64,000 nt of DNA from Phytoactinopolyspora halophila (GTDB taxonomy: Bacteria > Actinomycetota > Actinomycetes > Jiangellales > Jiangellaceae): positions 62,001 through 126,000 of the forward strand of contig NZ_QMIG01000014.1 of assembly GCF_003287285.1 (NCBI RefSeq), written 5' to 3'. A program made the position numbers and the translations under genes. Numbering within the stretch: position 1 is the first letter of the stretch; every line of letters begins with the position of its first letter. Below, in pieces: positions 1 to 64,000 of the stretch. Below the pieces are notes generated by a model. The model was not told the origin of the DNA. It did not search any database and saw only the letters and a list, made by a program, of their open reading frames with translations.

Positions 1-544
1 CGAGCGCTTCTCGTACGGCAGCAACCTGGCCGTCCATCATCCCGCTCGGGCCCACCACGTGCACACCGGCCTCGGCCTGGGCACGGGCCATCTCCTGATA
101 GGCGTCCAGCGTCGCGTCATTGTCCACCGTGCCGTCAGCCGTCAGGAGGCCACAGTGGCCGTGATCGGTGAACTCGTCGAGGCAGAGATCGGCCATGACC
201 ACCGTGGCGTCACCGACCTCGGCGACCACTTCGCGAATGGCCGAGTTCAACGCACCCTCGGGATGGTACGCGCCGGATCCCCGAGCATCTTTGTGCTCGG
301 GAATGGCGAAGAGCATCAACCCGCCGACGCCAGCCTCCACCGCCTCCACCACGGCCTTGCGAAGGCTCTCCATCGAGTGCTGTACGACCCCCGGCATCGA
401 GGGCACCGTCCGGGGCTCGGCGGCGTTCTCCCGGACGAACATCGGCAGCACCAGCTGACGTGGCGCCAGCGAGGTCTCGCTCACCAGCCGGCGCATCGCC
501 GGTGTACGACGTAGCCGCCTCGGACGTTGCGTTGGGTAGGACAC
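1..544 (-). CDS. hemB: Delta-aminolevulinic acid dehydratase (porphobilinogen synthase), N-terminal part
   Basis: The enzyme condenses two 5-aminolevulinate molecules to porphobilinogen in the cytoplasm. The gene runs off the left edge, so only about 181 N-terminal codons are present. The visible protein has the family's N-terminal arm (RPRRLRRTPAMRRLVSE), then LVLPMFVRE and GVVQHSMESL, and an active-site segment with ADLCLDEFTDHGHCG. GTG at 544 is preferred because GGAG lies 6 bases upstream; an in-frame ATG at 577 has no such site. It is the last gene of the rex-hemA-hemC-hemD-hemB run and lies 95 bases behind hemD on the same strand. Confidence 0.93.
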   Translation of the reverse strand, partial: MSYPTQRPRRLRRTPAMRRLVSETSLAPRQLVLPMFVRENAAEPRTVPSMPGVVQHSMESLRKAVVEAVEAGVGGLMLFAIPEHKDARGSGAYHPEGALNSAIREVVAEVGDATVVMADLCLDEFTDHGHCGLLTADGTVDNDATLDAYQEMARAQAEAGVHVVGPSGMMDGQVAAVREAL

Positions 545-639
545 CGTGTCACTCCGATCGAGTACCAGGCGAGACATCTCACGTGCGCATCGGCTGACGC
601 GCAGGGGAACACCTCCCGATGTTACTGCGCGCGCTTGTG

Positions 640-2250
640 CTACTGCGCGCTCTTGCGCCGGGACGCGGAGCGACGCCGTTGCGACGGCTTGAGCACCGGC
701 TCGCCCGCCTCCAGCAACGACATCCGGCGGGAGTCTCCGAACTCGGCCAACGTGTCCGCCAGCAATTCGACGGAGGGTTCCGGCGCCATCACATCGACAC
801 GCAGGCCGTGCTCCTCGGCCGTCTTCGCCGTTGCGGGCCCGATACACGCGATGACGGTGTTCGCGTGCGGCTTGCCTGCGATGCCGACGAGGTTTCGCAC
901 CGTGGAGGACGAGGTGAACACGACCGCGTCGAACTTCCCCGTCTTGATCGCTTCCCGGGTCTTGGCCGGCGGCGGGGCGGCCCGCACGGTGCGGTACGCC
1001 GTGACGTCGTCGACCTCCCAGCCCATCTCCATCAGGCCGGCCGCGAGCGTCTCCGTCGCGATGTCCGCACGGGGCAGGAACACCCGATTGATCGGGTCGA
1101 GGACCTCGTCATACGGCGGCCAGTCGGCCAGCAAGCCGGCCGCAGACTGCTCGCCCGACGGCACGAGATCGGGTTCGATCCCCCATTCCCGCAGCGCCTG
1201 TGCCGTCTTCTCGCCTACCGCGGCCACCTTGAGCCCGGACAGCGCGCGAGCGTCGAGCCCGTAGCCGATGAGCTTCTCCTTGACCGCGCGCAGTGCGTTG
1301 AACGATGTGAACGCGATCCACTCGTATCGCCCTTCGACCATGCCCCGCACTGCCTTGTCGATCTGTTGCGGGTTACGTGGGGGCTCCACCGAGATGGTCG
1401 GTACGCCCTCGGGTACCGCGCCGTAGCCACGCAGCGAGTCGGTCAACGACCCGGCCTGTTCCTTGGTGCGCGGCACCAGGACACGCCACCCGAACAACGG
1501 CTTGGTCTCGAACCACGACAGCGTGTCGCGGTGTTCGACCGCATCACCAACGATCACGACGTACGGGCCGTCGATCTTCGCTGCCTTCACCGCCGACCCG
1601 ATGTCTGCGAGTGTGCCGAGCACGGATTGCTGCGACACCGTGCTGCCCGCGGTGATCACTGCCACCGGGGTGCTGGGCACCCGACCGGCATCGACGACAC
1701 TCTGGACGAGCTCGCCGAGTTGCTCCGTGACGCCGGTGAACACGAGAGTGTCCGCGGCGCACGAATGCAGATCGAGCTTCCCGCCGACATCGAACAACTG
1801 GGTACTGCGCCGACGCCCGGCCACCAGGGGAACACCCGCGTGCGTGGGCACCGCCGTGCCCGTCGCCACACCGGCAACCGCCTCGAACGGTACGCCTGCC
1901 TTCGCACAGGCCAGCGCCTCGTCAGCGCCGGTCGGATGGCTGAACGGGTCGCCTTCGAGAAGCCGCACCACGCGGCGTCCATTCTTCGCCGACTGGACCA
2001 GCCGCCGGCCTCGCGCCGCGGCAGTCAGCGCCACGCCAGCGTCGTCGACGCCGACGTCCACCACTTCGACGAGATCCGAGGCATGCTCGAGCATCTGGTG
2101 GTGTGCCGGCTCATCGAGCACGACAACATGGGCATCACGCAGAGCTTCGACGGCTCGTACGGTCAGCAGCCCCGGGTCTCCGGGGCCGGCACCGACAAAG
2201 ACGACGTCACCTTGATCAGTGCGCTTGGGCGCGTTTCGCGGAGTGGTCAC
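640..2250 (-). CDS. hemD: Uroporphyrinogen-III C-methyltransferase / uroporphyrinogen-III synthase fusion
   Basis: This 536-residue protein joins two steps of tetrapyrrole synthesis. The N-terminal half (about 15-260) is an SAM-dependent uroporphyrinogen-III methyltransferase (CobA/SUMT) with the glycine-rich VGAGPGDPGLLT motif at 19-30 and VVIVGDAVEHRD near the end of the domain. This half leads to sirohaem and cobalamin. The C-terminal half (about 270-520) is the two-lobed HemD cyclase (WRVLVPRTKEQAGSL, then VFTSSSTVRNLVG). The fusion is the usual actinobacterial form. The GTG start overlaps the hemC stop (GTGA) and has GGAG 8 bases upstream, so translation is coupled. The basic tail (RRRSASRRKSAQ) is lineage-specific. 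Confidence 0.94.
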   Translation of the reverse strand: MTTPRNAPKRTDQGDVVFVGAGPGDPGLLTVRAVEALRDAHVVVLDEPAHHQMLEHASDLVEVVDVGVDDAGVALTAAARGRRLVQSAKNGRRVVRLLEGDPFSHPTGADEALACAKAGVPFEAVAGVATGTAVPTHAGVPLVAGRRRSTQLFDVGGKLDLHSCAADTLVFTGVTEQLGELVQSVVDAGRVPSTPVAVITAGSTVSQQSVLGTLADIGSAVKAAKIDGPYVVIVGDAVEHRDTLSWFETKPLFGWRVLVPRTKEQAGSLTDSLRGYGAVPEGVPTISVEPPRNPQQIDKAVRGMVEGRYEWIAFTSFNALRAVKEKLIGYGLDARALSGLKVAAVGEKTAQALREWGIEPDLVPSGEQSAAGLLADWPPYDEVLDPINRVFLPRADIATETLAAGLMEMGWEVDDVTAYRTVRAAPPPAKTREAIKTGKFDAVVFTSSSTVRNLVGIAGKPHANTVIACIGPATAKTAEEHGLRVDVMAPEPSVELLADTLAEFGDSRRMSLLEAGEPVLKPSQRRRSASRRKSAQ

Positions 2251-3206
2251 GAGACGTTCTCCTTCTTCGGCACCAGCTTCTCGGCACCGACAACTGCCCC
2301 AGCTCCGTCTTCGAGCATCTCTCGGGCGAGCTCTCGCCCGAGCCGTTCGGCTTCGGTGACTGAGCCGGTGGCGGACTTGCGGATACTCATCGAGCCATCG
2401 CCGGAGATGACGACGCCTCTGATGTAGAGCTCATCTTCTTCTGGAGTTTCTCCCTCTGCTGTCACAGCGTATGCCCCGACGGGAGCGCTGCAGCCCGCTT
2501 CGAGCTCGGCCAGCAGCGCGCGTTCGGCCACTACCGCGGGACGCGTCCCGGGATCATCCAGGACAGACATCACGCTGGTGAGCTCACCGTCGGCGGCGCG
2601 GCATTCCACCGCCAGAGCACCCTGCCCGGGTGCCGGTACGAGCTGGAGCGGATCGAGGATCTCGGTCACGGCCTCGGTCCGGCCGAGGCGGCCGAGACCC
2701 GCGTAGGCGAGCACGACCGCGTCGAGCTGACCATCGGTCACCTTACGCAGCCGGGTGTCGACGTTGCCACGGATCTCCACCACCTCGAGGTCGAGACCGA
2801 GAGCGCGCAACTGCGCTGCCCGTCGTGGCGAACCGGTACCAACCGTCGAGCCGGGCGGAAGCTGGGCGAGGCCCAGACCATCACGCGCACACAGCGCATC
2901 GCGCGGATCGGCACGCTCGGGCACCGCTGCCAGAACGAGCCCATCGGGCGACGCGGTGGGCAGGTCCTTCAACGAGTGCACGGCGACATCCACCCGTCCG
3001 TCCAGCACCGCTTCACGCAGGGCACTCACGAAGACACCGGTACCGCCCATGGTGGCCAGGGGCTCGCTCGACACGTCACCCTTCGTGGTGATCTCCACGA
3101 GTTCGACATCTCGACCGGTGGCGGCCGTGAAGGCGTCGGCGACGCTCGTCGCCTGAGCCATGGCAAGCGCGCTGGCGCGCGTACCGAGGCGCAGCGAAGA
3201 ACTCAC
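2247..3206 (-). CDS. hemC: Porphobilinogen deaminase (hydroxymethylbilane synthase)
   Basis: It polymerises four porphobilinogens to hydroxymethylbilane, the substrate of the downstream HemD half. The protein has 319 residues, a normal length. Visible family motifs are LRLGTRASALAMAQ at the N-terminus, HSLKDLPT (77-84), GTGSPRRAAQL (123-133), RGNVDTRL (146-153) and the cofactor-binding cysteine C239 in ELEAGCSAPVGAYA, which carries the dipyrromethane. The GTG start overlaps the hemA stop in a GTGA, and its own stop overlaps hemD in the same way, so hemA-hemC-hemD are coupled. Confidence 0.96.
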   Translation of the reverse strand: MSSSLRLGTRASALAMAQATSVADAFTAATGRDVELVEITTKGDVSSEPLATMGGTGVFVSALREAVLDGRVDVAVHSLKDLPTASPDGLVLAAVPERADPRDALCARDGLGLAQLPPGSTVGTGSPRRAAQLRALGLDLEVVEIRGNVDTRLRKVTDGQLDAVVLAYAGLGRLGRTEAVTEILDPLQLVPAPGQGALAVECRAADGELTSVMSVLDDPGTRPAVVAERALLAELEAGCSAPVGAYAVTAEGETPEEDELYIRGVVISGDGSMSIRKSATGSVTEAERLGRELAREMLEDGAGAVVGAEKLVPKKENVS

Positions 3207-4579
3207 GAGTTCTCACCTCGCTTCGCCGATTCGGTTGTGGTATCAGGTTTCGCCACGGCCTCCACCGATCGCGGGTCGAGTGCGAACAGTTCGCGCAGCG
3301 CCGACTCGTACGAAGCACCGTCTGGCTGGGACGCGAGTTCCTTGACCCGCACCGTCGGCGAGTGCAAGAGCTTGTCGACCACCCGCCGGACGGTGGCCCG
3401 GACCTCGTTTCGCGCGTGATCGTCGAGATCGGGCAGCCGGCCCTCGATCCGGGCGAGCTCGGCCTCCACGACCTCGTCGGCCATCTCCCGCAGCGCCACG
3501 ACGGTGGGCGCGACCCGGGCCGCACGGCGGGCCGTCGTGAAACCCGACACTTCCTCAACGACGATCGCCCGGACGGCTTCGACGTCGTCGGCCACCGCAC
3601 CACCGTCGGCATCCTGCTTCTGCGCCAACCGGGAGAGATCCGTGAGTACGACGCCTGGCACGTCCGACACGGAGGCATCGACATCATGCGGCAGTGCGAG
3701 ATCGAGAATTCCCAGCGGACGGCCCCGGCGATACTCCATGGCGGCCTCGACGAGATCATACGGAATGATCACACCTGCGGCTCCGGTGCACGAGACAAGC
3801 AGGTCGACCTCACCGACGTGGTCGGCGACCTCACTCATCGGCACGGCGTGCCCTCCGACCGAGGACGCGATCCGGCTTCCGTGATCGAGCGTTCGGTTCG
3901 CGATCACGACCTCGGCGCCAGCCTCGGCCAGGGTGGTGGCAGCCAGCGCTGACATCGAGCCGGCCCCCACTACCAAGGCCCTTAAGCCGCTCACCAGCTC
4001 ACGCCACGACGTTCCGCTGGACGCCACGGGCTGTGATTCGGACCGCGCGATCGACGGCACGATCGATGCCAGGCCCACCGTCACCAGCGAGCGCCCGGCC
4101 GTACCGATATCCGTTTCGGCATGCGCCCGCTTGCCGACGCGCAGTGCCGTCTGGAACAGCTCGGTGAGAACCCGGCCGGTCACGCCGGACGTCTGCGCCA
4201 GCCGGAAGGCTTCGCGGACCTGACCCAAGATTTGCGTTTCACCGACCACCATGGAATCGAGCCCACTCGCGACATGGAACAGGTGCGAGACGGCACGTTC
4301 CTCGTAATGGACATAGAAATATGGGGTCAACCGTTCCAACGGCACGCCGGTATGCCTCGACAACAGCGCGCCCGCCTCGTCGATACCGCCGTGGAACGTC
4401 GCAGCATCGGCATACAGCTCCAGCCGGTTGCACGTGGCGACGATCACGGCTTCCGAGAGGTGGGCGGCACCGTGCACGTCGTCAAGGATCTTGGTTACTG
4501 CCTCGCCGTCAAGCGCGACGTCCTCCAAGGCATCGACGGGCGCGCTCCGGTGCGACAAGCCCACTACCAAGACACTCAT
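3203..4579 (-). CDS. hemA: Glutamyl-tRNA reductase
   Basis: It reduces glutamyl-tRNA with NADPH to glutamate-1-semialdehyde, the committed C5-pathway step. The protein has 458 residues. The nucleophile is C50 in VIVATCNRLELYAD; GETQILGQVREAF and a Rossmann segment (LVVGAGSMSALAATTLAEAG) follow, then a C-terminal dimerisation helix region. The ATG overlaps the rex stop (ATGA). A downstream partner glutamate-1-semialdehyde aminomutase is not in the window. Expression should follow the Rex-controlled promoter at about 5380-5420. Confidence 0.96.
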   Translation of the reverse strand: MSVLVVGLSHRSAPVDALEDVALDGEAVTKILDDVHGAAHLSEAVIVATCNRLELYADAATFHGGIDEAGALLSRHTGVPLERLTPYFYVHYEERAVSHLFHVASGLDSMVVGETQILGQVREAFRLAQTSGVTGRVLTELFQTALRVGKRAHAETDIGTAGRSLVTVGLASIVPSIARSESQPVASSGTSWRELVSGLRALVVGAGSMSALAATTLAEAGAEVVIANRTLDHGSRIASSVGGHAVPMSEVADHVGEVDLLVSCTGAAGVIIPYDLVEAAMEYRRGRPLGILDLALPHDVDASVSDVPGVVLTDLSRLAQKQDADGGAVADDVEAVRAIVVEEVSGFTTARRAARVAPTVVALREMADEVVEAELARIEGRLPDLDDHARNEVRATVRRVVDKLLHSPTVRVKELASQPDGASYESALRELFALDPRSVEAVAKPDTTTESAKRGENS

Positions 4580-5307
4580 CCACGCACCGCCTTGGCCAAC
4601 TCGACTGCCTGCTCGGCGGTCAGTGCCAACGCCGAACCGTTCCTACGTTGCTCGTGGTAAGCGAGAATCTGCAGCTCCGTCGAAAGATCGACCTTGCGAA
4701 GCACCACGCCTTCGGGAACCTGCACCACCGCGGGGGCGAAGTTCAGGATGCTGGTGATGCCGACTTCGACCAGCCGATCGCACACCGCCTGAGCAGCATG
4801 GGCCGGCGTCGCCACGATCGCGATGGCTATGTTGTGCTCGGTCACGATCCGTTCGAGCTCGTCGACCGGGCGCACGTGCAATCCCGCGACCTCGGTGCCG
4901 ACACGCTCCGGCTCGGCGTCCAAGAGCGCTGCGATGCGAAAGCCACGAGACGCGAAACCACCGTAGTTGGCCAGCGCGTGACCGAGATTACCGATACCCA
5001 CGATGGCGACCGACCAATCCTGGGTCAGGCCGATCTCGCGGGAGATCTGATGCTGCAGGAACTCCACTTCGTAGCCGACGCCTCGGGTACCGTACGAGCC
5101 CAGATACGAAAGATCCTTGCGCAGCTTCGCCGAATTCACTCCCGAGGTCTCGGCGAGTTCGTCAGACGAAACCGTAGCTACACCGCGTTCGGCCAGCGCC
5201 GTCAGCGCCCGCAGGTACAACGGCAGCCGCGCCACCGTTGCCTCGGGCACACCGCGCGGCACAGGCGGTGAGACCAACTTCATCAACGAGCTCTCGGATC
5301 CGCTCAC
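4576..5307 (-). CDS. rex: Redox-sensing transcriptional repressor Rex
   Basis: Rex reads the NADH/NAD+ ratio and leaves DNA when NADH is high. The protein has 243 residues. A winged-helix domain (about 25-90, SSDELAETSGVNSAKLRKDLSYLG) is followed by a Rossmann NAD(H) domain with VGIGNLGHALANYGGF (103-118). The GTG start has GGAG four bases upstream. It is the first gene of the operon with hemA, hemC, hemD and hemB, and a sequence matching the Rex operator lies about 100 bases upstream of its start, so autoregulation with haem genes is expected as in other actinomycetes. Confidence 0.95.
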   Translation of the reverse strand: MSGSESSLMKLVSPPVPRGVPEATVARLPLYLRALTALAERGVATVSSDELAETSGVNSAKLRKDLSYLGSYGTRGVGYEVEFLQHQISREIGLTQDWSVAIVGIGNLGHALANYGGFASRGFRIAALLDAEPERVGTEVAGLHVRPVDELERIVTEHNIAIAIVATPAHAAQAVCDRLVEVGITSILNFAPAVVQVPEGVVLRKVDLSTELQILAYHEQRRNGSALALTAEQAVELAKAVRG

Positions 5308-5378
5308 GGTACTCCCCGATCGGCCGGATCAGTCACGAGACACCCGGGGTGATGTCGTAACTGAAACCGGCGGAACGT

Positions 5379-5409
5379 ATTATGTCCCCCACCCTAGGGC
5401 ACTTGTGAA
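5379..5409 (-). promoter_or_regulatory. Promoter of the rex-hemACDB operon
   Basis: On the minus strand TTCACA (5409-5404) and CATAAT (5384-5379) are spaced by 19 bases. An alternative pairing is TTGTGC (5420-5415) with TAGGGT. Either way the -35 element lies inside the Rex operator, so Rex binding would block polymerase. The 5' leader to the GTG at 5307 would be about 65 bases. Confidence 0.55.
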
Positions 5410-5420
5410 CCGCTGCACAA
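5403..5420. promoter_or_regulatory. Rex operator (ROP)
   Basis: TTGTGAACCGCTGCACAA is an imperfect inverted repeat. The outer TTGTG/CACAA arms are perfect and it agrees closely with the known Rex site (TTGTGAA-N4-TTCACAA). It overlaps the -35 region of the rex operon promoter. The repressor gene itself is next to it. Confidence 0.85.
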
Positions 5421-5444
5421 AGTTGCGATCTTGGATGTTCTCGA

Positions 5445-5690
5445 CTATGGAGCGCTCAGCGCGTGTCTCAGACGTGTCTCGTCGACCCACCAGAAGTCAT
5501 GTTGCTCGCCATCGACGAACGTCACCGGGATCTGCTCGCCATAGCGCTGCGCGAGCTGTGCATCGTCGTCGATGCTGCGCTCCTCCCAATCCACGCCGAT
5601 CTCGGAGCACACCCGGCTGATGACGACCCGGGCATCATCACAGAGGTGACAGCCCGGCCGGCCGAGCATGACGACCCTGGGCGCAGCCAT
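5445..5690 (-). CDS. Glutaredoxin-like (DUF836-type) thiol protein
   Basis: An 81-residue thioredoxin-fold protein. The N-terminus reads VVMLGRPGCHLCDDA, with the CxxC redox pair (C-H-L-C), followed by the cis-proline strand QIPVTFVDGEQ and a C-terminal helix. The family reduces disulfides or carries thiol adducts in the cytoplasm; the exact substrate is unknown. The ATG at 5690 is preferred over the in-frame one at 5711 because GGAGG lies 7 bases upstream. It sits behind the Rex-regulated promoter region and reads in the same direction as rex, but with its own spacing. The gene before it ends in a very long hairpin, so it is probably transcribed separately. Confidence 0.82.
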   Translation of the reverse strand: MAAPRVVMLGRPGCHLCDDARVVISRVCSEIGVDWEERSIDDDAQLAQRYGEQIPVTFVDGEQHDFWWVDETRLRHALSAP

Positions 5691-5715
5691 CTCACAACCT
5701 CCACCCGCCATTACA

Positions 5716-5803
5716 GAATGATCATGTTTGGTACGTTTCCTCGGGCCGTAACACGTCTACAGACATGGTATGGCCCGAGAAAACGTACCAAACATGATCA
5801 TTC
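5716..5803. repeat. Long inverted repeat (32-bp arms), probable terminator hairpin
   Basis: Arms 5716-5747 and 5772-5803 match at 31 of 32 positions (one mismatch), with a 24-base loop. The arm starts GAATGATCATGTTTGGTACG. The right arm covers the last codon-stop region of the acyltransferase gene (stop 5798-5800). The location at a gene end fits an actinobacterial hairpin terminator without a U-tract, but the arms are unusually long, so a mobile palindromic element is also possible. Confidence 0.8.
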
Positions 5804-6775
5804 GGAGCGGGAGAATTGGGGGAAGGCGCTGCCGCGTTTCTCGAGAAGGCCGTGCAGTGTCTGCTGAATCACGTCACGGACGTTGTCCGTGAGTTCGAAC
5901 ACCACCATCGGGTCTTCTGCCGCACCCACCTCGTACTGATCCGTTGCCAACGGCTCGCCGAACTCGATCATCCATTTCGACGGCAGCGGCACCAGGCCCA
6001 GTGGCCCCAGCCAGGGAAAGGTCGGCGTAATCGGCGCGTACGGCAGCCGTAGCAGGCGCGCGAGAAAGCCGAGATTGCCGACCATCGGATAGGTCTCCTC
6101 CGCTCCGACGATCGAACAAGGCACGATCGGCGCTCCGGAACGGATCGCGGCCGACACGAAACCGCCACGCCCGAAGCGCTGCAACTGGTACCGCTCCGCG
6201 AATGGCTTGCCGATCCCCTTGAACCCTTCGGGCCAGACACCGACCAACTCGTCTCTGGACAGCAGTTCGGCGACGTCCTCATTGCATGCCAGTGTCGAGC
6301 CATTCTTGCGTGCGACATCGGAGACGACCGGTAGTTGGAAGACGAGTGTCGCCGCCAAGGTCCGCAGGTGACGCGCCGCCGGATGCTCGTCGTGGACCGC
6401 CACCTGCAGCATGAGCGAATCGAGCGGGAACGTCCCGGCATGATTGGCGACGATCAGGGCCCCGCCGTCGGAGGGCACGTTCTCCATCCCCCGCACCTCG
6501 ACCCGAAACCAGTGCCGGTACAGCATACGCAGGGCCGGCAACAGGACGCTCTCGGTCAAGTCTTCGTCGAACCCGAACGGATCCACCGTGAAGTCTCCGG
6601 ACAACCGCCGCGCGAGGAAGGACAGCGCCTGATCCAACCGGGCCTCGTCGAACCCGGTTTCATCCGACCGGGTCTCGCTCAACTGGGCCTCGTCGAACCG
6701 GTCGCTCGCCACGTCGGCCATTCCCGCGACGTCTCGTGTGTCCGGATGGCCTTCTCCGGGTTCACCATCGGTCAT
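5798..6775 (-). CDS. Lysophospholipid acyltransferase family protein (PlsC-like)
   Basis: The family transfers acyl chains to lysophospholipid-type acceptors at the membrane. The protein has 325 residues from the chosen start. After a variable acidic N-terminus (about 1-60) comes the PlsC fold with ANHAGTFPLDS (the NHx4D catalytic motif) and GVWPEGFKGIGK (the PEG motif). Starting at ATG 6775 gives a four-base ATGA overlap with the upstream epimerase gene, which argues against the longer frame to 6865. The pair epimerase-acyltransferase is common in actinomycetes; a role in an envelope lipid is an inference. Confidence 0.85.
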   Translation of the reverse strand: MTDGEPGEGHPDTRDVAGMADVASDRFDEAQLSETRSDETGFDEARLDQALSFLARRLSGDFTVDPFGFDEDLTESVLLPALRMLYRHWFRVEVRGMENVPSDGGALIVANHAGTFPLDSLMLQVAVHDEHPAARHLRTLAATLVFQLPVVSDVARKNGSTLACNEDVAELLSRDELVGVWPEGFKGIGKPFAERYQLQRFGRGGFVSAAIRSGAPIVPCSIVGAEETYPMVGNLGFLARLLRLPYAPITPTFPWLGPLGLVPLPSKWMIEFGEPLATDQYEVGAAEDPMVVFELTDNVRDVIQQTLHGLLEKRGSAFPQFSRSE

Positions 6776-7827
6776 CCGCCATCTCCCCGGAAGGTACGTA
6801 CCATGCAACGCGCCGCTCGCTCGGCCGTGGCGAGCCGTCCCCGATCCAGCAGAGCCCGGCCACATTGAGCGGCGGCAAACGAGTCGAACGTCTCCACGGT
6901 GCTAAACCGTGGTGTGAATCGCAGCTCGTCACGCATGCGCGTCGTGTCCACGCCACGGCCGTACGTCAAGAAACGCACCTGCACCGCGTCCAGATCCGCG
7001 ACCCCGGCACGCCGCATGATGCCGCGCACGAACGGCGAGCCCAGGCTGGGCAGCGCCACCGGCATCCGGCCAGCACGCAACAAGGCCTGGCTCAGGCCGA
7101 GGAATTCGTCGCCGGCAACGTTAAAGATGCCCGGACGGTCCTCGCCCGTAGCCAGATGGATGGCATCGACGGCGTCGTCTTCATGGACGAGCTGAAACCG
7201 CGGGTCCCGGCCGAACACGACCGGCACCGCCGGCAGCGTGAAGTAGTCCGACAACGACGTCCGGATGATCGGGCCGAGGACATTGGCCAGGCGAAGGATG
7301 GTCACCGCGACGTCGGGGCGACGACGTGAGAAGCCGCGGATGTATGCTTCGACCTCGCTCGCATCCTTCTCGTAGCCGCGACGGGTCATCGCACCCTGCG
7401 CCATGTCTTCGGAGAACAACGCCGGCGATCCGGGGCCCGCACCGTACACGGCGGTCGACGACTTGACGACGAGTTTGCGTACGGTCTCTGACCGCTGACA
7501 TGCCGCCAGAAGTTGCATGGTGCCGATGACATTGATTTCCTTCTGCGGCGCCCGGCCGCCGGCATCGGATCTGGTGGCCAGAATGTTCATGTGCACCACG
7601 ACGTCCGGGCCGACCTGGGTGATGACCTCGTGAATCGCCGATGTCGTGATGTCCGCCTCGACGAACTCGACTGCGCTGAGGTCCTCCCCTGGTGGGCCGA
7701 CGTCTCGCGCTGGCGGGACGACGTCGACGCCGACTACCCGTTCTACCTTCGGGTCCCGGGAGAGCGAGCTGGCGATCCTGGCTCCCAGGTAGCGCGCGAC
7801 GCCGACGACCATCACCGTGCCGGGCAC
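6772..7827 (-). CDS. NAD-dependent epimerase/dehydratase family protein (extended SDR)
   Basis: A 351-residue Rossmann protein. The N-terminal nucleotide-binding strand reads MVVGVARYLGARIASSL, which departs from the usual GxxGxxG by having an alanine. The catalytic region shows SSTAVYGAG followed by RRGYEKDASEVE (YxxxK). The substrate cannot be told. The GTG start has AGGTGAG 5 bases upstream. Its stop overlaps the acyltransferase start, so the two are coupled, and it lies 70 bases after the bS22 gene on the same strand. Confidence 0.83.
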   Translation of the reverse strand: MPGTVMVVGVARYLGARIASSLSRDPKVERVVGVDVVPPARDVGPPGEDLSAVEFVEADITTSAIHEVITQVGPDVVVHMNILATRSDAGGRAPQKEINVIGTMQLLAACQRSETVRKLVVKSSTAVYGAGPGSPALFSEDMAQGAMTRRGYEKDASEVEAYIRGFSRRRPDVAVTILRLANVLGPIIRTSLSDYFTLPAVPVVFGRDPRFQLVHEDDAVDAIHLATGEDRPGIFNVAGDEFLGLSQALLRAGRMPVALPSLGSPFVRGIMRRAGVADLDAVQVRFLTYGRGVDTTRMRDELRFTPRFSTVETFDSFAAAQCGRALLDRGRLATAERAARCMVRTFRGDGG

Positions 7828-7896
7828 CGACGCTCACCTCCCTACCGAGGCCACCTGATGAATCGATACGGTCCATGCCTCGCTGTGGTACCTGGC

Positions 7897-7998
7897 CTAC
7901 TTACCTCGACGGCGACGCTGGATTCGTGTGCGCCGCAGGAGCTTGCGGTGTTTCTTCTTCGCCATGCGCTTACGCCGCTTCTTGACCACAGACCCCAC
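7897..7998 (-). CDS. Small ribosomal protein bS22-like (AURKAIP1/COX24 domain), 33 residues
   Basis: Read from GTG at 7998 the peptide begins [20 protein letters not shown] and continues with [13 protein letters not shown]. It is almost entirely Lys/Arg and matches the actinobacterial AURKAIP1/COX24 mini-protein found on the small ribosomal subunit (bS22). AGG lies 7 bases before the start. It is followed on the same strand by the epimerase and preceded by an HTH gene, an arrangement conserved in actinomycetes. It is easily missed because of its size. Confidence 0.9.
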
Positions 7999-8180
7999 TG
8001 GGCAACCTCACTCGAGTCAGACGGACACCGGACAATCGCGGATCAGAATCCATGCCACCCAACCGAGATTCCGGGATGGTCTTCTGCGCACGATTGAGAT
8101 GTCAGCCTATCTAGAGCACCTAGAGTGAAGTCCAATCAGGTCGAACGGCTCTGCTCGACAGCCGCGCTCGCCTCCGATGT

Positions 8181-8411
8181 TCAGCCGGCTTCCATTCCCT
8201 GGACGTACGAGTTGTCCAGATACTCATGGACAGCGCTCTCCGGTATACGAAACGAGCGACCCACCTGCACGGCCGGTAACGTGCCCGCATGCACCAGGCG
8301 GTACACCGTCATCTTGGAAACCCGCATTGCGGTCGCGACCTCGGCAACCGTCAGGAAGCGCACCTCTCCCAACGGTTGTTCTGGGGGCACACCCGGTCCG
8401 CTCGTCGTCAT
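8181..8411 (-). CDS. Excisionase-family helix-turn-helix protein
   Basis: A 76-residue MerR/excisionase-type DNA-binding protein with VRFLTVAEVATAMRVSKMTV, YRLVHAGTLPAVQVG and RSFRIPESAVHEYL. It is a free-standing HTH without a sensor domain, related in fold to BldC. ATG 8411 is chosen because GGAGG stands a few bases upstream; a frame to 8546 lacks this. The gene is followed by the bS22 gene, a pairing conserved across actinomycetes. The word excisionase refers to the fold; no phage genes are nearby. Confidence 0.87.
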   Translation of the reverse strand: MTTSGPGVPPEQPLGEVRFLTVAEVATAMRVSKMTVYRLVHAGTLPAVQVGRSFRIPESAVHEYLDNSYVQGMEAG

Positions 8412-8536
8412 CGTTCCTCCACCACGGCGCCGGTGGCACGTCTCTCGCGCTTCGACATCGGCAGCGTGTATCTCGATGGTAGTGGCTGATGTGACGGATG
8501 GGAAAGGGGAGCAGCCCGACTGAATTCGATCAAGAT

Positions 8537-8561
8537 ACGGTTTCAACGCAGTTGATACCGT
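8537..8561. terminator. Inverted repeat behind the acuC-like gene
   Basis: ACGGTTTCAAC and GTTGATACCGT form 11-bp arms with one mismatch and a 3-base loop. It lies just beyond the stop of the minus-strand deacetylase gene and upstream of the HTH gene. A terminator is most likely; an operator for the HTH gene is the alternative. Confidence 0.5.
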
Positions 8562-8579
8562 TTCGTGATCTAGAATCGA

Positions 8580-9776
8580 TCACAGGCCCGGATCCAGGCC
8601 ATGCAACGGGAACACTGCGGAACGCGTGGCCCGGATGGCCTGGTCGACGGCATCGGCCGGATCGAAACCTTGCTCCCACGCGGTGTACGTTCCCTTTGCG
8701 CCATCAGTCATCCGCGAAGGGGCCACCACGCCCCCGGCGGCACGTACATATTCCCGCCAGGCGGCCGGCACCGGCGTCTGCGGATCGATCGGCGAGCCCG
8801 CCGCGATAGCTAGCAGATGCGTCCACGCCCGTGGTACGACGTCGACCAGGGCGTACCCGCCGCCTCCCGTGGCCAGCCATCGGCCTTCACACAGCTCGTG
8901 TGCCAATGCATGCAGCGAGGCATACGAAGCCCGCTGCCCGTCAACGGTCAGCGCCAGATGTGCTAGCGGATCTTCGAGGTGGCTGTCGCACCCGTGCTGC
9001 GTCACCAGCATCTGCGGCTGCCACGCCCGGAGAAGCGGCGGGACGACCGCGTGGAATGCACGCAACCAGCCCGCATCGCCAGTACCCGGTGGGATCGCGA
9101 CGTTGACTGCCGCGCCCTCCGCCGCACGGGAACCGACCTCCGACGGGTGACCCGTACCGGGAAAGAGCGTCTGCGGCGACTCGTGCAGACTGATGGTCAA
9201 GACGCGGGGGTCGTCGTAGAAGACGGCCTGCACGCCATCGCCGTGATGTACGTCGACGTCCACATATGCGATCCGCTGGGCACCGGCGTCGAGCAGGGTC
9301 TGGATACCCACCGCGACATCGTTGTAGACGCAGAACCCGGAAGCCAAGCCAGGCATCGCGTGATGAAGCCCGCCCGCGATGTTGGCGGCATGGGTGGTCG
9401 ATCGCTCCCACACGGCCCGGGCCGCCGCAACGGTTCCGCCGACGATTTTCGCACTGACGTCGTGCATACCCTCGAAGCACGGCACGTCACCCGTGCCGAG
9501 ACCATAGGAGAGATCGAGCCGGCTCGTATCCGCGCTGGCCGCACGGACGGCCGCGACGAAGTCGGGGGTGTGTACCGACGTGAGGACATCGTCCGGCGCC
9601 GCTTCCGGAGGCACGACGTGCACGCCGGGAAGGTCGAGGATACCGAGGTCACGTGCGAGCCGGATGGTCAAGGCCAGCCGCACCGGATCCATTGGATGCC
9701 CGGGCCCGAAGTTGTAGCTCGTCAGCTCGTCATCCCAGGAAACGTGCACGGTGGTGTCCGGCTCAACCATAGTCAT
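8580..9776 (-). CDS. acuC: AcuC-like histone-deacetylase-family deacylase
   Basis: A 398-residue zinc amidohydrolase of the class I/II histone deacetylase fold. The catalytic features are GLHHAMP (138-142, the histidine dyad), GFCVYNDVAVG, the zinc segment YVDVDVHHGDGVQ, and HGCDSHLEDPL carrying another zinc aspartate; GGGGYA follows. AcuC proteins remove acetyl groups from lysines of proteins such as acetyl-CoA synthetase; the target here is not shown. ATG 9776 has AAGG upstream; ATG 9770 is an alternative. It stands alone between the proC operon and the HTH gene. Confidence 0.9.
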   Translation of the reverse strand: MTMVEPDTTVHVSWDDELTSYNFGPGHPMDPVRLALTIRLARDLGILDLPGVHVVPPEAAPDDVLTSVHTPDFVAAVRAASADTSRLDLSYGLGTGDVPCFEGMHDVSAKIVGGTVAAARAVWERSTTHAANIAGGLHHAMPGLASGFCVYNDVAVGIQTLLDAGAQRIAYVDVDVHHGDGVQAVFYDDPRVLTISLHESPQTLFPGTGHPSEVGSRAAEGAAVNVAIPPGTGDAGWLRAFHAVVPPLLRAWQPQMLVTQHGCDSHLEDPLAHLALTVDGQRASYASLHALAHELCEGRWLATGGGGYALVDVVPRAWTHLLAIAAGSPIDPQTPVPAAWREYVRAAGGVVAPSRMTDGAKGTYTAWEQGFDPADAVDQAIRATRSAVFPLHGLDPGL

Positions 9777-9867
9777 CGACCTTAGAACACCTTCCGGATA
9801 CCCACACGTGCCCGCGGCGAGCACTCAGACGGCGCATCACGCATGGGCCGACGCTCTGCTCCGGCCG

Positions 9868-10671
9868 CTAGATCTGGCCGGAGGACAACGCCCGGGAGCG
9901 GTCCCGCGCCGCCTCCATGGCCGCGAGAAAGTCCGCGCGTACCTTTCCTTCTTCGAGCAGCCGGATCGCCGCCGCAGTGGTTCCTCCCGGTGATGTCACG
10001 CCTTCCCGCAACACCGTCGGATGATCACCCGTTTCACGCAACAGCTTGGCCGAGCCGACCAACGTCTGGACGACGAACTCGGTAGCCGTGGCACGCGGCA
10101 GCCCCATGTGCACGCCCGCTTCGATCATCGCTTCGACGACGTAGAACACGTAGGCCGGACCCGAACCGGAAATCGCGGTGACGGCGTCGAGCTGCTTCTC
10201 GGGAACCCTGCTCACCCGGCCCGTGGAACTCAACAGCTCCTGGACTTCACGGATGTGCGCGTCGTCGCAATGCGATCCGGGCGCTATCGCGGCCATTCCC
10301 TCGTCGACCAGGGCAGGTGTGTTCGGCATGACGCGCACCACGGGGGTCCCCTCCGGCAGCCGCGACTCGATGAACGCCGTGGTGATTCCGGCCGCCAGGC
10401 TCACCACGAGGTGCCCGGGCCGCATCGAGCTGGCGATCTCGTCCAGCAGACTGCTCATATCCTGGGGTTTGACAACGATGACCACGGTGTCGGCACGCTT
10501 GACGGCCGTCGCGTTCTCCATCGCTTCGACCCCGTACCTCTCGGTGAGCTCCTTAGCCCGATCCGGGCGACGTTCGGTCACCAAGATCTCGTCTACCCGC
10601 TTTCCAGCTCGCACCAGTCCAGAGAGCAGGGCCTCGCCCATGGCTCCGACCCCGAGAATCGCTACCGTCAT
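9868..10671 (-). CDS. proC: Pyrroline-5-carboxylate reductase
   Basis: It reduces 1-pyrroline-5-carboxylate to proline with NAD(P)H, the last step of proline synthesis. The protein has 267 residues with the dinucleotide motif ILGVGAMGEALLSGL near the N-terminus and the C-terminal signature PGGTTAAAIRLLEEGKVRA. The ATG overlaps the stop of the proline dehydrogenase gene by four bases, so biosynthetic and catabolic enzymes of the same intermediate are made together, a usual pairing in actinomycetes. Confidence 0.95.
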   Translation of the reverse strand: MTVAILGVGAMGEALLSGLVRAGKRVDEILVTERRPDRAKELTERYGVEAMENATAVKRADTVVIVVKPQDMSSLLDEIASSMRPGHLVVSLAAGITTAFIESRLPEGTPVVRVMPNTPALVDEGMAAIAPGSHCDDAHIREVQELLSSTGRVSRVPEKQLDAVTAISGSGPAYVFYVVEAMIEAGVHMGLPRATATEFVVQTLVGSAKLLRETGDHPTVLREGVTSPGGTTAAAIRLLEEGKVRADFLAAMEAARDRSRALSSGQI

Positions 10672-11639
10672 CGTTTACTCGCCACCGATCGCAGGAAGAG
10701 AGACAGATTGGCCGGGCGCTCCGCAAGACGCCTGACCAAGTATCCATACCAATCCTCACCGTACGGCACGTATACGCGTACGCGCTCCCCGGCTCGCACC
10801 AGCCGCCGCTGCTCTTCCGGACGGACGCCGTAAAGCATCTGATACTCGTAGCTGCCCTGCTCGCGCCGGTACTTCGCCGCAAGTGAACCCACGATCTCCA
10901 CAAGCCGCGGATCGTGCGTGGCGAGCATGGGGTAACCGTTTCCTGCCAGCAGAATCTTGGCACAGCGCACGTAGGCACGGTCGACTTCGCGGTGGCTGAC
11001 ATACGCCACGCTTCGCGGCTCGTCGTAGGCACCTTTGCACAGCCGAACCCGCGAGCCCGCGTAGGCGAGGTTGCGGCAGTCGTCCTCGGTCCGGCGCAGA
11101 TAGGCTTGGAGCACCGCGCCCGTCTCCGGAAAGTCCGTACGCAGGCGCCCGAGGATGTCGAGGGTCGAATCGGTCGTGCTGTGATCTTCCATGTCGAGCG
11201 TGACCGTGGTTCCGGCCTCGCGCGCAGCCGCGCAGATGCGCCGGGCGTGATCGAGCGCGATCGCCTCGCCACCGGCCGGCAGCGCCTGGCCAACCGCGGA
11301 CAACTTCACCGACACCTCGACGGAAGCAGCGAGGCCAGCCACATCCAACGCCTCGAGCAACGCCACGTAGGCATCGGCCACTCGCTTTGCTTGTAACTTG
11401 TCGTTCGTATCTTCTCCGAGGTGATCGATCGTGACGGTCAGCCCTTGATCGACCAGGTCACTGGCAACCCGGACGGCGTCATGGGTCTCTTCGCCCGCGA
11501 CATACCGCGCCACCAGTCGACGGGTCGGACCGACTCGTTCGACCGCATCTCGCAAACGTGTACTCCGGGCCGCACGTAACAGCAACGACCGAGACAACGA
11601 TCCTGGCAATGTGGCTGCCCCTTTCCCTCGACTCCGCAC
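10668..11639 (-). CDS. Proline dehydrogenase (FAD-dependent, monofunctional)
   Basis: It oxidises proline to pyrroline-5-carboxylate, passing electrons to the membrane. The protein is about 320 residues, a monofunctional PRODH rather than a PutA fusion. Conserved TIM-barrel features include VTLDMEDHS, VRLCKGAYDEP, LATHDPRL and the C-terminal RVYVPYGEDWYGYLVRRL that binds proline and FAD. The start is uncertain: GTG 11639 has a purine run directly against it, while TTG 11609 has AAAGGGG 8 bases upstream and gives a protein ten residues shorter. It is coupled to proC. Confidence 0.9.
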   Translation of the reverse strand: MRSRGKGAATLPGSLSRSLLLRAARSTRLRDAVERVGPTRRLVARYVAGEETHDAVRVASDLVDQGLTVTIDHLGEDTNDKLQAKRVADAYVALLEALDVAGLAASVEVSVKLSAVGQALPAGGEAIALDHARRICAAAREAGTTVTLDMEDHSTTDSTLDILGRLRTDFPETGAVLQAYLRRTEDDCRNLAYAGSRVRLCKGAYDEPRSVAYVSHREVDRAYVRCAKILLAGNGYPMLATHDPRLVEIVGSLAAKYRREQGSYEYQMLYGVRPEEQRRLVRAGERVRVYVPYGEDWYGYLVRRLAERPANLSLFLRSVASKR

Positions 11640-11709
11640 CCTCGCACAACGACGAGGCCAGGGTATGGCACGTCAGCGACGAACCGCCCGCCACCACTGT
11701 CCGTTGTTT

Positions 11710-12279
11710 CTACGACACGACGTCCGGGACGCGCAGGGCATCCCGGGCCGTCTGAAGAACCAGTGGGCGTAGCTCCTCGCTCGGTACTTCTGCAAGGGTC
11801 AGCACGGCCATGACCGCGCCGAACGCGGAGAGAGCCCGCACCTGTTCTGCCCGGGGCACGCCTTCCGGCGAGAGCATCTCGATGAGCTGACGATCATATC
11901 GCTGCAGGCGCGGCACCATCCGCGAGTTGCTCGCACCTACGATGTCGGTCATCACGTACGTGGCCAGCTCCCGGTGTTCGAGCAAGAGGTCGATGAACCG
12001 CACGATGATCTGGTAGCGACCTTCCGGTTTTTCCACCGAGACGTAGTGTGCCGCGTCGATGATCTCTTCCTCGCCGTCCGCCAGCGGCCGGAGTAGGTCG
12101 TCGAGGATGCTCACCTTCGTTCGATAGTGGTAATAGACCGCTGCCTTCGAGACACCGAGCCGCTCCGCGATCTGGCGAAGTGACGTCTTCTCGTAGCCCT
12201 GCTTGGTGAACAATTCCAGTGCCACGCTTCTAATGCGGGCGCCCATGTCGGACTCGAGTTCTCTCGCGTTGTCATCCAT
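11710..12279 (-). CDS. TetR-family transcriptional regulator
   Basis: A 189-residue TetR regulator. The N-terminal HTH (about 14-60) reads SVALELFTKQGYEKTSLRQI, AERLGVSKAAVYYHYRTK; the rest is the ligand/dimer domain. ATG 12279 has GAGGAG 9 bases upstream. It is divergent from the PAP2 gene, and two near-identical palindromes lie between the two genes, so it most likely represses both itself and the PAP2 gene. The ligand is unknown. Confidence 0.9.
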   Translation of the reverse strand: MDDNARELESDMGARIRSVALELFTKQGYEKTSLRQIAERLGVSKAAVYYHYRTKVSILDDLLRPLADGEEEIIDAAHYVSVEKPEGRYQIIVRFIDLLLEHRELATYVMTDIVGASNSRMVPRLQRYDRQLIEMLSPEGVPRAEQVRALSAFGAVMAVLTLAEVPSEELRPLVLQTARDALRVPDVVS

Positions 12280-12342
12280 CGGTGCCAACTCCTCAGGACT
12301 TTGTGGCCGGAATCACGTGAACTCTCCACACCAATAGGCGGC

Positions 12343-12360
12343 ACTTACCTGCCGGCAAGT
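12343..12360. promoter_or_regulatory. TetR operator site 1
   Basis: ACTTACCTGCCGGCAAGT is an imperfect palindrome sharing CTTxCCxGxxGGCAAG with site 2. It lies between the divergent TetR and PAP2 genes, on the TetR side. Confidence 0.65.
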
Positions 12361-12376
12361 ATTAGCATCAAATCGT

Positions 12377-12394
12377 GCTTGCCGGTTGGCAAGC
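12377..12394. promoter_or_regulatory. TetR operator site 2
   Basis: GCTTGCCGGTTGGCAAGC is a perfect inverted repeat with 7-bp arms and a 4-base centre. It lies 27 bases before the PAP2 start and 16 bases after site 1. Two copies in one divergent intergenic region support cooperative binding by the neighbouring TetR protein. Confidence 0.7.
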
Positions 12395-12420
12395 CCACGC
12401 ACGTTGGAGGTCCGGACGTC

Positions 12421-13323
12421 ATGGAAGACGGGGTACTGACTACGGAACGCGACATATCTGGCCGCAGCCGCGCATGGCGCGGCATACGTGAGGGATTGCT
12501 CGTCGCCACGGCTACTCTGCTGTATTCCCTGGTGCGAGGCCTCACGGACGATCGCGTAGATCTCGCCTTCGAGAACGCCGAGAGGGTGATCTCGTTCCAG
12601 TCAACGCTCGGCTTCTTCGTCGAGTCCGATATGCAGGCATGGATCGCCGACAACGACGTGGCCATCAATATCGTCAACGCCATCTACATAGGTGGATACT
12701 GGCCGGTCCTGATCGGGACGCTCGCCTGGCTGCTGGTCCGTCATCCCGATCATTACACGCTCTACCGGAACGCATTGCTCGCCTCCGGGGCCATCACGCT
12801 GGTCATCTTCGCACTGTACCCCCTCGCTCCACCGCGCTTCCTTCCCGAGCAAGGGTTCATCGACACGGTAGCGGAGAACTCCGAGACGTACCGCAACTTC
12901 ACGGCGTCGCCGTTCGTGAACGAATACGCCGCCATGCCAAGCCTGCACTTCGGGTGGATCCTCCTGCTGAGCATTGCCTGGATCGCCGTCAGCAAGCGCC
13001 GTATCGCCACCGCCTTCGGCGTGATCATGCCGATCTCGATGTTCGCCGCGATCGTACTTTCCGGCAACCATTTCATCATCGACGGCATCGTCGGTGGGAT
13101 CGTCGTTCTCGCCGGACTCGGCATCGCGTACGGGATAGAACGGTGGAAGGAAGCTCGTCGACCAGCCCAGCCGATGTTCGCCGCTGCCCGCGCTCCGAGC
13201 CCGCACAGCCAGGGGCGAAGCGGCATCGAGCTATCCGACCCGGCACGCGGCACCACACCGGCACCCACCGCGGGAGTGAATGCCGGACCCAGCCACCGGG
13301 AGCGCGCCACGCTGCGCCAGTGA
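12421..13323 (+). CDS. PAP2-superfamily membrane protein (AUR1-like)
   Basis: A 300-residue membrane protein with about six hydrophobic helices. The PAP2 active-site elements are MPSLHFGW (172-179, lipid-phosphatase motif 2) and [12 protein letters not shown] (motif 3, HxxxD). Motif 1 is not in the classical KxxxxxxRP form, as in the AUR1/inositol-phosphoceramide-synthase-like branch. The C-terminal 50 residues are polar and proline-rich, probably cytoplasmic. ATG 12421 has GGAGG about 10 bases upstream. The two TetR sites before it suggest inducible expression. The substrate, a lipid pyrophosphate or phosphoinositide, is an inference. Confidence 0.85.
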
Positions 13324-13414
13324 TCCCGATGCGCTGGGCCCCAGCGCGCCCTCGTGGAGGCAATGGCCCGTCTTCAAACAGCCGCTCGGTGTCCGGGCCG
13401 GTAGCCTCGGAACT

Positions 13415-14365
13415 ATGCGCATCGCGGTCCTTGACGTCGGGTCAAACACCGTACACCTGCTTCTCGTGGACGCCCATCGAGGCGCCAAGCCGTTGCCCGC
13501 ACACAAGGAGAAGGCCGACCTGCGCCTCGTCGACGTGGTGAGCGGCTCCGACGCCGCGACGAGCGCTGGCGCCGACCGGCTGGTCGAATACTGCCGGTAC
13601 GCTGCCGGCGTCGCCGAAGACAAAGGGGCGACATCCATGCTGGCCTTCGCAACATCCGCCCTGCGGGAGTCGGCGATCGGTGAGCAGATCATCGAACGAG
13701 TCCGGCACGAAGCGGGTGTAGATCTCACCACCCTCTCCGGCGAGGACGAGGCCCGGCTGACCTTTCTTGCCGTCCGGAGGTGGTACGGCTGGTCTGCCGG
13801 ACGGCTTCTGTCTTTCGACATCGGCGGCGGTTCCCTCGAACTCGCCATGGGAATCGACGAGGACCCCGACGTCGCGCTCTCCCTTCCCCTCGGAGCCGCA
13901 CGGCTCACCCAGGAGTGGTTCACGACGGATCCGCCATCCGAAGACGAACTGCGGGAGCTGCGACGACACGTTCGCGCCGAGATCGCGGACGTCGTCGGCA
14001 AAGTCCACCGGTTCGGACTTCCCGATCATGCAGTGGCTTCCAGCAAGACGTTCCGCTCCCTCGCGCGAATCGCCGGCGCGGCGCCCTCGGCGGACGGGCC
14101 GTACGTGCGCCGGACTCTCCGCCACGCCGACGCGCAGGAGATCGTGAGCAGGCTCGCCGAGATGCCGGCGGCGGAGCGCGCGAAGCTGGCCGGTGTACCG
14201 CGGGGTCGTTCCGAACAGCTGCTGGCCGGCGCCGTGGTCGCCGACGCCGCGATGGATCTCTTCGACGTGGAGTCCGTCGACATCTGCCCGTGGGCACTGC
14301 GCGAGGGCATGATCTTGCGGCGCCTCGATCACCTCGACAGCGTGGAGAACCCGCCAGCGCGCTGA
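13415..14365 (+). CDS. Ppx/GppA-family exopolyphosphatase
   Basis: A 316-residue ASKHA phosphatase that would cleave inorganic polyphosphate or pppGpp. The phosphate loop near the N-terminus reads [20 protein letters not shown] and the second nucleotide motif is [16 protein letters not shown]; the catalytic glutamate would be in [10 protein letters not shown]. It lacks the long C-terminal HD extension of E. coli Ppx, matching the short actinobacterial form. TAGCCT sits 7 bases upstream of the ATG and no Shine-Dalgarno is visible, so the mRNA may be leaderless. Confidence 0.9.
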
Positions 14366-14512
14366 CTGCCGGAAACAGGAGCGCAGCACACGAGCCTGCC
14401 GCCATGAGTGCCGCACGGTTCGAGATACCGGAACGACAAAGGCGACAACACGAACATGTTACGCTTCCCGAGCGTTACTATTTCGTGATCTTCAAAGGGA
14501 GTCCGAGGGAGC

Positions 14513-15421
14513 ATGCCTGTGCGATCCGGTCGCCATGCGCGCACGCGACACCGCAGAACCGCCAGACATCCCGTCAGCCGGCACAGACGGCCCGGAAACC
14601 TCCGGTGGGCCCTCTCCATCCTGGTGCTCACCGGCGCCGCTGTGGCATCTCTCCAATCTGCCGAGGTCTCGGGACCTCCCACGGCCGGAGAGCAACATGG
14701 ACGCGAGGCATCCCAAGACCTCCAGGCGCTCTCGGAACTGCGGGACGAAGCGGCCGGCGACACGTCCCGCAACTCGCAGCGCTCGCCCGATCCGCCCGAC
14801 GGGCGGCGGGCAGCGGACTCGGAGGAACCCGGCCAAGCCGAAGCCACGGTCACACCTCCCACGCCCACTCCGAGCGGCGAGGACGACGGCAGTGACGAGG
14901 AGGCCGACAACCCGGAGGATGCGGCAGGACCAGCCGCAACGGGCGCGGAGAGTGACCTCTCGGGCGGATTCCCGCCACCATCAGACTGCGACGCCACCGT
15001 CCCCGCCGAAGGTGACGTGGCGAACGGGCGCCTGACCTCCGAGCACCTGTGTGACGTCGGGGAAGGCCACGAACTTCGTCCCGACGCCGCTGCCGCGTTC
15101 GCCGCTCTGGCCGAGGCCTATGCCGACGCCACGGGCGAATCCTTGCTCGCCTGCGTCGGCAACGCCTACCGCTCGTATGACCAGCAGGTCGACCTGTATG
15201 CGGAGAAACCGAATCTTGCCGCACGTCCGGGCACCAGCCAGCATGGCTGGGGACTGGCCGTGGACTTCGAATGCGGAGCAAATTCGTATTCCAGCGCCTT
15301 CTACGACTGGCTGGCCACGGCGGGAGGCGAATACGGATGGCACAACCCCTCCTGGGCGCAACCGGAAGGGTCCAGGCCCGAACCGTGGCATTGGGAGTTC
15401 GATCCCTCGTTGATCGGTTGA
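14513..15421 (+). CDS. D-alanyl-D-alanine carboxypeptidase, VanY-type (M15B), membrane-anchored
   Basis: A 302-residue exported peptidase. A basic N-terminus precedes one hydrophobic segment (about 32-48), then a long Asp/Glu/Pro-rich linker (about 55-165), then the M15 domain (185-302). Zinc ligands are visible as [11 protein letters not shown] (H244, D251) and PWHWEF (H293), with the substrate arginine in AYRSYDQQ (R220). It would trim the terminal D-Ala from peptidoglycan stem peptides outside the membrane. The acidic linker probably spans the wall. The start has GAGGGAG nearby. Confidence 0.92.
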
Positions 15422-15467
15422 TGCCCACGTCCGGACGTCGCGGCCCGTCCGGTCTAATCTTGGAGAC

Positions 15468-16358
15468 GTGTCGGAGCTGCGCCAGAGCGCGTTGGGAATG
15501 TTGCGGGTGCCCGATGCACCCGTAGGCCTCTCGACGACATCGGTCTATCCACAAGGCACCGCCACCGCGTTCCGCATGGCTGCGGCGCTGGGCTACGACG
15601 GCGTCGAGCTCATGGTCTGGACCGATCCGGTCAGCCAGGACATCGACGAGGTGGAGCGCCTCTCCGCACGCTACGACGTTCCCGTCCTCTCGGTGCATGC
15701 CCCATGCTTGTTGATCACGCAGCGCGTATGGTCGCCTGATCCGTGGATACGCCTGACTCGTTCGGTCGAAGCGGCGCAACGCCTCGGGGCCAGAACCGTC
15801 GTCGTCCATCCACCCTTTCGCTGGCAGCGCGACTACGCGAAGGAATTTCCGGAGCGCATCGCCGAGCTCGAAACCGACACCGGGATCGTGGTCGCCGTGG
15901 AGAACATGTACCCGTGGCGCGCGGCTGGCCGCGAGATCGCCGCCTACACGCCGCACTGGGATCCAGCTCCCGGCCCGTACGAGCACCTCACGCTCGACGT
16001 CTCGCATGCCGCCGTGGCCGGCGACGACGCCCTCGACATGGCCGAGACGATCGGCGACCGGCTCACCCACCTCCACCTCACCGACGGCACCAACTCGGCC
16101 CGCGACGAGCACCTGGTTCCCGGGCGCGGCAGCCAGCCCTGCGCAGCACTGCTCGAGCGGCTTGCCCAGCGCGAATGGTCCGGAGCGGTCATCTTGGAAG
16201 TGACGACCAGACGTGCGCGCAGCACGGCCGAACGAGAAGCCGATCTCGACGAGGCACTGGCATTCACGCGGCTGCATCTTGCCGCAGCCGTCGACACCGC
16301 GTTCGCGGTGACGGCCGATGGCACGGCAGAGCAAGTGGCCCGGAGGAGCGAACCGTGA
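15468..16358 (+). CDS. Sugar phosphate isomerase/epimerase (AP endonuclease 2 family TIM barrel)
   Basis: A 296-residue xylose-isomerase-like TIM barrel. Conserved metal-site segments are [63 protein letters not shown] and DEHLVPGRG. These proteins are widespread and syntenic near ppx and radA in actinomycetes, but no reaction is established. TAATCT lies 7 bases upstream of the GTG start, suggesting a leaderless message. A GGAG is also close to the start but badly spaced. Confidence 0.85.
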
Positions 16359-16437
16359 CCACTAAGGAAGCCGGCCGACGTACGAACTGACCGGCACCCG
16401 GGACGAATCCGTGGTGGGCGGTCTACGCTGGTCCCAC

Positions 16438-17202
16438 ATGGGGACCGATGAGCACCGGACACCACCGGACACGGCCCGGGCCTGGATCGAGTTCGTGGAC
16501 CCGGACGATTCAGACCAGATCCTGCGCTGCGACCTGACGTGGCTCACTTCGACGTGGACGTGCATCTTCGGTCAGGGCTGTCCCGGCATCTACGCGTCCC
16601 GGCCCAACGACGGCTGCTGCACTCATGGCGCGCACTTCTCCGATGACGACGACGAACAACGGGTGCGCGAATACGCCGGCGAACTCGGTCCCGACGTGTG
16701 GCAACTTCGCGACGAAGGATTACGCAACGGCGTGGTCGAGACGGACGACGACGGCGAGCGCAAGACGCGCGTCGTCGACGGTGCGTGTATTTTCCACAAC
16801 CGGCCCGGATTCCACGGCGGCACCGGCTGTGCGCTACACATGTACGCATTGCACAACGAGCTGCACCCGCTGCAGACCAAGCCGGACGTGTGCTGGCAGC
16901 TGCCGCTGCGACGAACCTATCGCGACGTCACGCGGCCGGACGGCAGCACCTATCTGGAGATCACCATCGCTGAATATCGGCAACGCGACTGGGGCGCGGG
17001 TGGCCATGACATGGACTGGTATTGCACCAACGCCCCCTCGGCACACGTGGGCAAGGAGCCGCTGTTCCGCTCGAACGAACCCGAACTCCGGGAACTCATT
17101 GGAGACGCCGCATACGAGGAGCTGGCCCGGCACTGCGAGCAGTTCCTCGCGGCCCGGCTTCCGCTGCTGACCCATCCGGCGAGTGCGCGAGATCGCGGGT
17201 GA
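16438..17202 (+). CDS. Conserved cysteine-rich protein of unknown function
   Basis: A 254-residue soluble protein that I cannot assign. The N-terminal third holds a cysteine cluster (C31, C42, C48, C60, C61, then H63) and there are further cysteines in [25 protein letters not shown] and DWYCTNA. The spacing recalls the YkgJ/DUF3109-type Zn/Fe-chelating proteins, which is only a resemblance. TACGCT lies 8 bases upstream of ATG 16438, with no Shine-Dalgarno, so a leaderless start is likely; GTG 16411 is an alternative. It is 8 bases upstream of a methyltransferase gene, probably in one operon with it. Confidence 0.75.
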
Positions 17203-17209
17203 ACCGGTG

Positions 17210-17914
17210 TCGAGCGACGTCATACCCAGTCCGAACATCTGGCACAACCCGAGAACCTACGAAGCGGAGAACCGCGGCGTCGACCCGGATCGTGTGATCG
17301 AGACCGCGATGCGGCGTATCCACGACTGGAGCAAGCAAACCGTCGTCGACATCGGGTGCGGCTCGGGCTATCACCTCCCGCTGTTCGCGCACGACGCTCA
17401 TCGGGTTATCGGTGTCGAGCCACATCCGCCGTTGGTCCGGTTGGCCCGGCGACGTATCGCACACCTCGACTCCCCTCTCGACTCCCGTCGGGCCGTCGCC
17501 ATCGGAGGTACTGCCCAGGCGCTGCCGCTGCCGCCGTCGTCGGTGGACGTGGCGCACGCTCGATGGGCCTACTTCTTCGGCCCGGGTTGCGAACGCGGAC
17601 TCCGGGAGCTGGCCCGCGTGATGCGCCGTGGGGGAACGGCCTTCGTCATCGACAACGACGCGCGCCGGTCGACGTTCGGCCACTGGTTCCGTCGCGCCTT
17701 CCCCACCTACGATCCGATCGCAGTTGAACGATTCTGGGCTCGTGCCGGGTGGCACCGCGAGCCACTGGACATCCGATGGCAGCATCCCGACCGTTCATCG
17801 TTCGAAGCGGTCGTGCGGATCGAACTCCCGCGCGACGTCGCCGATGCCGTACTCCGGGAACATCCGGGCACCGGTGTCGACTACGCGGTCAACCTGTACT
17901 GGCGCCAGTACTAG
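17210..17914 (+). CDS. Class I SAM-dependent methyltransferase
   Basis: A 234-residue class I methyltransferase. Motif I reads VVDIGCGSGYHLPLF, followed by VIGVEPHPPLV (acidic end of strand 2), GTAQALPLPPSSVDVAHARW and the glycine-rich LARVMRRGGTAFVIDND. The N-terminus SSDVIPSPNIWH is typical for an actinobacterial group located next to radA. Substrate unknown. GTG 17210 gives that N-terminus; an in-frame GTG at 17183 would overlap the upstream gene. Confidence 0.87.
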   Translation, partial: SSDVIPSPNIWHNPRTYEAENRGVDPDRVIETAMRRIHDWSKQTVVDIGCGSGYHLPLFAHDAHRVIGVEPHPPLVRLARRRIAHLDSPLDSRRAVAIGGTAQALPLPPSSVDVAHARWAYFFGPGCERGLRELARVMRRGGTAFVIDNDARRSTFGHWFRRAFPTYDPIAVERFWARAGWHREPLDIRWQHPDRSSFEAVVRIELPRDVADAVLREHPGTGVDYAVNLYWRQY

Positions 17915-18007
17915 CTTCGCTGGGTAGCGCCGACTTCGACTTTCTGGCGAAGGCGACGACCGTCGACTCAACGCCGGTGTCGGTGGCGGCGGTTACCGTG
18001 TGGAGCC

Positions 18008-19390
18008 ATGGCCAAGGCAGCACAGATCTACCGTTGCAGCGAATGTGGATGGACGAGCCCGAAGTGGGTCGGCCGGTGCGGCGAGTGCCAGGCGTGGGGA
18101 ACCGTCGATGACGCCGCGGCTCAACGTCCGGGCAACACCGCAGCGGGCCCAGTCACCCAGGCTGCACGGCCGATCAACGCCGTCGGCCTGGAATCGGCCC
18201 GGTCCAGACCGACCGGGGTCGAAGAATTCGATCGCGCCCTGGGCGGCGGTCTGGTCCAAGGTGCCGTGACGCTCCTCGCCGGAGAACCGGGTGTGGGCAA
18301 GTCGACGCTCTTGCTCGATGTCACGGCCAAATGGGCCCTCGACGCCGGCCGCGCCCTCTACGTCACCGGAGAGGAATCGGCCGCGCAGGTACGCCTGCGA
18401 GCGGAACGCACCGGGGCGATAGCCGATCACCTGTTCCTCGCCGCCGAAACCGACCTGTCCGCAGTCTTGACACACATCGACGAGGTCAAGCCTTCCCTCG
18501 TCATCCTCGACTCGGTCCAGACCGTCGCGAGCCCGACACTCGACAACCCGGTGGGTGGCGTCAACCAGGTCCGCGAGGTCGCGTCGACCCTCATTCGGAT
18601 CGCCAAGGAACGGGGCATCGCCACGGTTCTCGTCGGCCATGTCACGAAAGACGGTTCGATCGCGGGTCCCCGGGTCCTCGAACACCTCGTGGATGTCGTG
18701 CTGCAGTTCGAGGGTGACCGGCATTCCAGGCTGCGCATGGTACGCACGGTGAAGAACCGCTACGGTCCCGCCGACGAGGTGGGGTGCTTCGACCTGTCCG
18801 ACGCCGGAATCACCTCACTGGCCGATCCCACCGGCCTCTTTCTGTCCCGGCACGCTGCACCCGTTCCGGGCACCTGCATCAGCGTCACCGTGGAAGGGCG
18901 ACGACCACTGCTCGGCGAGGTCCAGGCATTGGTGGCACCGTCCGCGTTGAACACACCTCGCCGCGCCAACAGCGGTCTCGATTCCGCCCGCGTGTCCATG
19001 GTCCTGGCCGTCCTCGAACGCCGGGGCCGAATCCAGCTGAGCACCAAGGACGTCTTCACCTCCACCGTCGGAGGGGCGCGGCTCGCCGAGCCCGCTACCG
19101 ACCTCGCGGTACTCATCGCCGTCGCCAGCGCATCCGCGCAGCAAGCGACGCCGATGGGCATGATCGCCCTGGGTGAGGTCGGGCTGGCTGGCGAGATCCG
19201 GAGGGTCACCGGAATGCAACGACGGCTTGCCGAAGCTGAGCGCATGGGGTTCAGCACGGCACTCGTACCACCCGATCCCGGCCCGATTCCCGCGGGAATC
19301 CGCGCCGTCGAGGTCGAGCACATCGGCTCGGCCCTGGCCATCGTCGCCGATCCGGCCACCGCGTTTCCGGTGGACGAGTCGCACCGGTGA
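18008..19390 (+). CDS. radA: DNA repair protein RadA
   Basis: A 460-residue RecA-like ATPase that helps branch migration of recombination intermediates. In order: a C4 zinc finger (C10, C13, C24, C27), Walker A GEPGVGKST (92-100), Walker B region LVILDS, the RadA-specific KNRYG motif (249-253), and a C-terminal Lon-like domain. The length is normal. TACCGT stands 8 bases before the ATG, and GGAG is 3 bases before it. It precedes disA by 197 bases; both act in DNA-damage handling and lie together in many Gram-positive genomes. Confidence 0.97.
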   Translation: MAKAAQIYRCSECGWTSPKWVGRCGECQAWGTVDDAAAQRPGNTAAGPVTQAARPINAVGLESARSRPTGVEEFDRALGGGLVQGAVTLLAGEPGVGKSTLLLDVTAKWALDAGRALYVTGEESAAQVRLRAERTGAIADHLFLAAETDLSAVLTHIDEVKPSLVILDSVQTVASPTLDNPVGGVNQVREVASTLIRIAKERGIATVLVGHVTKDGSIAGPRVLEHLVDVVLQFEGDRHSRLRMVRTVKNRYGPADEVGCFDLSDAGITSLADPTGLFLSRHAAPVPGTCISVTVEGRRPLLGEVQALVAPSALNTPRRANSGLDSARVSMVLAVLERRGRIQLSTKDVFTSTVGGARLAEPATDLAVLIAVASASAQQATPMGMIALGEVGLAGEIRRVTGMQRRLAEAERMGFSTALVPPDPGPIPAGIRAVEVEHIGSALAIVADPATAFPVDESHR

Positions 19391-19466
19391 CCACATGAAT
19401 GGAACGATGCGCGGGAGAGGACGGTGCGGGTGGGCCATGTCACGGTGGTTGCTCCGGGCTGTCTGA

Positions 19467-19549
19467 GCGCTTGACATGACATGCCCTTAGACTGTTGCCC
19501 GGAAGTGTCAGTGTCGACCTCGCGCTTTACACTTCTCAGCTCTAGACTG
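19467..19549 (+). repeat. Two direct repeats upstream of disA
   Basis: Copies at 19467-19494 and 19522-19549 share the pattern GCGCTTkACA, 11 bases, TAGACTG, with period 55. They lie 94 and 39 bases before the disA GTG. The 12-base distance between TTkACA and TAGACT is too short for an ordinary sigma-A promoter, so they may be binding sites rather than promoters. Confidence 0.5.
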
Positions 19550-19587
19550 GCAGCCAACCATCACCAACGAGTCATGACGGGGGTCAT

Positions 19588-20679
19588 GTGCCCGGCAGCG
19601 ACAGGAGCGGCGCAGAGGCGAAGCTGCGTCAGGCGCTTGCAGCGGTCGCGCCCGGAACCGAACTGCGGGAGGGGCTGGAGCGAATCCTGCGGGGACGTAC
19701 CGGCGCCGTCGTAGTCCTCGGCTACGACACGACGGTCGAGTCCCTCAGCAGTGGCGGCTTCACGCTCGACGTCGAGTTCAACGCCACCGGTCTTCGCGAG
19801 CTGGCCAAGATGGACGGCGCCATCGTCGTCGACCGGGATTGCACCCGCATCTTGCGGGCGGCCACGCAGCTCGTTCCCGATCCTTCGATCGAGACCACCG
19901 AATCCGGTACCCGGCATCGCACGGCGGAACGCGTGGCCAAGCAGACCGGCTTTCCCGTCATCTCGGTGAGCCAGTCCATGCGCATCGTCGCGATCTACGT
20001 CGACAACATCCGGCACGTCCTTGAGGACGCCGGGCAGATCCTTTCACGCGCCAACCAGGCGCTGGCCACGCTCGAGCGGTACAAGCTGCGGCTCGACGAG
20101 GTTTCCGGGACGCTGTCCGCACTGGAGATCGAAGACCTCGTCACCGTTCGTGACGTCGTCACCGTGGCGCAGCGTCTCGAGATGGTGCGCCGGATCTCCA
20201 CCGAAATCGACGGCTACGTCGTCGAGCTCGGCACCGACGGCCGATTGCTCAGCCTCCAGCTCGACGAACTCGTTGCCGGTGTGGACGTCGACCGCGAACT
20301 CATCGTCCGCGACTACCTGCCCAAGTCCGCCAGTCATGCAGGCAACACGGTCGAGGACGCGATGTCACGCCTCGGTGAGCTCTCCGCTACCGAACTGCTC
20401 GATCTGGGCGAGGTGGCGAGCGCCTTGGGCTTCAGCGGAGGCGACCAACTAGAGACATCCGTCAGCCCGCGCGGGTATCGGCTGCTCGCCCGGGTGCCAC
20501 GGTTGCCCTCGCCGGTGGTGGAACGGCTGGTCGACCACTTTGGCGGGCTTCAGAAACTCCTGGCTGCCAGCGTCGATGATCTTCAGGCGGTCGAGGGAGT
20601 CGGTGAACACCGGGCGCGTAACGTCCGCGAGGGACTCTCCCGGCTGGCCGAGTCCAGCATCCTCGAACGCTACGTCTAG
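19588..20679 (+). CDS. disA: DNA integrity scanning protein DisA, diadenylate cyclase
   Basis: It makes c-di-AMP from two ATP and scans DNA for branched intermediates. The protein has 363 residues. The DAC domain (about 10-150) carries DGAIV (76-80) and [11 protein letters not shown] (106-116), both required for catalysis. A helical linker is followed by a helix-hairpin-helix DNA-binding tail ([20 protein letters not shown]). GTG start with a GGGGG run four bases upstream. RadA, which modulates DisA in other bacteria, is encoded just before it. Confidence 0.96.
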
Positions 20680-20772
20680 GCGCGCGGCGCCCGCCAGAGC
20701 GTCCAGTGCAGGCGCCCCCGTACGCTCCATTCGCCCCGAGCCACGGCATTTCGCGAGCTGCATCGTGGATAC

Positions 20773-20821
20773 GAGAAGGCCCGTGGGTCGCACACCAACC
20801 TGTGGACCCACGGGCCTTCTC
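20773..20821 (+). terminator. Terminator after disA
   Basis: GAGAAGGCCCGTGGGTC (20773-20789) and its exact complement at 20805-20821 form a 17-bp perfect stem with a 15-base loop. It lies 94 bases beyond the disA stop and also downstream of the minus-strand secreted-protein gene, so it can serve both convergent transcripts. Confidence 0.9.
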
Positions 20822-20944
20822 AGCCGGCGCCCGGAGTCATGGACCCCGTAGCACCCCCCGCTGACCGGGAGATTGAACGACGAACGATGTGGCGTCGCCG
20901 TGGGGAGACAACTCCCTGTCGCGGGTGCCCCCGTGATACGAGCC

Positions 20945-22195
20945 TCAGTTCGTCACACCGAGAACCTCGTGATCGTCATCGTCCTCATCGTCACCGCCGT
21001 CGGCGTACAGCCCGCCCTGCGGAACCTCGACGCTCGCCTCCGGGAAGCTCAGGATGCCCATTTCGGCATGGCCAAGCTCGATGTCGCCCGCAACAGGAAC
21101 GGGAAGCGAGAAGATGAGACGAGCCGACAGTCCGCCACCGGAGGCGGCGACATACGTTCCGTCGTCAGCCACCTCGATGTCGTCGTCACGGTAGTCGGCA
21201 AAGTTGATGTTCACACTCACGCCCGGAAGCACCTCGAACGTTTCGTCGAAACCGGGCTCGATCTCCACGCCCTCTTGGCCACCGACCTGTAGCTCCAGGG
21301 CCGGCAGCTCGTAGTCAAAGCTGGCGCCACCGGGCTCACCGGTCGCCTCCAGGCGTCCCCAGGCGTTGGGCTCCTCCGTGTCGGACGCTGCGGCAAGACC
21401 GACCGTGATGCCCCCGTTCTCGGCGCCACCCAGCAGGTTCAGGTCCGAGAACCGGCCGCTCACCTCGAGGTACGCGCCCTGGCTGCCGTCCTCCTTGCCG
21501 AAGACGCCGCTCTCCTGCAGCAGCTGACCTTCACCCATGCTGAACAGGGGGCCGTCACCCACCGGCAGGTCGACGGGAGCCATGCTGCTCAGGATTCCGC
21601 TCAGCTGACCGACCTCTCCGGCGTCGACGAGGTCGAGCTGGCCGACACCGGAGTAGAGCTCGGTGAGCACACCACCCTGCGAGCCGTGGCCGAGGACATC
21701 GTCGTTCCAGTTGGCCTTGACCTCGGACGAGATTCCGCGCAGGTTGCCGATGCCGGGTACCCCGAGATCGTGCACACCCACGGTGTCCGGGTCCGCTTTC
21801 TCTGGCAGCGCCACCTGTTCCGCCGCGTAGAAGTGTGTCGGAATCTCGGTGTCCATGGCGCTCGCGTCGATGAGGCTACCGATGGAGCGGGAGTAGACGT
21901 CCCCGTCTTGGCCCTCGATCCCTTCCGAGTTGACCTCATTCTGCACCATGCCGACGGTCGCGTTGCCCTCGAGGTCGGGAACACTTCCGGCGATGGGCAC
22001 ATCGCCGCCGAAGTCGAACCGGAAGGTGCCGTAGTATCCATCGGCCTTGATCTCGAAGTTGCCCGGATTCTCGGGCGCGGCAGCGTGGGCCGGCACTCCA
22101 AACGCGCTAACCGCCAGAGTCGCGGCGGCTCCGCACGCGACGGTCGCGACGGCGGACCGACGAATCCGCCGTGCACCAGTCATGGAATGAGTCAT
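20945..22195 (-). CDS. Secreted acidic protein of unknown function
   Basis: A 416-residue exported protein with no family I can name. A signal peptide is clear: a basic start (ARRIRRSA), a hydrophobic core and an AHA-A cleavage site around residue 38. The mature part is rich in Gly, Asp and Glu with alternating hydrophobic residues, suggesting beta structure, and has only polar linkers. The tail ends in an Asp/Glu run (DDEDDDDHEV) that could bind cations. No lipobox, LPxTG or transmembrane anchor is visible. ATG 22195 has AAGGGG 8 bases upstream. It has its own consensus-like promoter, is monocistronic, and faces disA. Confidence 0.8.
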   Translation of the reverse strand: MTHSMTGARRIRRSAVATVACGAAATLAVSAFGVPAHAAAPENPGNFEIKADGYYGTFRFDFGGDVPIAGSVPDLEGNATVGMVQNEVNSEGIEGQDGDVYSRSIGSLIDASAMDTEIPTHFYAAEQVALPEKADPDTVGVHDLGVPGIGNLRGISSEVKANWNDDVLGHGSQGGVLTELYSGVGQLDLVDAGEVGQLSGILSSMAPVDLPVGDGPLFSMGEGQLLQESGVFGKEDGSQGAYLEVSGRFSDLNLLGGAENGGITVGLAAASDTEEPNAWGRLEATGEPGGASFDYELPALELQVGGQEGVEIEPGFDETFEVLPGVSVNINFADYRDDDIEVADDGTYVAASGGGLSARLIFSLPVPVAGDIELGHAEMGILSFPEASVEVPQGGLYADGGDDEDDDDHEVLGVTN

Positions 22196-22292
22196 GAGTT
22201 TTTCCCCTTTGGGAGGTTGCTTGAGGCCCGGCATAGTGTCCAGGACCAGCCGAGCGCCTTGCAATGATGCGTTCCTGGACGAACCTGACCGG

Positions 22293-22322
22293 ACGTTATC
22301 CATCGATAAAGTTACATGTCAA
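22293..22322 (-). promoter_or_regulatory. Promoter of the secreted-protein gene
   Basis: On the minus strand a perfect TTGACA (22322-22317) is followed after 18 bases by TAACGT (22298-22293); GATAAC is an overlapping alternative. The leader to the ATG at 22195 would be about 90 bases. This is the best sigma-A type -35 box seen in the window. Confidence 0.65.
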
Positions 22323-22761
22323 GTATCCTCAGTGCGCGCCTTCCAGGCATGAAGTGGAAATAGTAATCTGATTGTGTCTTTGGCCAAAAGGTCCATGCAC
22401 ACCCCGCCAATCGGTCCATGCCCAGGGCATACGCGAAGAATTCGGACAAAAGAGCGTCTAGAGTTTTCTTGACGAGAATCCGAGAAAGCAGCGTAGCGGA
22501 AATACCTCATGCGTACGTGAGCGGATCGTGGCCATTGCCGCAATATGGACAAACTGTCCAACATGTCGTATCGCCGAATTTCTGGCAAGAATGCCTTTAC
22601 TTTATGACTGACTATGATCGACATGTGCGTGGCCTCGTCAGGAGAGTGCTCGACGCACCCGGAATCACATCGATATACACGTTTCTGACATCCTGGGCAC
22701 CCGGATTCTCCCGTGGCATGGCCTATGCCAAAGGTCCAGGGAGGGTTGATACGGTCAGGTC
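22323..22761. other. AT-richer intergenic stretch without a convincing gene
   Basis: The 440 bases between the secreted protein's promoter and the hexosaminidase are visibly richer in A and T than the surroundings. The open frames in it (22319-22624 minus, 22418-22798 plus) have low-complexity, non-family sequences and no ribosome site, so I do not call them. A small perfect palindrome (TGGACA-AAC-TGTCCA) lies at 22546-22560, and GGTCCATGC occurs twice about 25 bases apart near 22390-22420. Confidence 0.6.
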
Positions 22762-24432
22762 GTGCCTGTCGATCTGGTTCCCCACCCGTTGTCCGTGACC
22801 GAGCTCCCCGGCACGTTCCTGCTCTCCGACGATGTTGTGATCGTCGCCCGCGGATCGGCCACCGACCCTGCCTGGCTCCTTCACGACGCGCTGCGCGCCG
22901 GCACCGGCTTGAACATCCCGGTCACCGCCAAGCATCGAAACGACTCGTCACCGAGCATCACGTTCACGCAGACCGGTGAGGAACCCCCCGACGCGTTCCC
23001 CTCCACGGCCATCGAACGCTATCGCCTCGACATCCGCACCGACGGCGTCACGATCGAGTCCTCCCACCCCGCAGGATTCGTCCGGGCGGTACAAACACTG
23101 CGGCAGCTCCTGCCGCCGAGCACGCTCCGCACCGCGCCCGTGGCCCCGGGACCTGTCGAGGTGCCCTGTGTCTCGATCGACGACGAACCACGGTTCGGCT
23201 GGCGCGGTGTCATGCTCGATGTTGCCCGGCATTTCCAGCCCAAGGAGTTCGTCCTCCGCCTGATCGACCTTGCGGCACTTCACCAGCTCAACGTCATCCA
23301 CCTGCATCTCACCGACGATCAAGGCTGGCGGTTGGAGGTGCCGGGCTGGCCGAAGCTCACCGAGATCGGCTCGTGGCGATCCGAAACCGTGCGCGGGCAC
23401 GGGCGGGCTGCCAACGGATTCGACGGCACTCCCCACGGCGGCTACTACAGCACGGACGACCTTCGCGAGATCGTTGCCTATGCGGCCCGGCGACACATCA
23501 CCGTCGTACCCGAGATCGACATGCCCGGGCACGTGCGTGCGGTACTGGCCGCGCATCCGGAACTCGGCAACACCGGACAGCAGAAGCCGGTAGCGACCAC
23601 GTTCGGCATTTTCTCCGAAGTGCTGGCGCCGACCGATGAAGCGCTCGCCTTCGCCCGGGACGTGCTGGACACCGTCGTTGATATCTTCGACTCTCCATTC
23701 ATCCACATCGGCGGTGACGAGTGCCCGCGGACGGAGTGGGAGGAAAGCGACGCGGCCAGGGCACGTGCCCGCGAGCTCGGGCTCTCCGATGTCAGCGAGC
23801 TACAGTCGTGGTTCACCGCACAGCTGGCGGACCACGCGCGACTCCACGGTCGTCGAGTGATCGGCTGGGACGAGATCCTGGAAGACGGTGGCGCGCCGCG
23901 CGATGCCGTCGTGTCGGTGTGGCGGGAGTTCGCTACGGCGGCCAAGGCCGTCGCCGCCGGACACGACGTCATCGTCGCGCCACAAAGGGCCGTATATCTC
24001 GACTGGTATCCCTCGGCCGATCCCGACGAGCCGCTGCACATCCACGGGCATACGCCCCTGGAAACAGTGGCGGACTTCGATCCCGCCCCGGCCGATGTCT
24101 CCGAGGCCGCTCCACAGGGCGACGGCGATCACGCGCCAGCTGGTGACCCAGGGACTGGTTTCGGGCGCATATTCGGGGTGCAGGCGCAGCTGTGGACCGA
24201 GTACATGCCCACTCCACGCAGCGTGGAATACGCCGCGTTCCCGCGGCTGAGTGCCGTCGCGGACATGGCGTGGGCGAGCATGGACAACCGCCAGCATCAC
24301 CCCGTCACCACACGAATGCCTGCTCATCTCCAGCGCCTCGATGCCGTGGGCGTGAATTACCGCCCGCTCGACGGGCCCCGTCCCTGGCAGCGTGGCGGGA
24401 CCGGCGACCGGGCGCGGTTCGACACGCGATGA
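22762..24432 (+). CDS. Beta-N-acetylhexosaminidase, GH20
   Basis: A 556-residue glycoside hydrolase that removes terminal GlcNAc/GalNAc, for example from chitin oligomers or glycans. An N-terminal alpha/beta GH20b domain (about 1-130) precedes the TIM barrel, which starts at RFGWRGVMLDVARHF. The acid catalyst pair D319-E320 is in HIGGDECPRTEW, and WTEYMPTPRSVEYAAFPRL closes the barrel. No signal peptide is visible, so it may be cytoplasmic and act on imported sugars. TACGGT stands 6 bases before the GTG start, suggesting a leaderless mRNA. It abuts the convergent rsmI gene with no gap. Confidence 0.92.
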   Translation: MPVDLVPHPLSVTELPGTFLLSDDVVIVARGSATDPAWLLHDALRAGTGLNIPVTAKHRNDSSPSITFTQTGEEPPDAFPSTAIERYRLDIRTDGVTIESSHPAGFVRAVQTLRQLLPPSTLRTAPVAPGPVEVPCVSIDDEPRFGWRGVMLDVARHFQPKEFVLRLIDLAALHQLNVIHLHLTDDQGWRLEVPGWPKLTEIGSWRSETVRGHGRAANGFDGTPHGGYYSTDDLREIVAYAARRHITVVPEIDMPGHVRAVLAAHPELGNTGQQKPVATTFGIFSEVLAPTDEALAFARDVLDTVVDIFDSPFIHIGGDECPRTEWEESDAARARARELGLSDVSELQSWFTAQLADHARLHGRRVIGWDEILEDGGAPRDAVVSVWREFATAAKAVAAGHDVIVAPQRAVYLDWYPSADPDEPLHIHGHTPLETVADFDPAPADVSEAAPQGDGDHAPAGDPGTGFGRIFGVQAQLWTEYMPTPRSVEYAAFPRLSAVADMAWASMDNRQHHPVTTRMPAHLQRLDAVGVNYRPLDGPRPWQRGGTGDRARFDTR

Positions 24433-25308
24433 TCAGGCCGAGCGCTGGTTGACGACGGCGTCGTAGAGCTCCCGCTTGCGCAAGCCGAACTCGCGAGCCA
24501 CGCCAGCGATCGCGTCCTTGCGGCTGGATCCGGTTGCTACCCGCTCCGCAACGGTCTCGACGGCCGCCTCCAGCGAGACACTCGGATCACGTCCGGCCGA
24601 TGCCGGTGCACCCGTGACCACAATGGTGATCTCGCCCAGCGGATTCTCCGTCTCCGCCCACGTCGCGAGGCGATCCAGGACGTCCCGGCGGATCTCCTCG
24701 TGCCGCTTGGTGAGCTCCCGGCACACCACCGCCTGACGATCAGCACCGAACGAATCGGCCATCATGCGCAGTGTGGACGCCAGCCGGTGGCGCGACTCGA
24801 AGAACACGAGGGTACGTTCCTCTCCGGCCAAGGCGGCGAACCACCGGGCGCGCTCTCCCGCCCGGCGCGGCGGGAAACCTTCGAACGCAAACCGGGCAAC
24901 GGGCAGCCCGCTCACCGCAAGAGCCGTCAGGACCGCCGATGGCCCGGGCACCGCCGTCACCCGGGCACCGGCTCCGAGCGCTGCCTCCACCAGCCGGTAT
25001 CCCGGGTCCGACACCGACGGCATACCTGCGTCAGTGACCAGCATCACCCGCGCCCCGTCACGGAGCGCGCTCACGAGTTCAGGTGTCCGCGACTCCTCGT
25101 TGCCCTCGAAATACGACACCACCCGCCCCGGTAACCGGACGTCGAGGTTCGAGGCCAACCTCCGAAGCCGCCGGGTGTCTTCGGCAGCCACGACGTCAGC
25201 CGTGGTCAACTCGCGCACCAGCCGGTACGTCGCGTCGTCGGGACGGCCGATGGGTGTCCCGGCAAGGACGAGAACGCCCGCACCCGTGTCCTCCTGCTCA
25301 CGCGCCAC
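24433..25308 (-). CDS. rsmI: 16S rRNA (cytidine1402-2'-O)-methyltransferase RsmI
   Basis: It methylates the 2'-OH of C1402 in the decoding centre. From GTG 25308 the protein has 291 residues, the family length. It is a tetrapyrrole-methylase fold: VLVLAGTPIGRPDD, VVAAEDTRRLRRL, VMLVTDAGMPSVSDPG, VTAVPGPSAVLTAL, RFAFEGFPPR, LVFFESRHRL and GEITIVVTGAP are all family landmarks. GGGAAG lies 8 bases before the GTG. The longer frame to 25566 would run across the divergent mannosyltransferase start. It shares a 73-base divergent promoter region with PMT. Confidence 0.95.
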   Translation of the reverse strand: MAREQEDTGAGVLVLAGTPIGRPDDATYRLVRELTTADVVAAEDTRRLRRLASNLDVRLPGRVVSYFEGNEESRTPELVSALRDGARVMLVTDAGMPSVSDPGYRLVEAALGAGARVTAVPGPSAVLTALAVSGLPVARFAFEGFPPRRAGERARWFAALAGEERTLVFFESRHRLASTLRMMADSFGADRQAVVCRELTKRHEEIRRDVLDRLATWAETENPLGEITIVVTGAPASAGRDPSVSLEAAVETVAERVATGSSRKDAIAGVAREFGLRKRELYDAVVNQRSA

Positions 25309-25381
25309 GGGCCCATCTTCCCTTACCAGGGCCGCGCCGTGCCTCGACGTCACAATTGCCCGCCATACGTAAGATGGCCCG

Positions 25382-26971
25382 GTGACCCAGACAACCGTCG
25401 GTGCACCGCAAGGCGCGCGGGCGAAGCCTATCCAGTCCGGGCCACGGACACGTCTGTATTCGCCGATGCCCGGGGACCGCGTCTGGGGGTGGCTTGGCCC
25501 GCTCCTGGTCGGCGCCGTCGCAGCCGTTCTCCGGCTGGTCGATCTTGGCCGCCCCAATCGGATCATCTTCGACGAGACGTACTACGCGAAAGACGCGTTC
25601 GCTCAACTCCAGTTCGGCTACGCTCGCTCCACCGTCGACGACGCCGACGAAATGATTATCGACGGCAACCTCGACGTCTTCACCGACGAACCTTCGTTCG
25701 TCGTCCATCCTCCCGTCGGCAAGTTCCTCATCGCCCAGGGAATCCGGCTTCTGGGGATGGAGCCCGCCGGATGGCGGCTGGCCACGGCCCTGGCGGGCGT
25801 CGTCGCCGCCATCGTGCTCGCCCGAGCGGGCCGCCGGCTCTTCCGCTCGACCGTGCTGGGCTGCACCGCGGGGCTCTTCGTCGCCGTCGACGGCCTGGCG
25901 ATCGCGGTGAATCGCACGGCCATCCTCGACGGAATCTTCGCGATGTTCGTCGTCGCCGCGTTCGCCTGCTTGCTCGCCGATCGGGACCACAGCCGCACGA
26001 TGCTCGCGGCTTGGGTGAACCAGCGTCTCCCCGCCGGCCTGCCGCTGGGCGACGGCCCAGTCATGAGCTGGCGTCCGTGGCGGCTCGCCGGGGGCATCAT
26101 GCTCGGCCTGGCGTGCGGGACGAAATGGAGCGGCGTGTATGTCGTCGCCGTCTTCGGGCTGATGACGGTCTTCTGGGAGATCAGTGCGCGCAGGGCTGCC
26201 GGGATCCGGAGCCCAGCGCTGAATTCGCTGCTGCGCGACGGACCCGTCGCGTTCGTCACGATCGTCGGTTCAGCGCTGCTCACGTACGTGGTCTCGTGGT
26301 GGGGTTGGATCTTCTCGGGCAACGCGTGGGGCCGGACCTGGGCGGCCGAGAATCCCCCGTCGGGCCTCGGTGGCCTGGCGCCCAACTGGCTGCGCAGCCT
26401 CTGGCATTATCACAGCCAGATCTGGGACTTCCATACGAATCTGACCAGCGAGCACAACTACGAATCGAGCGCATGGACGTGGCTGTACCTCGGCCGACCA
26501 GTCTCGTTCGACTACCAGAGTCTGGACCGTGGCGAGGCGGGATGCACTGCCGAGCAATGCAGCCAGGAAGTGTTGGCTCTCGGCAACCCGGTTCTCTGGT
26601 GGGCTGCCTGCGCCGCGCTCATCGTCTGCCTCGCGATGTGGTTCCTGCGCCGTGACTGGCGCCCCGGTGCCATCCTGGCCGGTGTCGTGGCGACGTGGGC
26701 ACCGTGGCTCCTCTACACCGACCGCACGACGTTCGCTTTCTACGCCGTCGCGATCGTTCCCTTCCTCGCGCTCGCCGTCGCGTACGTGCTCGGGTTCGTC
26801 ATCGGCCGACCGTCCGATTCGGCGTCGCGGCGCGCGATCGGCGCCGCAATCGCCGGCGCCTTCGTACTCGTCGTCGTCATCGTCGCGGCCTGGTTCTATC
26901 CCCTCCACGTGGACACGGTGCTCCCATACGACGAGTGGCGAAGCCGCATGTGGTTCGACAGCTGGATCTAA
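25382..26971 (+). CDS. Dolichyl-phosphate-mannose-protein mannosyltransferase (PMT, GT39)
   Basis: A 529-residue polytopic membrane enzyme that transfers mannose from polyprenyl-phosphate-mannose to Ser/Thr of exported proteins. The catalytic acidic pair is D64-E65 in IIFDETYYAKDAF, in the first extracytoplasmic loop, and the FVVHPPVGKFLI motif follows. Roughly ten hydrophobic helices are visible. GTG start with TAAGAT 6 bases upstream, so probably leaderless. Location divergent from rsmI is conserved in actinomycetes. It ends in a strong bidirectional terminator. Confidence 0.93.
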   Translation: MTQTTVGAPQGARAKPIQSGPRTRLYSPMPGDRVWGWLGPLLVGAVAAVLRLVDLGRPNRIIFDETYYAKDAFAQLQFGYARSTVDDADEMIIDGNLDVFTDEPSFVVHPPVGKFLIAQGIRLLGMEPAGWRLATALAGVVAAIVLARAGRRLFRSTVLGCTAGLFVAVDGLAIAVNRTAILDGIFAMFVVAAFACLLADRDHSRTMLAAWVNQRLPAGLPLGDGPVMSWRPWRLAGGIMLGLACGTKWSGVYVVAVFGLMTVFWEISARRAAGIRSPALNSLLRDGPVAFVTIVGSALLTYVVSWWGWIFSGNAWGRTWAAENPPSGLGGLAPNWLRSLWHYHSQIWDFHTNLTSEHNYESSAWTWLYLGRPVSFDYQSLDRGEAGCTAEQCSQEVLALGNPVLWWAACAALIVCLAMWFLRRDWRPGAILAGVVATWAPWLLYTDRTTFAFYAVAIVPFLALAVAYVLGFVIGRPSDSASRRAIGAAIAGAFVLVVVIVAAWFYPLHVDTVLPYDEWRSRMWFDSWI

Positions 26972-26972
26972 C

Positions 26973-27012
26973 CCCTTCTCACCTCCCGCTGATCAGCGGG
27001 AGGTGAGAAGGG
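26973..27012. terminator. Bidirectional terminator between PMT and the GDT1-type exporter
   Basis: CCCTTCTCACCTCCCGCTGA (26973-26992) is followed directly by its exact complement (26993-27012), a perfect 40-base palindrome. It starts one base after the PMT stop and its right half encodes the last codons of the convergent exporter. Confidence 0.9.
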
Positions 27013-27589
27013 TGTGGGCGCCCTCGCCGAGCAGGACGAGTCCGACCAGCACGAACAGCGCCGCGGCACCATACCGCACGATGTGCTCGGGCAACCGCTG
27101 GCCCAGCATCCGGCCGACGACGATCGCAAGTGCGCTGACCGTGACGAGGCCGACGGTCGAACCGATCCAGACCCCCACCCAGTGGTATTGAGCAGCGAGA
27201 GTGATCGTCGCGAGCATCGTCTTGTCACCGAGCTCGGCGAGAAGGAACGCGCCAGCCACAGTGATGATCGCGGACCCCGCCGCACGCCTCGTCACGCCTT
27301 GCTCGTCGTCATCTGCCGAGCCACCCCGAAGCGTCCACCCGGCGAATCCCAGGAAGGCCACCCCGGCCACGACGTTGATCCATCCGGTAGGCAACGCCGC
27401 ACCTATGCCCGCGCCTACAGCAGCAGACGCGAGATGCACGGTCACCGCCACGCCGATCAATGCCGCAAGCACATGCCACGTCTTGTACCGGGCCGCGAAC
27501 GTCATCGCCAGAAGCTGGGACTTGTCACCGAGCTCGGCGACGAAGACGACACCGAAACTGATGAGCATGCCGGCCCAGAACTCGGCCAT
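26993..27589 (-). CDS. TMEM165/GDT1-family cation (Mn2+) exporter
   Basis: A 198-residue membrane protein of the UPF0016 family, with two homologous halves of three helices. Each half holds the signature: ELGDKSQ at 19-25 and ELGDKTM at 119-125. Bacterial members such as MneA export manganese. ATG 27589 has AAGGG 8 bases upstream. The leader contains a yybP-ykoY (Mn2+-sensing) riboswitch whose downstream hairpin covers that ribosome site, so synthesis should rise with cytoplasmic manganese. Confidence 0.92.
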   Translation of the reverse strand: MAEFWAGMLISFGVVFVAELGDKSQLLAMTFAARYKTWHVLAALIGVAVTVHLASAAVGAGIGAALPTGWINVVAGVAFLGFAGWTLRGGSADDDEQGVTRRAAGSAIITVAGAFLLAELGDKTMLATITLAAQYHWVGVWIGSTVGLVTVSALAIVVGRMLGQRLPEHIVRYGAAALFVLVGLVLLGEGAHTLLTSR

Positions 27590-27598
27590 CCGGTGATC

Positions 27599-27623
27599 CC
27601 TTCGGTCCGTGCCGGACCGAAGG
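27599..27623 (-). promoter_or_regulatory. Ribosome-site sequestering hairpin of the riboswitch
   Basis: On the minus strand CCTTCGGTCC pairs with GGACCGAAGG over 10 perfect base pairs with a 5-base loop. The AAGGG ribosome site of the exporter gene is in the 3' arm. An upstream CCGAGGTCTCG could alternatively pair with the aptamer's GAGACCTTCGG, giving a switch. Confidence 0.7.
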
Positions 27624-27658
27624 ACTACGAGACCTCGGCCCGGCATGTCTGCCTTGGC

Positions 27659-27757
27659 CGAAGGTCTCGCCCGCCTCGTCACGAGGCCGCGCGGCCGGAC
27701 GTCTACATCGACGTCAGTGTGTCGAACCGCGGCATTGGGGGCTACTCCCCTTCGCGG
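27659..27757 (-). promoter_or_regulatory. yybP-ykoY manganese riboswitch aptamer
   Basis: On the minus strand the leader has CGAAGGGGAGTAGCC at its 5' side and GGCGAGACCTTCGG at its 3' side. These are the conserved GGGGAGUAG and GAGACCUU blocks of the yybP-ykoY element, and CGAAGG/CCTTCG form the closing P1 stem. The gene downstream is a manganese-exporter family member, the classical partner. The expression platform looks translational. Confidence 0.87.
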
Positions 27758-27763
27758 AAGCCA

Positions 27764-27769
27764 ACTATA
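27764..27769 (-). promoter_or_regulatory. -10 element of the riboswitch transcript
   Basis: TATAGT on the minus strand lies about 10 bases before the aptamer. The -35 side is weak (TGGGTT at an 18-base spacing). Confidence 0.5.
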
Positions 27770-27854
27770 CCCGCCATCTCGATGCCGAACCCAGCCGACG
27801 TGGGCAGAGTCACACGCAGGTCACATCAGGTCAGGCCGCATTACTCGGGTCACA

Positions 27855-28988
27855 TCACTCAGCCTGTGACCACGCTTGCGTCAGCTTGACCCGGGTGCCC
27901 GTCTGCAGGAGTGATCCGGAGTACAGCCGGCTGGCTACCAGAACGCACACCACGACCGCCACTGCCAAGAGCGCCATCGCGGCGAACGGCTCCCATGTTC
28001 GTGCATCCTCGCTGAACAACCGCACCGGCATCGCCACCGCCGCGGAGAACGGCACGTACGACAGGATCGTCATGGCCAGGTCGTTGTCCTGCAGGAAGGT
28101 CACACCGAAGTACGGCAACATCACCAGCATCATCACCAGCGTGGTACTCGAACCGAGATCCTCTTGCCGGCTGACGATCGATCCGGCGACCGACCACATC
28201 GTCGCCAGCAATATGAAGCCGAGAATGAAGAAGGGCACGAACCAGCCCAGGGCCGGTGCGAGCATCGCCAGCAATGCACCCTGATCACCCATGCGCAGGG
28301 CGAGCGGCGCGATCATCGCGAGAATCGCGACCTGCGCGAAGACCAGCAGCGAATGCCCCGCGATCTTGCCCGCCAGAAGTGACCGGATGGGCACGGTCGA
28401 GACGAGAATCTCGACGATGCGGGTCTGTTTCTCGGTCACCACGCTTTGTGCCAGCGGCATGCCGTACATCGCGAAGACGAAGAAGAACAGGGCGAAAACG
28501 AACGTCACGAGGTATTGCGCACCCGAGCTCACGTCGGAGGGCTCAAGCAGATCGACCGGCGGAGCCACGCTGAGAGCGGCGACCACGTCTTCCGGCGTGT
28601 CTTCCAAGCCGATTACCCGAACGTCGAGTGGCGACTCCCCGTCCGTATCCGGCACGACGGCGGCGTCAACATCGCCCTCCCGGACGAGCGCCTCTGCCTC
28701 TTGTGCGTCCGCGACCGGCTGCGCTTCCAGCTCGGTCTCTGCCACGACACGTTCAGACTCCGCCCCGACGGTGGCAACCGACGGTGCTCCCCCGCCGAAC
28801 AGACTCGGCAAGATCCCCATTGCAAGAATGCCGAGGATGAACATGCCGAAGGTGATCCAGTAACCCTTGGACCGAATCTGACTGCTGATCTCGCGTTCGG
28901 CCACCAGACGGCTCGCCGTCCAGAACGACGCGCTTCCCGTCTCTGTCGCCTCCGTCGCCTCCGGTGGGGACACGGTCTGCGTACTCAT
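27855..28988 (-). CDS. ABC-2 type exporter permease (NatB/YhaP-like)
   Basis: A 377-residue membrane protein: one N-terminal helix (about 45-65), a large extracytoplasmic domain (about 65-165), then five or so helices, the ABC2_membrane_3 topology. The segment EKQTRIVEILVSTVPIRSLLAGKIAG is the conserved coupling region. Its GTG/ATG start overlaps the ATPase gene stop by four bases. Substrate is not indicated; NatAB relatives export Na+ or peptides. It lies downstream of a two-component system in the same direction. Confidence 0.88.
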   Translation of the reverse strand: MSTQTVSPPEATEATETGSASFWTASRLVAEREISSQIRSKGYWITFGMFILGILAMGILPSLFGGGAPSVATVGAESERVVAETELEAQPVADAQEAEALVREGDVDAAVVPDTDGESPLDVRVIGLEDTPEDVVAALSVAPPVDLLEPSDVSSGAQYLVTFVFALFFFVFAMYGMPLAQSVVTEKQTRIVEILVSTVPIRSLLAGKIAGHSLLVFAQVAILAMIAPLALRMGDQGALLAMLAPALGWFVPFFILGFILLATMWSVAGSIVSRQEDLGSSTTLVMMLVMLPYFGVTFLQDNDLAMTILSYVPFSAAVAMPVRLFSEDARTWEPFAAMALLAVAVVVCVLVASRLYSGSLLQTGTRVKLTQAWSQAE

Positions 28989-29911
28989 GAGATGACCTCC
29001 CGGAAGATCTCCGCCAGCGAGGGGACGACCGGACCGAATCGGTGGACGGCTCCGCGCTGCACGGCAGCATTTAACACGGTCTGTTCGAGGTGACCACCAT
29101 CGCCGTTACCGCTCGGAGCCGAAGAGACGCCCAGGCCGTCGGAAAGATCGAAGACGGCGCGTTCGCCATCCAGCTCGACCAACTGGATCCCGGGCATGTC
29201 GCGGACCCATCCGGCGTCGGAATCCACCACCAGCTCGAACCGGGGTGGCCCGAACCTGGAACGCAGCTCCTCGCGCGGCCCACTAGCCGCGATCGCACCT
29301 GCCGAGATGATGACCAGGTCGTCGCACAGCCGCTCGACCACCTCCAGCTGGTGGCTGGAGAACAGGACCGGGACGCCGCGTCGGGCACGCTCGCGAAGCA
29401 CCCCGAGCACGGTCTCGATCGCGATCGGGTCCAGGCCGGAGAACGGCTCGTCGAGGATGAGGAGCTCGGGATCGTGCACGAGTGCGGCCGCCACCTGCAC
29501 GCGTTGCTGATTGCCGAGTGAGAGCTGCTCGACCGGATCGCTGGCCCGCTCGGCCAGAGCGAGCTGTTCGAGCAGCTCGTCCGTGTTTCGTCGCGCCGCA
29601 GCAGCGTGCATGCCATGGAGCCGACCCAGGTAGATGATCTGATCCGCGACCTTCATCTTGGGATAGAGGCCACGCTCTTCGGGCATGTAGCCGAAACGCT
29701 GCCGGACCGCCTGCGTCACCGGACGTCCACGCCACGAGACCGTTCCCGCGTCAGCTGCGAGCACGCCCAGGATGATCCGCATGGCGGTCGTCTTGCCGGA
29801 GCCGTTGGCGCCGACGAACCCGGTCATGCGTGCCGGAGCGACGTCGAACGAGACATCGTCCAGCGCCCGGTGGGTACCGAACGAACGGCTGACCGACCTG
29901 ACTTGCAGCAT
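28985..29911 (-). CDS. ABC transporter ATP-binding protein (NatA/YhaQ-like)
   Basis: A 308-residue ATPase: Walker A GANGSGKTT, the Q-loop region GYMPEERGLYPKM, signature LSLGNQQRVQ (a divergent LSxGxxQ), Walker B LLILDEPFSG and the switch histidine in SSHQLEVV. The C-terminal 80 residues are an accessory domain. It energises the permease encoded next. The 170-base gap to the response regulator gene upstream leaves room for its own promoter. Confidence 0.93.
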   Translation of the reverse strand: MLQVRSVSRSFGTHRALDDVSFDVAPARMTGFVGANGSGKTTAMRIILGVLAADAGTVSWRGRPVTQAVRQRFGYMPEERGLYPKMKVADQIIYLGRLHGMHAAAARRNTDELLEQLALAERASDPVEQLSLGNQQRVQVAAALVHDPELLILDEPFSGLDPIAIETVLGVLRERARRGVPVLFSSHQLEVVERLCDDLVIISAGAIAASGPREELRSRFGPPRFELVVDSDAGWVRDMPGIQLVELDGERAVFDLSDGLGVSSAPSGNGDGGHLEQTVLNAAVQRGAVHRFGPVVPSLAEIFREVIS

Positions 29912-30085
29912 GACTCTCCTCCACGAGCTGGGGCCATTCTCAGGCTAGGAGCCGTGGCAGCCTCTCGGCGTCCGGCGCGCGAGCGATTTCGCGGGTCATT
30001 CGCGCGAACCATCACCCAGCCCGGCGCACCGGAGCCGGAATCGGAATCGGCCGGAGCCTGCCGGCCACCACGAGTCACCGAGGCA

Positions 30086-30847
30086 TCAGGACACGCTTCC
30101 CCCCGGAGCGACAACACCGCTCTCGTAGGCAAAAACCACTGCCTGCGTGCGATCGCGTAGATCGAGCTTCATCAGGACGCGTGACACGTGCGTCTTGACG
30201 GTCGTCTCACCCAAGTAGAGCTGCTCGGCGATCTCGGTGTTCGTGGCCCCACGCGCCAGCAGAACCAGCACCTCGTACTCTCGATCCGTCAACTCCGGGG
30301 GACGATGGGTGCCGGCAACGGCAGGAGGCGCGCTGAACCGCTCGATCACGCGCCGCGTGACCTCCGGTGACAGCAGCGCATCGCCCCTCGCGACCACGCG
30401 CACCGACTCGACCAGGTCGTCCGGGCTGGCGTTCTTCAACAGGAAACCGCTCGCCCCGGAACGTAGCGCTTCGAACAGGTAGTCTTCACGATCGAACGTC
30501 GTCAAGATGATGACCTTGACCGGCGAGCCAGTACCACCCTGATTGGTGAACCCGTTATCGATCGCCCGGGGCGCATCCCGCTCGCTCGGGCTCCCCGTTC
30601 CCGGTGGACGCGTCCCCAGAATCTGTTTGGTCGCCTCGAGGCCATCCATGTGCGGCATCTGCACGTCCATCAGCACGATGTCCGGCTCCACCCGGAGACA
30701 GAGCTCCACCGCTTCGGTGCCGTTGCGGGCTTCACCGGCGACCTCGATGTCCTGTTCGGCTCCGAGGATGACCCGGAAACCGGCACGTACCAGGTCCTGA
30801 TCGTCAACGAGGGCGACCCGGATCGGCCGCGTATCGCCAGCGTTCAT
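30086..30847 (-). CDS. NarL/LuxR-type response regulator with an inserted loop
   Basis: A 253-residue response regulator. The receiver has the phospho-acceptor D61 in IVLMDVQMP, then T/K in LTTFD and LLKNA; a LuxR HTH follows (LTDREYEVLVLLARGATNTE, IAEQLYLGETTVKTHVSRV). Between helix 3 and strand 4 there is a stretch of about 30 extra residues (79-109) rich in Gly, Ser, Pro and Thr and containing GTGSP twice. The ATG overlaps the kinase stop by one base (TGATG). Partner of the kinase just upstream. Confidence 0.92.
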   Translation of the reverse strand: MNAGDTRPIRVALVDDQDLVRAGFRVILGAEQDIEVAGEARNGTEAVELCLRVEPDIVLMDVQMPHMDGLEATKQILGTRPPGTGSPSERDAPRAIDNGFTNQGGTGSPVKVIILTTFDREDYLFEALRSGASGFLLKNASPDDLVESVRVVARGDALLSPEVTRRVIERFSAPPAVAGTHRPPELTDREYEVLVLLARGATNTEIAEQLYLGETTVKTHVSRVLMKLDLRDRTQAVVFAYESGVVAPGGSVS

Positions 30848-32355
30848 CACTCCACCACCGAATCTGGCCGGTGCCCCGAGGTATCCGGCACCGGTGTCGT
30901 CGCACTGGCAGCGCCCGATCCCGCGCTCTCGTCCTCGGTCCGGAACTCGAGTGGTAACCGTGCCCGAACCCGGAAGCCACCACCCCGGCGGGCGCCTACC
31001 TCGAGCTCGCCCTCGTGGACGGCCACGCGTTCTCGCATCCCGACCAGCCCCAGACCGCCGGCATCGCTGCGCTCACGATGTCCAGCAGGCTCGGGTTCCA
31101 CGGCAGCGCCCCGCCCGTCGTCGCTGACCTCGACCTCCAGCAGACGGTCGAGGTATCGCACCCGCACATCGACCTCCGAGGCGCCCGCATGCCGCACCGT
31201 GTTCGTGAGCGCTTCTTGCACGATCCGATATGCCGTGAGGGCGACGGCTTCCGGCACCGGTCGCGGCTCACCGAACGTACTGTACTCGACACGCAGTCCG
31301 GTCCCCCGAGTCTCCTGGAGGAGATCCTCGATCTCCTCCAACCCGGGCGCCGAGACGTGCGGACCGTCACCTTCCCCTGCCCGCTCGCCTGCGCCGTCAT
31401 CGTGTGCCTCGGCACGAAGCACACCCAGCAGTCCGCGTAGCTCTCCTATTGCCGTTCGTGCCGTGCTCTCCACCGCATCCAGCGATTTACGCGCCAGGTT
31501 GTGATCGGAATCAAAGACCCGCCGCGCGGCTGCGGCCTGAACGCCCATCACCGAGACATGGTGAGCCACGACGTCATGCAGATCCCGGGCGATACGCAAC
31601 CGCTCGGCCGTAACGGCCTGACGAGCGTTCTCCATCTGGGAACGACGCAACTGGTCGCCCTGCACCCGGAGCTCGTGCTGGCGACGCGCCGACTCCCAGG
31701 CGATGTTGCCGAAAAAGTAGGCACCCAGGAAGAACAGCAGGTTGAAACCGATCGTGTGCACGGTCATCGCCAGTAGCGGGTCAAGCGGGCCGGCAGCTCC
31801 GTCGAAGTCGGGCGCCGGGCTCATGAGGGTCTCGGTCATGCCGAAACCAAGCCAGCCGAACATGGCGACGATGATGCCGACGCGCACCCAGCGCGCCACC
31901 ACCCGATCCGCACCCCACGCCCCCAAGCTGTAGATCGCGAGGAAGAGGGCCAGGGACGGGACGAAGTTGTCTCCGACATGGCGGGCTTGCGCTGCGATGA
32001 ACAGGCCCGCGACGATCAAGGCCACGAGCACCGGAAACCGCCGCCGAACCGCCAGTGGCGCGGTCAGCGCCACTCCCCATGCCAGCTGTTCGGCCAACGC
32101 CGGAGCATCCCCGAATGCCAGCGCGCCCATGCTGTTGACCAGAACGGTCGCGACCAGAGCTCCTGCCATGACAAGGGCGGCCACCCACACGTCCTTGCGC
32201 AGTTCCTCTGGGCTGGGGCGGGGGCGTTGCCAGCGCTGCCAGGCGTCGTCGTTCGCCGAGCCGCCCGCGCCGCCGGGGGCATGTGCCGATTCCCGGCCAA
32301 AACGGTTGTGGTCCCGCCGGATGTCCTGTTCGGCCGGCGCCGAGGTCCCGCTCAT
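30847..32355 (-). CDS. Sensor histidine kinase (HisKA_3)
   Basis: A 502-residue kinase. About six N-terminal membrane helices (55-220) form the sensor, then a HisKA_3 dimerisation domain with the phospho-histidine H260 in RIARDLHDVVAHHVS, and an HATPase_c domain with DDGRGA and GLVGMRERV. The C-terminal 30 residues are a Ser/Ala/Thr tail. TACCTT lies 7 bases before the ATG at 32355 and no ribosome site is seen. It phosphorylates the regulator encoded next. The ABC exporter downstream is a plausible target. Confidence 0.9.
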   Translation of the reverse strand: MSGTSAPAEQDIRRDHNRFGRESAHAPGGAGGSANDDAWQRWQRPRPSPEELRKDVWVAALVMAGALVATVLVNSMGALAFGDAPALAEQLAWGVALTAPLAVRRRFPVLVALIVAGLFIAAQARHVGDNFVPSLALFLAIYSLGAWGADRVVARWVRVGIIVAMFGWLGFGMTETLMSPAPDFDGAAGPLDPLLAMTVHTIGFNLLFFLGAYFFGNIAWESARRQHELRVQGDQLRRSQMENARQAVTAERLRIARDLHDVVAHHVSVMGVQAAAARRVFDSDHNLARKSLDAVESTARTAIGELRGLLGVLRAEAHDDGAGERAGEGDGPHVSAPGLEEIEDLLQETRGTGLRVEYSTFGEPRPVPEAVALTAYRIVQEALTNTVRHAGASEVDVRVRYLDRLLEVEVSDDGRGAAVEPEPAGHRERSDAGGLGLVGMRERVAVHEGELEVGARRGGGFRVRARLPLEFRTEDESAGSGAASATTPVPDTSGHRPDSVVE

Positions 32356-32435
32356 AATCGACAAGGTAACGCACCGGCAATACGGATATGTTGAACACGA
32401 GAACACCTCGACACCTCGCCGACGCAAGGAATGAG

Positions 32436-33488
32436 ATGACCACGGACGCGAACGACGAACACGGCACCGCAGGGACATACGTCGCAGAGGGCCAGGAGTT
32501 CACCCGGGACACGAACTACATCCCCACCCGCATCACCGCTGATGGCCGCGACGGGTATCCCGTCGAGCCGAACCGGTACCGACTGATCATCGCGCGCGCC
32601 TGTCCGTGGGCCAACCGGACGGCGATCGTCCGGCGGCTCCTGGGACTGGAGCCCGTCCTGTCGATGGGAATCTGCGGACCCGTTCACGACTGGCGCAGCT
32701 GGACTTTCGACCTCGATCCGGGTGGTGTCGATCCCGTTCTGCGCATTCCCAGACTGCGGGACGCGTACTTCGCGCGGTTCCCGGACTATCCGCGGGGCAT
32801 CACCGTACCGGCAATCGTCGACGTTCCGACCGGCCAGGTCGTGACGAACGACTACGCGCAGATCACCCTCGACTTCTCGACCGAATGGCAGGACCACCAT
32901 CGAGACGGTGCGCCCGACCTGTATCCGGAGCGGTTGCGCCCGGAAATCGACGAGGTCGCAGAGTTGATCTTCAACGACGTGAACAACGGCGTCTACCGCT
33001 GCGGCTTCGCCGGATCGCAACGCGCATACGAACGCGCGTACGAGCAACTTTTCAGCCGCTTGGACTGGCTCGAAGAACGGCTGTCCAAGCAGCGCTACCT
33101 GGTGGGCGACACGATCACGGAAGCTGACATCCGACTGTTCACCACACTGGTTCGTTTCGACGCCGCCTATCACGGCCACTTCAAGTGCAACCGGAACAAG
33201 CTGAGCGAGATGCCCGTCCTCTGGGCATACGTGCGCGATCTGTTCCAGACACCCGGCTTCGGCGACACCATCGATTTCGTTCAGATCAAAGAGCACTACT
33301 ACGTGGTGCACACCGACATCAATCCCACCCAGATCGTTCCGGCAGGCCCTCGCCTCGACGGCTGGCTAGCGCCGCATCACCGGGACGAACTCGGAGGGCG
33401 GCCCTTCGGCGACGGGACACCTCCGGGACCACCACCCGCAGACGAGCGCGTACCCGCGGAGAACACCGTCCCAGGACTCGGCGTATAG
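32436..33488 (+). CDS. Glutathionyl-hydroquinone-reductase-type protein (ECM4/YqjG family)
   Basis: A 350-residue omega-class GST-like enzyme. The thioredoxin-fold active site is ARACPWANR (54-61) with the nucleophilic cysteine C56, followed by the family's VPAIVDVPTGQVVTNDYAQI and an all-alpha C-terminal domain with YLVGDTITEADIRLFTTLVR. In glutathione users it reduces glutathionyl-hydroquinones; in actinomycetes mycothiol would be the thiol, which is an inference. ATG 32436 has AAGGA 5 bases upstream. The tail after about residue 300 is proline-rich and likely disordered. Confidence 0.9.
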   Translation: MTTDANDEHGTAGTYVAEGQEFTRDTNYIPTRITADGRDGYPVEPNRYRLIIARACPWANRTAIVRRLLGLEPVLSMGICGPVHDWRSWTFDLDPGGVDPVLRIPRLRDAYFARFPDYPRGITVPAIVDVPTGQVVTNDYAQITLDFSTEWQDHHRDGAPDLYPERLRPEIDEVAELIFNDVNNGVYRCGFAGSQRAYERAYEQLFSRLDWLEERLSKQRYLVGDTITEADIRLFTTLVRFDAAYHGHFKCNRNKLSEMPVLWAYVRDLFQTPGFGDTIDFVQIKEHYYVVHTDINPTQIVPAGPRLDGWLAPHHRDELGGRPFGDGTPPGPPPADERVPAENTVPGLGV

Positions 33489-33586
33489 CCGCGGCCCGGC
33501 TGCACCGCAAACACGCACGGACGCGTCCGCGACATACCCCGAACGCGTACTTGTGCGGAGGCGGTCGGGGCCACGAGAATCACCGC

Positions 33587-34876
33587 ATGTCCACGTCGTC
33601 GCCGGCGGTCGCCGTTCCCACGCACTGGTACAACATCACAGCGGACCTCCCGAAGCCTCCCCCGCCGCCGCTTCATCCGGGCACCGGAGAGCCCATCCAG
33701 CCCGCGGATCTCGCCGCGCTGTTCCCGAAGGCATTGATCGCCCAGGAAGCGGCCAGCGAATCCTATATCGAGATCCCGGAACCGATTCGCGACATCTACG
33801 CGACGTGGCGCCCGTCACCGCTGTTCCGTGCGACCCGCCTCGAACAGGAGCTGGGCACGGCCGCGCGCATCTACGTCAAGTACGAAGGAGCCAGCCCGGT
33901 CGGCAGCCACAAGGTGAACTCGGCCGTTGCCCAGGCATATTTCAACGCCGACGACGGCGTGACCACATTGACCACCGAGACCGGTGCAGGGCAATGGGGC
34001 AGCGCCCTGGCTTTCGCGTGCGCCATGTTCGGCATCGATCTCGAAGTGTGGCAGGTCAAGGCGTCATACGCGACGAAGCCGTACCGCAGGCACCTCATCG
34101 AAACCTACGGCGGCACGGTCCACCCGAGCCCGTCGGAGCTGACCGAGTCCGGCCGCGCGGTACTCGCTGACGACCCGGATTCACCCGGAAGTCTCGGCGT
34201 CGCTGTCAGCGAGGCAGTCGAGGTCGCCGCGAGCAATCCGGCTGCGCGATACGCGCTGGGGAGCGTGCTCAATCACGTCCTTCTCCACCAGACGGTCATC
34301 GGGCAAGAGACTATCGCACAGCTTCGGGCAGCGGGCGAGGATTCCGTAGACGTCATCTACGGGTGTGCGGGCGGAGGCTCCAACCTTGCCGGCCTGGCCT
34401 TTCCGTTCCTCCGAGAGGTCTTGCACGAACGCGCCGCGACCCGCGTGGTGGCCGCCGAGCCGTCCGCATGTCCGTCCCTCACAGCAGGTGAGTATCGCTA
34501 CGATCATGGCGATCTGGCCGGGCTCACACCGCTGCTGAAGATGCACACCCTCGGGCAAGACTTCGTGCCCAGCCCTATCCATGCAGGTGGGCTGCGCTAT
34601 CACGGCATGGCGCCCCTGCTCAGTCACGCCGTCGAACTCGGCTATGTCGAGGGGCAGGCGATCAGCCAGCAAGACGCGTTCGCGGCAGGTATCCTGTTCT
34701 CGCGCACGCAAGGCATCGTTCCGGCGCCCGAGGCATGTCATGGGCTCGCCGCAGCCGTTGCCGACCTGCGCGGATCATCCACGCCAACAGCCGTCGTGCT
34801 CGGATTGTCCGGTCACGGACAGCTCGACCTTCCCGCTTACGCGGCCTATCTTGCGGGCGAGCTCACCGATACCTGA
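33587..34876 (+). CDS. trpB: TrpB2-type tryptophan synthase beta chain
   Basis: A 429-residue PLP enzyme that joins indole and serine. The Schiff-base lysine is K109 in GASPVGSHKVNSAVAQ, and the phosphate-binding glycine run is YGCAGGGSNLAG. Length, the HWYNITADLP N-terminus and the FPKALIAQE segment place it in the TrpB2 branch, which usually has no adjacent trpA, and none is here. It could therefore act as a free indole-salvage synthase. No ribosome site is obvious before ATG 33587. It ends at a hairpin facing the convergent unknown gene. Confidence 0.92.
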   Translation: MSTSSPAVAVPTHWYNITADLPKPPPPPLHPGTGEPIQPADLAALFPKALIAQEAASESYIEIPEPIRDIYATWRPSPLFRATRLEQELGTAARIYVKYEGASPVGSHKVNSAVAQAYFNADDGVTTLTTETGAGQWGSALAFACAMFGIDLEVWQVKASYATKPYRRHLIETYGGTVHPSPSELTESGRAVLADDPDSPGSLGVAVSEAVEVAASNPAARYALGSVLNHVLLHQTVIGQETIAQLRAAGEDSVDVIYGCAGGGSNLAGLAFPFLREVLHERAATRVVAAEPSACPSLTAGEYRYDHGDLAGLTPLLKMHTLGQDFVPSPIHAGGLRYHGMAPLLSHAVELGYVEGQAISQQDAFAAGILFSRTQGIVPAPEACHGLAAAVADLRGSSTPTAVVLGLSGHGQLDLPAYAAYLAGELTDT

Positions 34877-34888
34877 CCCGGCTTGCCA

Positions 34889-34909
34889 CGTCGCGACCGA
34901 GTCGCGACG
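34889..34909. terminator. Hairpin between convergent trpB and the unknown gene
   Basis: CGTCGCGAC and GTCGCGACG form a perfect 9-bp stem with a CGA loop, in the 53-base gap between two convergent genes. Confidence 0.7.
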
Positions 34910-34929
34910 GGATCGATCACGAAGGGACG

Positions 34930-36270
34930 CTAGGGCGTGTTCGTCGTCTCAGGGTCGCCCGGGGTCTCGGCCGAGCCGTTCGCTCGCTGCTCGCGGAGCC
35001 GATTCCGCAGTGTTTTCATCTCGTCGTTCAACGTGCTCACGGCGGAAAGGATCGCCCTCTCACAGCGCTGGTAGTTTCCGAGCATCTCGGAAAGAACTTG
35101 GATGTGCTCGCGGAGCGCGGCATTCTCGTGCTGGAGCTCGGCCGGTGACCGGGCGTCCTGAAACTCCGTCCCATGGTGCCCGCCCGCCCGGGCAACGGGC
35201 TGCGGCGAGTCGCCATTGCTCGCGTGGCCCTCGAGCTGGCTGGGTGGCTGCGTACGCTGCTGCGTTTGCTGCGCGGGTGGCGCCGGTGAGTGCCGTCCGT
35301 TCGGCGTGGCGCTACTCAGCGTCTTGGCGCTCGTCCCGTTGCGCTGGACCGACGGTAGCGGTACGACCTCTGCGTGATTCCCGTCCGGCCGCATCTCCTT
35401 CTCCTTGTTCACCAGTTCGAGGTCGACGTCTCGGGCTTCCTCCGGCACGGGGATCCGGGACGTGCGATCGCGCTGAGCCATACCCAGGAGGTAGCAAACC
35501 CGGCTCGCCGGGTTGTATCTGATCCGCTGGTTTCCCAGCGTCCGGTGCCGCTTCGGATCGTGCGAGTCGTCGAGACACACCTGCGGCGCATATGTCCGGA
35601 CGGTGCCCGGCGCGACAGCATGCGATCGCCCGACCATCTCGTTGAATTCCTTTTCGATCTCCTTATCGAGGAGGAACATCGTACCGAGCCCGGCGAGCTG
35701 CCACGAGACGCGGACTGACCATCGCTCCAGCTCATCGGGCTCTCGCCCGTGATGGCTAGCAACGAGGACCGGACCCCGGCGAGTGCCGTCGGCCAGATGA
35801 TCCATGAGGTCGGGCAGATACTCCTCACTGACCCACTGCGGCGTGGCTAGCACCGGTGTTTGCCCGTCCCGGCAGGACAACTCGCCCAGAATCTCCCGGA
35901 CGAATCCGGGCGCCGACATGAACGTGGAGGACATGGCCCCGTCCGGGGGCGGGGTGAGAGGCAGTTCGACCTCGGTCCACCAGAAGCCGGCCGCATGTGG
36001 CCGCTCCACGGCCGTGACGGTGGTACGCCACATGTCCCCGTCACCCTGCGCGTACGGATGTTCGCGACGCCAGCGGTAGGTGCGACAGTCGGTCTCCTCG
36101 TCGTCCACGACCGTGATCACGTCGTTCTTGCCCCTGACGTAGTGCCCCGGCTTCCCGGCAGGGGTGCCGATCCCCTTGTTACTCAACCAGCGGTCCAGAT
36201 GGGCAATGAGGGTGTCGACCACGGGCTGATCCGGGTCGACGTACAGGAAGGATCGATATCCAAGAGCCAT
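34930..36270 (-). CDS. Uncharacterised protein with C-terminal coiled coil
   Basis: A 446-residue soluble protein I cannot assign. From ATG 36270 (AAGGTGG 8 bases upstream) the N-terminal half (1-250) looks globular, with FWWTEVELPLTPPP and PVLVASHHGREPDELERWS. A notable block is HAVAPGTVRTYAPQV followed by DDSHDPKRHRTLGNQRI, Arg/His-rich and acidic as if for nucleic acid or nucleotide binding. Residues about 300-385 are a low-complexity Pro/Gln/Ser linker, and the last 60 residues (LQHENAALREHIQVLSEML onward) form a strong coiled coil. No membrane segment. It is monocistronic and divergent from the Cfr-like gene. Confidence 0.75.
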   Translation of the reverse strand: MALGYRSFLYVDPDQPVVDTLIAHLDRWLSNKGIGTPAGKPGHYVRGKNDVITVVDDEETDCRTYRWRREHPYAQGDGDMWRTTVTAVERPHAAGFWWTEVELPLTPPPDGAMSSTFMSAPGFVREILGELSCRDGQTPVLATPQWVSEEYLPDLMDHLADGTRRGPVLVASHHGREPDELERWSVRVSWQLAGLGTMFLLDKEIEKEFNEMVGRSHAVAPGTVRTYAPQVCLDDSHDPKRHRTLGNQRIRYNPASRVCYLLGMAQRDRTSRIPVPEEARDVDLELVNKEKEMRPDGNHAEVVPLPSVQRNGTSAKTLSSATPNGRHSPAPPAQQTQQRTQPPSQLEGHASNGDSPQPVARAGGHHGTEFQDARSPAELQHENAALREHIQVLSEMLGNYQRCERAILSAVSTLNDEMKTLRNRLREQRANGSAETPGDPETTNTP

Positions 36271-36516
36271 GACGCGAACCACCTTGTTTTGTGGATCAAT
36301 ACTTGAATTTCATAGTACGGTCGCCCCGTCTTCAACAAAAGGGGGGAGGGCCAGGTTTTTACCGCAGCACCCGCCCTCCACCCGTATCGAGGACTCCAGT
36401 GTCTCGTTAGATGAAACATCGACGATTCGAAGGCCAGGCCCAACCCGGGGACGAACCCGGATCCGCCACCGAGCTCGGGCAGGACGTGCCGCCATGCGCC
36501 GCCCGCTGACGCGACG

Positions 36517-36555
36517 AAAAAGTAGTTGTGCCACCAGCTATCGGATCGGCACAAT
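36517..36555 (+). promoter_or_regulatory. Promoter of the Cfr-like gene with upstream A-tract
   Basis: TTGTGC (36526-36531) and CACAAT (36550-36555) are 18 bases apart. AAAAA at 36517-36521 ends four bases before the -35 box. An AT-rich block about 3 bases upstream of the -35 is the hallmark of WhiB7-activated promoters in actinobacteria. Transcription would begin at about 36562, just at the leader ORF. Confidence 0.55.
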
Positions 36556-36564
36556 CATCACTAT

Positions 36565-36594
36565 GTGATCGGCATCCAGCTCCTCACCCTGTAG
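36565..36594 (+). CDS. Putative leader peptide of the Cfr-like gene
   Basis: GTG-ATC-GGC-ATC-CAG-CTC-CTC-ACC-CTG-TAG encodes MIGIQLLTL. It begins about three bases after the predicted transcription start, which fits leaderless translation. The frame is open back to TTG 36526 (22 residues), but that would need a start upstream of the promoter -10. Codons 4-7 are the 5' arm of the stem that hides the methyltransferase ribosome site, so a ribosome stalled here would free the site. Confidence 0.5.
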   Translation: MIGIQLLTL

Positions 36595-36652
36595 CGACAC
36601 CGCCACAGGGCTGTCTTCGCATCTTTCGATCGCATCGTTATTGGAGCTGGAT
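36574..36652 (+). promoter_or_regulatory. Translational attenuator of the Cfr-like gene
   Basis: ATCCAGCTCC (36574-36583) is exactly complementary to GGAGCTGGAT (36643-36652). The 3' arm contains the ribosome site GGAG and ends at the base before the ATG. Nested inside is CCCTGT (36587-36592) / ACAGGG (36605-36610), with extra CAG/CTG pairing that competes with the outer stem. This is the architecture of erm-type inducible leaders. Confidence 0.7.
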
Positions 36653-37699
36653 ATGCTCGTTCATCACCTGCCGAACCCGCCTCCGCGCTACCGCACCCTG
36701 GCCGACTTCGTCGAGCAGCAAGGCCACCCTCCCTATCGATTCCGCCAGATCATGCACGCCGTGACGCGTGGCGTCCTTGAGTTCGCCTCCATGTCCGAGC
36801 TGCCACGGCAGCTCCGGGACAACCTCACCGCCGAATTCGGATCGCACGTCACGACCCTGCAGCCGCTCACCAGCCAACGTTCCGCCCACGTCACCAAGAC
36901 TCTCCTGGCGTCACCGAAGGGCGGGCGCGTCGAATCGGTCCGTCTCGAATACGCAGCCGGGTGGACATCCCTGTGCCTGTCGTCCCAGGTGGGGTGCGGC
37001 CTCGGATGTACGTTCTGCGCGACCGGAACCATGGGGCTCGTCCGCAACCTGGGAGCCGACGAGATCATCGATCAGGTGTTGCTGGCCGACGGCCGTCCGG
37101 ACAGCGTGGCTTTCATGGGCATGGGCGAGCCCCTGGCCAATCCGCATACTCTGGCGGCCATCGATCTGCTCACCGATGCCTCGTTCCTCGGTTTCTCACC
37201 GCGCCGCGTGACGGTCTCGACGGTTGGCTTCCTGCCCGGAATGCAGCAACTCGTCGAGCGCCACCCCGGTGTCGTGCTCACCCTGTCCGTGCACTCTCCT
37301 TTCGACGAACAGCGCAGTGAGCTCATTCCCTTGCACCACCGGTATCCGTTGGCGGAATGCCTCGACGTTCTTGAGGAGCACGTCACGGTGACAAACCGCC
37401 GCACCTACCTCGCCTACCTGCTAATCGGCGGACTCAACGACTCCCGTGAGCACGCCGACGCGCTGGCCGCGCGGATCCTCGCGCGAGAACGTCCAGATCT
37501 GTTCATGGTCAGCCTCATCCCGTTCAACCAGGCGCCCGGGCTACCAGCCGAGTTCACGCCGCCGGAGCAACACACCGTCCGCGAGTTCGCCCAGCACCTG
37601 CACGCCCGTGGTGTCCGGGCGACGCGCCGTACCCAGTTCGGCACGGATATCGACGCCGCATGCGGCCAGCTCGCCGCCCGGCACGATGCGGAGATATGA
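36653..37699 (+). CDS. Cfr-like radical SAM 23S rRNA (adenine2503) methyltransferase
   Basis: A 348-residue RlmN/Cfr-family enzyme. The 4Fe-4S cysteines are C115, C119 and C122 in SSQVGCGLGCTFCATG, a further cysteine is C108 (SLCLSSQ), and the methyl-carrying cysteine is C337 in DIDAACGQL. Length and cysteine positions sit at a near-constant offset of the S. aureus Cfr (C105, C112, C116, C119, C338; 349 residues). Segments such as YAAGWTSLCLSSQ, SFLGFSPRRVTVST and LSVHSPFDEQRSELIP resemble Cfr more than housekeeping RlmN, which usually reads SLHAP. Cfr adds a C8 methyl to A2503 and gives multi-drug ribosome resistance. The ATG at 36653 has GGAG 6 bases upstream. Confidence 0.85.
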   Translation: MLVHHLPNPPPRYRTLADFVEQQGHPPYRFRQIMHAVTRGVLEFASMSELPRQLRDNLTAEFGSHVTTLQPLTSQRSAHVTKTLLASPKGGRVESVRLEYAAGWTSLCLSSQVGCGLGCTFCATGTMGLVRNLGADEIIDQVLLADGRPDSVAFMGMGEPLANPHTLAAIDLLTDASFLGFSPRRVTVSTVGFLPGMQQLVERHPGVVLTLSVHSPFDEQRSELIPLHHRYPLAECLDVLEEHVTVTNRRTYLAYLLIGGLNDSREHADALAARILARERPDLFMVSLIPFNQAPGLPAEFTPPEQHTVREFAQHLHARGVRATRRTQFGTDIDAACGQLAARHDAEI

Positions 37700-37706
37700 A
37701 ACCGTC

Positions 37707-37743
37707 GTGAGCCGTGACCGGAAATCGGGATGGTCCGGCTCAC
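37707..37743 (+). terminator. Terminator after the Cfr-like gene
   Basis: GTGAGCCG (37707-37714) pairs with CGGCTCAC (37736-37743); inside, GACC pairs with GGTC across one bulged T. It begins 8 bases after the stop codon. Confidence 0.8.
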
Positions 37744-37793
37744 GGGATAGAGTCCAAAAGGTCCTGACCTCGAAACCGACGACGAGGTGGTAA

Positions 37794-38762
37794 ATGATGC
37801 GCGCGATACGGATACGTGACGTCGGCGGCCCCGACGTCCTCGAACCGACCGACATCGACCCGCCGAAACCTGGAGACAACGACGTGCTCGTCGAGGTTTC
37901 GGCGGCCGGAGTGAACTACATCGACACGTATCAACGCTCGGGCCTGTATCCCGTTGCCACACCGTTCGTCCCCGGCATCGAGGGTGCCGGTACGGTTCGC
38001 GCGGTGGGCTCCGGCGTCGACGGCCTCGCCGCCGGTGACCGTGTGGTCTGGAAGAATGCCCTGGGTTCCTATGCCGAACACGTGGTGGTTCCGGCACACG
38101 AGGCGATCCCCATTCCCGAAAACGTCTCCGATGAGCTCGCGGCTGCCCTTCTGCTCCAGGGAATGACCGCACACTACCTTGCCGTGTCGACGTACCCGGT
38201 CCAGCCGGGAGACTGGGTGATCGTGCATGCGGCCGCGGGCGGCGTCGGGCTGCTGCTGACGCAGATCGCCAAACTGCGTGGCGGTCACGTGCTGGCGACC
38301 GTGTCCACGGCCGAGAAGGCCGAACTGGCCACTGCCGCCGGAGCAGACGCGATTGCCTCGTACGAGGATTTCGCCGCACGGGCTACCGAGCTCACCGGCG
38401 GCGCAGGCGTGGCGTGTGTGTACGACGGCGTGGGTCAGGCGACCTTCCAAGACAGTCTCGAGGCCCTGCGCATACGCGGTACGCTCGCACTCTTCGGAGC
38501 GGCGAGTGGACCGGTACCGCCCGTGGATCCTCAGACACTCAACGCCAAGGGATCGCTCTTCCTGACCCGTCCGACGCTGGCGCACTACACACGTGACGAC
38601 GACGAACTTCGCTGGCGCGCACATGATCTGTTGCGCTGGGCTGGCGACGGCACCCTCGACGTTCGCATTGGAGGCCGTTATCCGCTTGCCGAAGCGCGAC
38701 GTGCACACGAAGATCTTGAAGGACGGAAGACGACCGGAAAGCTGCTACTGCTACCTGCCTGA
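37794..38762 (+). CDS. Quinone oxidoreductase (zeta-crystallin-like MDR)
   Basis: A 322-residue zinc-free medium-chain reductase. The GroES-like domain (about 1-125) shows VSAAGVNYIDTYQRSG and VPGIEGAGTVRAVG; the Rossmann domain has VHAAAGGVGLLLTQIAK, the typical AAxGGVG NADPH motif. It reduces quinones by NADPH. ATG 37794 or 37797 could start; AGGTGG stands three to six bases upstream. It is separated from the Cfr-like gene by a terminator. Confidence 0.93.
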   Translation: MMRAIRIRDVGGPDVLEPTDIDPPKPGDNDVLVEVSAAGVNYIDTYQRSGLYPVATPFVPGIEGAGTVRAVGSGVDGLAAGDRVVWKNALGSYAEHVVVPAHEAIPIPENVSDELAAALLLQGMTAHYLAVSTYPVQPGDWVIVHAAAGGVGLLLTQIAKLRGGHVLATVSTAEKAELATAAGADAIASYEDFAARATELTGGAGVACVYDGVGQATFQDSLEALRIRGTLALFGAASGPVPPVDPQTLNAKGSLFLTRPTLAHYTRDDDELRWRAHDLLRWAGDGTLDVRIGGRYPLAEARRAHEDLEGRKTTGKLLLLPA

Positions 38763-38883
38763 CCGTTGCCCGTGATCATCGAGATCGCGTGCCAGGACAC
38801 CGGTCGCGTCCTCGCTGATCATGACAGGTGGGCGTGGCGGTAGCTGAGTGCAGCCCTGCGGACTTCAACGATGGGACAGTGAC

Positions 38884-39690
38884 ATGAGCACGACAGACGC
38901 CTTCCGGGCCTTGCATGACGACGGACTGTTCGTACTGCCGAACGCGTGGGACATCGGATCCGCGCGGCTCCTCGAGCACCTGGGATTCTCCGCCGTGGCG
39001 ACGACGAGTTCGGGATACGCCGGTTCGCTGGGACGGCTGGACCAGAACGTGGGCCGACACGAACTGCTGACCCACGTCGAGTCCCTGACCGCCGCCATCT
39101 CAATCCCCGTCAGCGTCGATACCGAGCTTTGCTATCCAGACGAGCCCGGCGGTATCACCGGAACGGTCGAGCTGCTCGCCGAAGCCGGGGCAGCGGGCTG
39201 CTCGATCGAAGACTACGACCCGGCTACGGGAATCCTGCCGCTGGAGGTGGCCACCGAACGCGTGACAGAGGCCGCCGACGTCGCGGCTCGGCGCGGTCTG
39301 GTGCTGACCGCACGGGCGGAGAACCACCTCTACGGTGTCGACGACCTCGACGACACCATCGAGCGTCTCACCACCTATCGCGATGCGGGAGCCGAGGTCG
39401 TGTACGCGCCGGGCCTGGTGAAGACCGACGATATTCAACGGGTGGTCCGGGACGTCGGTGGAGCCGTGAACGTTCTCACGCTACCGGGCGTGCCGTCGAC
39501 GGCCGAGCTGGCTTCGCTCGGCGTACGCCGGGTCTCCACGGGAAGTTCGCTGGCGTGGACCGCCTATGGCGCGCTCGTCTCCGCCGGTCGCGAGCTGCTG
39601 AACGAGGGCACAATGTCGTACCTGGACACCATGCTGGCCTCGCAGGAGCGCGATGCCGCGTTCGTCGATCGCCAGCCGGCCAGCGAATAA
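38884..39690 (+). CDS. Isocitrate lyase / PEP mutase superfamily protein
   Basis: A 268-residue TIM-barrel enzyme of the PEP-mutase/ICL superfamily. Typical features are FVLPNAWDIGSARLLEHLG, VSVDTELCYPDEPGG (metal-binding DxE region), AGCSIEDYDP and LTARAENHLYG. The usual KKCG of true isocitrate lyases is absent, so it is more like the oxaloacetate hydrolase/2-methylisocitrate-lyase-like group; the reaction is open. ATG 38884 is preceded by GGGACAGTGAC. It stands alone. Confidence 0.87.
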   Translation: MSTTDAFRALHDDGLFVLPNAWDIGSARLLEHLGFSAVATTSSGYAGSLGRLDQNVGRHELLTHVESLTAAISIPVSVDTELCYPDEPGGITGTVELLAEAGAAGCSIEDYDPATGILPLEVATERVTEAADVAARRGLVLTARAENHLYGVDDLDDTIERLTTYRDAGAEVVYAPGLVKTDDIQRVVRDVGGAVNVLTLPGVPSTAELASLGVRRVSTGSSLAWTAYGALVSAGRELLNEGTMSYLDTMLASQERDAAFVDRQPASE

Positions 39691-39705
39691 CGATGATGCG
39701 CTTCG

Positions 39706-40746
39706 TCAGCCGAGCGGGGCGCCTTCGGCGGCGAGGAGCTCGGCGATGCCCTCGTCGATGAACCGGGTATCGTCCGGGTTCGCGCCGCCTCCCGCGAAGT
39801 GACCCCAGACGCCAGGGATGACGCGGACCTCAGCGTCTGGGATGTGGTTCGCCGCCCAACGCTCATCCTCCGGCGGGAAGTACAGGTCCTTTTCGGCCGG
39901 CATGATCAACGCCTTCGCGCGGATCGATGCGAGTGCCCGGGTGACATCGCCGGCAAAGCCCGGCGTGGCGCCGACGTCACCCTGCTGCCACGTGTCTGCC
40001 ATGCACAGCAGGTTGTTCACATCACGTCCATCCAGGAAGAATCCTTCCCAGAAGCCGACGAGGAAGTCTTCGAGCGACGTGAACCCCAGCTGCCGGTAGA
40101 CCTCGTTCCAGTAGAAGGCCTGCGAGAAGCCCCACCCCGCGTAGACCCGGGCCGCCGCCCGTAGCCCGCCTACGGGCTGTTCGGTGTACCAGCCGCCTTG
40201 ATACGCGCCGTCCGCCTTCAGCGCGGCCTTGACTCCCTCGAGGAAGACGATGTTGTGCAGGCTGGTCTTGCTCGATCCGCAGAACGGCGCGATTCTCCGC
40301 ACCATATCCGGATGGCTCACTGCCCATTGGTAGGTCTGCCCCGCTCCCATCGACCATCCCGTGACCAGGGCAAGGTGCTCGATGCCGAACTGCTCGGTCA
40401 CCAGCCTGTACTGCGCCTCGACGTTGTCCCGCACGTTGATACGCGGGAATCGGGCTCGATCCTGCGGTGGTGGCGTGTTCGACGGTGACGAGGACAGGCC
40501 GTTGCCGAACATGTTCGGCACGATGATGAACCAGCGCTCCGGATCAAGTGCCATGCCGGGGCCGATGAGCCACTCGTTCTCCCAGAACCTGCCCGAATAC
40601 CACGTCGGGTAGACGATGGCGTTCGACCTGTCCGCGTCGAGCGTCCCGTATGTCTTGTAAGCCAGCCGCGCCGGTCGCAACGTCGTGCCGCACTCCAGCG
40701 TGAACTCCGGGATTTCGAAGATCTCGTAGTCGGTTCGCTCGGCCAT
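39706..40746 (-). CDS. Alpha/beta hydrolase, homoserine O-acetyltransferase (MetX)-like family
   Basis: A 346-residue alpha/beta hydrolase. The nucleophile elbow is VTGWSMGAGQ, with N-terminal FTLECGTTLRPARLAYKTYG and MFGNGLSSSPSNTP as in MetX-like proteins; the C-terminal acid and histidine would be in PAEKDLYFPPED and PGVWGHFAGGG. True MetX proteins have VVGGSMGG, so an esterase or other acyltransferase is likely. ATG 40746 has GGAGGG 8 bases upstream. It is divergent from the transport operon. Confidence 0.85.
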   Translation of the reverse strand: MAERTDYEIFEIPEFTLECGTTLRPARLAYKTYGTLDADRSNAIVYPTWYSGRFWENEWLIGPGMALDPERWFIIVPNMFGNGLSSSPSNTPPPQDRARFPRINVRDNVEAQYRLVTEQFGIEHLALVTGWSMGAGQTYQWAVSHPDMVRRIAPFCGSSKTSLHNIVFLEGVKAALKADGAYQGGWYTEQPVGGLRAAARVYAGWGFSQAFYWNEVYRQLGFTSLEDFLVGFWEGFFLDGRDVNNLLCMADTWQQGDVGATPGFAGDVTRALASIRAKALIMPAEKDLYFPPEDERWAANHIPDAEVRVIPGVWGHFAGGGANPDDTRFIDEGIAELLAAEGAPLG

Positions 40747-41086
40747 CCGTCCGTCCCTCCATCGCCAATCTATTACCGAATCGAAAATATTTCACTTTGA
40801 ATTCATAGTCGAGAGGCCCGGGCCGCGAATCTCGACGAACCGAACGGCCCGATCCGCGTCACCGCACGGCCTGGACCATGCCGGACGGCGACCGCAACCC
40901 GGCCGACACCGCGCGGTTGCCCGACGTGCTCCGACGGTTCACGGACGCGGGTGACACTAGACCCCCGGAGGAAACGGCACCAGCAAAAGGGAGCAACGAG
41001 CGCTCTGGACACCGCACAGCGGGCATGCGAGAGTACCTACTCGTACAACGATTTAGCCGTCCGGTGCCAGGCAAGGAGGGTGGTAA
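40747..41086. other. Divergent intergenic region upstream of the Ugp-like operon
   Basis: No gene is supported in these 340 bases. The hydrolase side is AT-rich around 40765-40805 with GAAAATATTTC and TAATAG on the minus strand, a likely promoter. The operon side ends with GCAAGGAGGGTGG directly before ATG 41087, a strong ribosome site. GAGCGCTC at 40998-41005 has the core of some LacI-family operators but no longer symmetry. Confidence 0.55.
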
Positions 41087-42475
41087 ATGCGCACGACGAA
41101 GGTGTTGACAGCCGGCGCCGCGGCGGCATTGCTGCTGGCCGCATGTGGAGACTCGGCGACCGACCAGTCGGGGACGGCGGATGACGCCAACGCCGAGGAT
41201 CTGGGCGCCGAAGAGGACGACATCGTCCTGACGTTCTGGCACGGCCTCGGTGGCGACAACGAAGAATTCATCAACGACGAGCTCGCCGCCAAGTACAGCG
41301 AAGAGACCGACGGCGTCGTCGTCAACGCACAGATGCGGGGGACCTACAACGAGGTTCTCGATCAGTCCATCGTCGCGGCCGGCACGGACGAGGCGCCCCA
41401 CATCGTGCAGCTCTACGAGATCGGCGTACAGCTAGCGCGCGACTCCGGGATCTTCGCCCCGATTCACGAACTCGACACCGAGGGAATCATCGACCCCGAC
41501 GATTACGTGCCAGCGGTGTCGAGCTACTACACCGACGAAACCGGAGATCTGTACAGCGCGCCGTGGAACTCGTCGAACCCGATCGTCTACATCAACCGGG
41601 ACCTCTTCGAAGAGGCCGGCCTCGACCCGGATGATCCTCCGGAGCGGTTCAGCGAGGTTCTCGACGCGTGCGAACAGATCATGGACGCCGGTGTGAGCGA
41701 CGCGTGCTTCGGCATGCCGATCCATTCGTGGTTCTTCGAGCAGACCGTCGCCCAACAGGGTGGCCTGCTGGCGAACAATGACAACGGCCGCAGCGGCCGG
41801 GCGACCGAGGTGTTGCTGGACTCTCCGGAAGCGGTCAACGTGCTCGAATTCTGGCAGGAGATGGACGAGCGCGGTTACTGGCTGACCTCCGGGGCGCGCG
41901 AGGACTGGGATGACCCGCGAACGCTGATGGCCAACGGCCAGATCGCCATGGCGATGGACTCCACCGCCGCTGTGGGCACGTACGAAGCCTCGCTCGAGGA
42001 GCTCGGGAACGAGCTCGGCACGGCATTCATGCCCATTCCCGATGACGCGGAGCGGCACGGAACGGTCATCGGTGGCGCGTCGCTGTACATCCTGGACGGT
42101 CACTCCGAGGAAGAGACCCAGGCGGCCCTGGAATTCGTGAACTGGCTGTCCGAAGAGCAGCAAGACATCGCCTGGCACCAGTTCACGGGATACTTCCCGG
42201 TTCGCTCGGACACAAACGAGGCCCTGGATGCCGAAGGCTGGTGGGACGAGAATCCGAACTTCGCCACTGCCGTGCAGCAGCTCGAAGAGACGACCGTGAC
42301 GCCCGCCACGCAGGGGGCGGTGATGGGCCCGTTCCCGGAGATCCGTGAGATCGTGCTCGACGCGGTCGAGGAAACCCTCTTCGAAGGCACGGATCCAGCT
42401 GACGCGCTCTCGGCCAACAAGGAACGGGCAGACGCTGCGCTGGAGGAGTATAACGCCGACGTCGAGGGATCCTGA
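41087..42475 (+). CDS. Extracellular sugar/glycerol-3-phosphate-binding lipoprotein (UgpB-like)
   Basis: A 462-residue ABC solute-binding protein. The lipobox LLLAAC places the acylated cysteine at C20. The mature part has the SBP_bac type 1 fold: VLTFWHGLGGDNEEFINDEL at its start is the UgpB-like signature, and YSAPWNSSNPIVYINRDLF follows. It is acidic (many Asp/Glu), as for a secreted high-GC protein. It is first of four genes with two permeases and a glycerophosphodiesterase, which points to glycerol-3-phosphate or glycerophosphodiesters as cargo. Confidence 0.92.
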   Translation: MRTTKVLTAGAAAALLLAACGDSATDQSGTADDANAEDLGAEEDDIVLTFWHGLGGDNEEFINDELAAKYSEETDGVVVNAQMRGTYNEVLDQSIVAAGTDEAPHIVQLYEIGVQLARDSGIFAPIHELDTEGIIDPDDYVPAVSSYYTDETGDLYSAPWNSSNPIVYINRDLFEEAGLDPDDPPERFSEVLDACEQIMDAGVSDACFGMPIHSWFFEQTVAQQGGLLANNDNGRSGRATEVLLDSPEAVNVLEFWQEMDERGYWLTSGAREDWDDPRTLMANGQIAMAMDSTAAVGTYEASLEELGNELGTAFMPIPDDAERHGTVIGGASLYILDGHSEEETQAALEFVNWLSEEQQDIAWHQFTGYFPVRSDTNEALDAEGWWDENPNFATAVQQLEETTVTPATQGAVMGPFPEIREIVLDAVEETLFEGTDPADALSANKERADAALEEYNADVEGS

Positions 42476-42486
42476 ACGGGCTGTCG

Positions 42487-43476
42487 ATGGCTCATGTCGA
42501 GGACAACTCGGGGGCGCCGGCCACGCCGGCGCCCCCGACGTCGGATGCGGGGCGGCCGCGGCCGCGAAAGGCGCGCCGGGTCAGCGCCTTCGCCCAGCCG
42601 CATACGGCGACGTTCTCCCCCGGGAGAACTGCCTTCTGGTTCCTCTTGCCCACCGCGGTCGTCCTGGCACTGTTCCTGTACTACCCGATGCTGCGGACCG
42701 TGGCGCTATCGCTGTTCAGCGTTCGCTTCTACGGACAGCAGCAACGTTTCAGCGGGCTGGAGAACTACGTCCGGCTCGTCACGGATCCAGCGAGCTACGG
42801 CTCGATCGTGCGAACCGTCGTCATCTCCGGGATCGTGATCGTTGGCAGTATCGGCATCGCGTTGTTCCTCGCGGCGCTGCTCAATCAGCGGATCCGCGGA
42901 GCGCGCATGTACCGCCTCATGCTGATCTGGCCGCTGGCCATGTCGACGGCCATCAGCGGCATCGTGTTCCTGGTGATCTTCAACCCGAACTTCGGGCTGG
43001 TCAATTCCGCACTCGAACCGTTCGGAATCCAACCCGAATGGTTCCGCGATCGCACGCTGGCGCAGATCGTGATGATCATCGCGCTGATCTGGAACCGTGT
43101 CGGGTACAACCTCGTCTTCTACACCGCCGCCTACCAGACACTGCCAACGGACACGCTCGAAGCTGCGCTGGTGGACGGCGCGTCACCGTGGCAGCGATTC
43201 CGGCACGTCACGTTTCCCTTGTTGTCGCCGATGACACTGTTCCTGCTCGTCACGAGCACGGTGTTCGCCTTCTTCGACGCGTACGCGATCGCGGAGGTGT
43301 TCGGGGGTGGGCCACTCGATGCGACCAGCATCCTGATCTTCGAGCTGACAGAGAACGCGTTCCGAAACGATCGGATCGGGCTGGCGGCTGCCCAGTCGGT
43401 GCTGCTGTTCGCCGCGGTCGCCTACATCACCACTGTCCAGCTTCGCCAGGGCCGGCGACGGGTCACGTACCAGTGA
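42487..43476 (+). CDS. Sugar ABC transporter permease (UgpA/MalF-type)
   Basis: A 329-residue permease with six helices. The coupling EAA loop reads LEAALVDGASPWQRFRHVTFPLL. The N-terminal 40 residues are cytoplasmic and Pro/Arg-rich. It begins 11 bases after the binding-protein stop and ends 10 bases before the second permease, so the genes form one operon. It would form the membrane channel with the next gene's product. Confidence 0.94.
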   Translation: MAHVEDNSGAPATPAPPTSDAGRPRPRKARRVSAFAQPHTATFSPGRTAFWFLLPTAVVLALFLYYPMLRTVALSLFSVRFYGQQQRFSGLENYVRLVTDPASYGSIVRTVVISGIVIVGSIGIALFLAALLNQRIRGARMYRLMLIWPLAMSTAISGIVFLVIFNPNFGLVNSALEPFGIQPEWFRDRTLAQIVMIIALIWNRVGYNLVFYTAAYQTLPTDTLEAALVDGASPWQRFRHVTFPLLSPMTLFLLVTSTVFAFFDAYAIAEVFGGGPLDATSILIFELTENAFRNDRIGLAAAQSVLLFAAVAYITTVQLRQGRRRVTYQ

Positions 43477-43486
43477 GGAGCGAGGT

Positions 43487-44305
43487 GTGCGACCACGTAA
43501 GAGCACGGTGATCGCGACCCATGCGATCCTCGCCACGGCAACGTTCCTGTTCATGGTTCCCATCCTGTATGCCATGATCAAAGCCACGCAGAACCTCGGA
43601 GCGTCGGTTTCCACCAGCCTCGTACCCGGCACCGATCTGATCGCGAACGCCACCACCGTCTGGGAGCGGTATGGAATCGGGCGGATGATGACGAACACGC
43701 TGTTCGTCACCGCCATGGTGACACTGGGCAAGACCATACTCGCCCTGTGTTCGGCCGCCGCGTTCGTCTTCTTCCGGTTCCGGCTGCAAGGCCTGTGGTT
43801 CGCTCTCGTGCTGTTCACCTTGATGATGCCCACCGAGGTGCTGATCCGGGCGCTCTACGATCTCGCCGGGTCCATGCAGATGCTCAACACCTACCAGGGA
43901 CTGATCTTGCCGTTCATCGCCTCGGCCACCGGAACGCTGCTGTTTCGGCAGCACTTCCTGCGGATCCCGCGGGAGCTCGTCGAAGCCGCCCAGGTCGACG
44001 GGGTACGCCCGTTTCGTTTCCTGGTCTCGTTCCTCGTGCCCCTGTCCTGGAACATCATCGGCGCTCTGGCCGTCATCGACGTGATCTACGTCTGGAACAT
44101 GTACCTGTGGCCACGCTGGGCGGTCTCGGAACCGGACCTGATGATGGTGCAGGTCGGGCTGGTACGGCTCCTTGACGTCGTCGACGGCAACCACTGGGGC
44201 GTGATCATGGCCGGTGCAGTGATCACGATGATCCCCCCGCTGATCATCTTCATGCTGCTCCAGGAACGGTTCGTGCGGGGCTTCGCCATGAGCGGGACGA
44301 AGTAG
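43487..44305 (+). CDS. Carbohydrate ABC transporter permease (UgpE/MalG-type)
   Basis: A 272-residue six-helix permease; the EAA loop is VEAAQVDGVRPFRFLVSFLVPL. The GTG at 43487 has GAGGAG 6 bases upstream. With the preceding permease it forms the heterodimeric channel. No ATPase gene follows, so a shared MsiK/UgpC-type ATPase encoded elsewhere must power it; this is usual in actinomycetes. Confidence 0.94.
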   Translation: MRPRKSTVIATHAILATATFLFMVPILYAMIKATQNLGASVSTSLVPGTDLIANATTVWERYGIGRMMTNTLFVTAMVTLGKTILALCSAAAFVFFRFRLQGLWFALVLFTLMMPTEVLIRALYDLAGSMQMLNTYQGLILPFIASATGTLLFRQHFLRIPRELVEAAQVDGVRPFRFLVSFLVPLSWNIIGALAVIDVIYVWNMYLWPRWAVSEPDLMMVQVGLVRLLDVVDGNHWGVIMAGAVITMIPPLIIFMLLQERFVRGFAMSGTK

Positions 44306-44307
44306 CC

Positions 44308-45348
44308 ATGGCTCGCTGCATCGCCCACCGGGGAGGGGCCGGCTACGCACCCGAGAACACGCTGGCCGCCATCGAACGAACCCTGACGTCGGGTTCCACC
44401 ACGTGGATCGAGGTCGACCTCCATCGCACGCGCGACGGCCACCTCGTCGTCGCCCACGATATGAACGTCCTGCGCACGACCGATCACGCCGCTCGCCGCC
44501 CGGAGAGCGCCCCGGCCGTGATCGCCGACCTCGAGCTCGCCGAGCTGCGCGAGCTGGACGCCGGCGGCTGGTTCGACCCGGCCTACGCCGGTGAGCGCAT
44601 ACCTACGCTGTCCGAAGTCCTCGAGCTGGATGGCATCGCCTTGATGCTCGAGCTCAAGGATGCGGAGCGGTATCCGGGCATCGAGAAAGATCTCGCACGC
44701 CAGCTGCGGGCCTCTCAGTCGGAGATACGACCAGCGGAGATCATGGTGTGGTCGTTCGACGTCGCCCCGTTGCGGCGGATGCACCGCCACGCACCCGAGT
44801 ACCCCCTGGGGATGCTGGCCCGCAGGATCGAGGCCGCGACCTTCGAACCGCACCTGCCGATCCTGACATTCGGCGGTGTATGGCCCGAGCTGCGCGCCAT
44901 CGACGTGCAGGAGGCACGCGCGCTCGGCCTTCCGATCGCCGCGGCGACACTGAACTCGGTCGACCGGATGACATCGGCCGTGGACCTCGGTGCCGACATC
45001 GTGATCACCGACTATCCCGATGTCTTCTCGTCGTTGACCGACAAGAGCTGGCCCATGCCCGGCGAGAACGCCGCCTGGTTCGATCGCGAGCACCCACCCG
45101 TCCGCCAGTCCGCTGCCGACGGCGACGCGCTCCAGATTCGGGTCGCCACACCGGACACGGTCGACGGGTTTCCGTGGTGCCTCCGCGGCCACGACGGAGC
45201 ACGCCTCGACATCGTCGCAGCCGGTCACGACGACCTCCCGGGTACTTGGGCCGTCGTCGACGCGCCGCGGCGGCCCGCCGCACAAGGACCGACGACACTG
45301 GCCCTGCACGACGTCGACGGCACCCTGCTGGACCTGACCGAGTACTGA
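44308..45348 (+). CDS. Glycerophosphodiester phosphodiesterase family protein (UgpQ-like)
   Basis: A 346-residue enzyme with an N-terminal GDPD TIM barrel (about 1-240): ARCIAHRGGAGYAPENTLAA contains the HR and EN motifs, and WIEVDLHRTRDGHLVVAHD contains the ExD and the second histidine. A beta-rich C-terminal extension of about 100 residues follows. It hydrolyses glycerophosphodiesters to glycerol-3-phosphate and an alcohol. No signal peptide, so it acts on imported substrate. It starts two bases after the permease stop. Confidence 0.93.
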   Translation: MARCIAHRGGAGYAPENTLAAIERTLTSGSTTWIEVDLHRTRDGHLVVAHDMNVLRTTDHAARRPESAPAVIADLELAELRELDAGGWFDPAYAGERIPTLSEVLELDGIALMLELKDAERYPGIEKDLARQLRASQSEIRPAEIMVWSFDVAPLRRMHRHAPEYPLGMLARRIEAATFEPHLPILTFGGVWPELRAIDVQEARALGLPIAAATLNSVDRMTSAVDLGADIVITDYPDVFSSLTDKSWPMPGENAAWFDREHPPVRQSAADGDALQIRVATPDTVDGFPWCLRGHDGARLDIVAAGHDDLPGTWAVVDAPRRPAAQGPTTLALHDVDGTLLDLTEY

Positions 45349-45414
45349 CGGGCCGCCGCTGGTTGTCGCGGCAGCCAGGGCACGAGCTATCCACACGGAA
45401 GCTGTCCGTACGGA

Positions 45415-46248
45415 TCACACCTCGTACAACACGGCGCGCAGCCGAGCCGCAAACGCGGCCGGGTCGTCGGCGAAGCCGAGGTGACCGCCCGGGAACATCG
45501 CCGGCTCGACGCCGAGCGCTGAGGCCAGCGCCGTCGAGGTGCGATCGCAGATCTCTCCTGCCGACTCCTCACCGATGCCCACGACGATGCGCGAGCGCAC
45601 GGACCGCAGCGTCGACATGTCGGGACGCCAGTACGTGGTTGGCCGCAGCATGTGCCGGTTCTGGAAATCCGTGTCCGCACGAGTCTGCGGATCGGGCTCC
45701 TGCGCGAACATGGCCTGGAACACGTCCTCGGGAAGGACGATGTTCGCGTTGTCGAGGAACGCCCTCCACGATCCGACGTGATCGCCCGCGATCCACCGGG
45801 CGATGACCTCGTCATTCCCGGCGTGCCGCTCGGCCCGGTCGGGGAGCAGCTCGATCAGCGGAGGTTCGTGCGCGATCACGGTGTGGGCCAGATCGGGACG
45901 GGATTGCGCGAGCGCCAGGGCCGAGACGGCGCCACCGCTGGAACCCAGGAGCGCGGCCGGCCCGGCGTCGAGGTGCTCCACGAGCCGCGCGAGATCATCG
46001 GCTCGCATCTCGGGGGTCGAATCCTGCTCCGGGTCGTCGACCGGGCTGCGGTTGATACCCCGAGGATCGGTGGTGAGTACGGTGTGGTCGACGGCGAGCA
46101 GCTCGGCCAGTGGCTCGAAAGATGTGGCGTCCATCGGAGCGCCGACGAGCACGACGAGCGGGCCCGCACCGCGCACCTCGTGGTACAGCCGCGCGCCGGG
46201 CACGTCGAGAGTTCTGGCATGTGCTGGAACGGTCGTATCGTGGCTCAT
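45415..46248 (-). CDS. Alpha/beta hydrolase
   Basis: A 277-residue alpha/beta hydrolase. GTSG-like oxyanion segment VVLVGAPMDATSFEPLAELL precedes the nucleophile elbow ALLGSSGGAVSAL (serine in GSSGG), and the catalytic histidine is in FPGGHLGFADDP. These resemble small actinobacterial hydrolases of unknown substrate. Tandem ATGs at 46251 and 46248 share an AAGG site; the second has the better spacing. It is divergent from the sigma factor gene and could be one of its targets. Confidence 0.85.
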   Translation of the reverse strand: MSHDTTVPAHARTLDVPGARLYHEVRGAGPLVVLVGAPMDATSFEPLAELLAVDHTVLTTDPRGINRSPVDDPEQDSTPEMRADDLARLVEHLDAGPAALLGSSGGAVSALALAQSRPDLAHTVIAHEPPLIELLPDRAERHAGNDEVIARWIAGDHVGSWRAFLDNANIVLPEDVFQAMFAQEPDPQTRADTDFQNRHMLRPTTYWRPDMSTLRSVRSRIVVGIGEESAGEICDRTSTALASALGVEPAMFPGGHLGFADDPAAFAARLRAVLYEV

Positions 46249-46321
46249 CATGGTCCTTCTGACGTGGATGGATACTCGGTCATAGAACAGGACCCCCCAT
46301 AATGCGGCAGAATCATCGGTT

Positions 46322-47377
46322 GTGAGCGAGATATTTTCCGCCTCCACGCCGGAGCCCGACATGCAGGGTTCGGGCGACTTCGACCTGACCCAGGCGCGAG
46401 CCGGGGACGATGCCGCGTTCTCCCGGCTCGTTCAGCCACTACGCCGGGAACTGCACGCCCATTGCTACCGCATGCTCGGCTCCGCGCACGATGCCGACGA
46501 CGCCCTGCAAGAAGCCCTGGTGCGGGCGTGGCGCGGACTCGCGCGTTTCGAGGGTCGGGGCTCAATGCGCTCGTGGCTGTACACCGTCGCCACCCGGACG
46601 TGTCTGGACGCGTCCGAGGCTCGTGACAGGCGGGCACTACCGATCGACGTCGGCCCGGCCAGCGAACGCGCCGTCGTCGGAGATACGCCACGAAACGACG
46701 TCGCCTGGCTCGGGCCCTACCCCGACGCCGCCCTCCCGAGCGCTCCGAGCAGCCCGGATGCACGCTACGAGCAACGCGAAGCCGTCGAACTCGCCTTCGT
46801 CGCCGCTCTCCAGCACCTGCCCGGCAATCAGCGCGCAGCGCTACTGCTCTTCGAGGTCCTCGACTTCTCCGCTGCCGAGATCGCCACCATCATGAACACC
46901 TCGACCGCCTCGGTCAACAGCGCACTCCAGCGTGCTCGGGCGACCATCGCCGACAAGGTCCCGTCGGCTACCCAGCAGCAGACACTGCACGAAACGGGCG
47001 ACGTCCGCCTACGAGAGATCGTCTCCAGATTCGCCAGCGCGCTCGAACACGGCAACGCCGCCGCTCTCGTCGCCCTGCTCACCGAAGATGTCACCTGGTC
47101 GATGCCACCACTACCGCACTGGTATCAGGGCATCGACGCGGTCACCGATTTCGCCATCAAGGTACCGCTGACCAGCTGCGGATCCTGGCGTCACCTGCCG
47201 ACCAGCGCGAACGGGCAGCCCGCCGTGGCCTGCTACCTCTGGAACGACGACGCCGGAGCACATCGGGCGTGGTCGATCAACGTCCTGGCCGTGCGCGGTG
47301 GGCACATCGCGGAGATCACCTCGTTCATCGGCACCGAGAACTTCACGCCCTTCGGGCTCCCGCCCAGCCTGCCCTGA
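46322..47377 (+). CDS. ECF RNA polymerase sigma factor with SnoaL-like C-terminal domain
   Basis: A 351-residue sigma-70 family protein. Region 2 covers about 35-105 (RLVQPLRRELHAHCYRMLGS, DADDALQEALVRAWRGLARF), region 4 covers about 155-210 (LPGNQRAALLLFEVLDFSAA, EIATIMNTSTASVNSALQRA), and a SnoaL/NTF2-like domain of about 120 residues follows. In SigG/ECF41-type factors this tail replaces a separate anti-sigma and controls activity. The GTG start at 46322 has no ribosome site. The gene's target promoter motif is not established here; the divergent hydrolase is a candidate. Confidence 0.9.
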   Translation: MSEIFSASTPEPDMQGSGDFDLTQARAGDDAAFSRLVQPLRRELHAHCYRMLGSAHDADDALQEALVRAWRGLARFEGRGSMRSWLYTVATRTCLDASEARDRRALPIDVGPASERAVVGDTPRNDVAWLGPYPDAALPSAPSSPDARYEQREAVELAFVAALQHLPGNQRAALLLFEVLDFSAAEIATIMNTSTASVNSALQRARATIADKVPSATQQQTLHETGDVRLREIVSRFASALEHGNAAALVALLTEDVTWSMPPLPHWYQGIDAVTDFAIKVPLTSCGSWRHLPTSANGQPAVACYLWNDDAGAHRAWSINVLAVRGGHIAEITSFIGTENFTPFGLPPSLP

Positions 47378-47421
47378 GATCAGTCAGGCTCTCCGGCCGT
47401 CGGGATGGCCCGGCGAGCCTG

Positions 47422-47489
47422 ACTTCTTGGGTCTGCGGAACGTTCAGGCCTCCTTGGAAAGCTCTGGACGTTCCGCAGACCCAAGAAGT
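47422..47489. repeat. Long inverted repeat (26-bp arms), probable terminator
   Basis: Arms 47422-47447 and 47464-47489 match at 25 of 26 positions with a 16-base loop; the left arm starts ACTTCTTGGGTCTGCGG. It lies 45 bases after the sigma factor stop and 75 bases before the DrrA-like start. A terminator is the simplest reading; the arm length is as unusual as at 5716-5803, though the sequences differ. Confidence 0.8.
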
Positions 47490-47563
47490 GGCCTTCCGGC
47501 CGAGTGAAGGCCCGAAACCGTCGTGAAACCGCGCTGAACCTCGCAACGTGCAGGCTTCCGTGC

Positions 47564-48526
47564 ATGACCAAGAATCCATCTCAGCCCGCGATCACGGCGA
47601 CCGGACTGCGCAAGTCGTTCGGTGACAAGGTCGTGCTCGACGGCATCGACCTGAACGTCGCCGAGGGAACGATCTTCTCCCTACTCGGGCCCAACGGCGC
47701 CGGAAAGACCACCGTCGTCCGAATATTGTCTACCCTGATCCGCCCCGACGCCGGCGAGGTGCGCGTCGCCGGCCACGATCTCACCCGCGAGCCCAATGAC
47801 GTCCGCGCCGCAATCGGCGTCACCGGCCAGTTCTCAGCCGTCGACAACCTCCTGACCGGCGAAGAGAACCTGATCATGATGGCTGACCTGCACCATTTGG
47901 ACAAGAGAGCTGGCCGGCGGCGTGCTTCCGAGCTGCTGGACCAGTTCGATCTGGTCGATGCGGGCTCGAAATACGTAGCCACCTACTCCGGTGGCATGCG
48001 GCGCCGTCTCGACCTCGCGATGGGGCTGGTTGCCAGCCCCCGGATCATCTTCCTCGACGAACCGACCACGGGCCTCGACCCGCGCAGCCGTCACACCATG
48101 TGGCAGATCATCCGGGAGCTTGTAGCCAGTGGCGTCACCGTGTTCCTGACCACGCAGTACCTGGAGGAAGCAGATGAGCTCGCCGACCGGATCGCGGTTC
48201 TCGACCAGGGGAGGATAGTCGGCGAGGGAACCGCCGACGAACTCAAGCGCCGGGTCTCTGGCGGGCACATCCGATTGCAATTCACTGACGTACGCGGGCT
48301 CGAGTCCGCAGCTAACACGCTCGGTGAGGTCTCGCGCGACGACGACGCGCTCACGCTGCAGGTTCCAAGCGACGGCAGCGTCCGGTCGTTGAAAGCACTA
48401 CTCGATCGGCTCGATGACGAATCGATCGAGGTCGAGGAGTTGTCCGTGCATACACCCGACCTCGACGACGTTTTCTTCGCCCTCACCGGTCACCCCTCCG
48501 AACACGAGAAGGAACCCACCCAATGA
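47564..48526 (+). CDS. DrrA-family ABC exporter ATP-binding protein
   Basis: A 320-residue ATPase of the daunorubicin-resistance (DrrA) family: Walker A LLGPNGAGKTT, Q-loop ATYSGGMRRRLDLAMGL holding the signature, Walker B IIFLDEPTTGLDP, switch FLTTQYLEEAD, and the DrrA-type C-terminal domain (VPSDGSVRSLKALLDRLDD). ATG 47564 is chosen for the normal N-terminus ITATGLRKSFGDK; the upstream frame has no family sequence. It is coupled to the DrrB-like permease by a four-base overlap. Confidence 0.92.
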   Translation: MTKNPSQPAITATGLRKSFGDKVVLDGIDLNVAEGTIFSLLGPNGAGKTTVVRILSTLIRPDAGEVRVAGHDLTREPNDVRAAIGVTGQFSAVDNLLTGEENLIMMADLHHLDKRAGRRRASELLDQFDLVDAGSKYVATYSGGMRRRLDLAMGLVASPRIIFLDEPTTGLDPRSRHTMWQIIRELVASGVTVFLTTQYLEEADELADRIAVLDQGRIVGEGTADELKRRVSGGHIRLQFTDVRGLESAANTLGEVSRDDDALTLQVPSDGSVRSLKALLDRLDDESIEVEELSVHTPDLDDVFFALTGHPSEHEKEPTQ

Positions 48527-49311
48527 GCGTTCGCACCTACGCCCTCAGCGACTCGGCCACGATGTTGCGGCGTCAACTTCGCCGCATCGCGCGTTACCCG
48601 TCCATGACCGTGCTACTCGTCGGCATGCCGATCATCTTCCTGCTGCTGTTCGTCTATGTCTTCGGCGGCACCCTTGGTGCCGGGCTAGGCGAGATGTCCG
48701 GCGGCCGTGCCGAGTACGTCAATTACGTCACCCCCGGCATCATCCTGATCACCATCGCCAGCACAGCGCAGGGGACGGCGATATCTGTCGCTATGGATAT
48801 GACCGAAGGCATCGTCGCCCGGTTTCGCACGATGCCCATCGCGCGCGTCTCGGTGCTGACCGGGCACGTCGTCGGCAGCCTGATCCAGACGATACTCAGC
48901 ATGGCCGTCGTCACCGGCGTCGCGTTGCTCGTCGGCTTCCGGCCCACTGCCGGACCGATCGAATGGCTCGGCGTCCTCGGCCTCCTCGCGCTGACCACGT
49001 TCGCGATCATCTGGTTGTCCGTCGCGCTGGGAATGGTCACCAAGACCGTCGAGGCCGCGAGCAACCTCCCGATGCCCCTGGTGCTCTTGCCGTTTCTCAG
49101 CAGCGGATTCGTCCCGACCGAGTCCATGCCGACCGGACTGCGCTGGTTCGCCGAGTACCAGCCGTTCACGCCCATCATCGAGACGCTGCGCGGCCTGCTG
49201 ATGGGCAGCCCGATCGGCGACGACGCGATCATCTCCATCGCCTGGTGCGTCGGCATCGCACTCGTCGGGTATCTCTGGGCGAGGAAGCTGTACAGCCGGG
49301 ATCCCGCGTAG
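48523..49311 (+). CDS. DrrB-family ABC-2 exporter permease
   Basis: A 262-residue six-helix ABC-2 permease. MLRRQLRRIARYPSMTVLLV, the VNYVTPGIIL segment and GIVARFRTMPIARVSVLTGH are hallmarks of DrrB proteins. The start overlaps the ATPase stop (ATGA). It ends directly against the stop of the convergent BTAD regulator gene with no base between. Its likely job is drug or lipid efflux; the substrate is unknown. Confidence 0.93.
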   Translation: MSVRTYALSDSATMLRRQLRRIARYPSMTVLLVGMPIIFLLLFVYVFGGTLGAGLGEMSGGRAEYVNYVTPGIILITIASTAQGTAISVAMDMTEGIVARFRTMPIARVSVLTGHVVGSLIQTILSMAVVTGVALLVGFRPTAGPIEWLGVLGLLALTTFAIIWLSVALGMVTKTVEAASNLPMPLVLLPFLSSGFVPTESMPTGLRWFAEYQPFTPIIETLRGLLMGSPIGDDAIISIAWCVGIALVGYLWARKLYSRDPA

Positions 49312-52300
49312 TCAGCTCGGCCGGCGGCTCCGCAAGACCTTGAGTGCGACCGCTCGCAGCTCGTCCCCAGTGAGGCCGGCGTACGAGGACACCGCGTCCT
49401 CGTACGCCGGCCTATCGGCCTGTTCTGCCACGTCACGGGCACGTGCGGAGGACATGGTCGGTTGGAAATTCCGAACGAATCGGAAGCGCTCCGCCAAAGC
49501 GACGAGCCGCACCCCTGACCGGGTAGCGTGCTCGTCGCCACTGCGCTGGCCATGGTCGATGTCCACCATGGCCAGCGCCAGCAGGATCGCACCGCAGACC
49601 GCGAGCTCCATGAGGTACGCCGGCGGGTTGTTGACCGGATTGGCGAGCATCGTCGACACCTTGGGCGGTAGTTCACCCGCGATATTCTCGACGAGATCGA
49701 GCCGGCCGTGGTGGGCGTGCGCGACCACGGCGGCGGCCTGGATCTCCAGGAGCCACGGATCCATGGCGGGATCACCCCCGGTGAACGGGCTCTCCGCGTT
49801 CCTCAGCTGGTCGAACGCCTGCCTCCACAACCGCAGGCCCGTATCACGATCACCACGTGCCAGCGCGATCTCCGCTCGCACTCCGACGCCGAACGCGAGA
49901 TCCGCCACGCTGTCGTTTACCGGATCGCAGGTCACCAGGTTCAGCCAGCGCTCGGCCTCATCGATGTCGCCCAGGCTCAGATTGACCAGCGCCAGCGCTC
50001 CCCGAATGCCGATGTGGTCCGATCCCCCGAGTTCCTCCAGTACACGTAAGGCCGACTCCAAATACCAGCGCGCTTCGACGCCCCGTTCGAGATTCACATT
50101 CAGTTCGGCAACCCGGGTCTGGGCCATCAACCGCATCCAGGGGACGTCAGAATCGGCGAGCGACTCGGCCATCCCGTCGGCTGCCACCAACGCGCCTTCC
50201 AGGTCACCTTCCTGCTCTGCGAGGTAGCTAGCGATACCTCTGGCGATCCCGGCAACCAGCGGCTCGTCACTGTCGCACAGCGCGTGCAACGCGGAGCGAT
50301 CCGGCCCGCGGAACTCGGGTGCGGCACGCAGCACCGTCGCGACGGCGCGAACAAACGTATTCGGTGGGGCCTGCGGCAACCGGCGGAGTGTCACCAACGA
50401 GCGGACCGGACTGGGCCCTTCAAGCATGAACGCGCTCGCGACGCTGAGTGTCGAGGCGGCCCGAACGACGTCGACGAATTCCGGCTCCGGCCGGAAGTGC
50501 GACAGCACCCAGGCGCTGTCGCCGACCAGGGTCGTCAGCCGGCTGTGGTTCGTCTCGACAATCCATAGGCTCCCGAGGACGGCCGACGTCGCCGCGACCG
50601 TCGCGCCATCCACCCGGGCGATTCCGTACCGGAGCGCTTGCATCAGGTTGTCCTGCTCGGTCCGGATCCGTTCCGTGGCCACGAACGGTTCGGCGCCGAA
50701 TGGTGACTCGTGGTAGGCCATACCGAAATCGCGTGCCCAGGCCAAGAAGCCGTCGATCACATCCTCGGTCTCCCCTGCCTCCTCCCGCAGCGAGGCGCTG
50801 AACTCGCGGACCGTCTCCAACATCGAAAACCGGGTGCCCGACGGCGCGCCGGACACCTTGAGCAACGACTGGTCCACCAGCTGCTCCAGAACGTGGCGGA
50901 CATCCTCCTCGTCGAGCAGGTATGCCGCGGCAGCGGCGGTGAATCCGCCCGGGAAAATCGACAACGCGCGCATGGACGCCTGACCGGCCGAATCGAGGAG
51001 GTTCCAGCTCCACTCGATGACCGCACGCAGCGTGTGATGCCGTTCGGGCGCATCCCGCGGGCCACCACGCAGCAAGCCGAAGCGGTCCTTGAGACCTTCG
51101 ACGATCTCGGCGACCGACATGACCCTGACCCGGGCCGCCGCCAGTTCCACCGCGAGCGGCAATCCGTCCAGGTGCCGGCACAGTTCCGCTACCGTGCCGG
51201 CAGGAAGATCCACATCCGATCGCGCCGCTCTCGCGCGCTGCTCGAACAGCTCGACGGTCGTCGACCGGTCCAGTTCCGGCAACATGTATACCGACTCCGA
51301 CGAGAGCCCGAGCGGGGCGCGGCTCGTGGTGAGCACCCGCACGTGCTGCGTCATCGACAGCAGGGAACGTACCAGCTCGGCCACACCGCTGATGACGTGC
51401 TCGCAATTGTCCAGGACGAGCACCGCTGGTCCGTGACCAAGAGCGTTCGCGATACCACCGAGCAGATCCGACGGGACGGCACGGTGGCCGACTGAAGCAC
51501 GCCGGGACTCCCCCACGCCGAGGACCGACGCCACCTCGCTGGCGACATCGTCATCGGAGGTCACACCGGCAAGTGCGACGACGTGGACGGACCGCTGCTC
51601 GACCTGGCGACTCACCGCGTGCGCGAGCCGGGTCTTGCCCAATCCACCGGCACCGACGATCGACGTGACACGCGATGTGCGCATCAGGTCGGCAACGGCA
51701 GCAACGTCGCCGTCGCGGCCGAGCAAGGCGTTCGGCTCTTCCACGACACCGTGCCGGACCGCGGGCTCCGCCTCGTGCAACAGCTGCCGGTGTACGTCCT
51801 GGAGATCGGCGCCGGGGTCGACGCCAAGCTCATCGCGCAGGGTGCGGCGATACGTCTCGTACCGGACCAGCGCCGCGGGTGCGCCGACCGTCGCCGCTTC
51901 CGAAAACAGCAGCTCGCGCAACAGCTCCTCGTCCCGTGGCCGCTCGCGGATCAGATCGGCGAGCGGCTCGACGGCCTCGGCGTAACGTCCCAGCCGGGAC
52001 AACGCCAGCGCGCGGGCACGCACCAGCGATCGATACGTCGACGCGCGTTCGGCGCGCAGCGCGGACACCGGATCGTCGGACGCTGTGTCGTCGCTCTCGG
52101 CTTCTTCCCACAACGCGAGACCATCCTCGGCATGCGCGAGCGCGGATGCGTAATCACCCGCACGCGAACACCGTGCGCTCGCGGATGCGCTGTGCAGGAT
52201 GGCCGACGCGTCGACCTCGTCATCACGCAAGGACAAGCGATAACCCGTGGGCGTGGTGATGATGAGGTCGCTCCCCAGCTGCGTCCGGGCACGAGACACC

Positions 52301-52488
52301 ACGATTTGCAGAGCCTTGGCCGGATTCTCCGGCTGCTCGTCCCGCCACAGCCCTTCCACCAGCCGCGCAGTGCTGCAGCCCGTATGCAGGTCACCGGCGA
52401 GCATCGCCAGGAGGCTACGCAGCCGGGTGCCGCTGATTTCCTGGCCGCGATAGGCCACCCGGGACAACAGGGTCAGCTGGATGGTCAC
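49312..52488 (-). CDS. BTAD/AfsR-type transcriptional regulator with NB-ARC ATPase and TPR-like repeats
   Basis: A 1058-residue SARP-like regulator. In order: an OmpR-type winged helix (about 1-90, LVEGLWRDEQPENPAKALQI), a BTAD domain (about 95-245), an NB-ARC ATPase with P-loop GAGGLGKTR (279-287) and VLVLDNCEH, a winged-helix segment (LPLAVELAAARVRVMSV), and a long helical repeat region to the end. Such proteins activate secondary-metabolite or exporter genes; binding of a ligand to the repeats is presumed. It is the last of six minus-strand genes that are spaced by only a few bases, and it faces DrrAB. Confidence 0.9.
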   Translation of the reverse strand: MTIQLTLLSRVAYRGQEISGTRLRSLLAMLAGDLHTGCSTARLVEGLWRDEQPENPAKALQIVVSRARTQLGSDLIITTPTGYRLSLRDDEVDASAILHSASASARCSRAGDYASALAHAEDGLALWEEAESDDTASDDPVSALRAERASTYRSLVRARALALSRLGRYAEAVEPLADLIRERPRDEELLRELLFSEAATVGAPAALVRYETYRRTLRDELGVDPGADLQDVHRQLLHEAEPAVRHGVVEEPNALLGRDGDVAAVADLMRTSRVTSIVGAGGLGKTRLAHAVSRQVEQRSVHVVALAGVTSDDDVASEVASVLGVGESRRASVGHRAVPSDLLGGIANALGHGPAVLVLDNCEHVISGVAELVRSLLSMTQHVRVLTTSRAPLGLSSESVYMLPELDRSTTVELFEQRARAARSDVDLPAGTVAELCRHLDGLPLAVELAAARVRVMSVAEIVEGLKDRFGLLRGGPRDAPERHHTLRAVIEWSWNLLDSAGQASMRALSIFPGGFTAAAAAYLLDEEDVRHVLEQLVDQSLLKVSGAPSGTRFSMLETVREFSASLREEAGETEDVIDGFLAWARDFGMAYHESPFGAEPFVATERIRTEQDNLMQALRYGIARVDGATVAATSAVLGSLWIVETNHSRLTTLVGDSAWVLSHFRPEPEFVDVVRAASTLSVASAFMLEGPSPVRSLVTLRRLPQAPPNTFVRAVATVLRAAPEFRGPDRSALHALCDSDEPLVAGIARGIASYLAEQEGDLEGALVAADGMAESLADSDVPWMRLMAQTRVAELNVNLERGVEARWYLESALRVLEELGGSDHIGIRGALALVNLSLGDIDEAERWLNLVTCDPVNDSVADLAFGVGVRAEIALARGDRDTGLRLWRQAFDQLRNAESPFTGGDPAMDPWLLEIQAAAVVAHAHHGRLDLVENIAGELPPKVSTMLANPVNNPPAYLMELAVCGAILLALAMVDIDHGQRSGDEHATRSGVRLVALAERFRFVRNFQPTMSSARARDVAEQADRPAYEDAVSSYAGLTGDELRAVALKVLRSRRPS

Positions 52489-52497
52489 AGGAGCAGG

Positions 52498-53346
52498 CTA
52501 TCCAGGCAGCCGGGCATCAGACAGCTCATCTCGCAGCCGGCGCCATGCCAGCAGCCCGCAGACGGCGAACCCCAGGGCGTTGGCGATGCCGTGCGTCGCC
52601 ACCATCCACGACAACGACAGATACGGCACCACATTCCACACCTGGCCGGCGGCCCAGCTCAACGCCAGGATCATCGTAGCCGCGAGTACGGCCGCGCTGA
52701 TCGTGAACAGCAGCCGGGTCGCATGGTGTGTCGATGCGGGGCGGACACGTCGCCACATCGTCCAGCCGAGCATCCACATGCCTGCGGTGAGTACGACGGC
52801 TCCCAGTAGCTCTACCTCGTCCGAGGTGAAATACCCCGCGAAGACCAGCGCGGTGCCCACCGGGACCGTCAGAGCAGCGGTCTCCGACATCGGTGAGCAC
52901 ACCGTACTCGCCGCCAGTCCCGCGATCAGCGCAGCGGCAAAACCGGCGAAGTGAAAATGTGCCACCGTGAGCGCGAGGATGGCCACGTCGAAGCCGAACA
53001 GTTCGTAACCGGCGCGTTCGGCGATCAGGCTGCTTCCGGCGACCAGGGGAGCGACCATGGCGGTCAATATGGCGATCTCTACCGGCCGCAAGGATCGCCG
53101 ACGCCACAACCGGAGCACCGCCAGGGCGGCGAGCCACAGAGTAACCAGGGCATAGACGCTCGCCAACGCCACGGCCAGGCCACCGCGTTCCAGTACCAAC
53201 GACACTGCTCCGGCCAGGGCCGCACCGGGCCAGATCTGAACGATCACATGTAGCGCACCTCGGCCGTCGTCCATGAGACGCAGCCCGAGTGGCACCACGA
53301 GCACCATGCCGAGAATGACGACCGATCCGACGAGCACGTCCGACAT
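52498..53346 (-). CDS. YndJ-like membrane protein
   Basis: A 282-residue protein with nine or so hydrophobic helices. The segment LTVAHFHFAGFAAALIAGLA, with the HFHFAG core, is characteristic of the YndJ family, whose function is unknown. It starts 14 bases after the response regulator and ends 9 bases before the BTAD regulator, so it belongs to the same operon. Confidence 0.75.
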   Translation of the reverse strand: MSDVLVGSVVILGMVLVVPLGLRLMDDGRGALHVIVQIWPGAALAGAVSLVLERGGLAVALASVYALVTLWLAALAVLRLWRRRSLRPVEIAILTAMVAPLVAGSSLIAERAGYELFGFDVAILALTVAHFHFAGFAAALIAGLAASTVCSPMSETAALTVPVGTALVFAGYFTSDEVELLGAVVLTAGMWMLGWTMWRRVRPASTHHATRLLFTISAAVLAATMILALSWAAGQVWNVVPYLSLSWMVATHGIANALGFAVCGLLAWRRLRDELSDARLPG

Positions 53347-53360
53347 GACCCGAAGAGTAG

Positions 53361-53981
53361 CTAACCGAGCAGGCCGCGCCGGTAAGCCTCGCCGACTGCC
53401 GCAGCCCGGTCCCGAACGCCCAGCTTGTCGTAGATGTGCTGGAGATGGGTCTTGATGCTCGCCTCGCTGATGAACAGCCGAGCGGCCGCATCCCGGTTAG
53501 AGGCGCCGTCGGCGACCAGCCGGAGCACTTCGAACTCCCGGTCGCTGAGCGCAGATGTGGACGGCTTGCGCACCCGTCCCATCAGCTGGTGCGCGACCGA
53601 TGGAGCGAGCACTGACTCTCCACGTGCCGCAGCGCGGACCGCGCGTATCAGCTCCTCGGTTGGGGCGTCTTTGAGAAGGTAGCCCGTGGCGCCCGCCTCT
53701 ATCGCCGGCAAGACGTCGCTCTCGCTGTCGAAGGTGGTCAGCACCAGCACCCCGACGTCAGCGGACATCTGACGCAGCGCGGCGATCGCCTGCACGCCGT
53801 CCATTCCCGGCATCCGCAGGTCCATGAGCACGACGTGCACGCCGAGTGCCGCGGCCCGGTCCACCGCTTCCCTGCCGTTGGACGCATCGCCAGCCACCTC
53901 GATGTCCGGCTCATGGGCGAAGGCCCCGCGCAGCCCATCGCGGACCACCGGATGGTCGTCGACGATCAATACGCGGATCAC
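53361..53981 (-). CDS. NarL/LuxR-type response regulator
   Basis: A 206-residue regulator. Receiver with D54 in VVLMDLRMPG, LTTFDSE and YLLKDAP; LuxR HTH in LSDREFEVLRLVADGASNRD and ISEASIKTHLQHIY. Its start overlaps the kinase stop by four bases. It probably controls this exporter operon, in the manner of LiaR/VraR-like systems. Confidence 0.94.
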   Translation of the reverse strand: MIRVLIVDDHPVVRDGLRGAFAHEPDIEVAGDASNGREAVDRAAALGVHVVLMDLRMPGMDGVQAIAALRQMSADVGVLVLTTFDSESDVLPAIEAGATGYLLKDAPTEELIRAVRAAARGESVLAPSVAHQLMGRVRKPSTSALSDREFEVLRLVADGASNRDAAARLFISEASIKTHLQHIYDKLGVRDRAAAVGEAYRRGLLG

Positions 53982-55219
53982 TTCTGCTCCACAGTGATCG
54001 CTGGGACGCTGGCGCTGATCGCCGTACCTTCGCCCGGTTCGCTCTCGATGTCCACGGTCCCTCCGACACTGCGGATCCGCTGCCGCATACTGTTCAGCCC
54101 GAACCCCGCCTGACCCCTATCCTGCATCCCCTTCCCGTCGTCCCGGACATCGAGCAAGACGACGTCGTCCAGGTAGGACAGCGTCAGCCCGACCCGCGAG
54201 GCCTGGGCGTGCTTGGCGACGTTCGTCAGTGCCTCTTGCGCCGCCCGGAACAGGGCGACCTCGATCGCCGGGCTGAGCGGGAGCCGATCTCCGGTGACGC
54301 CCACACTCAGCGTCACGCCCGTGCCTTCGGCCCACTGTTGCGCCAGGTCATCGAGCGCGTCGGGCAGGTGCGCGCCGTCCAGTTCGCGCGGCCGGAGAGC
54401 CTGTACGGATCTGCGTGCCTCGGTCAAGCTATGCCGGGCGAGCTCCAAGGCGCGGTCCAGATGTTGTCGTGCCTGGTCAGGCGGTTCCCATCCACGCTGC
54501 GCCGCCTGCACCTGGGTCACGATGCCCGTCAGGCCCTGCGCGAGAGTGTCGTGGATCTCCCGGGCCATGCGCTGACGTTCGTCGAGCACGCCGGCCTCAC
54601 GGGCCTGAGTCAGCAATTGAGCATGCAGCCCGGCGTTCTCTTCCAGGGCAGCCTCCAACCTCGCCACCATCTCCTCGCGCTGCCTGTCGTGTTCGGCACC
54701 TTTCACGGCGAACACGATCCCCACGCCGATCGCAGCCGTCTGGATGGCGATCACGCCGACGTACGTCCCGATCGACTGCGCCTTCGCCTCCGGGAAACCC
54801 ATCGCCATCGTGTTGAGAACGACCGACGTGCCGAAGACCCCGGCCACGCCGACAGGCCACGGTCTCAGCTGGTAGGCATGGAAGAAGCCCGTGATCGCAA
54901 ACAGCACGAAGATCTCGTCGCGGCTCATCAGCGCCACGAACAGGGCCAGCAGGCCCACAAAGTACACGGCCATCGGCGCCGCACGGGCCCGGCGCTCGCG
55001 GGAAGCCAGCGTGTGTCCGGCGAGTACCCAACTGGCAGCGAGCACCACCAGGGCCAATGTACCGGCGCGGTTCGTCCAGCTCTGGTCCGACGACATCTGG
55101 CTGACAACCGTCGGCGGGATGAGAAGGATCCACGGGACGAAGATCAGCAGTGCTTCCCACCACCACTCCCAGTTGGTCGTGGTGTCGCCGCACTGCAACC
55201 TTCCCCGTCGGCCGGCCAT
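53978..55219 (-). CDS. Sensor histidine kinase (HisKA_3)
   Basis: A 413-residue kinase. The first 170 residues are five or six membrane helices without a large extracellular domain, an intramembrane-sensing layout. A coiled coil (about 175-210) leads to the phospho-histidine H223 in RMAREIHDTLAQGL, then HATPase_c with DDGKGM and GLNSMRQRI. It is 18 bases after an ABC permease gene and coupled to its regulator. Confidence 0.92.
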   Translation of the reverse strand: MAGRRGRLQCGDTTTNWEWWWEALLIFVPWILLIPPTVVSQMSSDQSWTNRAGTLALVVLAASWVLAGHTLASRERRARAAPMAVYFVGLLALFVALMSRDEIFVLFAITGFFHAYQLRPWPVGVAGVFGTSVVLNTMAMGFPEAKAQSIGTYVGVIAIQTAAIGVGIVFAVKGAEHDRQREEMVARLEAALEENAGLHAQLLTQAREAGVLDERQRMAREIHDTLAQGLTGIVTQVQAAQRGWEPPDQARQHLDRALELARHSLTEARRSVQALRPRELDGAHLPDALDDLAQQWAEGTGVTLSVGVTGDRLPLSPAIEVALFRAAQEALTNVAKHAQASRVGLTLSYLDDVVLLDVRDDGKGMQDRGQAGFGLNSMRQRIRSVGGTVDIESEPGEGTAISASVPAITVEQK

Positions 55220-55237
55220 TGCGCGCGCTCCCCGTTG

Positions 55238-56011
55238 TCATTCCCAGCGGAACAGCCTGGCTGCCGACCACCCCGCCACCACTGCGATCAATCCCATTAT
55301 CCCCAGCTGCAGGGGTTCCGAGGGCCCGGCCGTCGTGGAACCGACCGCTGCCGCGGCCGCAGTGTCGCCTAACCACGCATCCAGCAACGCTTGTACGCCG
55401 GGAGGTGTGTAGTCGCCCAGGCGTATCAAGAACTCCGGCATGAGGAATCGGGGCATATACACTCCACCCACGAGCATGACCAGCATGAAAACGAATATCG
55501 CCAGACCACTGGCGGCCCGCGCGTTCGGGGCCACGGCAGCGATCAGCAAGCCGATCGCTAGTAATGCGCCGAAGCCGACCAGGAAGGCGAGGGCGAAGGT
55601 GAACGGGTATTCGGGCGGTGATACGTCGAGGACCAGCCACGCCGCGATGATCAACAGGACCGCTGCCACGACCGCCGCCACAAGCGCGACGGTAAGCTGC
55701 GCGACCAGCAGCTTGGCCGGGTGAACGGGCGTGGTGGACATCCGGCGCAAGATGCCATTCTCCCGGTAGGTGGCGACCACACCCGGGATGTGCTGCAGTC
55801 CCAGGATGGCGAGGCCGAGCACAAGCGCCGTCGGAGTCCACAGTTCCACGAACCGCGCACCGTCGAACTCGTCTGACGGTTCCCGCAGGGCGGGAATAGC
55901 ACCGAGTCCGAGCAGGAGGGCGGTCGGGAACAGCACTCCGAAGATCACCGACATGGGCTCGCGGAGGAACAGCTTCCCCTCGACGGCAGTCGTCTTCAAC
56001 AACGTGGACAT
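55238..56011 (-). CDS. ABC-2 type exporter permease
   Basis: A 257-residue six-helix permease: MSTLLKTTAVEGKLFLREP at the N-terminus, the coupling ENGILRRMSTTPVHPAKLL, and ARAASGLAIFVFMLVMLVGG. ATG 56011 is preferred because GGGAG lies 9 bases upstream; a GTG at 56038 would give nine more residues and a GTGA overlap with the ATPase stop. It pairs with the ATPase encoded before it. Confidence 0.9.
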   Translation of the reverse strand: MSTLLKTTAVEGKLFLREPMSVIFGVLFPTALLLGLGAIPALREPSDEFDGARFVELWTPTALVLGLAILGLQHIPGVVATYRENGILRRMSTTPVHPAKLLVAQLTVALVAAVVAAVLLIIAAWLVLDVSPPEYPFTFALAFLVGFGALLAIGLLIAAVAPNARAASGLAIFVFMLVMLVGGVYMPRFLMPEFLIRLGDYTPPGVQALLDAWLGDTAAAAAVGSTTAGPSEPLQLGIMGLIAVVAGWSAARLFRWE

Positions 56012-56034
56012 GGGTGTCATCTCCCGTTCGGAAT

Positions 56035-56943
56035 TCACTGATCGAGCCGACGGCCCGTGAGGGCGACGAATGCGTCGTCCAGGCTGGCCTGGTCAACACG
56101 CAGGTCGTGGGCGACGACGTGGTGGCGCGCCAGCATCGACGTCACCGCATGCAGCAGGTTTCCGCTGCCCGACACGATCAGCCGCTCACCGTTGCGACGT
56201 ACATCGCTCACCTCGGAGAGCTCGGTGAGCAACCGATCGTCCAGCTCTCGCGACGGTCGGAACCACACCCGCTGCTCCTGGTCGGCCCGCGCCACAAGGC
56301 CCGCTGGAGTGTCCAGGGCAGCAACCCGCCCGCTGTCGATCAGGGCGAGCCGGTCGCACAGCCGCTCGGCCTCGTCCATGAAATGCGTGACGAGAACGAT
56401 CGTCACACCGGAATTCCGAACCTGGTCGATCAGCTCCCACGTATCCCGGCGAGCTTGTGGATCCAGCCCGGTGGTCAGCTCGTCGAGCACGGCTATGGTC
56501 GGGCCACCCACCAGCGCCAGTGCGATCGAAAGCCGCTGCTTCTGGCCACCGGACAGTTTCCGGTACTGGACGTCTCGCTTGTCCGCGATGCCGAGCACGT
56601 CGAGCAGCTCGTTCCAGTCCGCTGGCTGCCGATAGTAGGAGCTGTAGAGATCCAGCGCCTCCCAGACCTTGATCTTGCCCGGCAGCTCGCTCTCTTGTAA
56701 CTGCGCCCCGAGCCGTTGCCGCAACTCGACGCTATCGCGCTGCGGGTGCAGGCCGAGCACGGTCACCGAACCACGATCGGGCTGGCGCAGACCCTCGATG
56801 CACTCCACCGTCGTCGTCTTTCCCGCACCATTCGGACCGAGAATTCCGAAGATCTCGCCCTCGTCAACGGAGAATGAGACGTCGTCGACCGCCACCGTCT
56901 CGCCATAGCTCTTGTGCAGATTGGCCACCTCGATAATCGCCAT
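56035..56943 (-). CDS. ABC transporter ATP-binding protein
   Basis: A 302-residue ATPase: Walker A ILGPNGAGKTT, signature LSGGQKQRLSIALAL, Walker B IAVLDELTTGLDP (with L instead of the usual P after the glutamate), switch VTHFMDEAE. It begins the six-gene minus-strand operon with permease, kinase, regulator, YndJ-like protein and BTAD regulator. The arrangement exporter plus sensor fits detection and export of an antibiotic or toxic peptide. Confidence 0.92.
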   Translation of the reverse strand: MAIIEVANLHKSYGETVAVDDVSFSVDEGEIFGILGPNGAGKTTTVECIEGLRQPDRGSVTVLGLHPQRDSVELRQRLGAQLQESELPGKIKVWEALDLYSSYYRQPADWNELLDVLGIADKRDVQYRKLSGGQKQRLSIALALVGGPTIAVLDELTTGLDPQARRDTWELIDQVRNSGVTIVLVTHFMDEAERLCDRLALIDSGRVAALDTPAGLVARADQEQRVWFRPSRELDDRLLTELSEVSDVRRNGERLIVSGSGNLLHAVTSMLARHHVVAHDLRVDQASLDDAFVALTGRRLDQ

Positions 56944-57059
56944 GGCACAAGAATCAACGCTGCGGGCAGGCCAGCGGATCGTCCACCCGGCTAGCGGACG
57001 GGTTGATTCGCCGTATCAACCGATCGATCGATCACATCGCCAACCGGCTCTGGAGACGT

Positions 57060-57548
57060 TCAGTTCTGGACGGCGTTCCACGCGTCGACGGTTGCGGCGG
57101 CGATGGATTCGATGCGTTGCCCATACGCCTCATAGCCGTCGAACACGAAACTGCCGTGCGTCACCGGCAACCCGGAAAAGGCCGAATCGAAGTGTTCGGG
57201 AGGTCCGCCTGACGGGAGGGGCGCATACGGGGCAAGGGACTCCATGTCATAGCCCGTCCGCCGGCCATGCCTGTTCAGCTCGGCCTGGCGAGCCGTTACC
57301 CGGAGCAAAGTATCCAGGCCCTGGTCCAGATAGAGCTGCAGCATGCGGAACTGGCCGTCGAGATACGTGGCATCAGCCCTGTCCGGATGTTGCAAAAGAT
57401 AAGCGCAGATCACAGGGGCATGCCACCGGTACATGCACGCATCGGTCTGCTCTTCGGCGAGCAGCGCATGATAGTAATCCATGCACAGACCGAGCGGACC
57501 GGCGAGAGCACCGCACGTACAATGATCGACACCGGGGCTGCGTGCCAC
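57060..57548 (-). CDS. DUF5946-like protein
   Basis: A 162-residue protein with an N-terminal Cys pair (HCTCGALAGPLGLC) followed by DYYHALLAEEQTD and HAPVICAYLLQHPDRA, a helical pattern known from DUF5946 proteins of unknown function. The three cysteines and the histidine may bind a metal. A GTG start at 57548 is used; GGGA stands close upstream. It stands alone between the exporter operon and an oxidoreductase. Confidence 0.65.
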   Translation of the reverse strand: MARSPGVDHCTCGALAGPLGLCMDYYHALLAEEQTDACMYRWHAPVICAYLLQHPDRADATYLDGQFRMLQLYLDQGLDTLLRVTARQAELNRHGRRTGYDMESLAPYAPLPSGGPPEHFDSAFSGLPVTHGSFVFDGYEAYGQRIESIAAATVDAWNAVQN

Positions 57549-57654
57549 GTCCCAAATCTAGGTCACCGTCGACGTCCTTCAGGAACCGGCATCCTCATCG
57601 GCACGGCATATCACGGGCGAGCTCCGAAGCGACGGCTGGCGAGATTCGAGTTGC

Positions 57655-58638
57655 TCACGACGGCACGTGCATCACCAATCGCTTGCCGTGCAGCTCTCCC
57701 CGCTCCATACGGAGGTGCGCATCCACGGCGTCGCCGAGCGACACCCGCTCCACCGATCGGGGCCGCAATACGCCACGAGCCAGGAGTCGATTGATCATTC
57801 GTGCGGCCTCGGCGAGCTCCGCGATAGTCGCGTGCGAGATCGCGAACCCGGTGACCGAGCCATCCTTCATGTACAACGATCCGACCGGAAGAACCGGCTG
57901 CGCATGTGGCCCCGAGAGAACGACGATCCGGCCCCGGAAGGCAAGCAGATCCACCGCAGCTGTCAGGTCGTTGACACCTGATGTGTCCACCACAACGTCA
58001 ACGCCGCCAGGACACATCGCCCCGAGACGCTCCCCCACGGCAGAGTCCCGGTAGTCGACCACGTCCGACGCACCGAGCATGCGGCAATATTCCGCGTCCG
58101 CGGCCCGAGCTGTCGCGATCACCCGCATGCCTGCCTGGGTCGCGATCCTCACCAGAGCGCTGCCTACGTTCCCGGCTGCACCGGCAACCAGGACCGTTTC
58201 ACCCGGACGCGCCTGTGCGTGCTGGAACAATGCGAGAGCTGCGGTGGCGGCCGGATGCAGCACACCGACCGCGTCGTCGGGGTCCACTCCGGGTGGCAGA
58301 CGATAGAGCCGGTCGGCAGGCACGGTAGCCTGCTGGGCTGCCGCGCCCTGCCTCCCACCGTGACCCAGGCTGTTGCACCACACCCGATCGCCCGTCGAAA
58401 ATCCCGCCACACCCTCACCGCATGCGGCCACCCTGCCGACCAGATCGCGCCCGATCACGAACGGCAACGGCATCGGAGTGCGATACAAACCGGATCGGAC
58501 GAATGTGTCGACCGGATTGACGGTCGTGACGTCCACGTCGACGAGCACATCGGTTGGCCCGATCCGAGGCCGAGGAAGATCGCCGAGCCGTATATTCTCG
58601 GGCGGCCCGATCTCTTCGATATAGGCGGCACGCATCAT
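57655..58638 (-). CDS. Medium-chain (zinc-binding alcohol dehydrogenase family) oxidoreductase
   Basis: A 327-residue quinone-oxidoreductase-like MDR protein: VDVTTVNPVDTFVRSGLYRT, VIGRDLVGRVAACGEGVAGF and the NADPH motif VLVAGAAGNVGSALVRIA. Catalytic zinc cysteines are not apparent, so it is more likely a zinc-free reductase. ATG 58638 or 58635 could start. The frame runs much further upstream (to 59085), but that part has no family sequence and lies under the divergent TIGR03086 gene. Confidence 0.88.
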   Translation of the reverse strand: MMRAAYIEEIGPPENIRLGDLPRPRIGPTDVLVDVDVTTVNPVDTFVRSGLYRTPMPLPFVIGRDLVGRVAACGEGVAGFSTGDRVWCNSLGHGGRQGAAAQQATVPADRLYRLPPGVDPDDAVGVLHPAATAALALFQHAQARPGETVLVAGAAGNVGSALVRIATQAGMRVIATARAADAEYCRMLGASDVVDYRDSAVGERLGAMCPGGVDVVVDTSGVNDLTAAVDLLAFRGRIVVLSGPHAQPVLPVGSLYMKDGSVTGFAISHATIAELAEAARMINRLLARGVLRPRSVERVSLGDAVDAHLRMERGELHGKRLVMHVPS

Positions 58639-58784
58639 CGCTATTCTCTGAGATACCCGGCGTACGAGAAGCCACCGCCCGCCGTGTCGGGGCTTGCTGC
58701 CACGCTGGAGCGCCACATGCCCGATGAGTTCGGGACTCTGGGAAAGTCCAATCACCGACAGGCACGAGATCTGCAAGGAGTGAG

Positions 58785-59375
58785 ATGCTGGATCTGGAAC
58801 CCGCGACCCGCGAGCTGGCCGGACTCGTCCAGGGGATACGGGACGAGCAACTGGATGCGCCGACCCCGTGTAGCGACATGAGTGTCGGCGATTTGCTGGA
58901 CCACATCGACGGGCTGTCCCTCGCCTTCGCGGCTGCGGCGTCGAAGACACCCCCGGAGAATGGCAGCCAGGGCCCGTCGGCCGATGCTTCCCGGCTCGGA
59001 GATGATTGGCGCACCCGAATTCCCGAGCGTCTGGCCGCCCTGGCCAGCGCGTGGAAGGACGAATCCGCGTGGACCGGGATGACACAGGCAGGCGGCGTCG
59101 ACATGCCCGCGGAGATAGCCGGCGTCGTCGCTCTGGACGAGGTGGTCGTGCACGGCTGGGATCTCGCTGTCGCCAGTGGACAGGACTTCACCTGCGAGCC
59201 GCACCTATTACAGGCAGTGCACGAGTTCGTGCAATCATCAGTCGCGGAGAACCCGGAGGGAAGCCCGGGCCTGTTCGGCGCACCGGTTCCGGTGCCGCCG
59301 GACGCACCCCTCCTCGACCAGCTCATCGGCCTGACCGGACGCGACCCCTCGTGGCGGCCCCCGTCCGCAGCATGA
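58785..59375 (+). CDS. TIGR03086-family metal-binding protein (mycothiol-dependent DinB-like fold)
   Basis: A 196-residue helical-bundle protein. LDAPTPCSDMSVGDLLDHID with the first histidine, and LDEVVVHGWDLAVASGQ with the second, form the DinB/maleylpyruvate isomerase-type metal site. The family includes mycothiol-dependent enzymes; the substrate is open. The ATG has AAGGAGTGAG upstream, one of the best ribosome sites in the window. Divergent from the oxidoreductase. Confidence 0.9.
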   Translation: MLDLEPATRELAGLVQGIRDEQLDAPTPCSDMSVGDLLDHIDGLSLAFAAAASKTPPENGSQGPSADASRLGDDWRTRIPERLAALASAWKDESAWTGMTQAGGVDMPAEIAGVVALDEVVVHGWDLAVASGQDFTCEPHLLQAVHEFVQSSVAENPEGSPGLFGAPVPVPPDAPLLDQLIGLTGRDPSWRPPSAA

Positions 59376-59412
59376 TCATGTGACCTGCCACCCGCATTCG
59401 CGGTCAGCACAC

Positions 59413-60015
59413 CTACGCTGGACGGGTCGCCTGGACGAAGGTGATCCGTCCAAACCTGTGGTCGACGTGGTCGACCTCGCGGGCCGCATCGAACCCGGCC
59501 CCGGCGAGGAGCGCGGGTATGTCGTTGTCGGGGTTGCCGGCTACGGCAGGACCGTGCGCCTTCCGGGAGCGCATCGGCCGGGGCAGGTGCCGGAGGACGT
59601 GGGTCGAGCCGTGGCCATGCGTGGAGTGGCCACCGTCCTCGGCGGGAATCCGGTCGGCGTATCCCTGGACCAGGGTCAGGGAGAGGTTGCGGCGGCGCGC
59701 CTTGCGTGCGGCCCTGCGCAGGGCGTCGTGGTCGGGGTCGAGCCCGGTCACCCGGGCGTCCGGCTCTGCCGCGAGCACGGCGAACGACAGATTGCCCGTA
59801 CCACAGCCGGCGTCGACTACGACGTGGCCGGGCGCGATACCGGCAAGTTCGACCGCCCGCACGTGCAATGCGCGAGCGCCGAGCACCCGGGTGACAACGT
59901 CGTACAGCGGGAGGAGCCAGGTCCTGCCCATGCCCGGCAGGAACGGACGATCCCGCTCCTCCGGTGTGCGCTGGTCGAGGATACGTACATCGGTTGCGGC
60001 TGTCGTGGCTCTCAT
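59413..60015 (-). CDS. Class I methyltransferase with an apparent internal deletion
   Basis: A 200-residue open frame that looks like a class I methyltransferase missing its middle. Motif I (HVVVDAGCGTGNLSFAVLAA) and the strand-2 acid (ARVTGLDPDHDALRRAA) are intact, then GYADRIPAEDG runs straight into a His/Arg-rich stretch (GHSTHGHGSTHVLRHLPRPM) and then NPDNDIPALLAGAGF and the C-terminal strands. The FDRVxSSxxLHHL and LRPGGxLH strands expected between are absent, about 45 residues. It is in frame, so translated, but probably inactive. ATG 60015 has GAGGGAG 5 bases upstream. Divergent from a broken AraC gene. Confidence 0.7.
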   Translation of the reverse strand: MRATTAATDVRILDQRTPEERDRPFLPGMGRTWLLPLYDVVTRVLGARALHVRAVELAGIAPGHVVVDAGCGTGNLSFAVLAAEPDARVTGLDPDHDALRRAARKARRRNLSLTLVQGYADRIPAEDGGHSTHGHGSTHVLRHLPRPMRSRKAHGPAVAGNPDNDIPALLAGAGFDAAREVDHVDHRFGRITFVQATRPA

Positions 60016-60085
60016 GGGTGCTCCCTCATGCCCTCGGCACGCCGGTCTACCGCCACGAACAGCGCCCCGGCGTTCCGCCGTCTCG

Positions 60086-60489
60086 GTGATCCGCTTCGAC
60101 CCCAAGGATGCCCACGTCAGCCTCCCGCCGGATCACCGGCACGCCCACGACTTCCTCACCCTGGTGTATATCGAGGAGGGCACGGGCTCGTTCGCCGTCG
60201 ACGGCACCAAGCGGTCGCTACGCGCCGGCGACGTCCACGCCGTGTCTCCCGGGCAGGTCATCGGCGTCGCGGCCGCCTCGGAGCTGGCCCGCTGCCGGGC
60301 GTGGTCGGTCACGTTCACACCGGACGCCATTCCGGCGCTCGCCGGATGTTGCGCGAGACCGATCTGCCGCTCGACGTGATCGCCGCCCGGACCGGGCTGC
60401 GCGACGCCACCTATCTCGTCCGGCGCTTCCGAGACCGCTACGGCATCACCCCACAACGATGGCGCCACAGCCAGCAAGCGCGGCTGTGA
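60086..60489 (+). pseudogene. AraC-family regulator remnant (deletion plus frameshift)
   Basis: From GTG 60086 the frame encodes an AraC cupin sensor (VSLPPDHRHAHDFLTLVYIE, then AVSPGQVIGVAAASELARC) that stops at 60379. In another frame, from about 60346, there is the last part of an AraC HTH (LRETDLPLDVIAARTGLRDA, then RRFRDRYGITPQRWR) ending at 60489. The linker and first HTH, more than 100 residues in normal members, are gone and the frame changes at about 60345. It is therefore unlikely to bind DNA. The neighbour on the other strand shows a similar loss. Confidence 0.75.
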
Positions 60490-60535
60490 CGGCCACCGCG
60501 TCGTGACGAGTCGTTCCCACAGGGTGGGCCATCGG

Positions 60536-61051
60536 TCACCGGTCAGTCACTCGCAGCCGGGCTCCCAGGACATGAGCGGCCACCACCATGGAGGCTGCAA
60601 CCAGGATGATGTCCTTGAGGACGTATTGAGCCGCCAGCGTCGGCAGGCCTTCGGGAAACATCTCGCTCGGGAAGAGCACCACCGGGGCCAAGATGCCGGC
60701 AAGCCAGCCGGCCATAATGACCATGCCGGGTTTCATGAACCGGCCGGTGAGCAGGATCAACCCGATGACCGTCTCCACCATGGCGGTGCCTACCACCGCC
60801 AACTGACCGTTGACGATTCCGAACGTGAGCGCGTCGGTGGTCCGCATCGCGAGCTGTTCGGCCGGTGAGGCCCCCGGAACGTACTTGAGCACTCCGAAGC
60901 CGAGGATGACGAGCCCGAGGCTGATCCGCAGCGCGGTGACGCTGTGGGTGGCGAGCCAGGAGGCAGCCTGCCGTTCTGCTCGCCGGACAGGAGTGGCCTC
61001 CCGCTTCTGCCGGATCCGGCTCGGGGTTGGGGCTGGAACTGTGGTAGGCAT
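60536..61051 (-). CDS. DoxX-like membrane protein
   Basis: A 171-residue protein with four helices; ALRISLGLVILGFGVLKYVP at helix 1 and ETVIGLILLTGRFM, LKDIILVAASMVVAAHVLG follow the DoxX/DUF417 pattern. The N-terminal 40 residues are basic and polar. DoxX proteins sit in the membrane and are tied to redox stress in mycobacteria; no function is proven here. ATG 61051 has GAGGAG 6 bases upstream. It is divergent from a histidine kinase gene. Confidence 0.82.
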   Translation of the reverse strand: MPTTVPAPTPSRIRQKREATPVRRAERQAASWLATHSVTALRISLGLVILGFGVLKYVPGASPAEQLAMRTTDALTFGIVNGQLAVVGTAMVETVIGLILLTGRFMKPGMVIMAGWLAGILAPVVLFPSEMFPEGLPTLAAQYVLKDIILVAASMVVAAHVLGARLRVTDR

Positions 61052-61257
61052 GACCGTCTCCTCTCGGTCCGGTGTCACGCTGGTCGTGACATCGGCTCCC
61101 ACGTTCGTCCGATCCAGCCCTTTCGGAATCCGTCATTCATCGGCTCTGGGATTGCGCGCGAGAACGGCCAGTACGGCCGCCGGTACGCACTCCGACGTAG
61201 GCTCAAGACCGCTCGACGACGGACGCCGCATCCCGGCGGTTCCCCGATCCTGGGATC

Positions 61258-62469
61258 ATGGATCGACTCGACCAGGCACAGCCGTCGATCGCGGGGACGG
61301 GGGACGTGACCCAGATCGGCGATGATCGCGTCTCGAATCCGACCGGCTGGCGTCGCTCTGGCCTGCATGCTGACCTCGTGCTCGTCCTGATTCTGACCGG
61401 GTTCACGATCGCGCTCATGCCGGCGATCGCCGCCACCACGCCGGACTATCGTGACGCCGACATCCTGGGTGCCACTCTGGTCGTCGCCGCCAGCATTCCC
61501 ACGGCGCTGCGGCATCGATGGCCGGAACTGGCGCTTCTTGGTTCGCATACCGCCATAGCGGCGTATCTGATGGGGAGTTACCCCTACGGCCCGATCTTCG
61601 GCTTCGTGCTGCTCACCGTCTACACGCTCGCAAGACAACGGCCGGTGCGCCGGGCCGCCGTGTGGGCCACGGTCGCATTCGTGCTACTGGTGCTGCACAT
61701 CCCGGTGAACGACGCATCTGCCGAAGGCATGGCCAGCGTCATTCCGGCGCTGGCGTGGGTCGCCATCCCGTTCACGGTCGGCGCAGCGCGTCGACTCGTG
61801 GTGGAGGCAAACGCCCGCGAGAGGTCGGCCGCCGAGAAGCGGCTGGTCGAGGCCGAGCGGGTCCGGCTGGCCCACGAGGTACACGACGTCGTCGGACACG
61901 GTCTGGCGGCCATCCAGATGCATGCCGACATCGCGCTCCATATGAAGGACAGCCGACCCGAGCAGGCCATTACCGCCCTCGAGGAGATCAGCCGAACCAG
62001 TTCCGAGGGCCTATCCGAGCTGCGCACGACACTCGCGAAGATCAAACCGGGGGAAGTGAGCTCGACCGAGCTCCGGGCCCCGGCGCCCGGGCTCGCCAGG
62101 TTGGAGGCTCTATGTGATCGGATGCGTCACGCCGGCCTCGAGGTCGACCTGACGATCACCGGGAAGCGCCGTCCGCTGCGCGCGGCCGTCGACGTGGCGG
62201 CGTATCGCGTGCTGCAGGAATCACTGACCAACGTGGTCAAGCACTCGGCCCATCCCCGGGCCGAGGTCGGCGTCGATTACCAGCGTGACCACATCATCCT
62301 GCGGGTGATCAACCAGAACCTCGCCGCCGACGCGCACGCCGACGGTGTCGGTATCTCCGGCATGCGTCGTCGGGTCGAGCAGCTCGGCGGGCGATTCACC
62401 GCTGGTCCGGACAGCGCCACCGGCACCTTCGAAATCCGGGCCACCATTCCGTGCGAGGAGGCGGCATGA
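61258..62469 (+). CDS. Sensor histidine kinase (HisKA_3)
   Basis: A 403-residue kinase: about five membrane helices (38-180), a short coiled coil, the phospho-histidine H209 in VRLAHEVHDVVGHGLAAIQM, and HATPase_c with GISGMRRRVEQLGG. The second catalytic-domain N-box (YRVLQESLTNVVKHS) is intact, but the G1 box is weak (INQNLAADAHADGVG). It overlaps its response regulator. No ribosome site is clear before ATG 61258. Confidence 0.9.
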   Translation: MDRLDQAQPSIAGTGDVTQIGDDRVSNPTGWRRSGLHADLVLVLILTGFTIALMPAIAATTPDYRDADILGATLVVAASIPTALRHRWPELALLGSHTAIAAYLMGSYPYGPIFGFVLLTVYTLARQRPVRRAAVWATVAFVLLVLHIPVNDASAEGMASVIPALAWVAIPFTVGAARRLVVEANARERSAAEKRLVEAERVRLAHEVHDVVGHGLAAIQMHADIALHMKDSRPEQAITALEEISRTSSEGLSELRTTLAKIKPGEVSSTELRAPAPGLARLEALCDRMRHAGLEVDLTITGKRRPLRAAVDVAAYRVLQESLTNVVKHSAHPRAEVGVDYQRDHIILRVINQNLAADAHADGVGISGMRRRVEQLGGRFTAGPDSATGTFEIRATIPCEEAA

Positions 62470-63122
62470 TCTCGGTTCTTCTTGTCGATGACCAGGACGT
62501 GGTCCGGCTCGGACTCCGGGCGCTCATCGAAGCCGAGGACGGCTTCGCTGTGGCCGCGGAGGCAGCAGACGGGCTCGGTGCCGTCGCGATGGCCGCCGAG
62601 ACCAAACCGGACGTCATCCTGATGGACATCCGCATGCCCGGCATTGACGGGCTGGAGGCCACCCGCAGGATCGTGACCGAGCCCGAGCTGGGCGCAACGC
62701 GGGTGCTGGTGTTGACGACGTTCGAACTTGACGAGTACGTCTTCGAGGCGCTCCGGATCGGGGCCAGCGGCTTCCTCCTCAAGAACACTCCTCCAGCCGA
62801 CCTGCTCGAGGCGATTCGTACCGTCCACGACGGCGGCGCTCTACTCGCCCCATCCGTCACCCGGACCCTGATCCGGGAGTTCACCGGCAATACCCTCCGT
62901 GCCCCCGAGCCTCACCCGCAACTGGAGCAGCTCACCGATCGGGAGCGCGAGATCGTCGCCCTCGTCGCCGAGGGCATGTCCAACCACGAGATCGCCGAGC
63001 ACCTCGTGATCAGCCCCGCCACCGCACGCACGCACGTCAGCCGCGCAATGATCAAGCTCGATGCCCGCGACCGCGCGCAGCTCGTAGTGATCGCCTACCG
63101 CTCCGGGCTGGCCCGTCAATAG
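62466..63122 (+). CDS. NarL/LuxR-type response regulator
   Basis: A 218-residue regulator with the receiver D54 in VILMDIRMPG, LTTFELDEYVFEALRIGASG, and a LuxR HTH (LTDREREIVALVAEGMSNHE, ISPATARTHVSRAMIKL). ATG 62466 forms a four-base overlap with the kinase stop and has GAGGAGG upstream. Partner of the kinase; targets unknown, though the palindrome 52 bases beyond its stop precedes a SHOCT gene. Confidence 0.94.
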   Translation: MISVLLVDDQDVVRLGLRALIEAEDGFAVAAEAADGLGAVAMAAETKPDVILMDIRMPGIDGLEATRRIVTEPELGATRVLVLTTFELDEYVFEALRIGASGFLLKNTPPADLLEAIRTVHDGGALLAPSVTRTLIREFTGNTLRAPEPHPQLEQLTDREREIVALVAEGMSNHEIAEHLVISPATARTHVSRAMIKLDARDRAQLVVIAYRSGLARQ

Positions 63123-63173
63123 ACACTCGGATCCGCCGGCTGTCGCCGCGATCATGCACCCCTCCGACCCGCG

Positions 63174-63197
63174 CGTATACGTCGCTCGACGTATACG
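63174..63197. promoter_or_regulatory. 24-bp palindrome, candidate operator
   Basis: CGTATACGTCG and its exact complement CGACGTATACG are separated by CT: 11-bp arms, perfect. It lies 52 bases after the response regulator stop and 120 bases before the SHOCT gene. The short loop and AT/CG alternation fit a dimeric repressor or activator site better than a terminator. Confidence 0.6.
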
Positions 63198-63316
63198 TTG
63201 CCAGCTGCCACGCCGCTCACGTCGTAGGTCAAATTACGCAACCGAACCGATGCCCACGGACCGCTTATGCGTGAGTCTGGTGCCACACATCACAGCACCA
63301 CACCCAGGAGGCACCG

Positions 63317-63580
63317 ATGTCCATCTCCGACGTACTGGTCACTCATGTCGCCGACGGCCCGTGGGAACACGAGGGCGGGCCCGGTTTCTGGCCGATCTTC
63401 CCGCTTGCATGGTTCCTGTTCATCACCGCGGCTGTGATCGTCACGATCGTGATGATCCGCCGCAGTCGCATCCAGGCACCACGGCGCGCTGGAGAGGCCC
63501 GTCTCGCCGAGGAGTACGCCGCCGGCCAGATCGATGCCGAAGAGTACCGCACCCGCCTGGAAGTCCTCCGTGGCCACTGA
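63317..63580 (+). CDS. SHOCT-domain membrane protein
   Basis: An 87-residue protein: a short N-terminus, one transmembrane helix (FPLAWFLFITAAVIVTIVMI), a basic loop, and a SHOCT domain (RLAEEYAAGQIDAEEYRTRL) of the short-C-terminal oligomerisation type. AGGAGG lies before the ATG. Such proteins are found near transcriptional regulators; a stress or membrane-sensing role is only suggested. Confidence 0.87.
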   Translation: MSISDVLVTHVADGPWEHEGGPGFWPIFPLAWFLFITAAVIVTIVMIRRSRIQAPRRAGEARLAEEYAAGQIDAEEYRTRLEVLRGH

Positions 63581-63706
63581 GGTCAAGCGACCGTAGCTGA
63601 GTCGTCGCTGGCGGCTCAGCTACCTAAGCGTTCACATCCTGCCGGCAGGTACCTGGATCGTTATCGACATGGGACTCATCCCTCGCTGAGCGCGGTCATC
63701 GAGGTT

Positions 63707-63724
63707 ATGTACCATTTGGTACAT
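63707..63724. promoter_or_regulatory. Palindromic operator at the SRPBCC start
   Basis: ATGTACC-ATTT-GGTACAT is a perfect 7-bp-arm palindrome that includes the first two bases of the ATG start codon at 63723. A bound protein would block transcription or initiation of the gene directly. Confidence 0.6.
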
Positions 63725-64000
63725 GTGGAAAGCTGAAGCATCCTGTGCGGCCTCTCCTTCGCGGGTCTGGCAGGTCATGTCCAACATCACCGCGTGGCCG
63801 GAGATGCTGCCGACCTGCGACGCGGTGGAACCGGTCGACAACAACCAGGCAGGTCCCGGGGTTAACGCCGCCTACGTCGTCCGGCAGCCGCGGCTGCCGA
63901 AGGCCCGGTGGGTGATCACTGACTGGCGCCCCGGCGAGGCGTTCACATGGGTATCCGTCGTACCGGGGATCCGGACCACGGGCATCCACGAGGTCACCGA
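63723..64000 (+). CDS. SRPBCC-family protein, N-terminal part
   Basis: The frame is open from ATG 63723 to the right edge (92 codons). The start WKAEASCAASPSRVWQVMSN, then ITAWPEMLPTCDAVEP, and QPRLPKARWVITDWRPGEAF fit the START/Bet v 1-like SRPBCC (polyketide cyclase/dehydrase) fold, a hydrophobic-ligand pocket. The C-terminal helix is outside the window. TATGTA lies within the operator upstream, so the mRNA has almost no leader. Confidence 0.8.
   Translation, partial: MWKAEASCAASPSRVWQVMSNITAWPEMLPTCDAVEPVDNNQAGPGVNAAYVVRQPRLPKARWVITDWRPGEAFTWVSVVPGIRTTGIHEVT

Follow-up and report, generated by a model that had tools for sequence, protein, structure and literature searches.

How is the Cfr-like gene of Phytoactinopolyspora halophila controlled, and does the DNA in front of it hold a promoter for the antibiotic-stress activator WhiB7? 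The locus was analyzed within a stretch of 64,000 nucleotides (the window), in which the gene occupies positions 36653–37699 of the forward strand, starts with ATG at 36653, and encodes a 23S rRNA methyltransferase of 348 amino acids, assigned from NCBIfam models and a phylogenetic tree. The protein scores 385.8 and 382.8 bits with the NCBIfam Cfr models and 249 with the RlmN model, and both Cfr scores fall below the curated NCBI cut-offs (385.8 vs 468 and 382.8 vs 550). The tree places it on the Cfr(D) side, split from the RlmN genes of the family at 100/100, and a separate RlmN is encoded in the genome. Together, these results led us to call the gene Cfr-like. Its product is a probable ribosome-methylating enzyme and, by homology, a putative antibiotic resistance factor. 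The nearest plasmid relatives, cfr(D) genes, share 44% identity with it, which leaves the gene with no known close mobile source. A divergent neighbor of 450 amino acids (34930–36282, reverse strand) had no Pfam or NCBIfam match. In Streptomyces sp. SBT349, an ABC-F-like ATPase gene and, 3' of it, a Cfr-like gene are codirectional and may form a resistance operon.

The initial annotation described an A-tract, a −35 hexamer, and a −10 hexamer upstream of the gene, and a direct reading confirmed this description to the base. The A-tract AAAAA (36517–36521, forward strand), the proposed site for the WhiB7 AT-hook, spans −9 to −5 when numbered from the TTG of the −35 hexamer TTGTGC (36526–36531), with GTAG (36522–36525) between them. 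An 18-base spacer (36532–36549) then leads to the non-consensus −10 hexamer CACAAT (36550–36555). The motif AAAAANNNNTTG (AAAAA-N4-TTG) occurs once on both strands of the window against 0.06 expected, and the full layout WWWWNNNGTTG-N22-ANNNT occurs once in the window against 0.12 expected. A generic sigma-70 scan found no promoter at this site because both hexamers match the consensus poorly.

The 5.04-Mb genome encodes six WhiB proteins, and one of these is WhiB7, with a Whib domain (54.5 bits) and a C-terminal AT-hook (PRGRPRK). The promoter of this whiB7 reads AAAAAATAGG TTGCCC -17- TACTGT, and AAAAAT-N3-TTGCCC (A-tract-N3-TTGCCCCTTAC) is found in 20 of 20 readable whiB7 genes of the family, about 430–520 bases 5' of the gene. 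In Streptomyces coelicolor, the motif of the WhiB7 counterpart WblC is GAAAWY, 3 bp, TKGMNN, 16–19 bp, and TANNNT, with transcription starting 7–8 bp after the −10 (PMC7157823), and mycobacterial WhiB7 has its AT-hook site just upstream of the −35 (PMC3905903). A loose genome pattern was weakly enriched (28 sites vs 16 for a reversed control), and the stricter published consensus was therefore used, as RAAAWYNNNTNG followed by TANNNT at 17 or 18 bp with the reversed pattern as control. This search yielded 4 + 2 sites against 0 + 0 for the control, among them sites before other resistance and ribosome genes. The six sites lie before whiB7 itself, a leaderless GNAT gene, a HelR-like RNA polymerase motor, a leaderless APH(9)-like kinase, RsgA, and one further gene. 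At the GNAT gene, 17 genomes of the family share the promoter layout; with the six strict sites, this makes WhiB7-type promoters recognizable in this genome. An RsgA paralog is activated by WblC in Streptomyces (PMC7157823). hflX is also a WblC target in Streptomyces; a WhiB7-type site was not found at the hflX ortholog of this genome. The further gene, behind a WblC-consensus site at G000:C39:395872–395909 (reverse strand; L151), encodes a protein of 264 amino acids that lacks an NCBIfam match and by eye looks like a nucleotidyltransferase.

The site before the Cfr-like gene was scored with a matrix built from ten WhiB7-type promoters, none of them a Cfr site. It reached 10.2 bits, compared with 13.3 for the lowest of the ten reference sites under leave-one-out scoring, and the background, 468 kb of strand, contained 29 sites with a score at least as high. 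It is the best WhiB7-type site within 36283–36640, its A-block is better than shuffled upstream bases (P = 0.006), and its block score ranks 12th in the window. Against the published consensus, the block of AAAAAG-TAG-TTG matches GAAAWY at four of six positions, the TTG fits TKGMNN but is followed by T instead of A or C, CACAAT fits two of the three fixed bases of TANNNT, and the 18-bp spacer is inside the 16–19-bp range. As a WhiB7 promoter, the site is thus mediocre when taken by itself, with the −10 as its weak part. The highest matrix score in the window (18.1 bits) belongs to a separate site at 46338–46290 (reverse strand), which reads GAAAATATC TCGCTC -19- CATTAT, lies just 5' of an alpha/beta-hydrolase-like ORF on that strand, and overlaps the start of a divergent sigma-factor-like gene (46322, forward strand).

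Other readings of the site were also weighed. It may be a plain SigA promoter without WhiB7, in which the A-tract is UP-like or incidental and the leader attenuator alone accounts for the whole response to drugs; the modest score and poor −10 of the window copy favor this explanation, which is the main rival and one that we consider unlikely. An A-run and two hexamer-like words could also coincide by chance, as the gap is relatively rich in A and T (58% GC), and the background rate gives an estimate that about 1–2% of 200-bp stretches hold a site this good. Chance is nonetheless an extremely improbable explanation, given that position and layout are conserved in two relatives.

These relatives form, with the window gene, a Cfr-like group of three species. 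The nearest ortholog (69% identity) is in Phytoactinopolyspora limicola (L030), where the promoter reads ATAAAT-CCG-TTGCGC-17-CACAAT (14.5 bits), with a −10 identical to that of the window. In Actinopolymorpha rutila (L031), it reads GAAAAC-CGG-TTGAGG-18-CAGACT (13.0 bits). Each site is the top matrix match of its 7-kb locus and lies directly 5' of the gene, the A-block of each was equaled by none of 2,000 shuffles, and the window copy scores lowest among the three. The upstream alignment of the window with P. limicola has a score of 56, which none of 1,000 shuffles reached, and the block is conserved in the two relatives although its surroundings otherwise differ. Because related bacteria share the layout, it is probably real, and it is this conservation in P. 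limicola and A. rutila that carries the case for WhiB7.

The same sequences bear on a third alternative. TTGTGCC (36526–36532) and GGCACAA (36548–36554) are exact inverted repeats that overlie both hexamers, and a repeat of 7 bp with 15-bp spacing could serve as the operator of a dimeric repressor or activator, in which case its resemblance to a promoter would be a by-product. In P. limicola, however, the repeat has TTGCGCG as one arm and differs in spacing by one base, while the −35, the −10, and the A/T block survive; the inverted repeat is absent in A. rutila. An operator is thus very improbable, and this reading of the repeat was dropped.

Beyond this group, a block is present at Cfr-like loci of Promicromonospora (two) and Streptomyces (at least three of four), and it is missing from thirteen Cfr-like genes of a branch linked to rpmF (Microtetraspora, Microbacterium, Saccharopolyspora, and others), so the DNA in front of Cfr-like genes does not generally carry it. 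Order- and class-level searches added one more, distant Cfr-like gene with a weak block. In the rpmF-linked branch, the loci combine a TANNNT −10 with a leaderless leader ORF, and a Cfr-like gene can therefore manage without the block, which speaks for a plain SigA promoter. Against such a promoter, the A-tract in the window has the same register (−9 to −5 from TTG) as in the genome's own whiB7 promoter and the whiB7 promoters of the family, and the block is kept in P. limicola and A. rutila despite otherwise different surroundings. The WhiB7-type layout proposed in the initial annotation thus stands in part: it agrees with the whiB7 register of the A-tract, the conservation at two Cfr-like relatives, the presence of an AT-hook WhiB7 in the genome, and sites before other resistance and ribosome genes, whereas CACAAT and the fourth −35 base T depart from the published WblC consensus.

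Downstream of the promoter, ATGTGA (36563–36568, forward strand) begins 7 nt after the −10 and is both the predicted transcription start and a predicted leaderless start-stop pair. RTGTGA is found 7 nt past the −10 in all three species (GTGTGA in P. limicola and ATGTGA in A. rutila). A candidate leader ORF read from the sequence, GTG to TAG (36565–36594, forward strand), would encode MIGIQLLTL; the corresponding GTG frame in P. limicola encodes MIVIQSR... and lacks the early stop of the window frame. Inside the leader ORF is an anti-Shine-Dalgarno arm, ATCCAGCTCC (36574–36583), identified from the fold and from compensatory changes relative to P. limicola. The Shine-Dalgarno arm from the same fold, GGAGCTGGAT (36643–36652), adjoins the ATG of the gene. 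The predicted ATCCAGCTCC/GGAGCTGGAT stem closes the start of the Cfr-like gene, and the leader fold has a z-score of −4.45 against shuffles. The stem is kept in P. limicola with two compensatory changes (C-G to T-A and T-A to C-G; two sequences only), where the leader folds at −49.5 kcal/mol and the start codon is paired too. No Rfam family matched here. As read from these features, the window leader has the anatomy of a translational attenuator, with a leader ORF over the anti-Shine-Dalgarno arm and a compensated stem. This agrees with the earlier suggestion of two layers of control, since a stem that sequesters the Shine-Dalgarno sequence is conserved downstream of the promoter.

We conclude that the site is probably a WhiB7 (WblC)-class promoter that, together with a translational attenuator, controls an intrinsic Cfr-like gene. 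We infer WhiB7 binding, the transcription start, drug stalling, and resistance, and the steps would be as follows. SigA holoenzyme would recognize the weak −35 and −10, and WhiB7 on SigA region 4 would touch the A-tract just upstream through its AT-hook. Ribosome-targeting drugs would raise WhiB7 and, with it, transcription of the Cfr-like gene from a start at about 36562–36565, at or within a few nucleotides of the leaderless leader frame. The leader RNA would pair with the Shine-Dalgarno sequence and start codon of the gene until a drug-held ribosome on the leader opens the stem and allows translation. In a variant that we regard as quite unlikely, the transcript begins at the A of AUGUGA and the leaderless start-stop pair, instead of the 9-codon frame, is the sensor; a ribosome with bound drug, halted at this 5' end, would open the stem, and WhiB7 would supply the transcript.

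Other leader ORFs were seen upstream of Cfr-like genes. Many actinobacteria share a tiny ORF ending in EVDR(I/A/P/L/H)-stop, typically M(x)IEVDR- (L033, L034, L036–L041, L043, L044, L046, L048, L049, L051–L053, L064, and L070). These ORFs sit about 360–610 bases 5' of the gene, mostly 6–7 nt past a TANNNT box (leaderless), and from their sequences they look like a conserved leader peptide, possibly drug-sensing. The distant gene from the order- and class-level searches (L108) has a leader ORF of MSTPIADRA-stop. In 12 loci (L033, L034, L036, L037, L039–L042, L044, L048, L064, and L070), an ORF for a paralog of ribosomal protein L32 (rpmF-like; TIGR01031, 76 bits in one example) lies directly 5' of the Cfr-like gene, and a GGTTGT..ACAACC hairpin upstream is conserved in several rpmF-linked loci.

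In Erm translational attenuators of the ermC type, a short leader ORF with an anti-Shine-Dalgarno arm precedes an rRNA methyltransferase gene. The Cfr-like gene shares this arrangement but differs in that its leader peptide is unrelated and probably leaderless and the stem is single and large. Our literature searches found no paper on leader peptides of actinobacterial Cfr-like genes and none joining a Cfr-type gene with WhiB7. If the proposed control is correct, a Cfr-type rRNA methyltransferase would be part of the WhiB7 network through which a soil actinobacterium mounts intrinsic resistance in response to drugs. This would be in keeping with Cfr-type genes providing environmental bacteria with intrinsic resistance that can be induced.

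WhiB7-type promoters, attenuators, and both combined (are5sc; PMC12421871) are already known. The site resembles the WblC/WhiB7 promoters of S. coelicolor (PMC7157823) and mycobacterial whiB7 (PMC3905903) in its A/T block 3–4 bp before a TTG −35, its 18-bp spacer, its predicted start 7–8 bp past the −10, and its position before a gene that probably modifies the ribosome. Unlike WblC promoters, it has CACAAT instead of TANNNT, T as the fourth −35 base, and a block that ends in G rather than C or T. The precedent for the two control layers proposed here is are5sc of S. coelicolor, a WblC-regulon gene with a tiny leader ORF that also subjects it to ribosome-mediated attenuation (PMC12421871), and the Cfr-like gene would be the second type of resistance gene under WhiB7-type transcription and ribosome-mediated attenuation. 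The two differ in that are5sc encodes an ABC-F protein behind a terminator/anti-terminator leader, whereas here a Cfr-like methyltransferase follows a predicted stem over the Shine-Dalgarno sequence.
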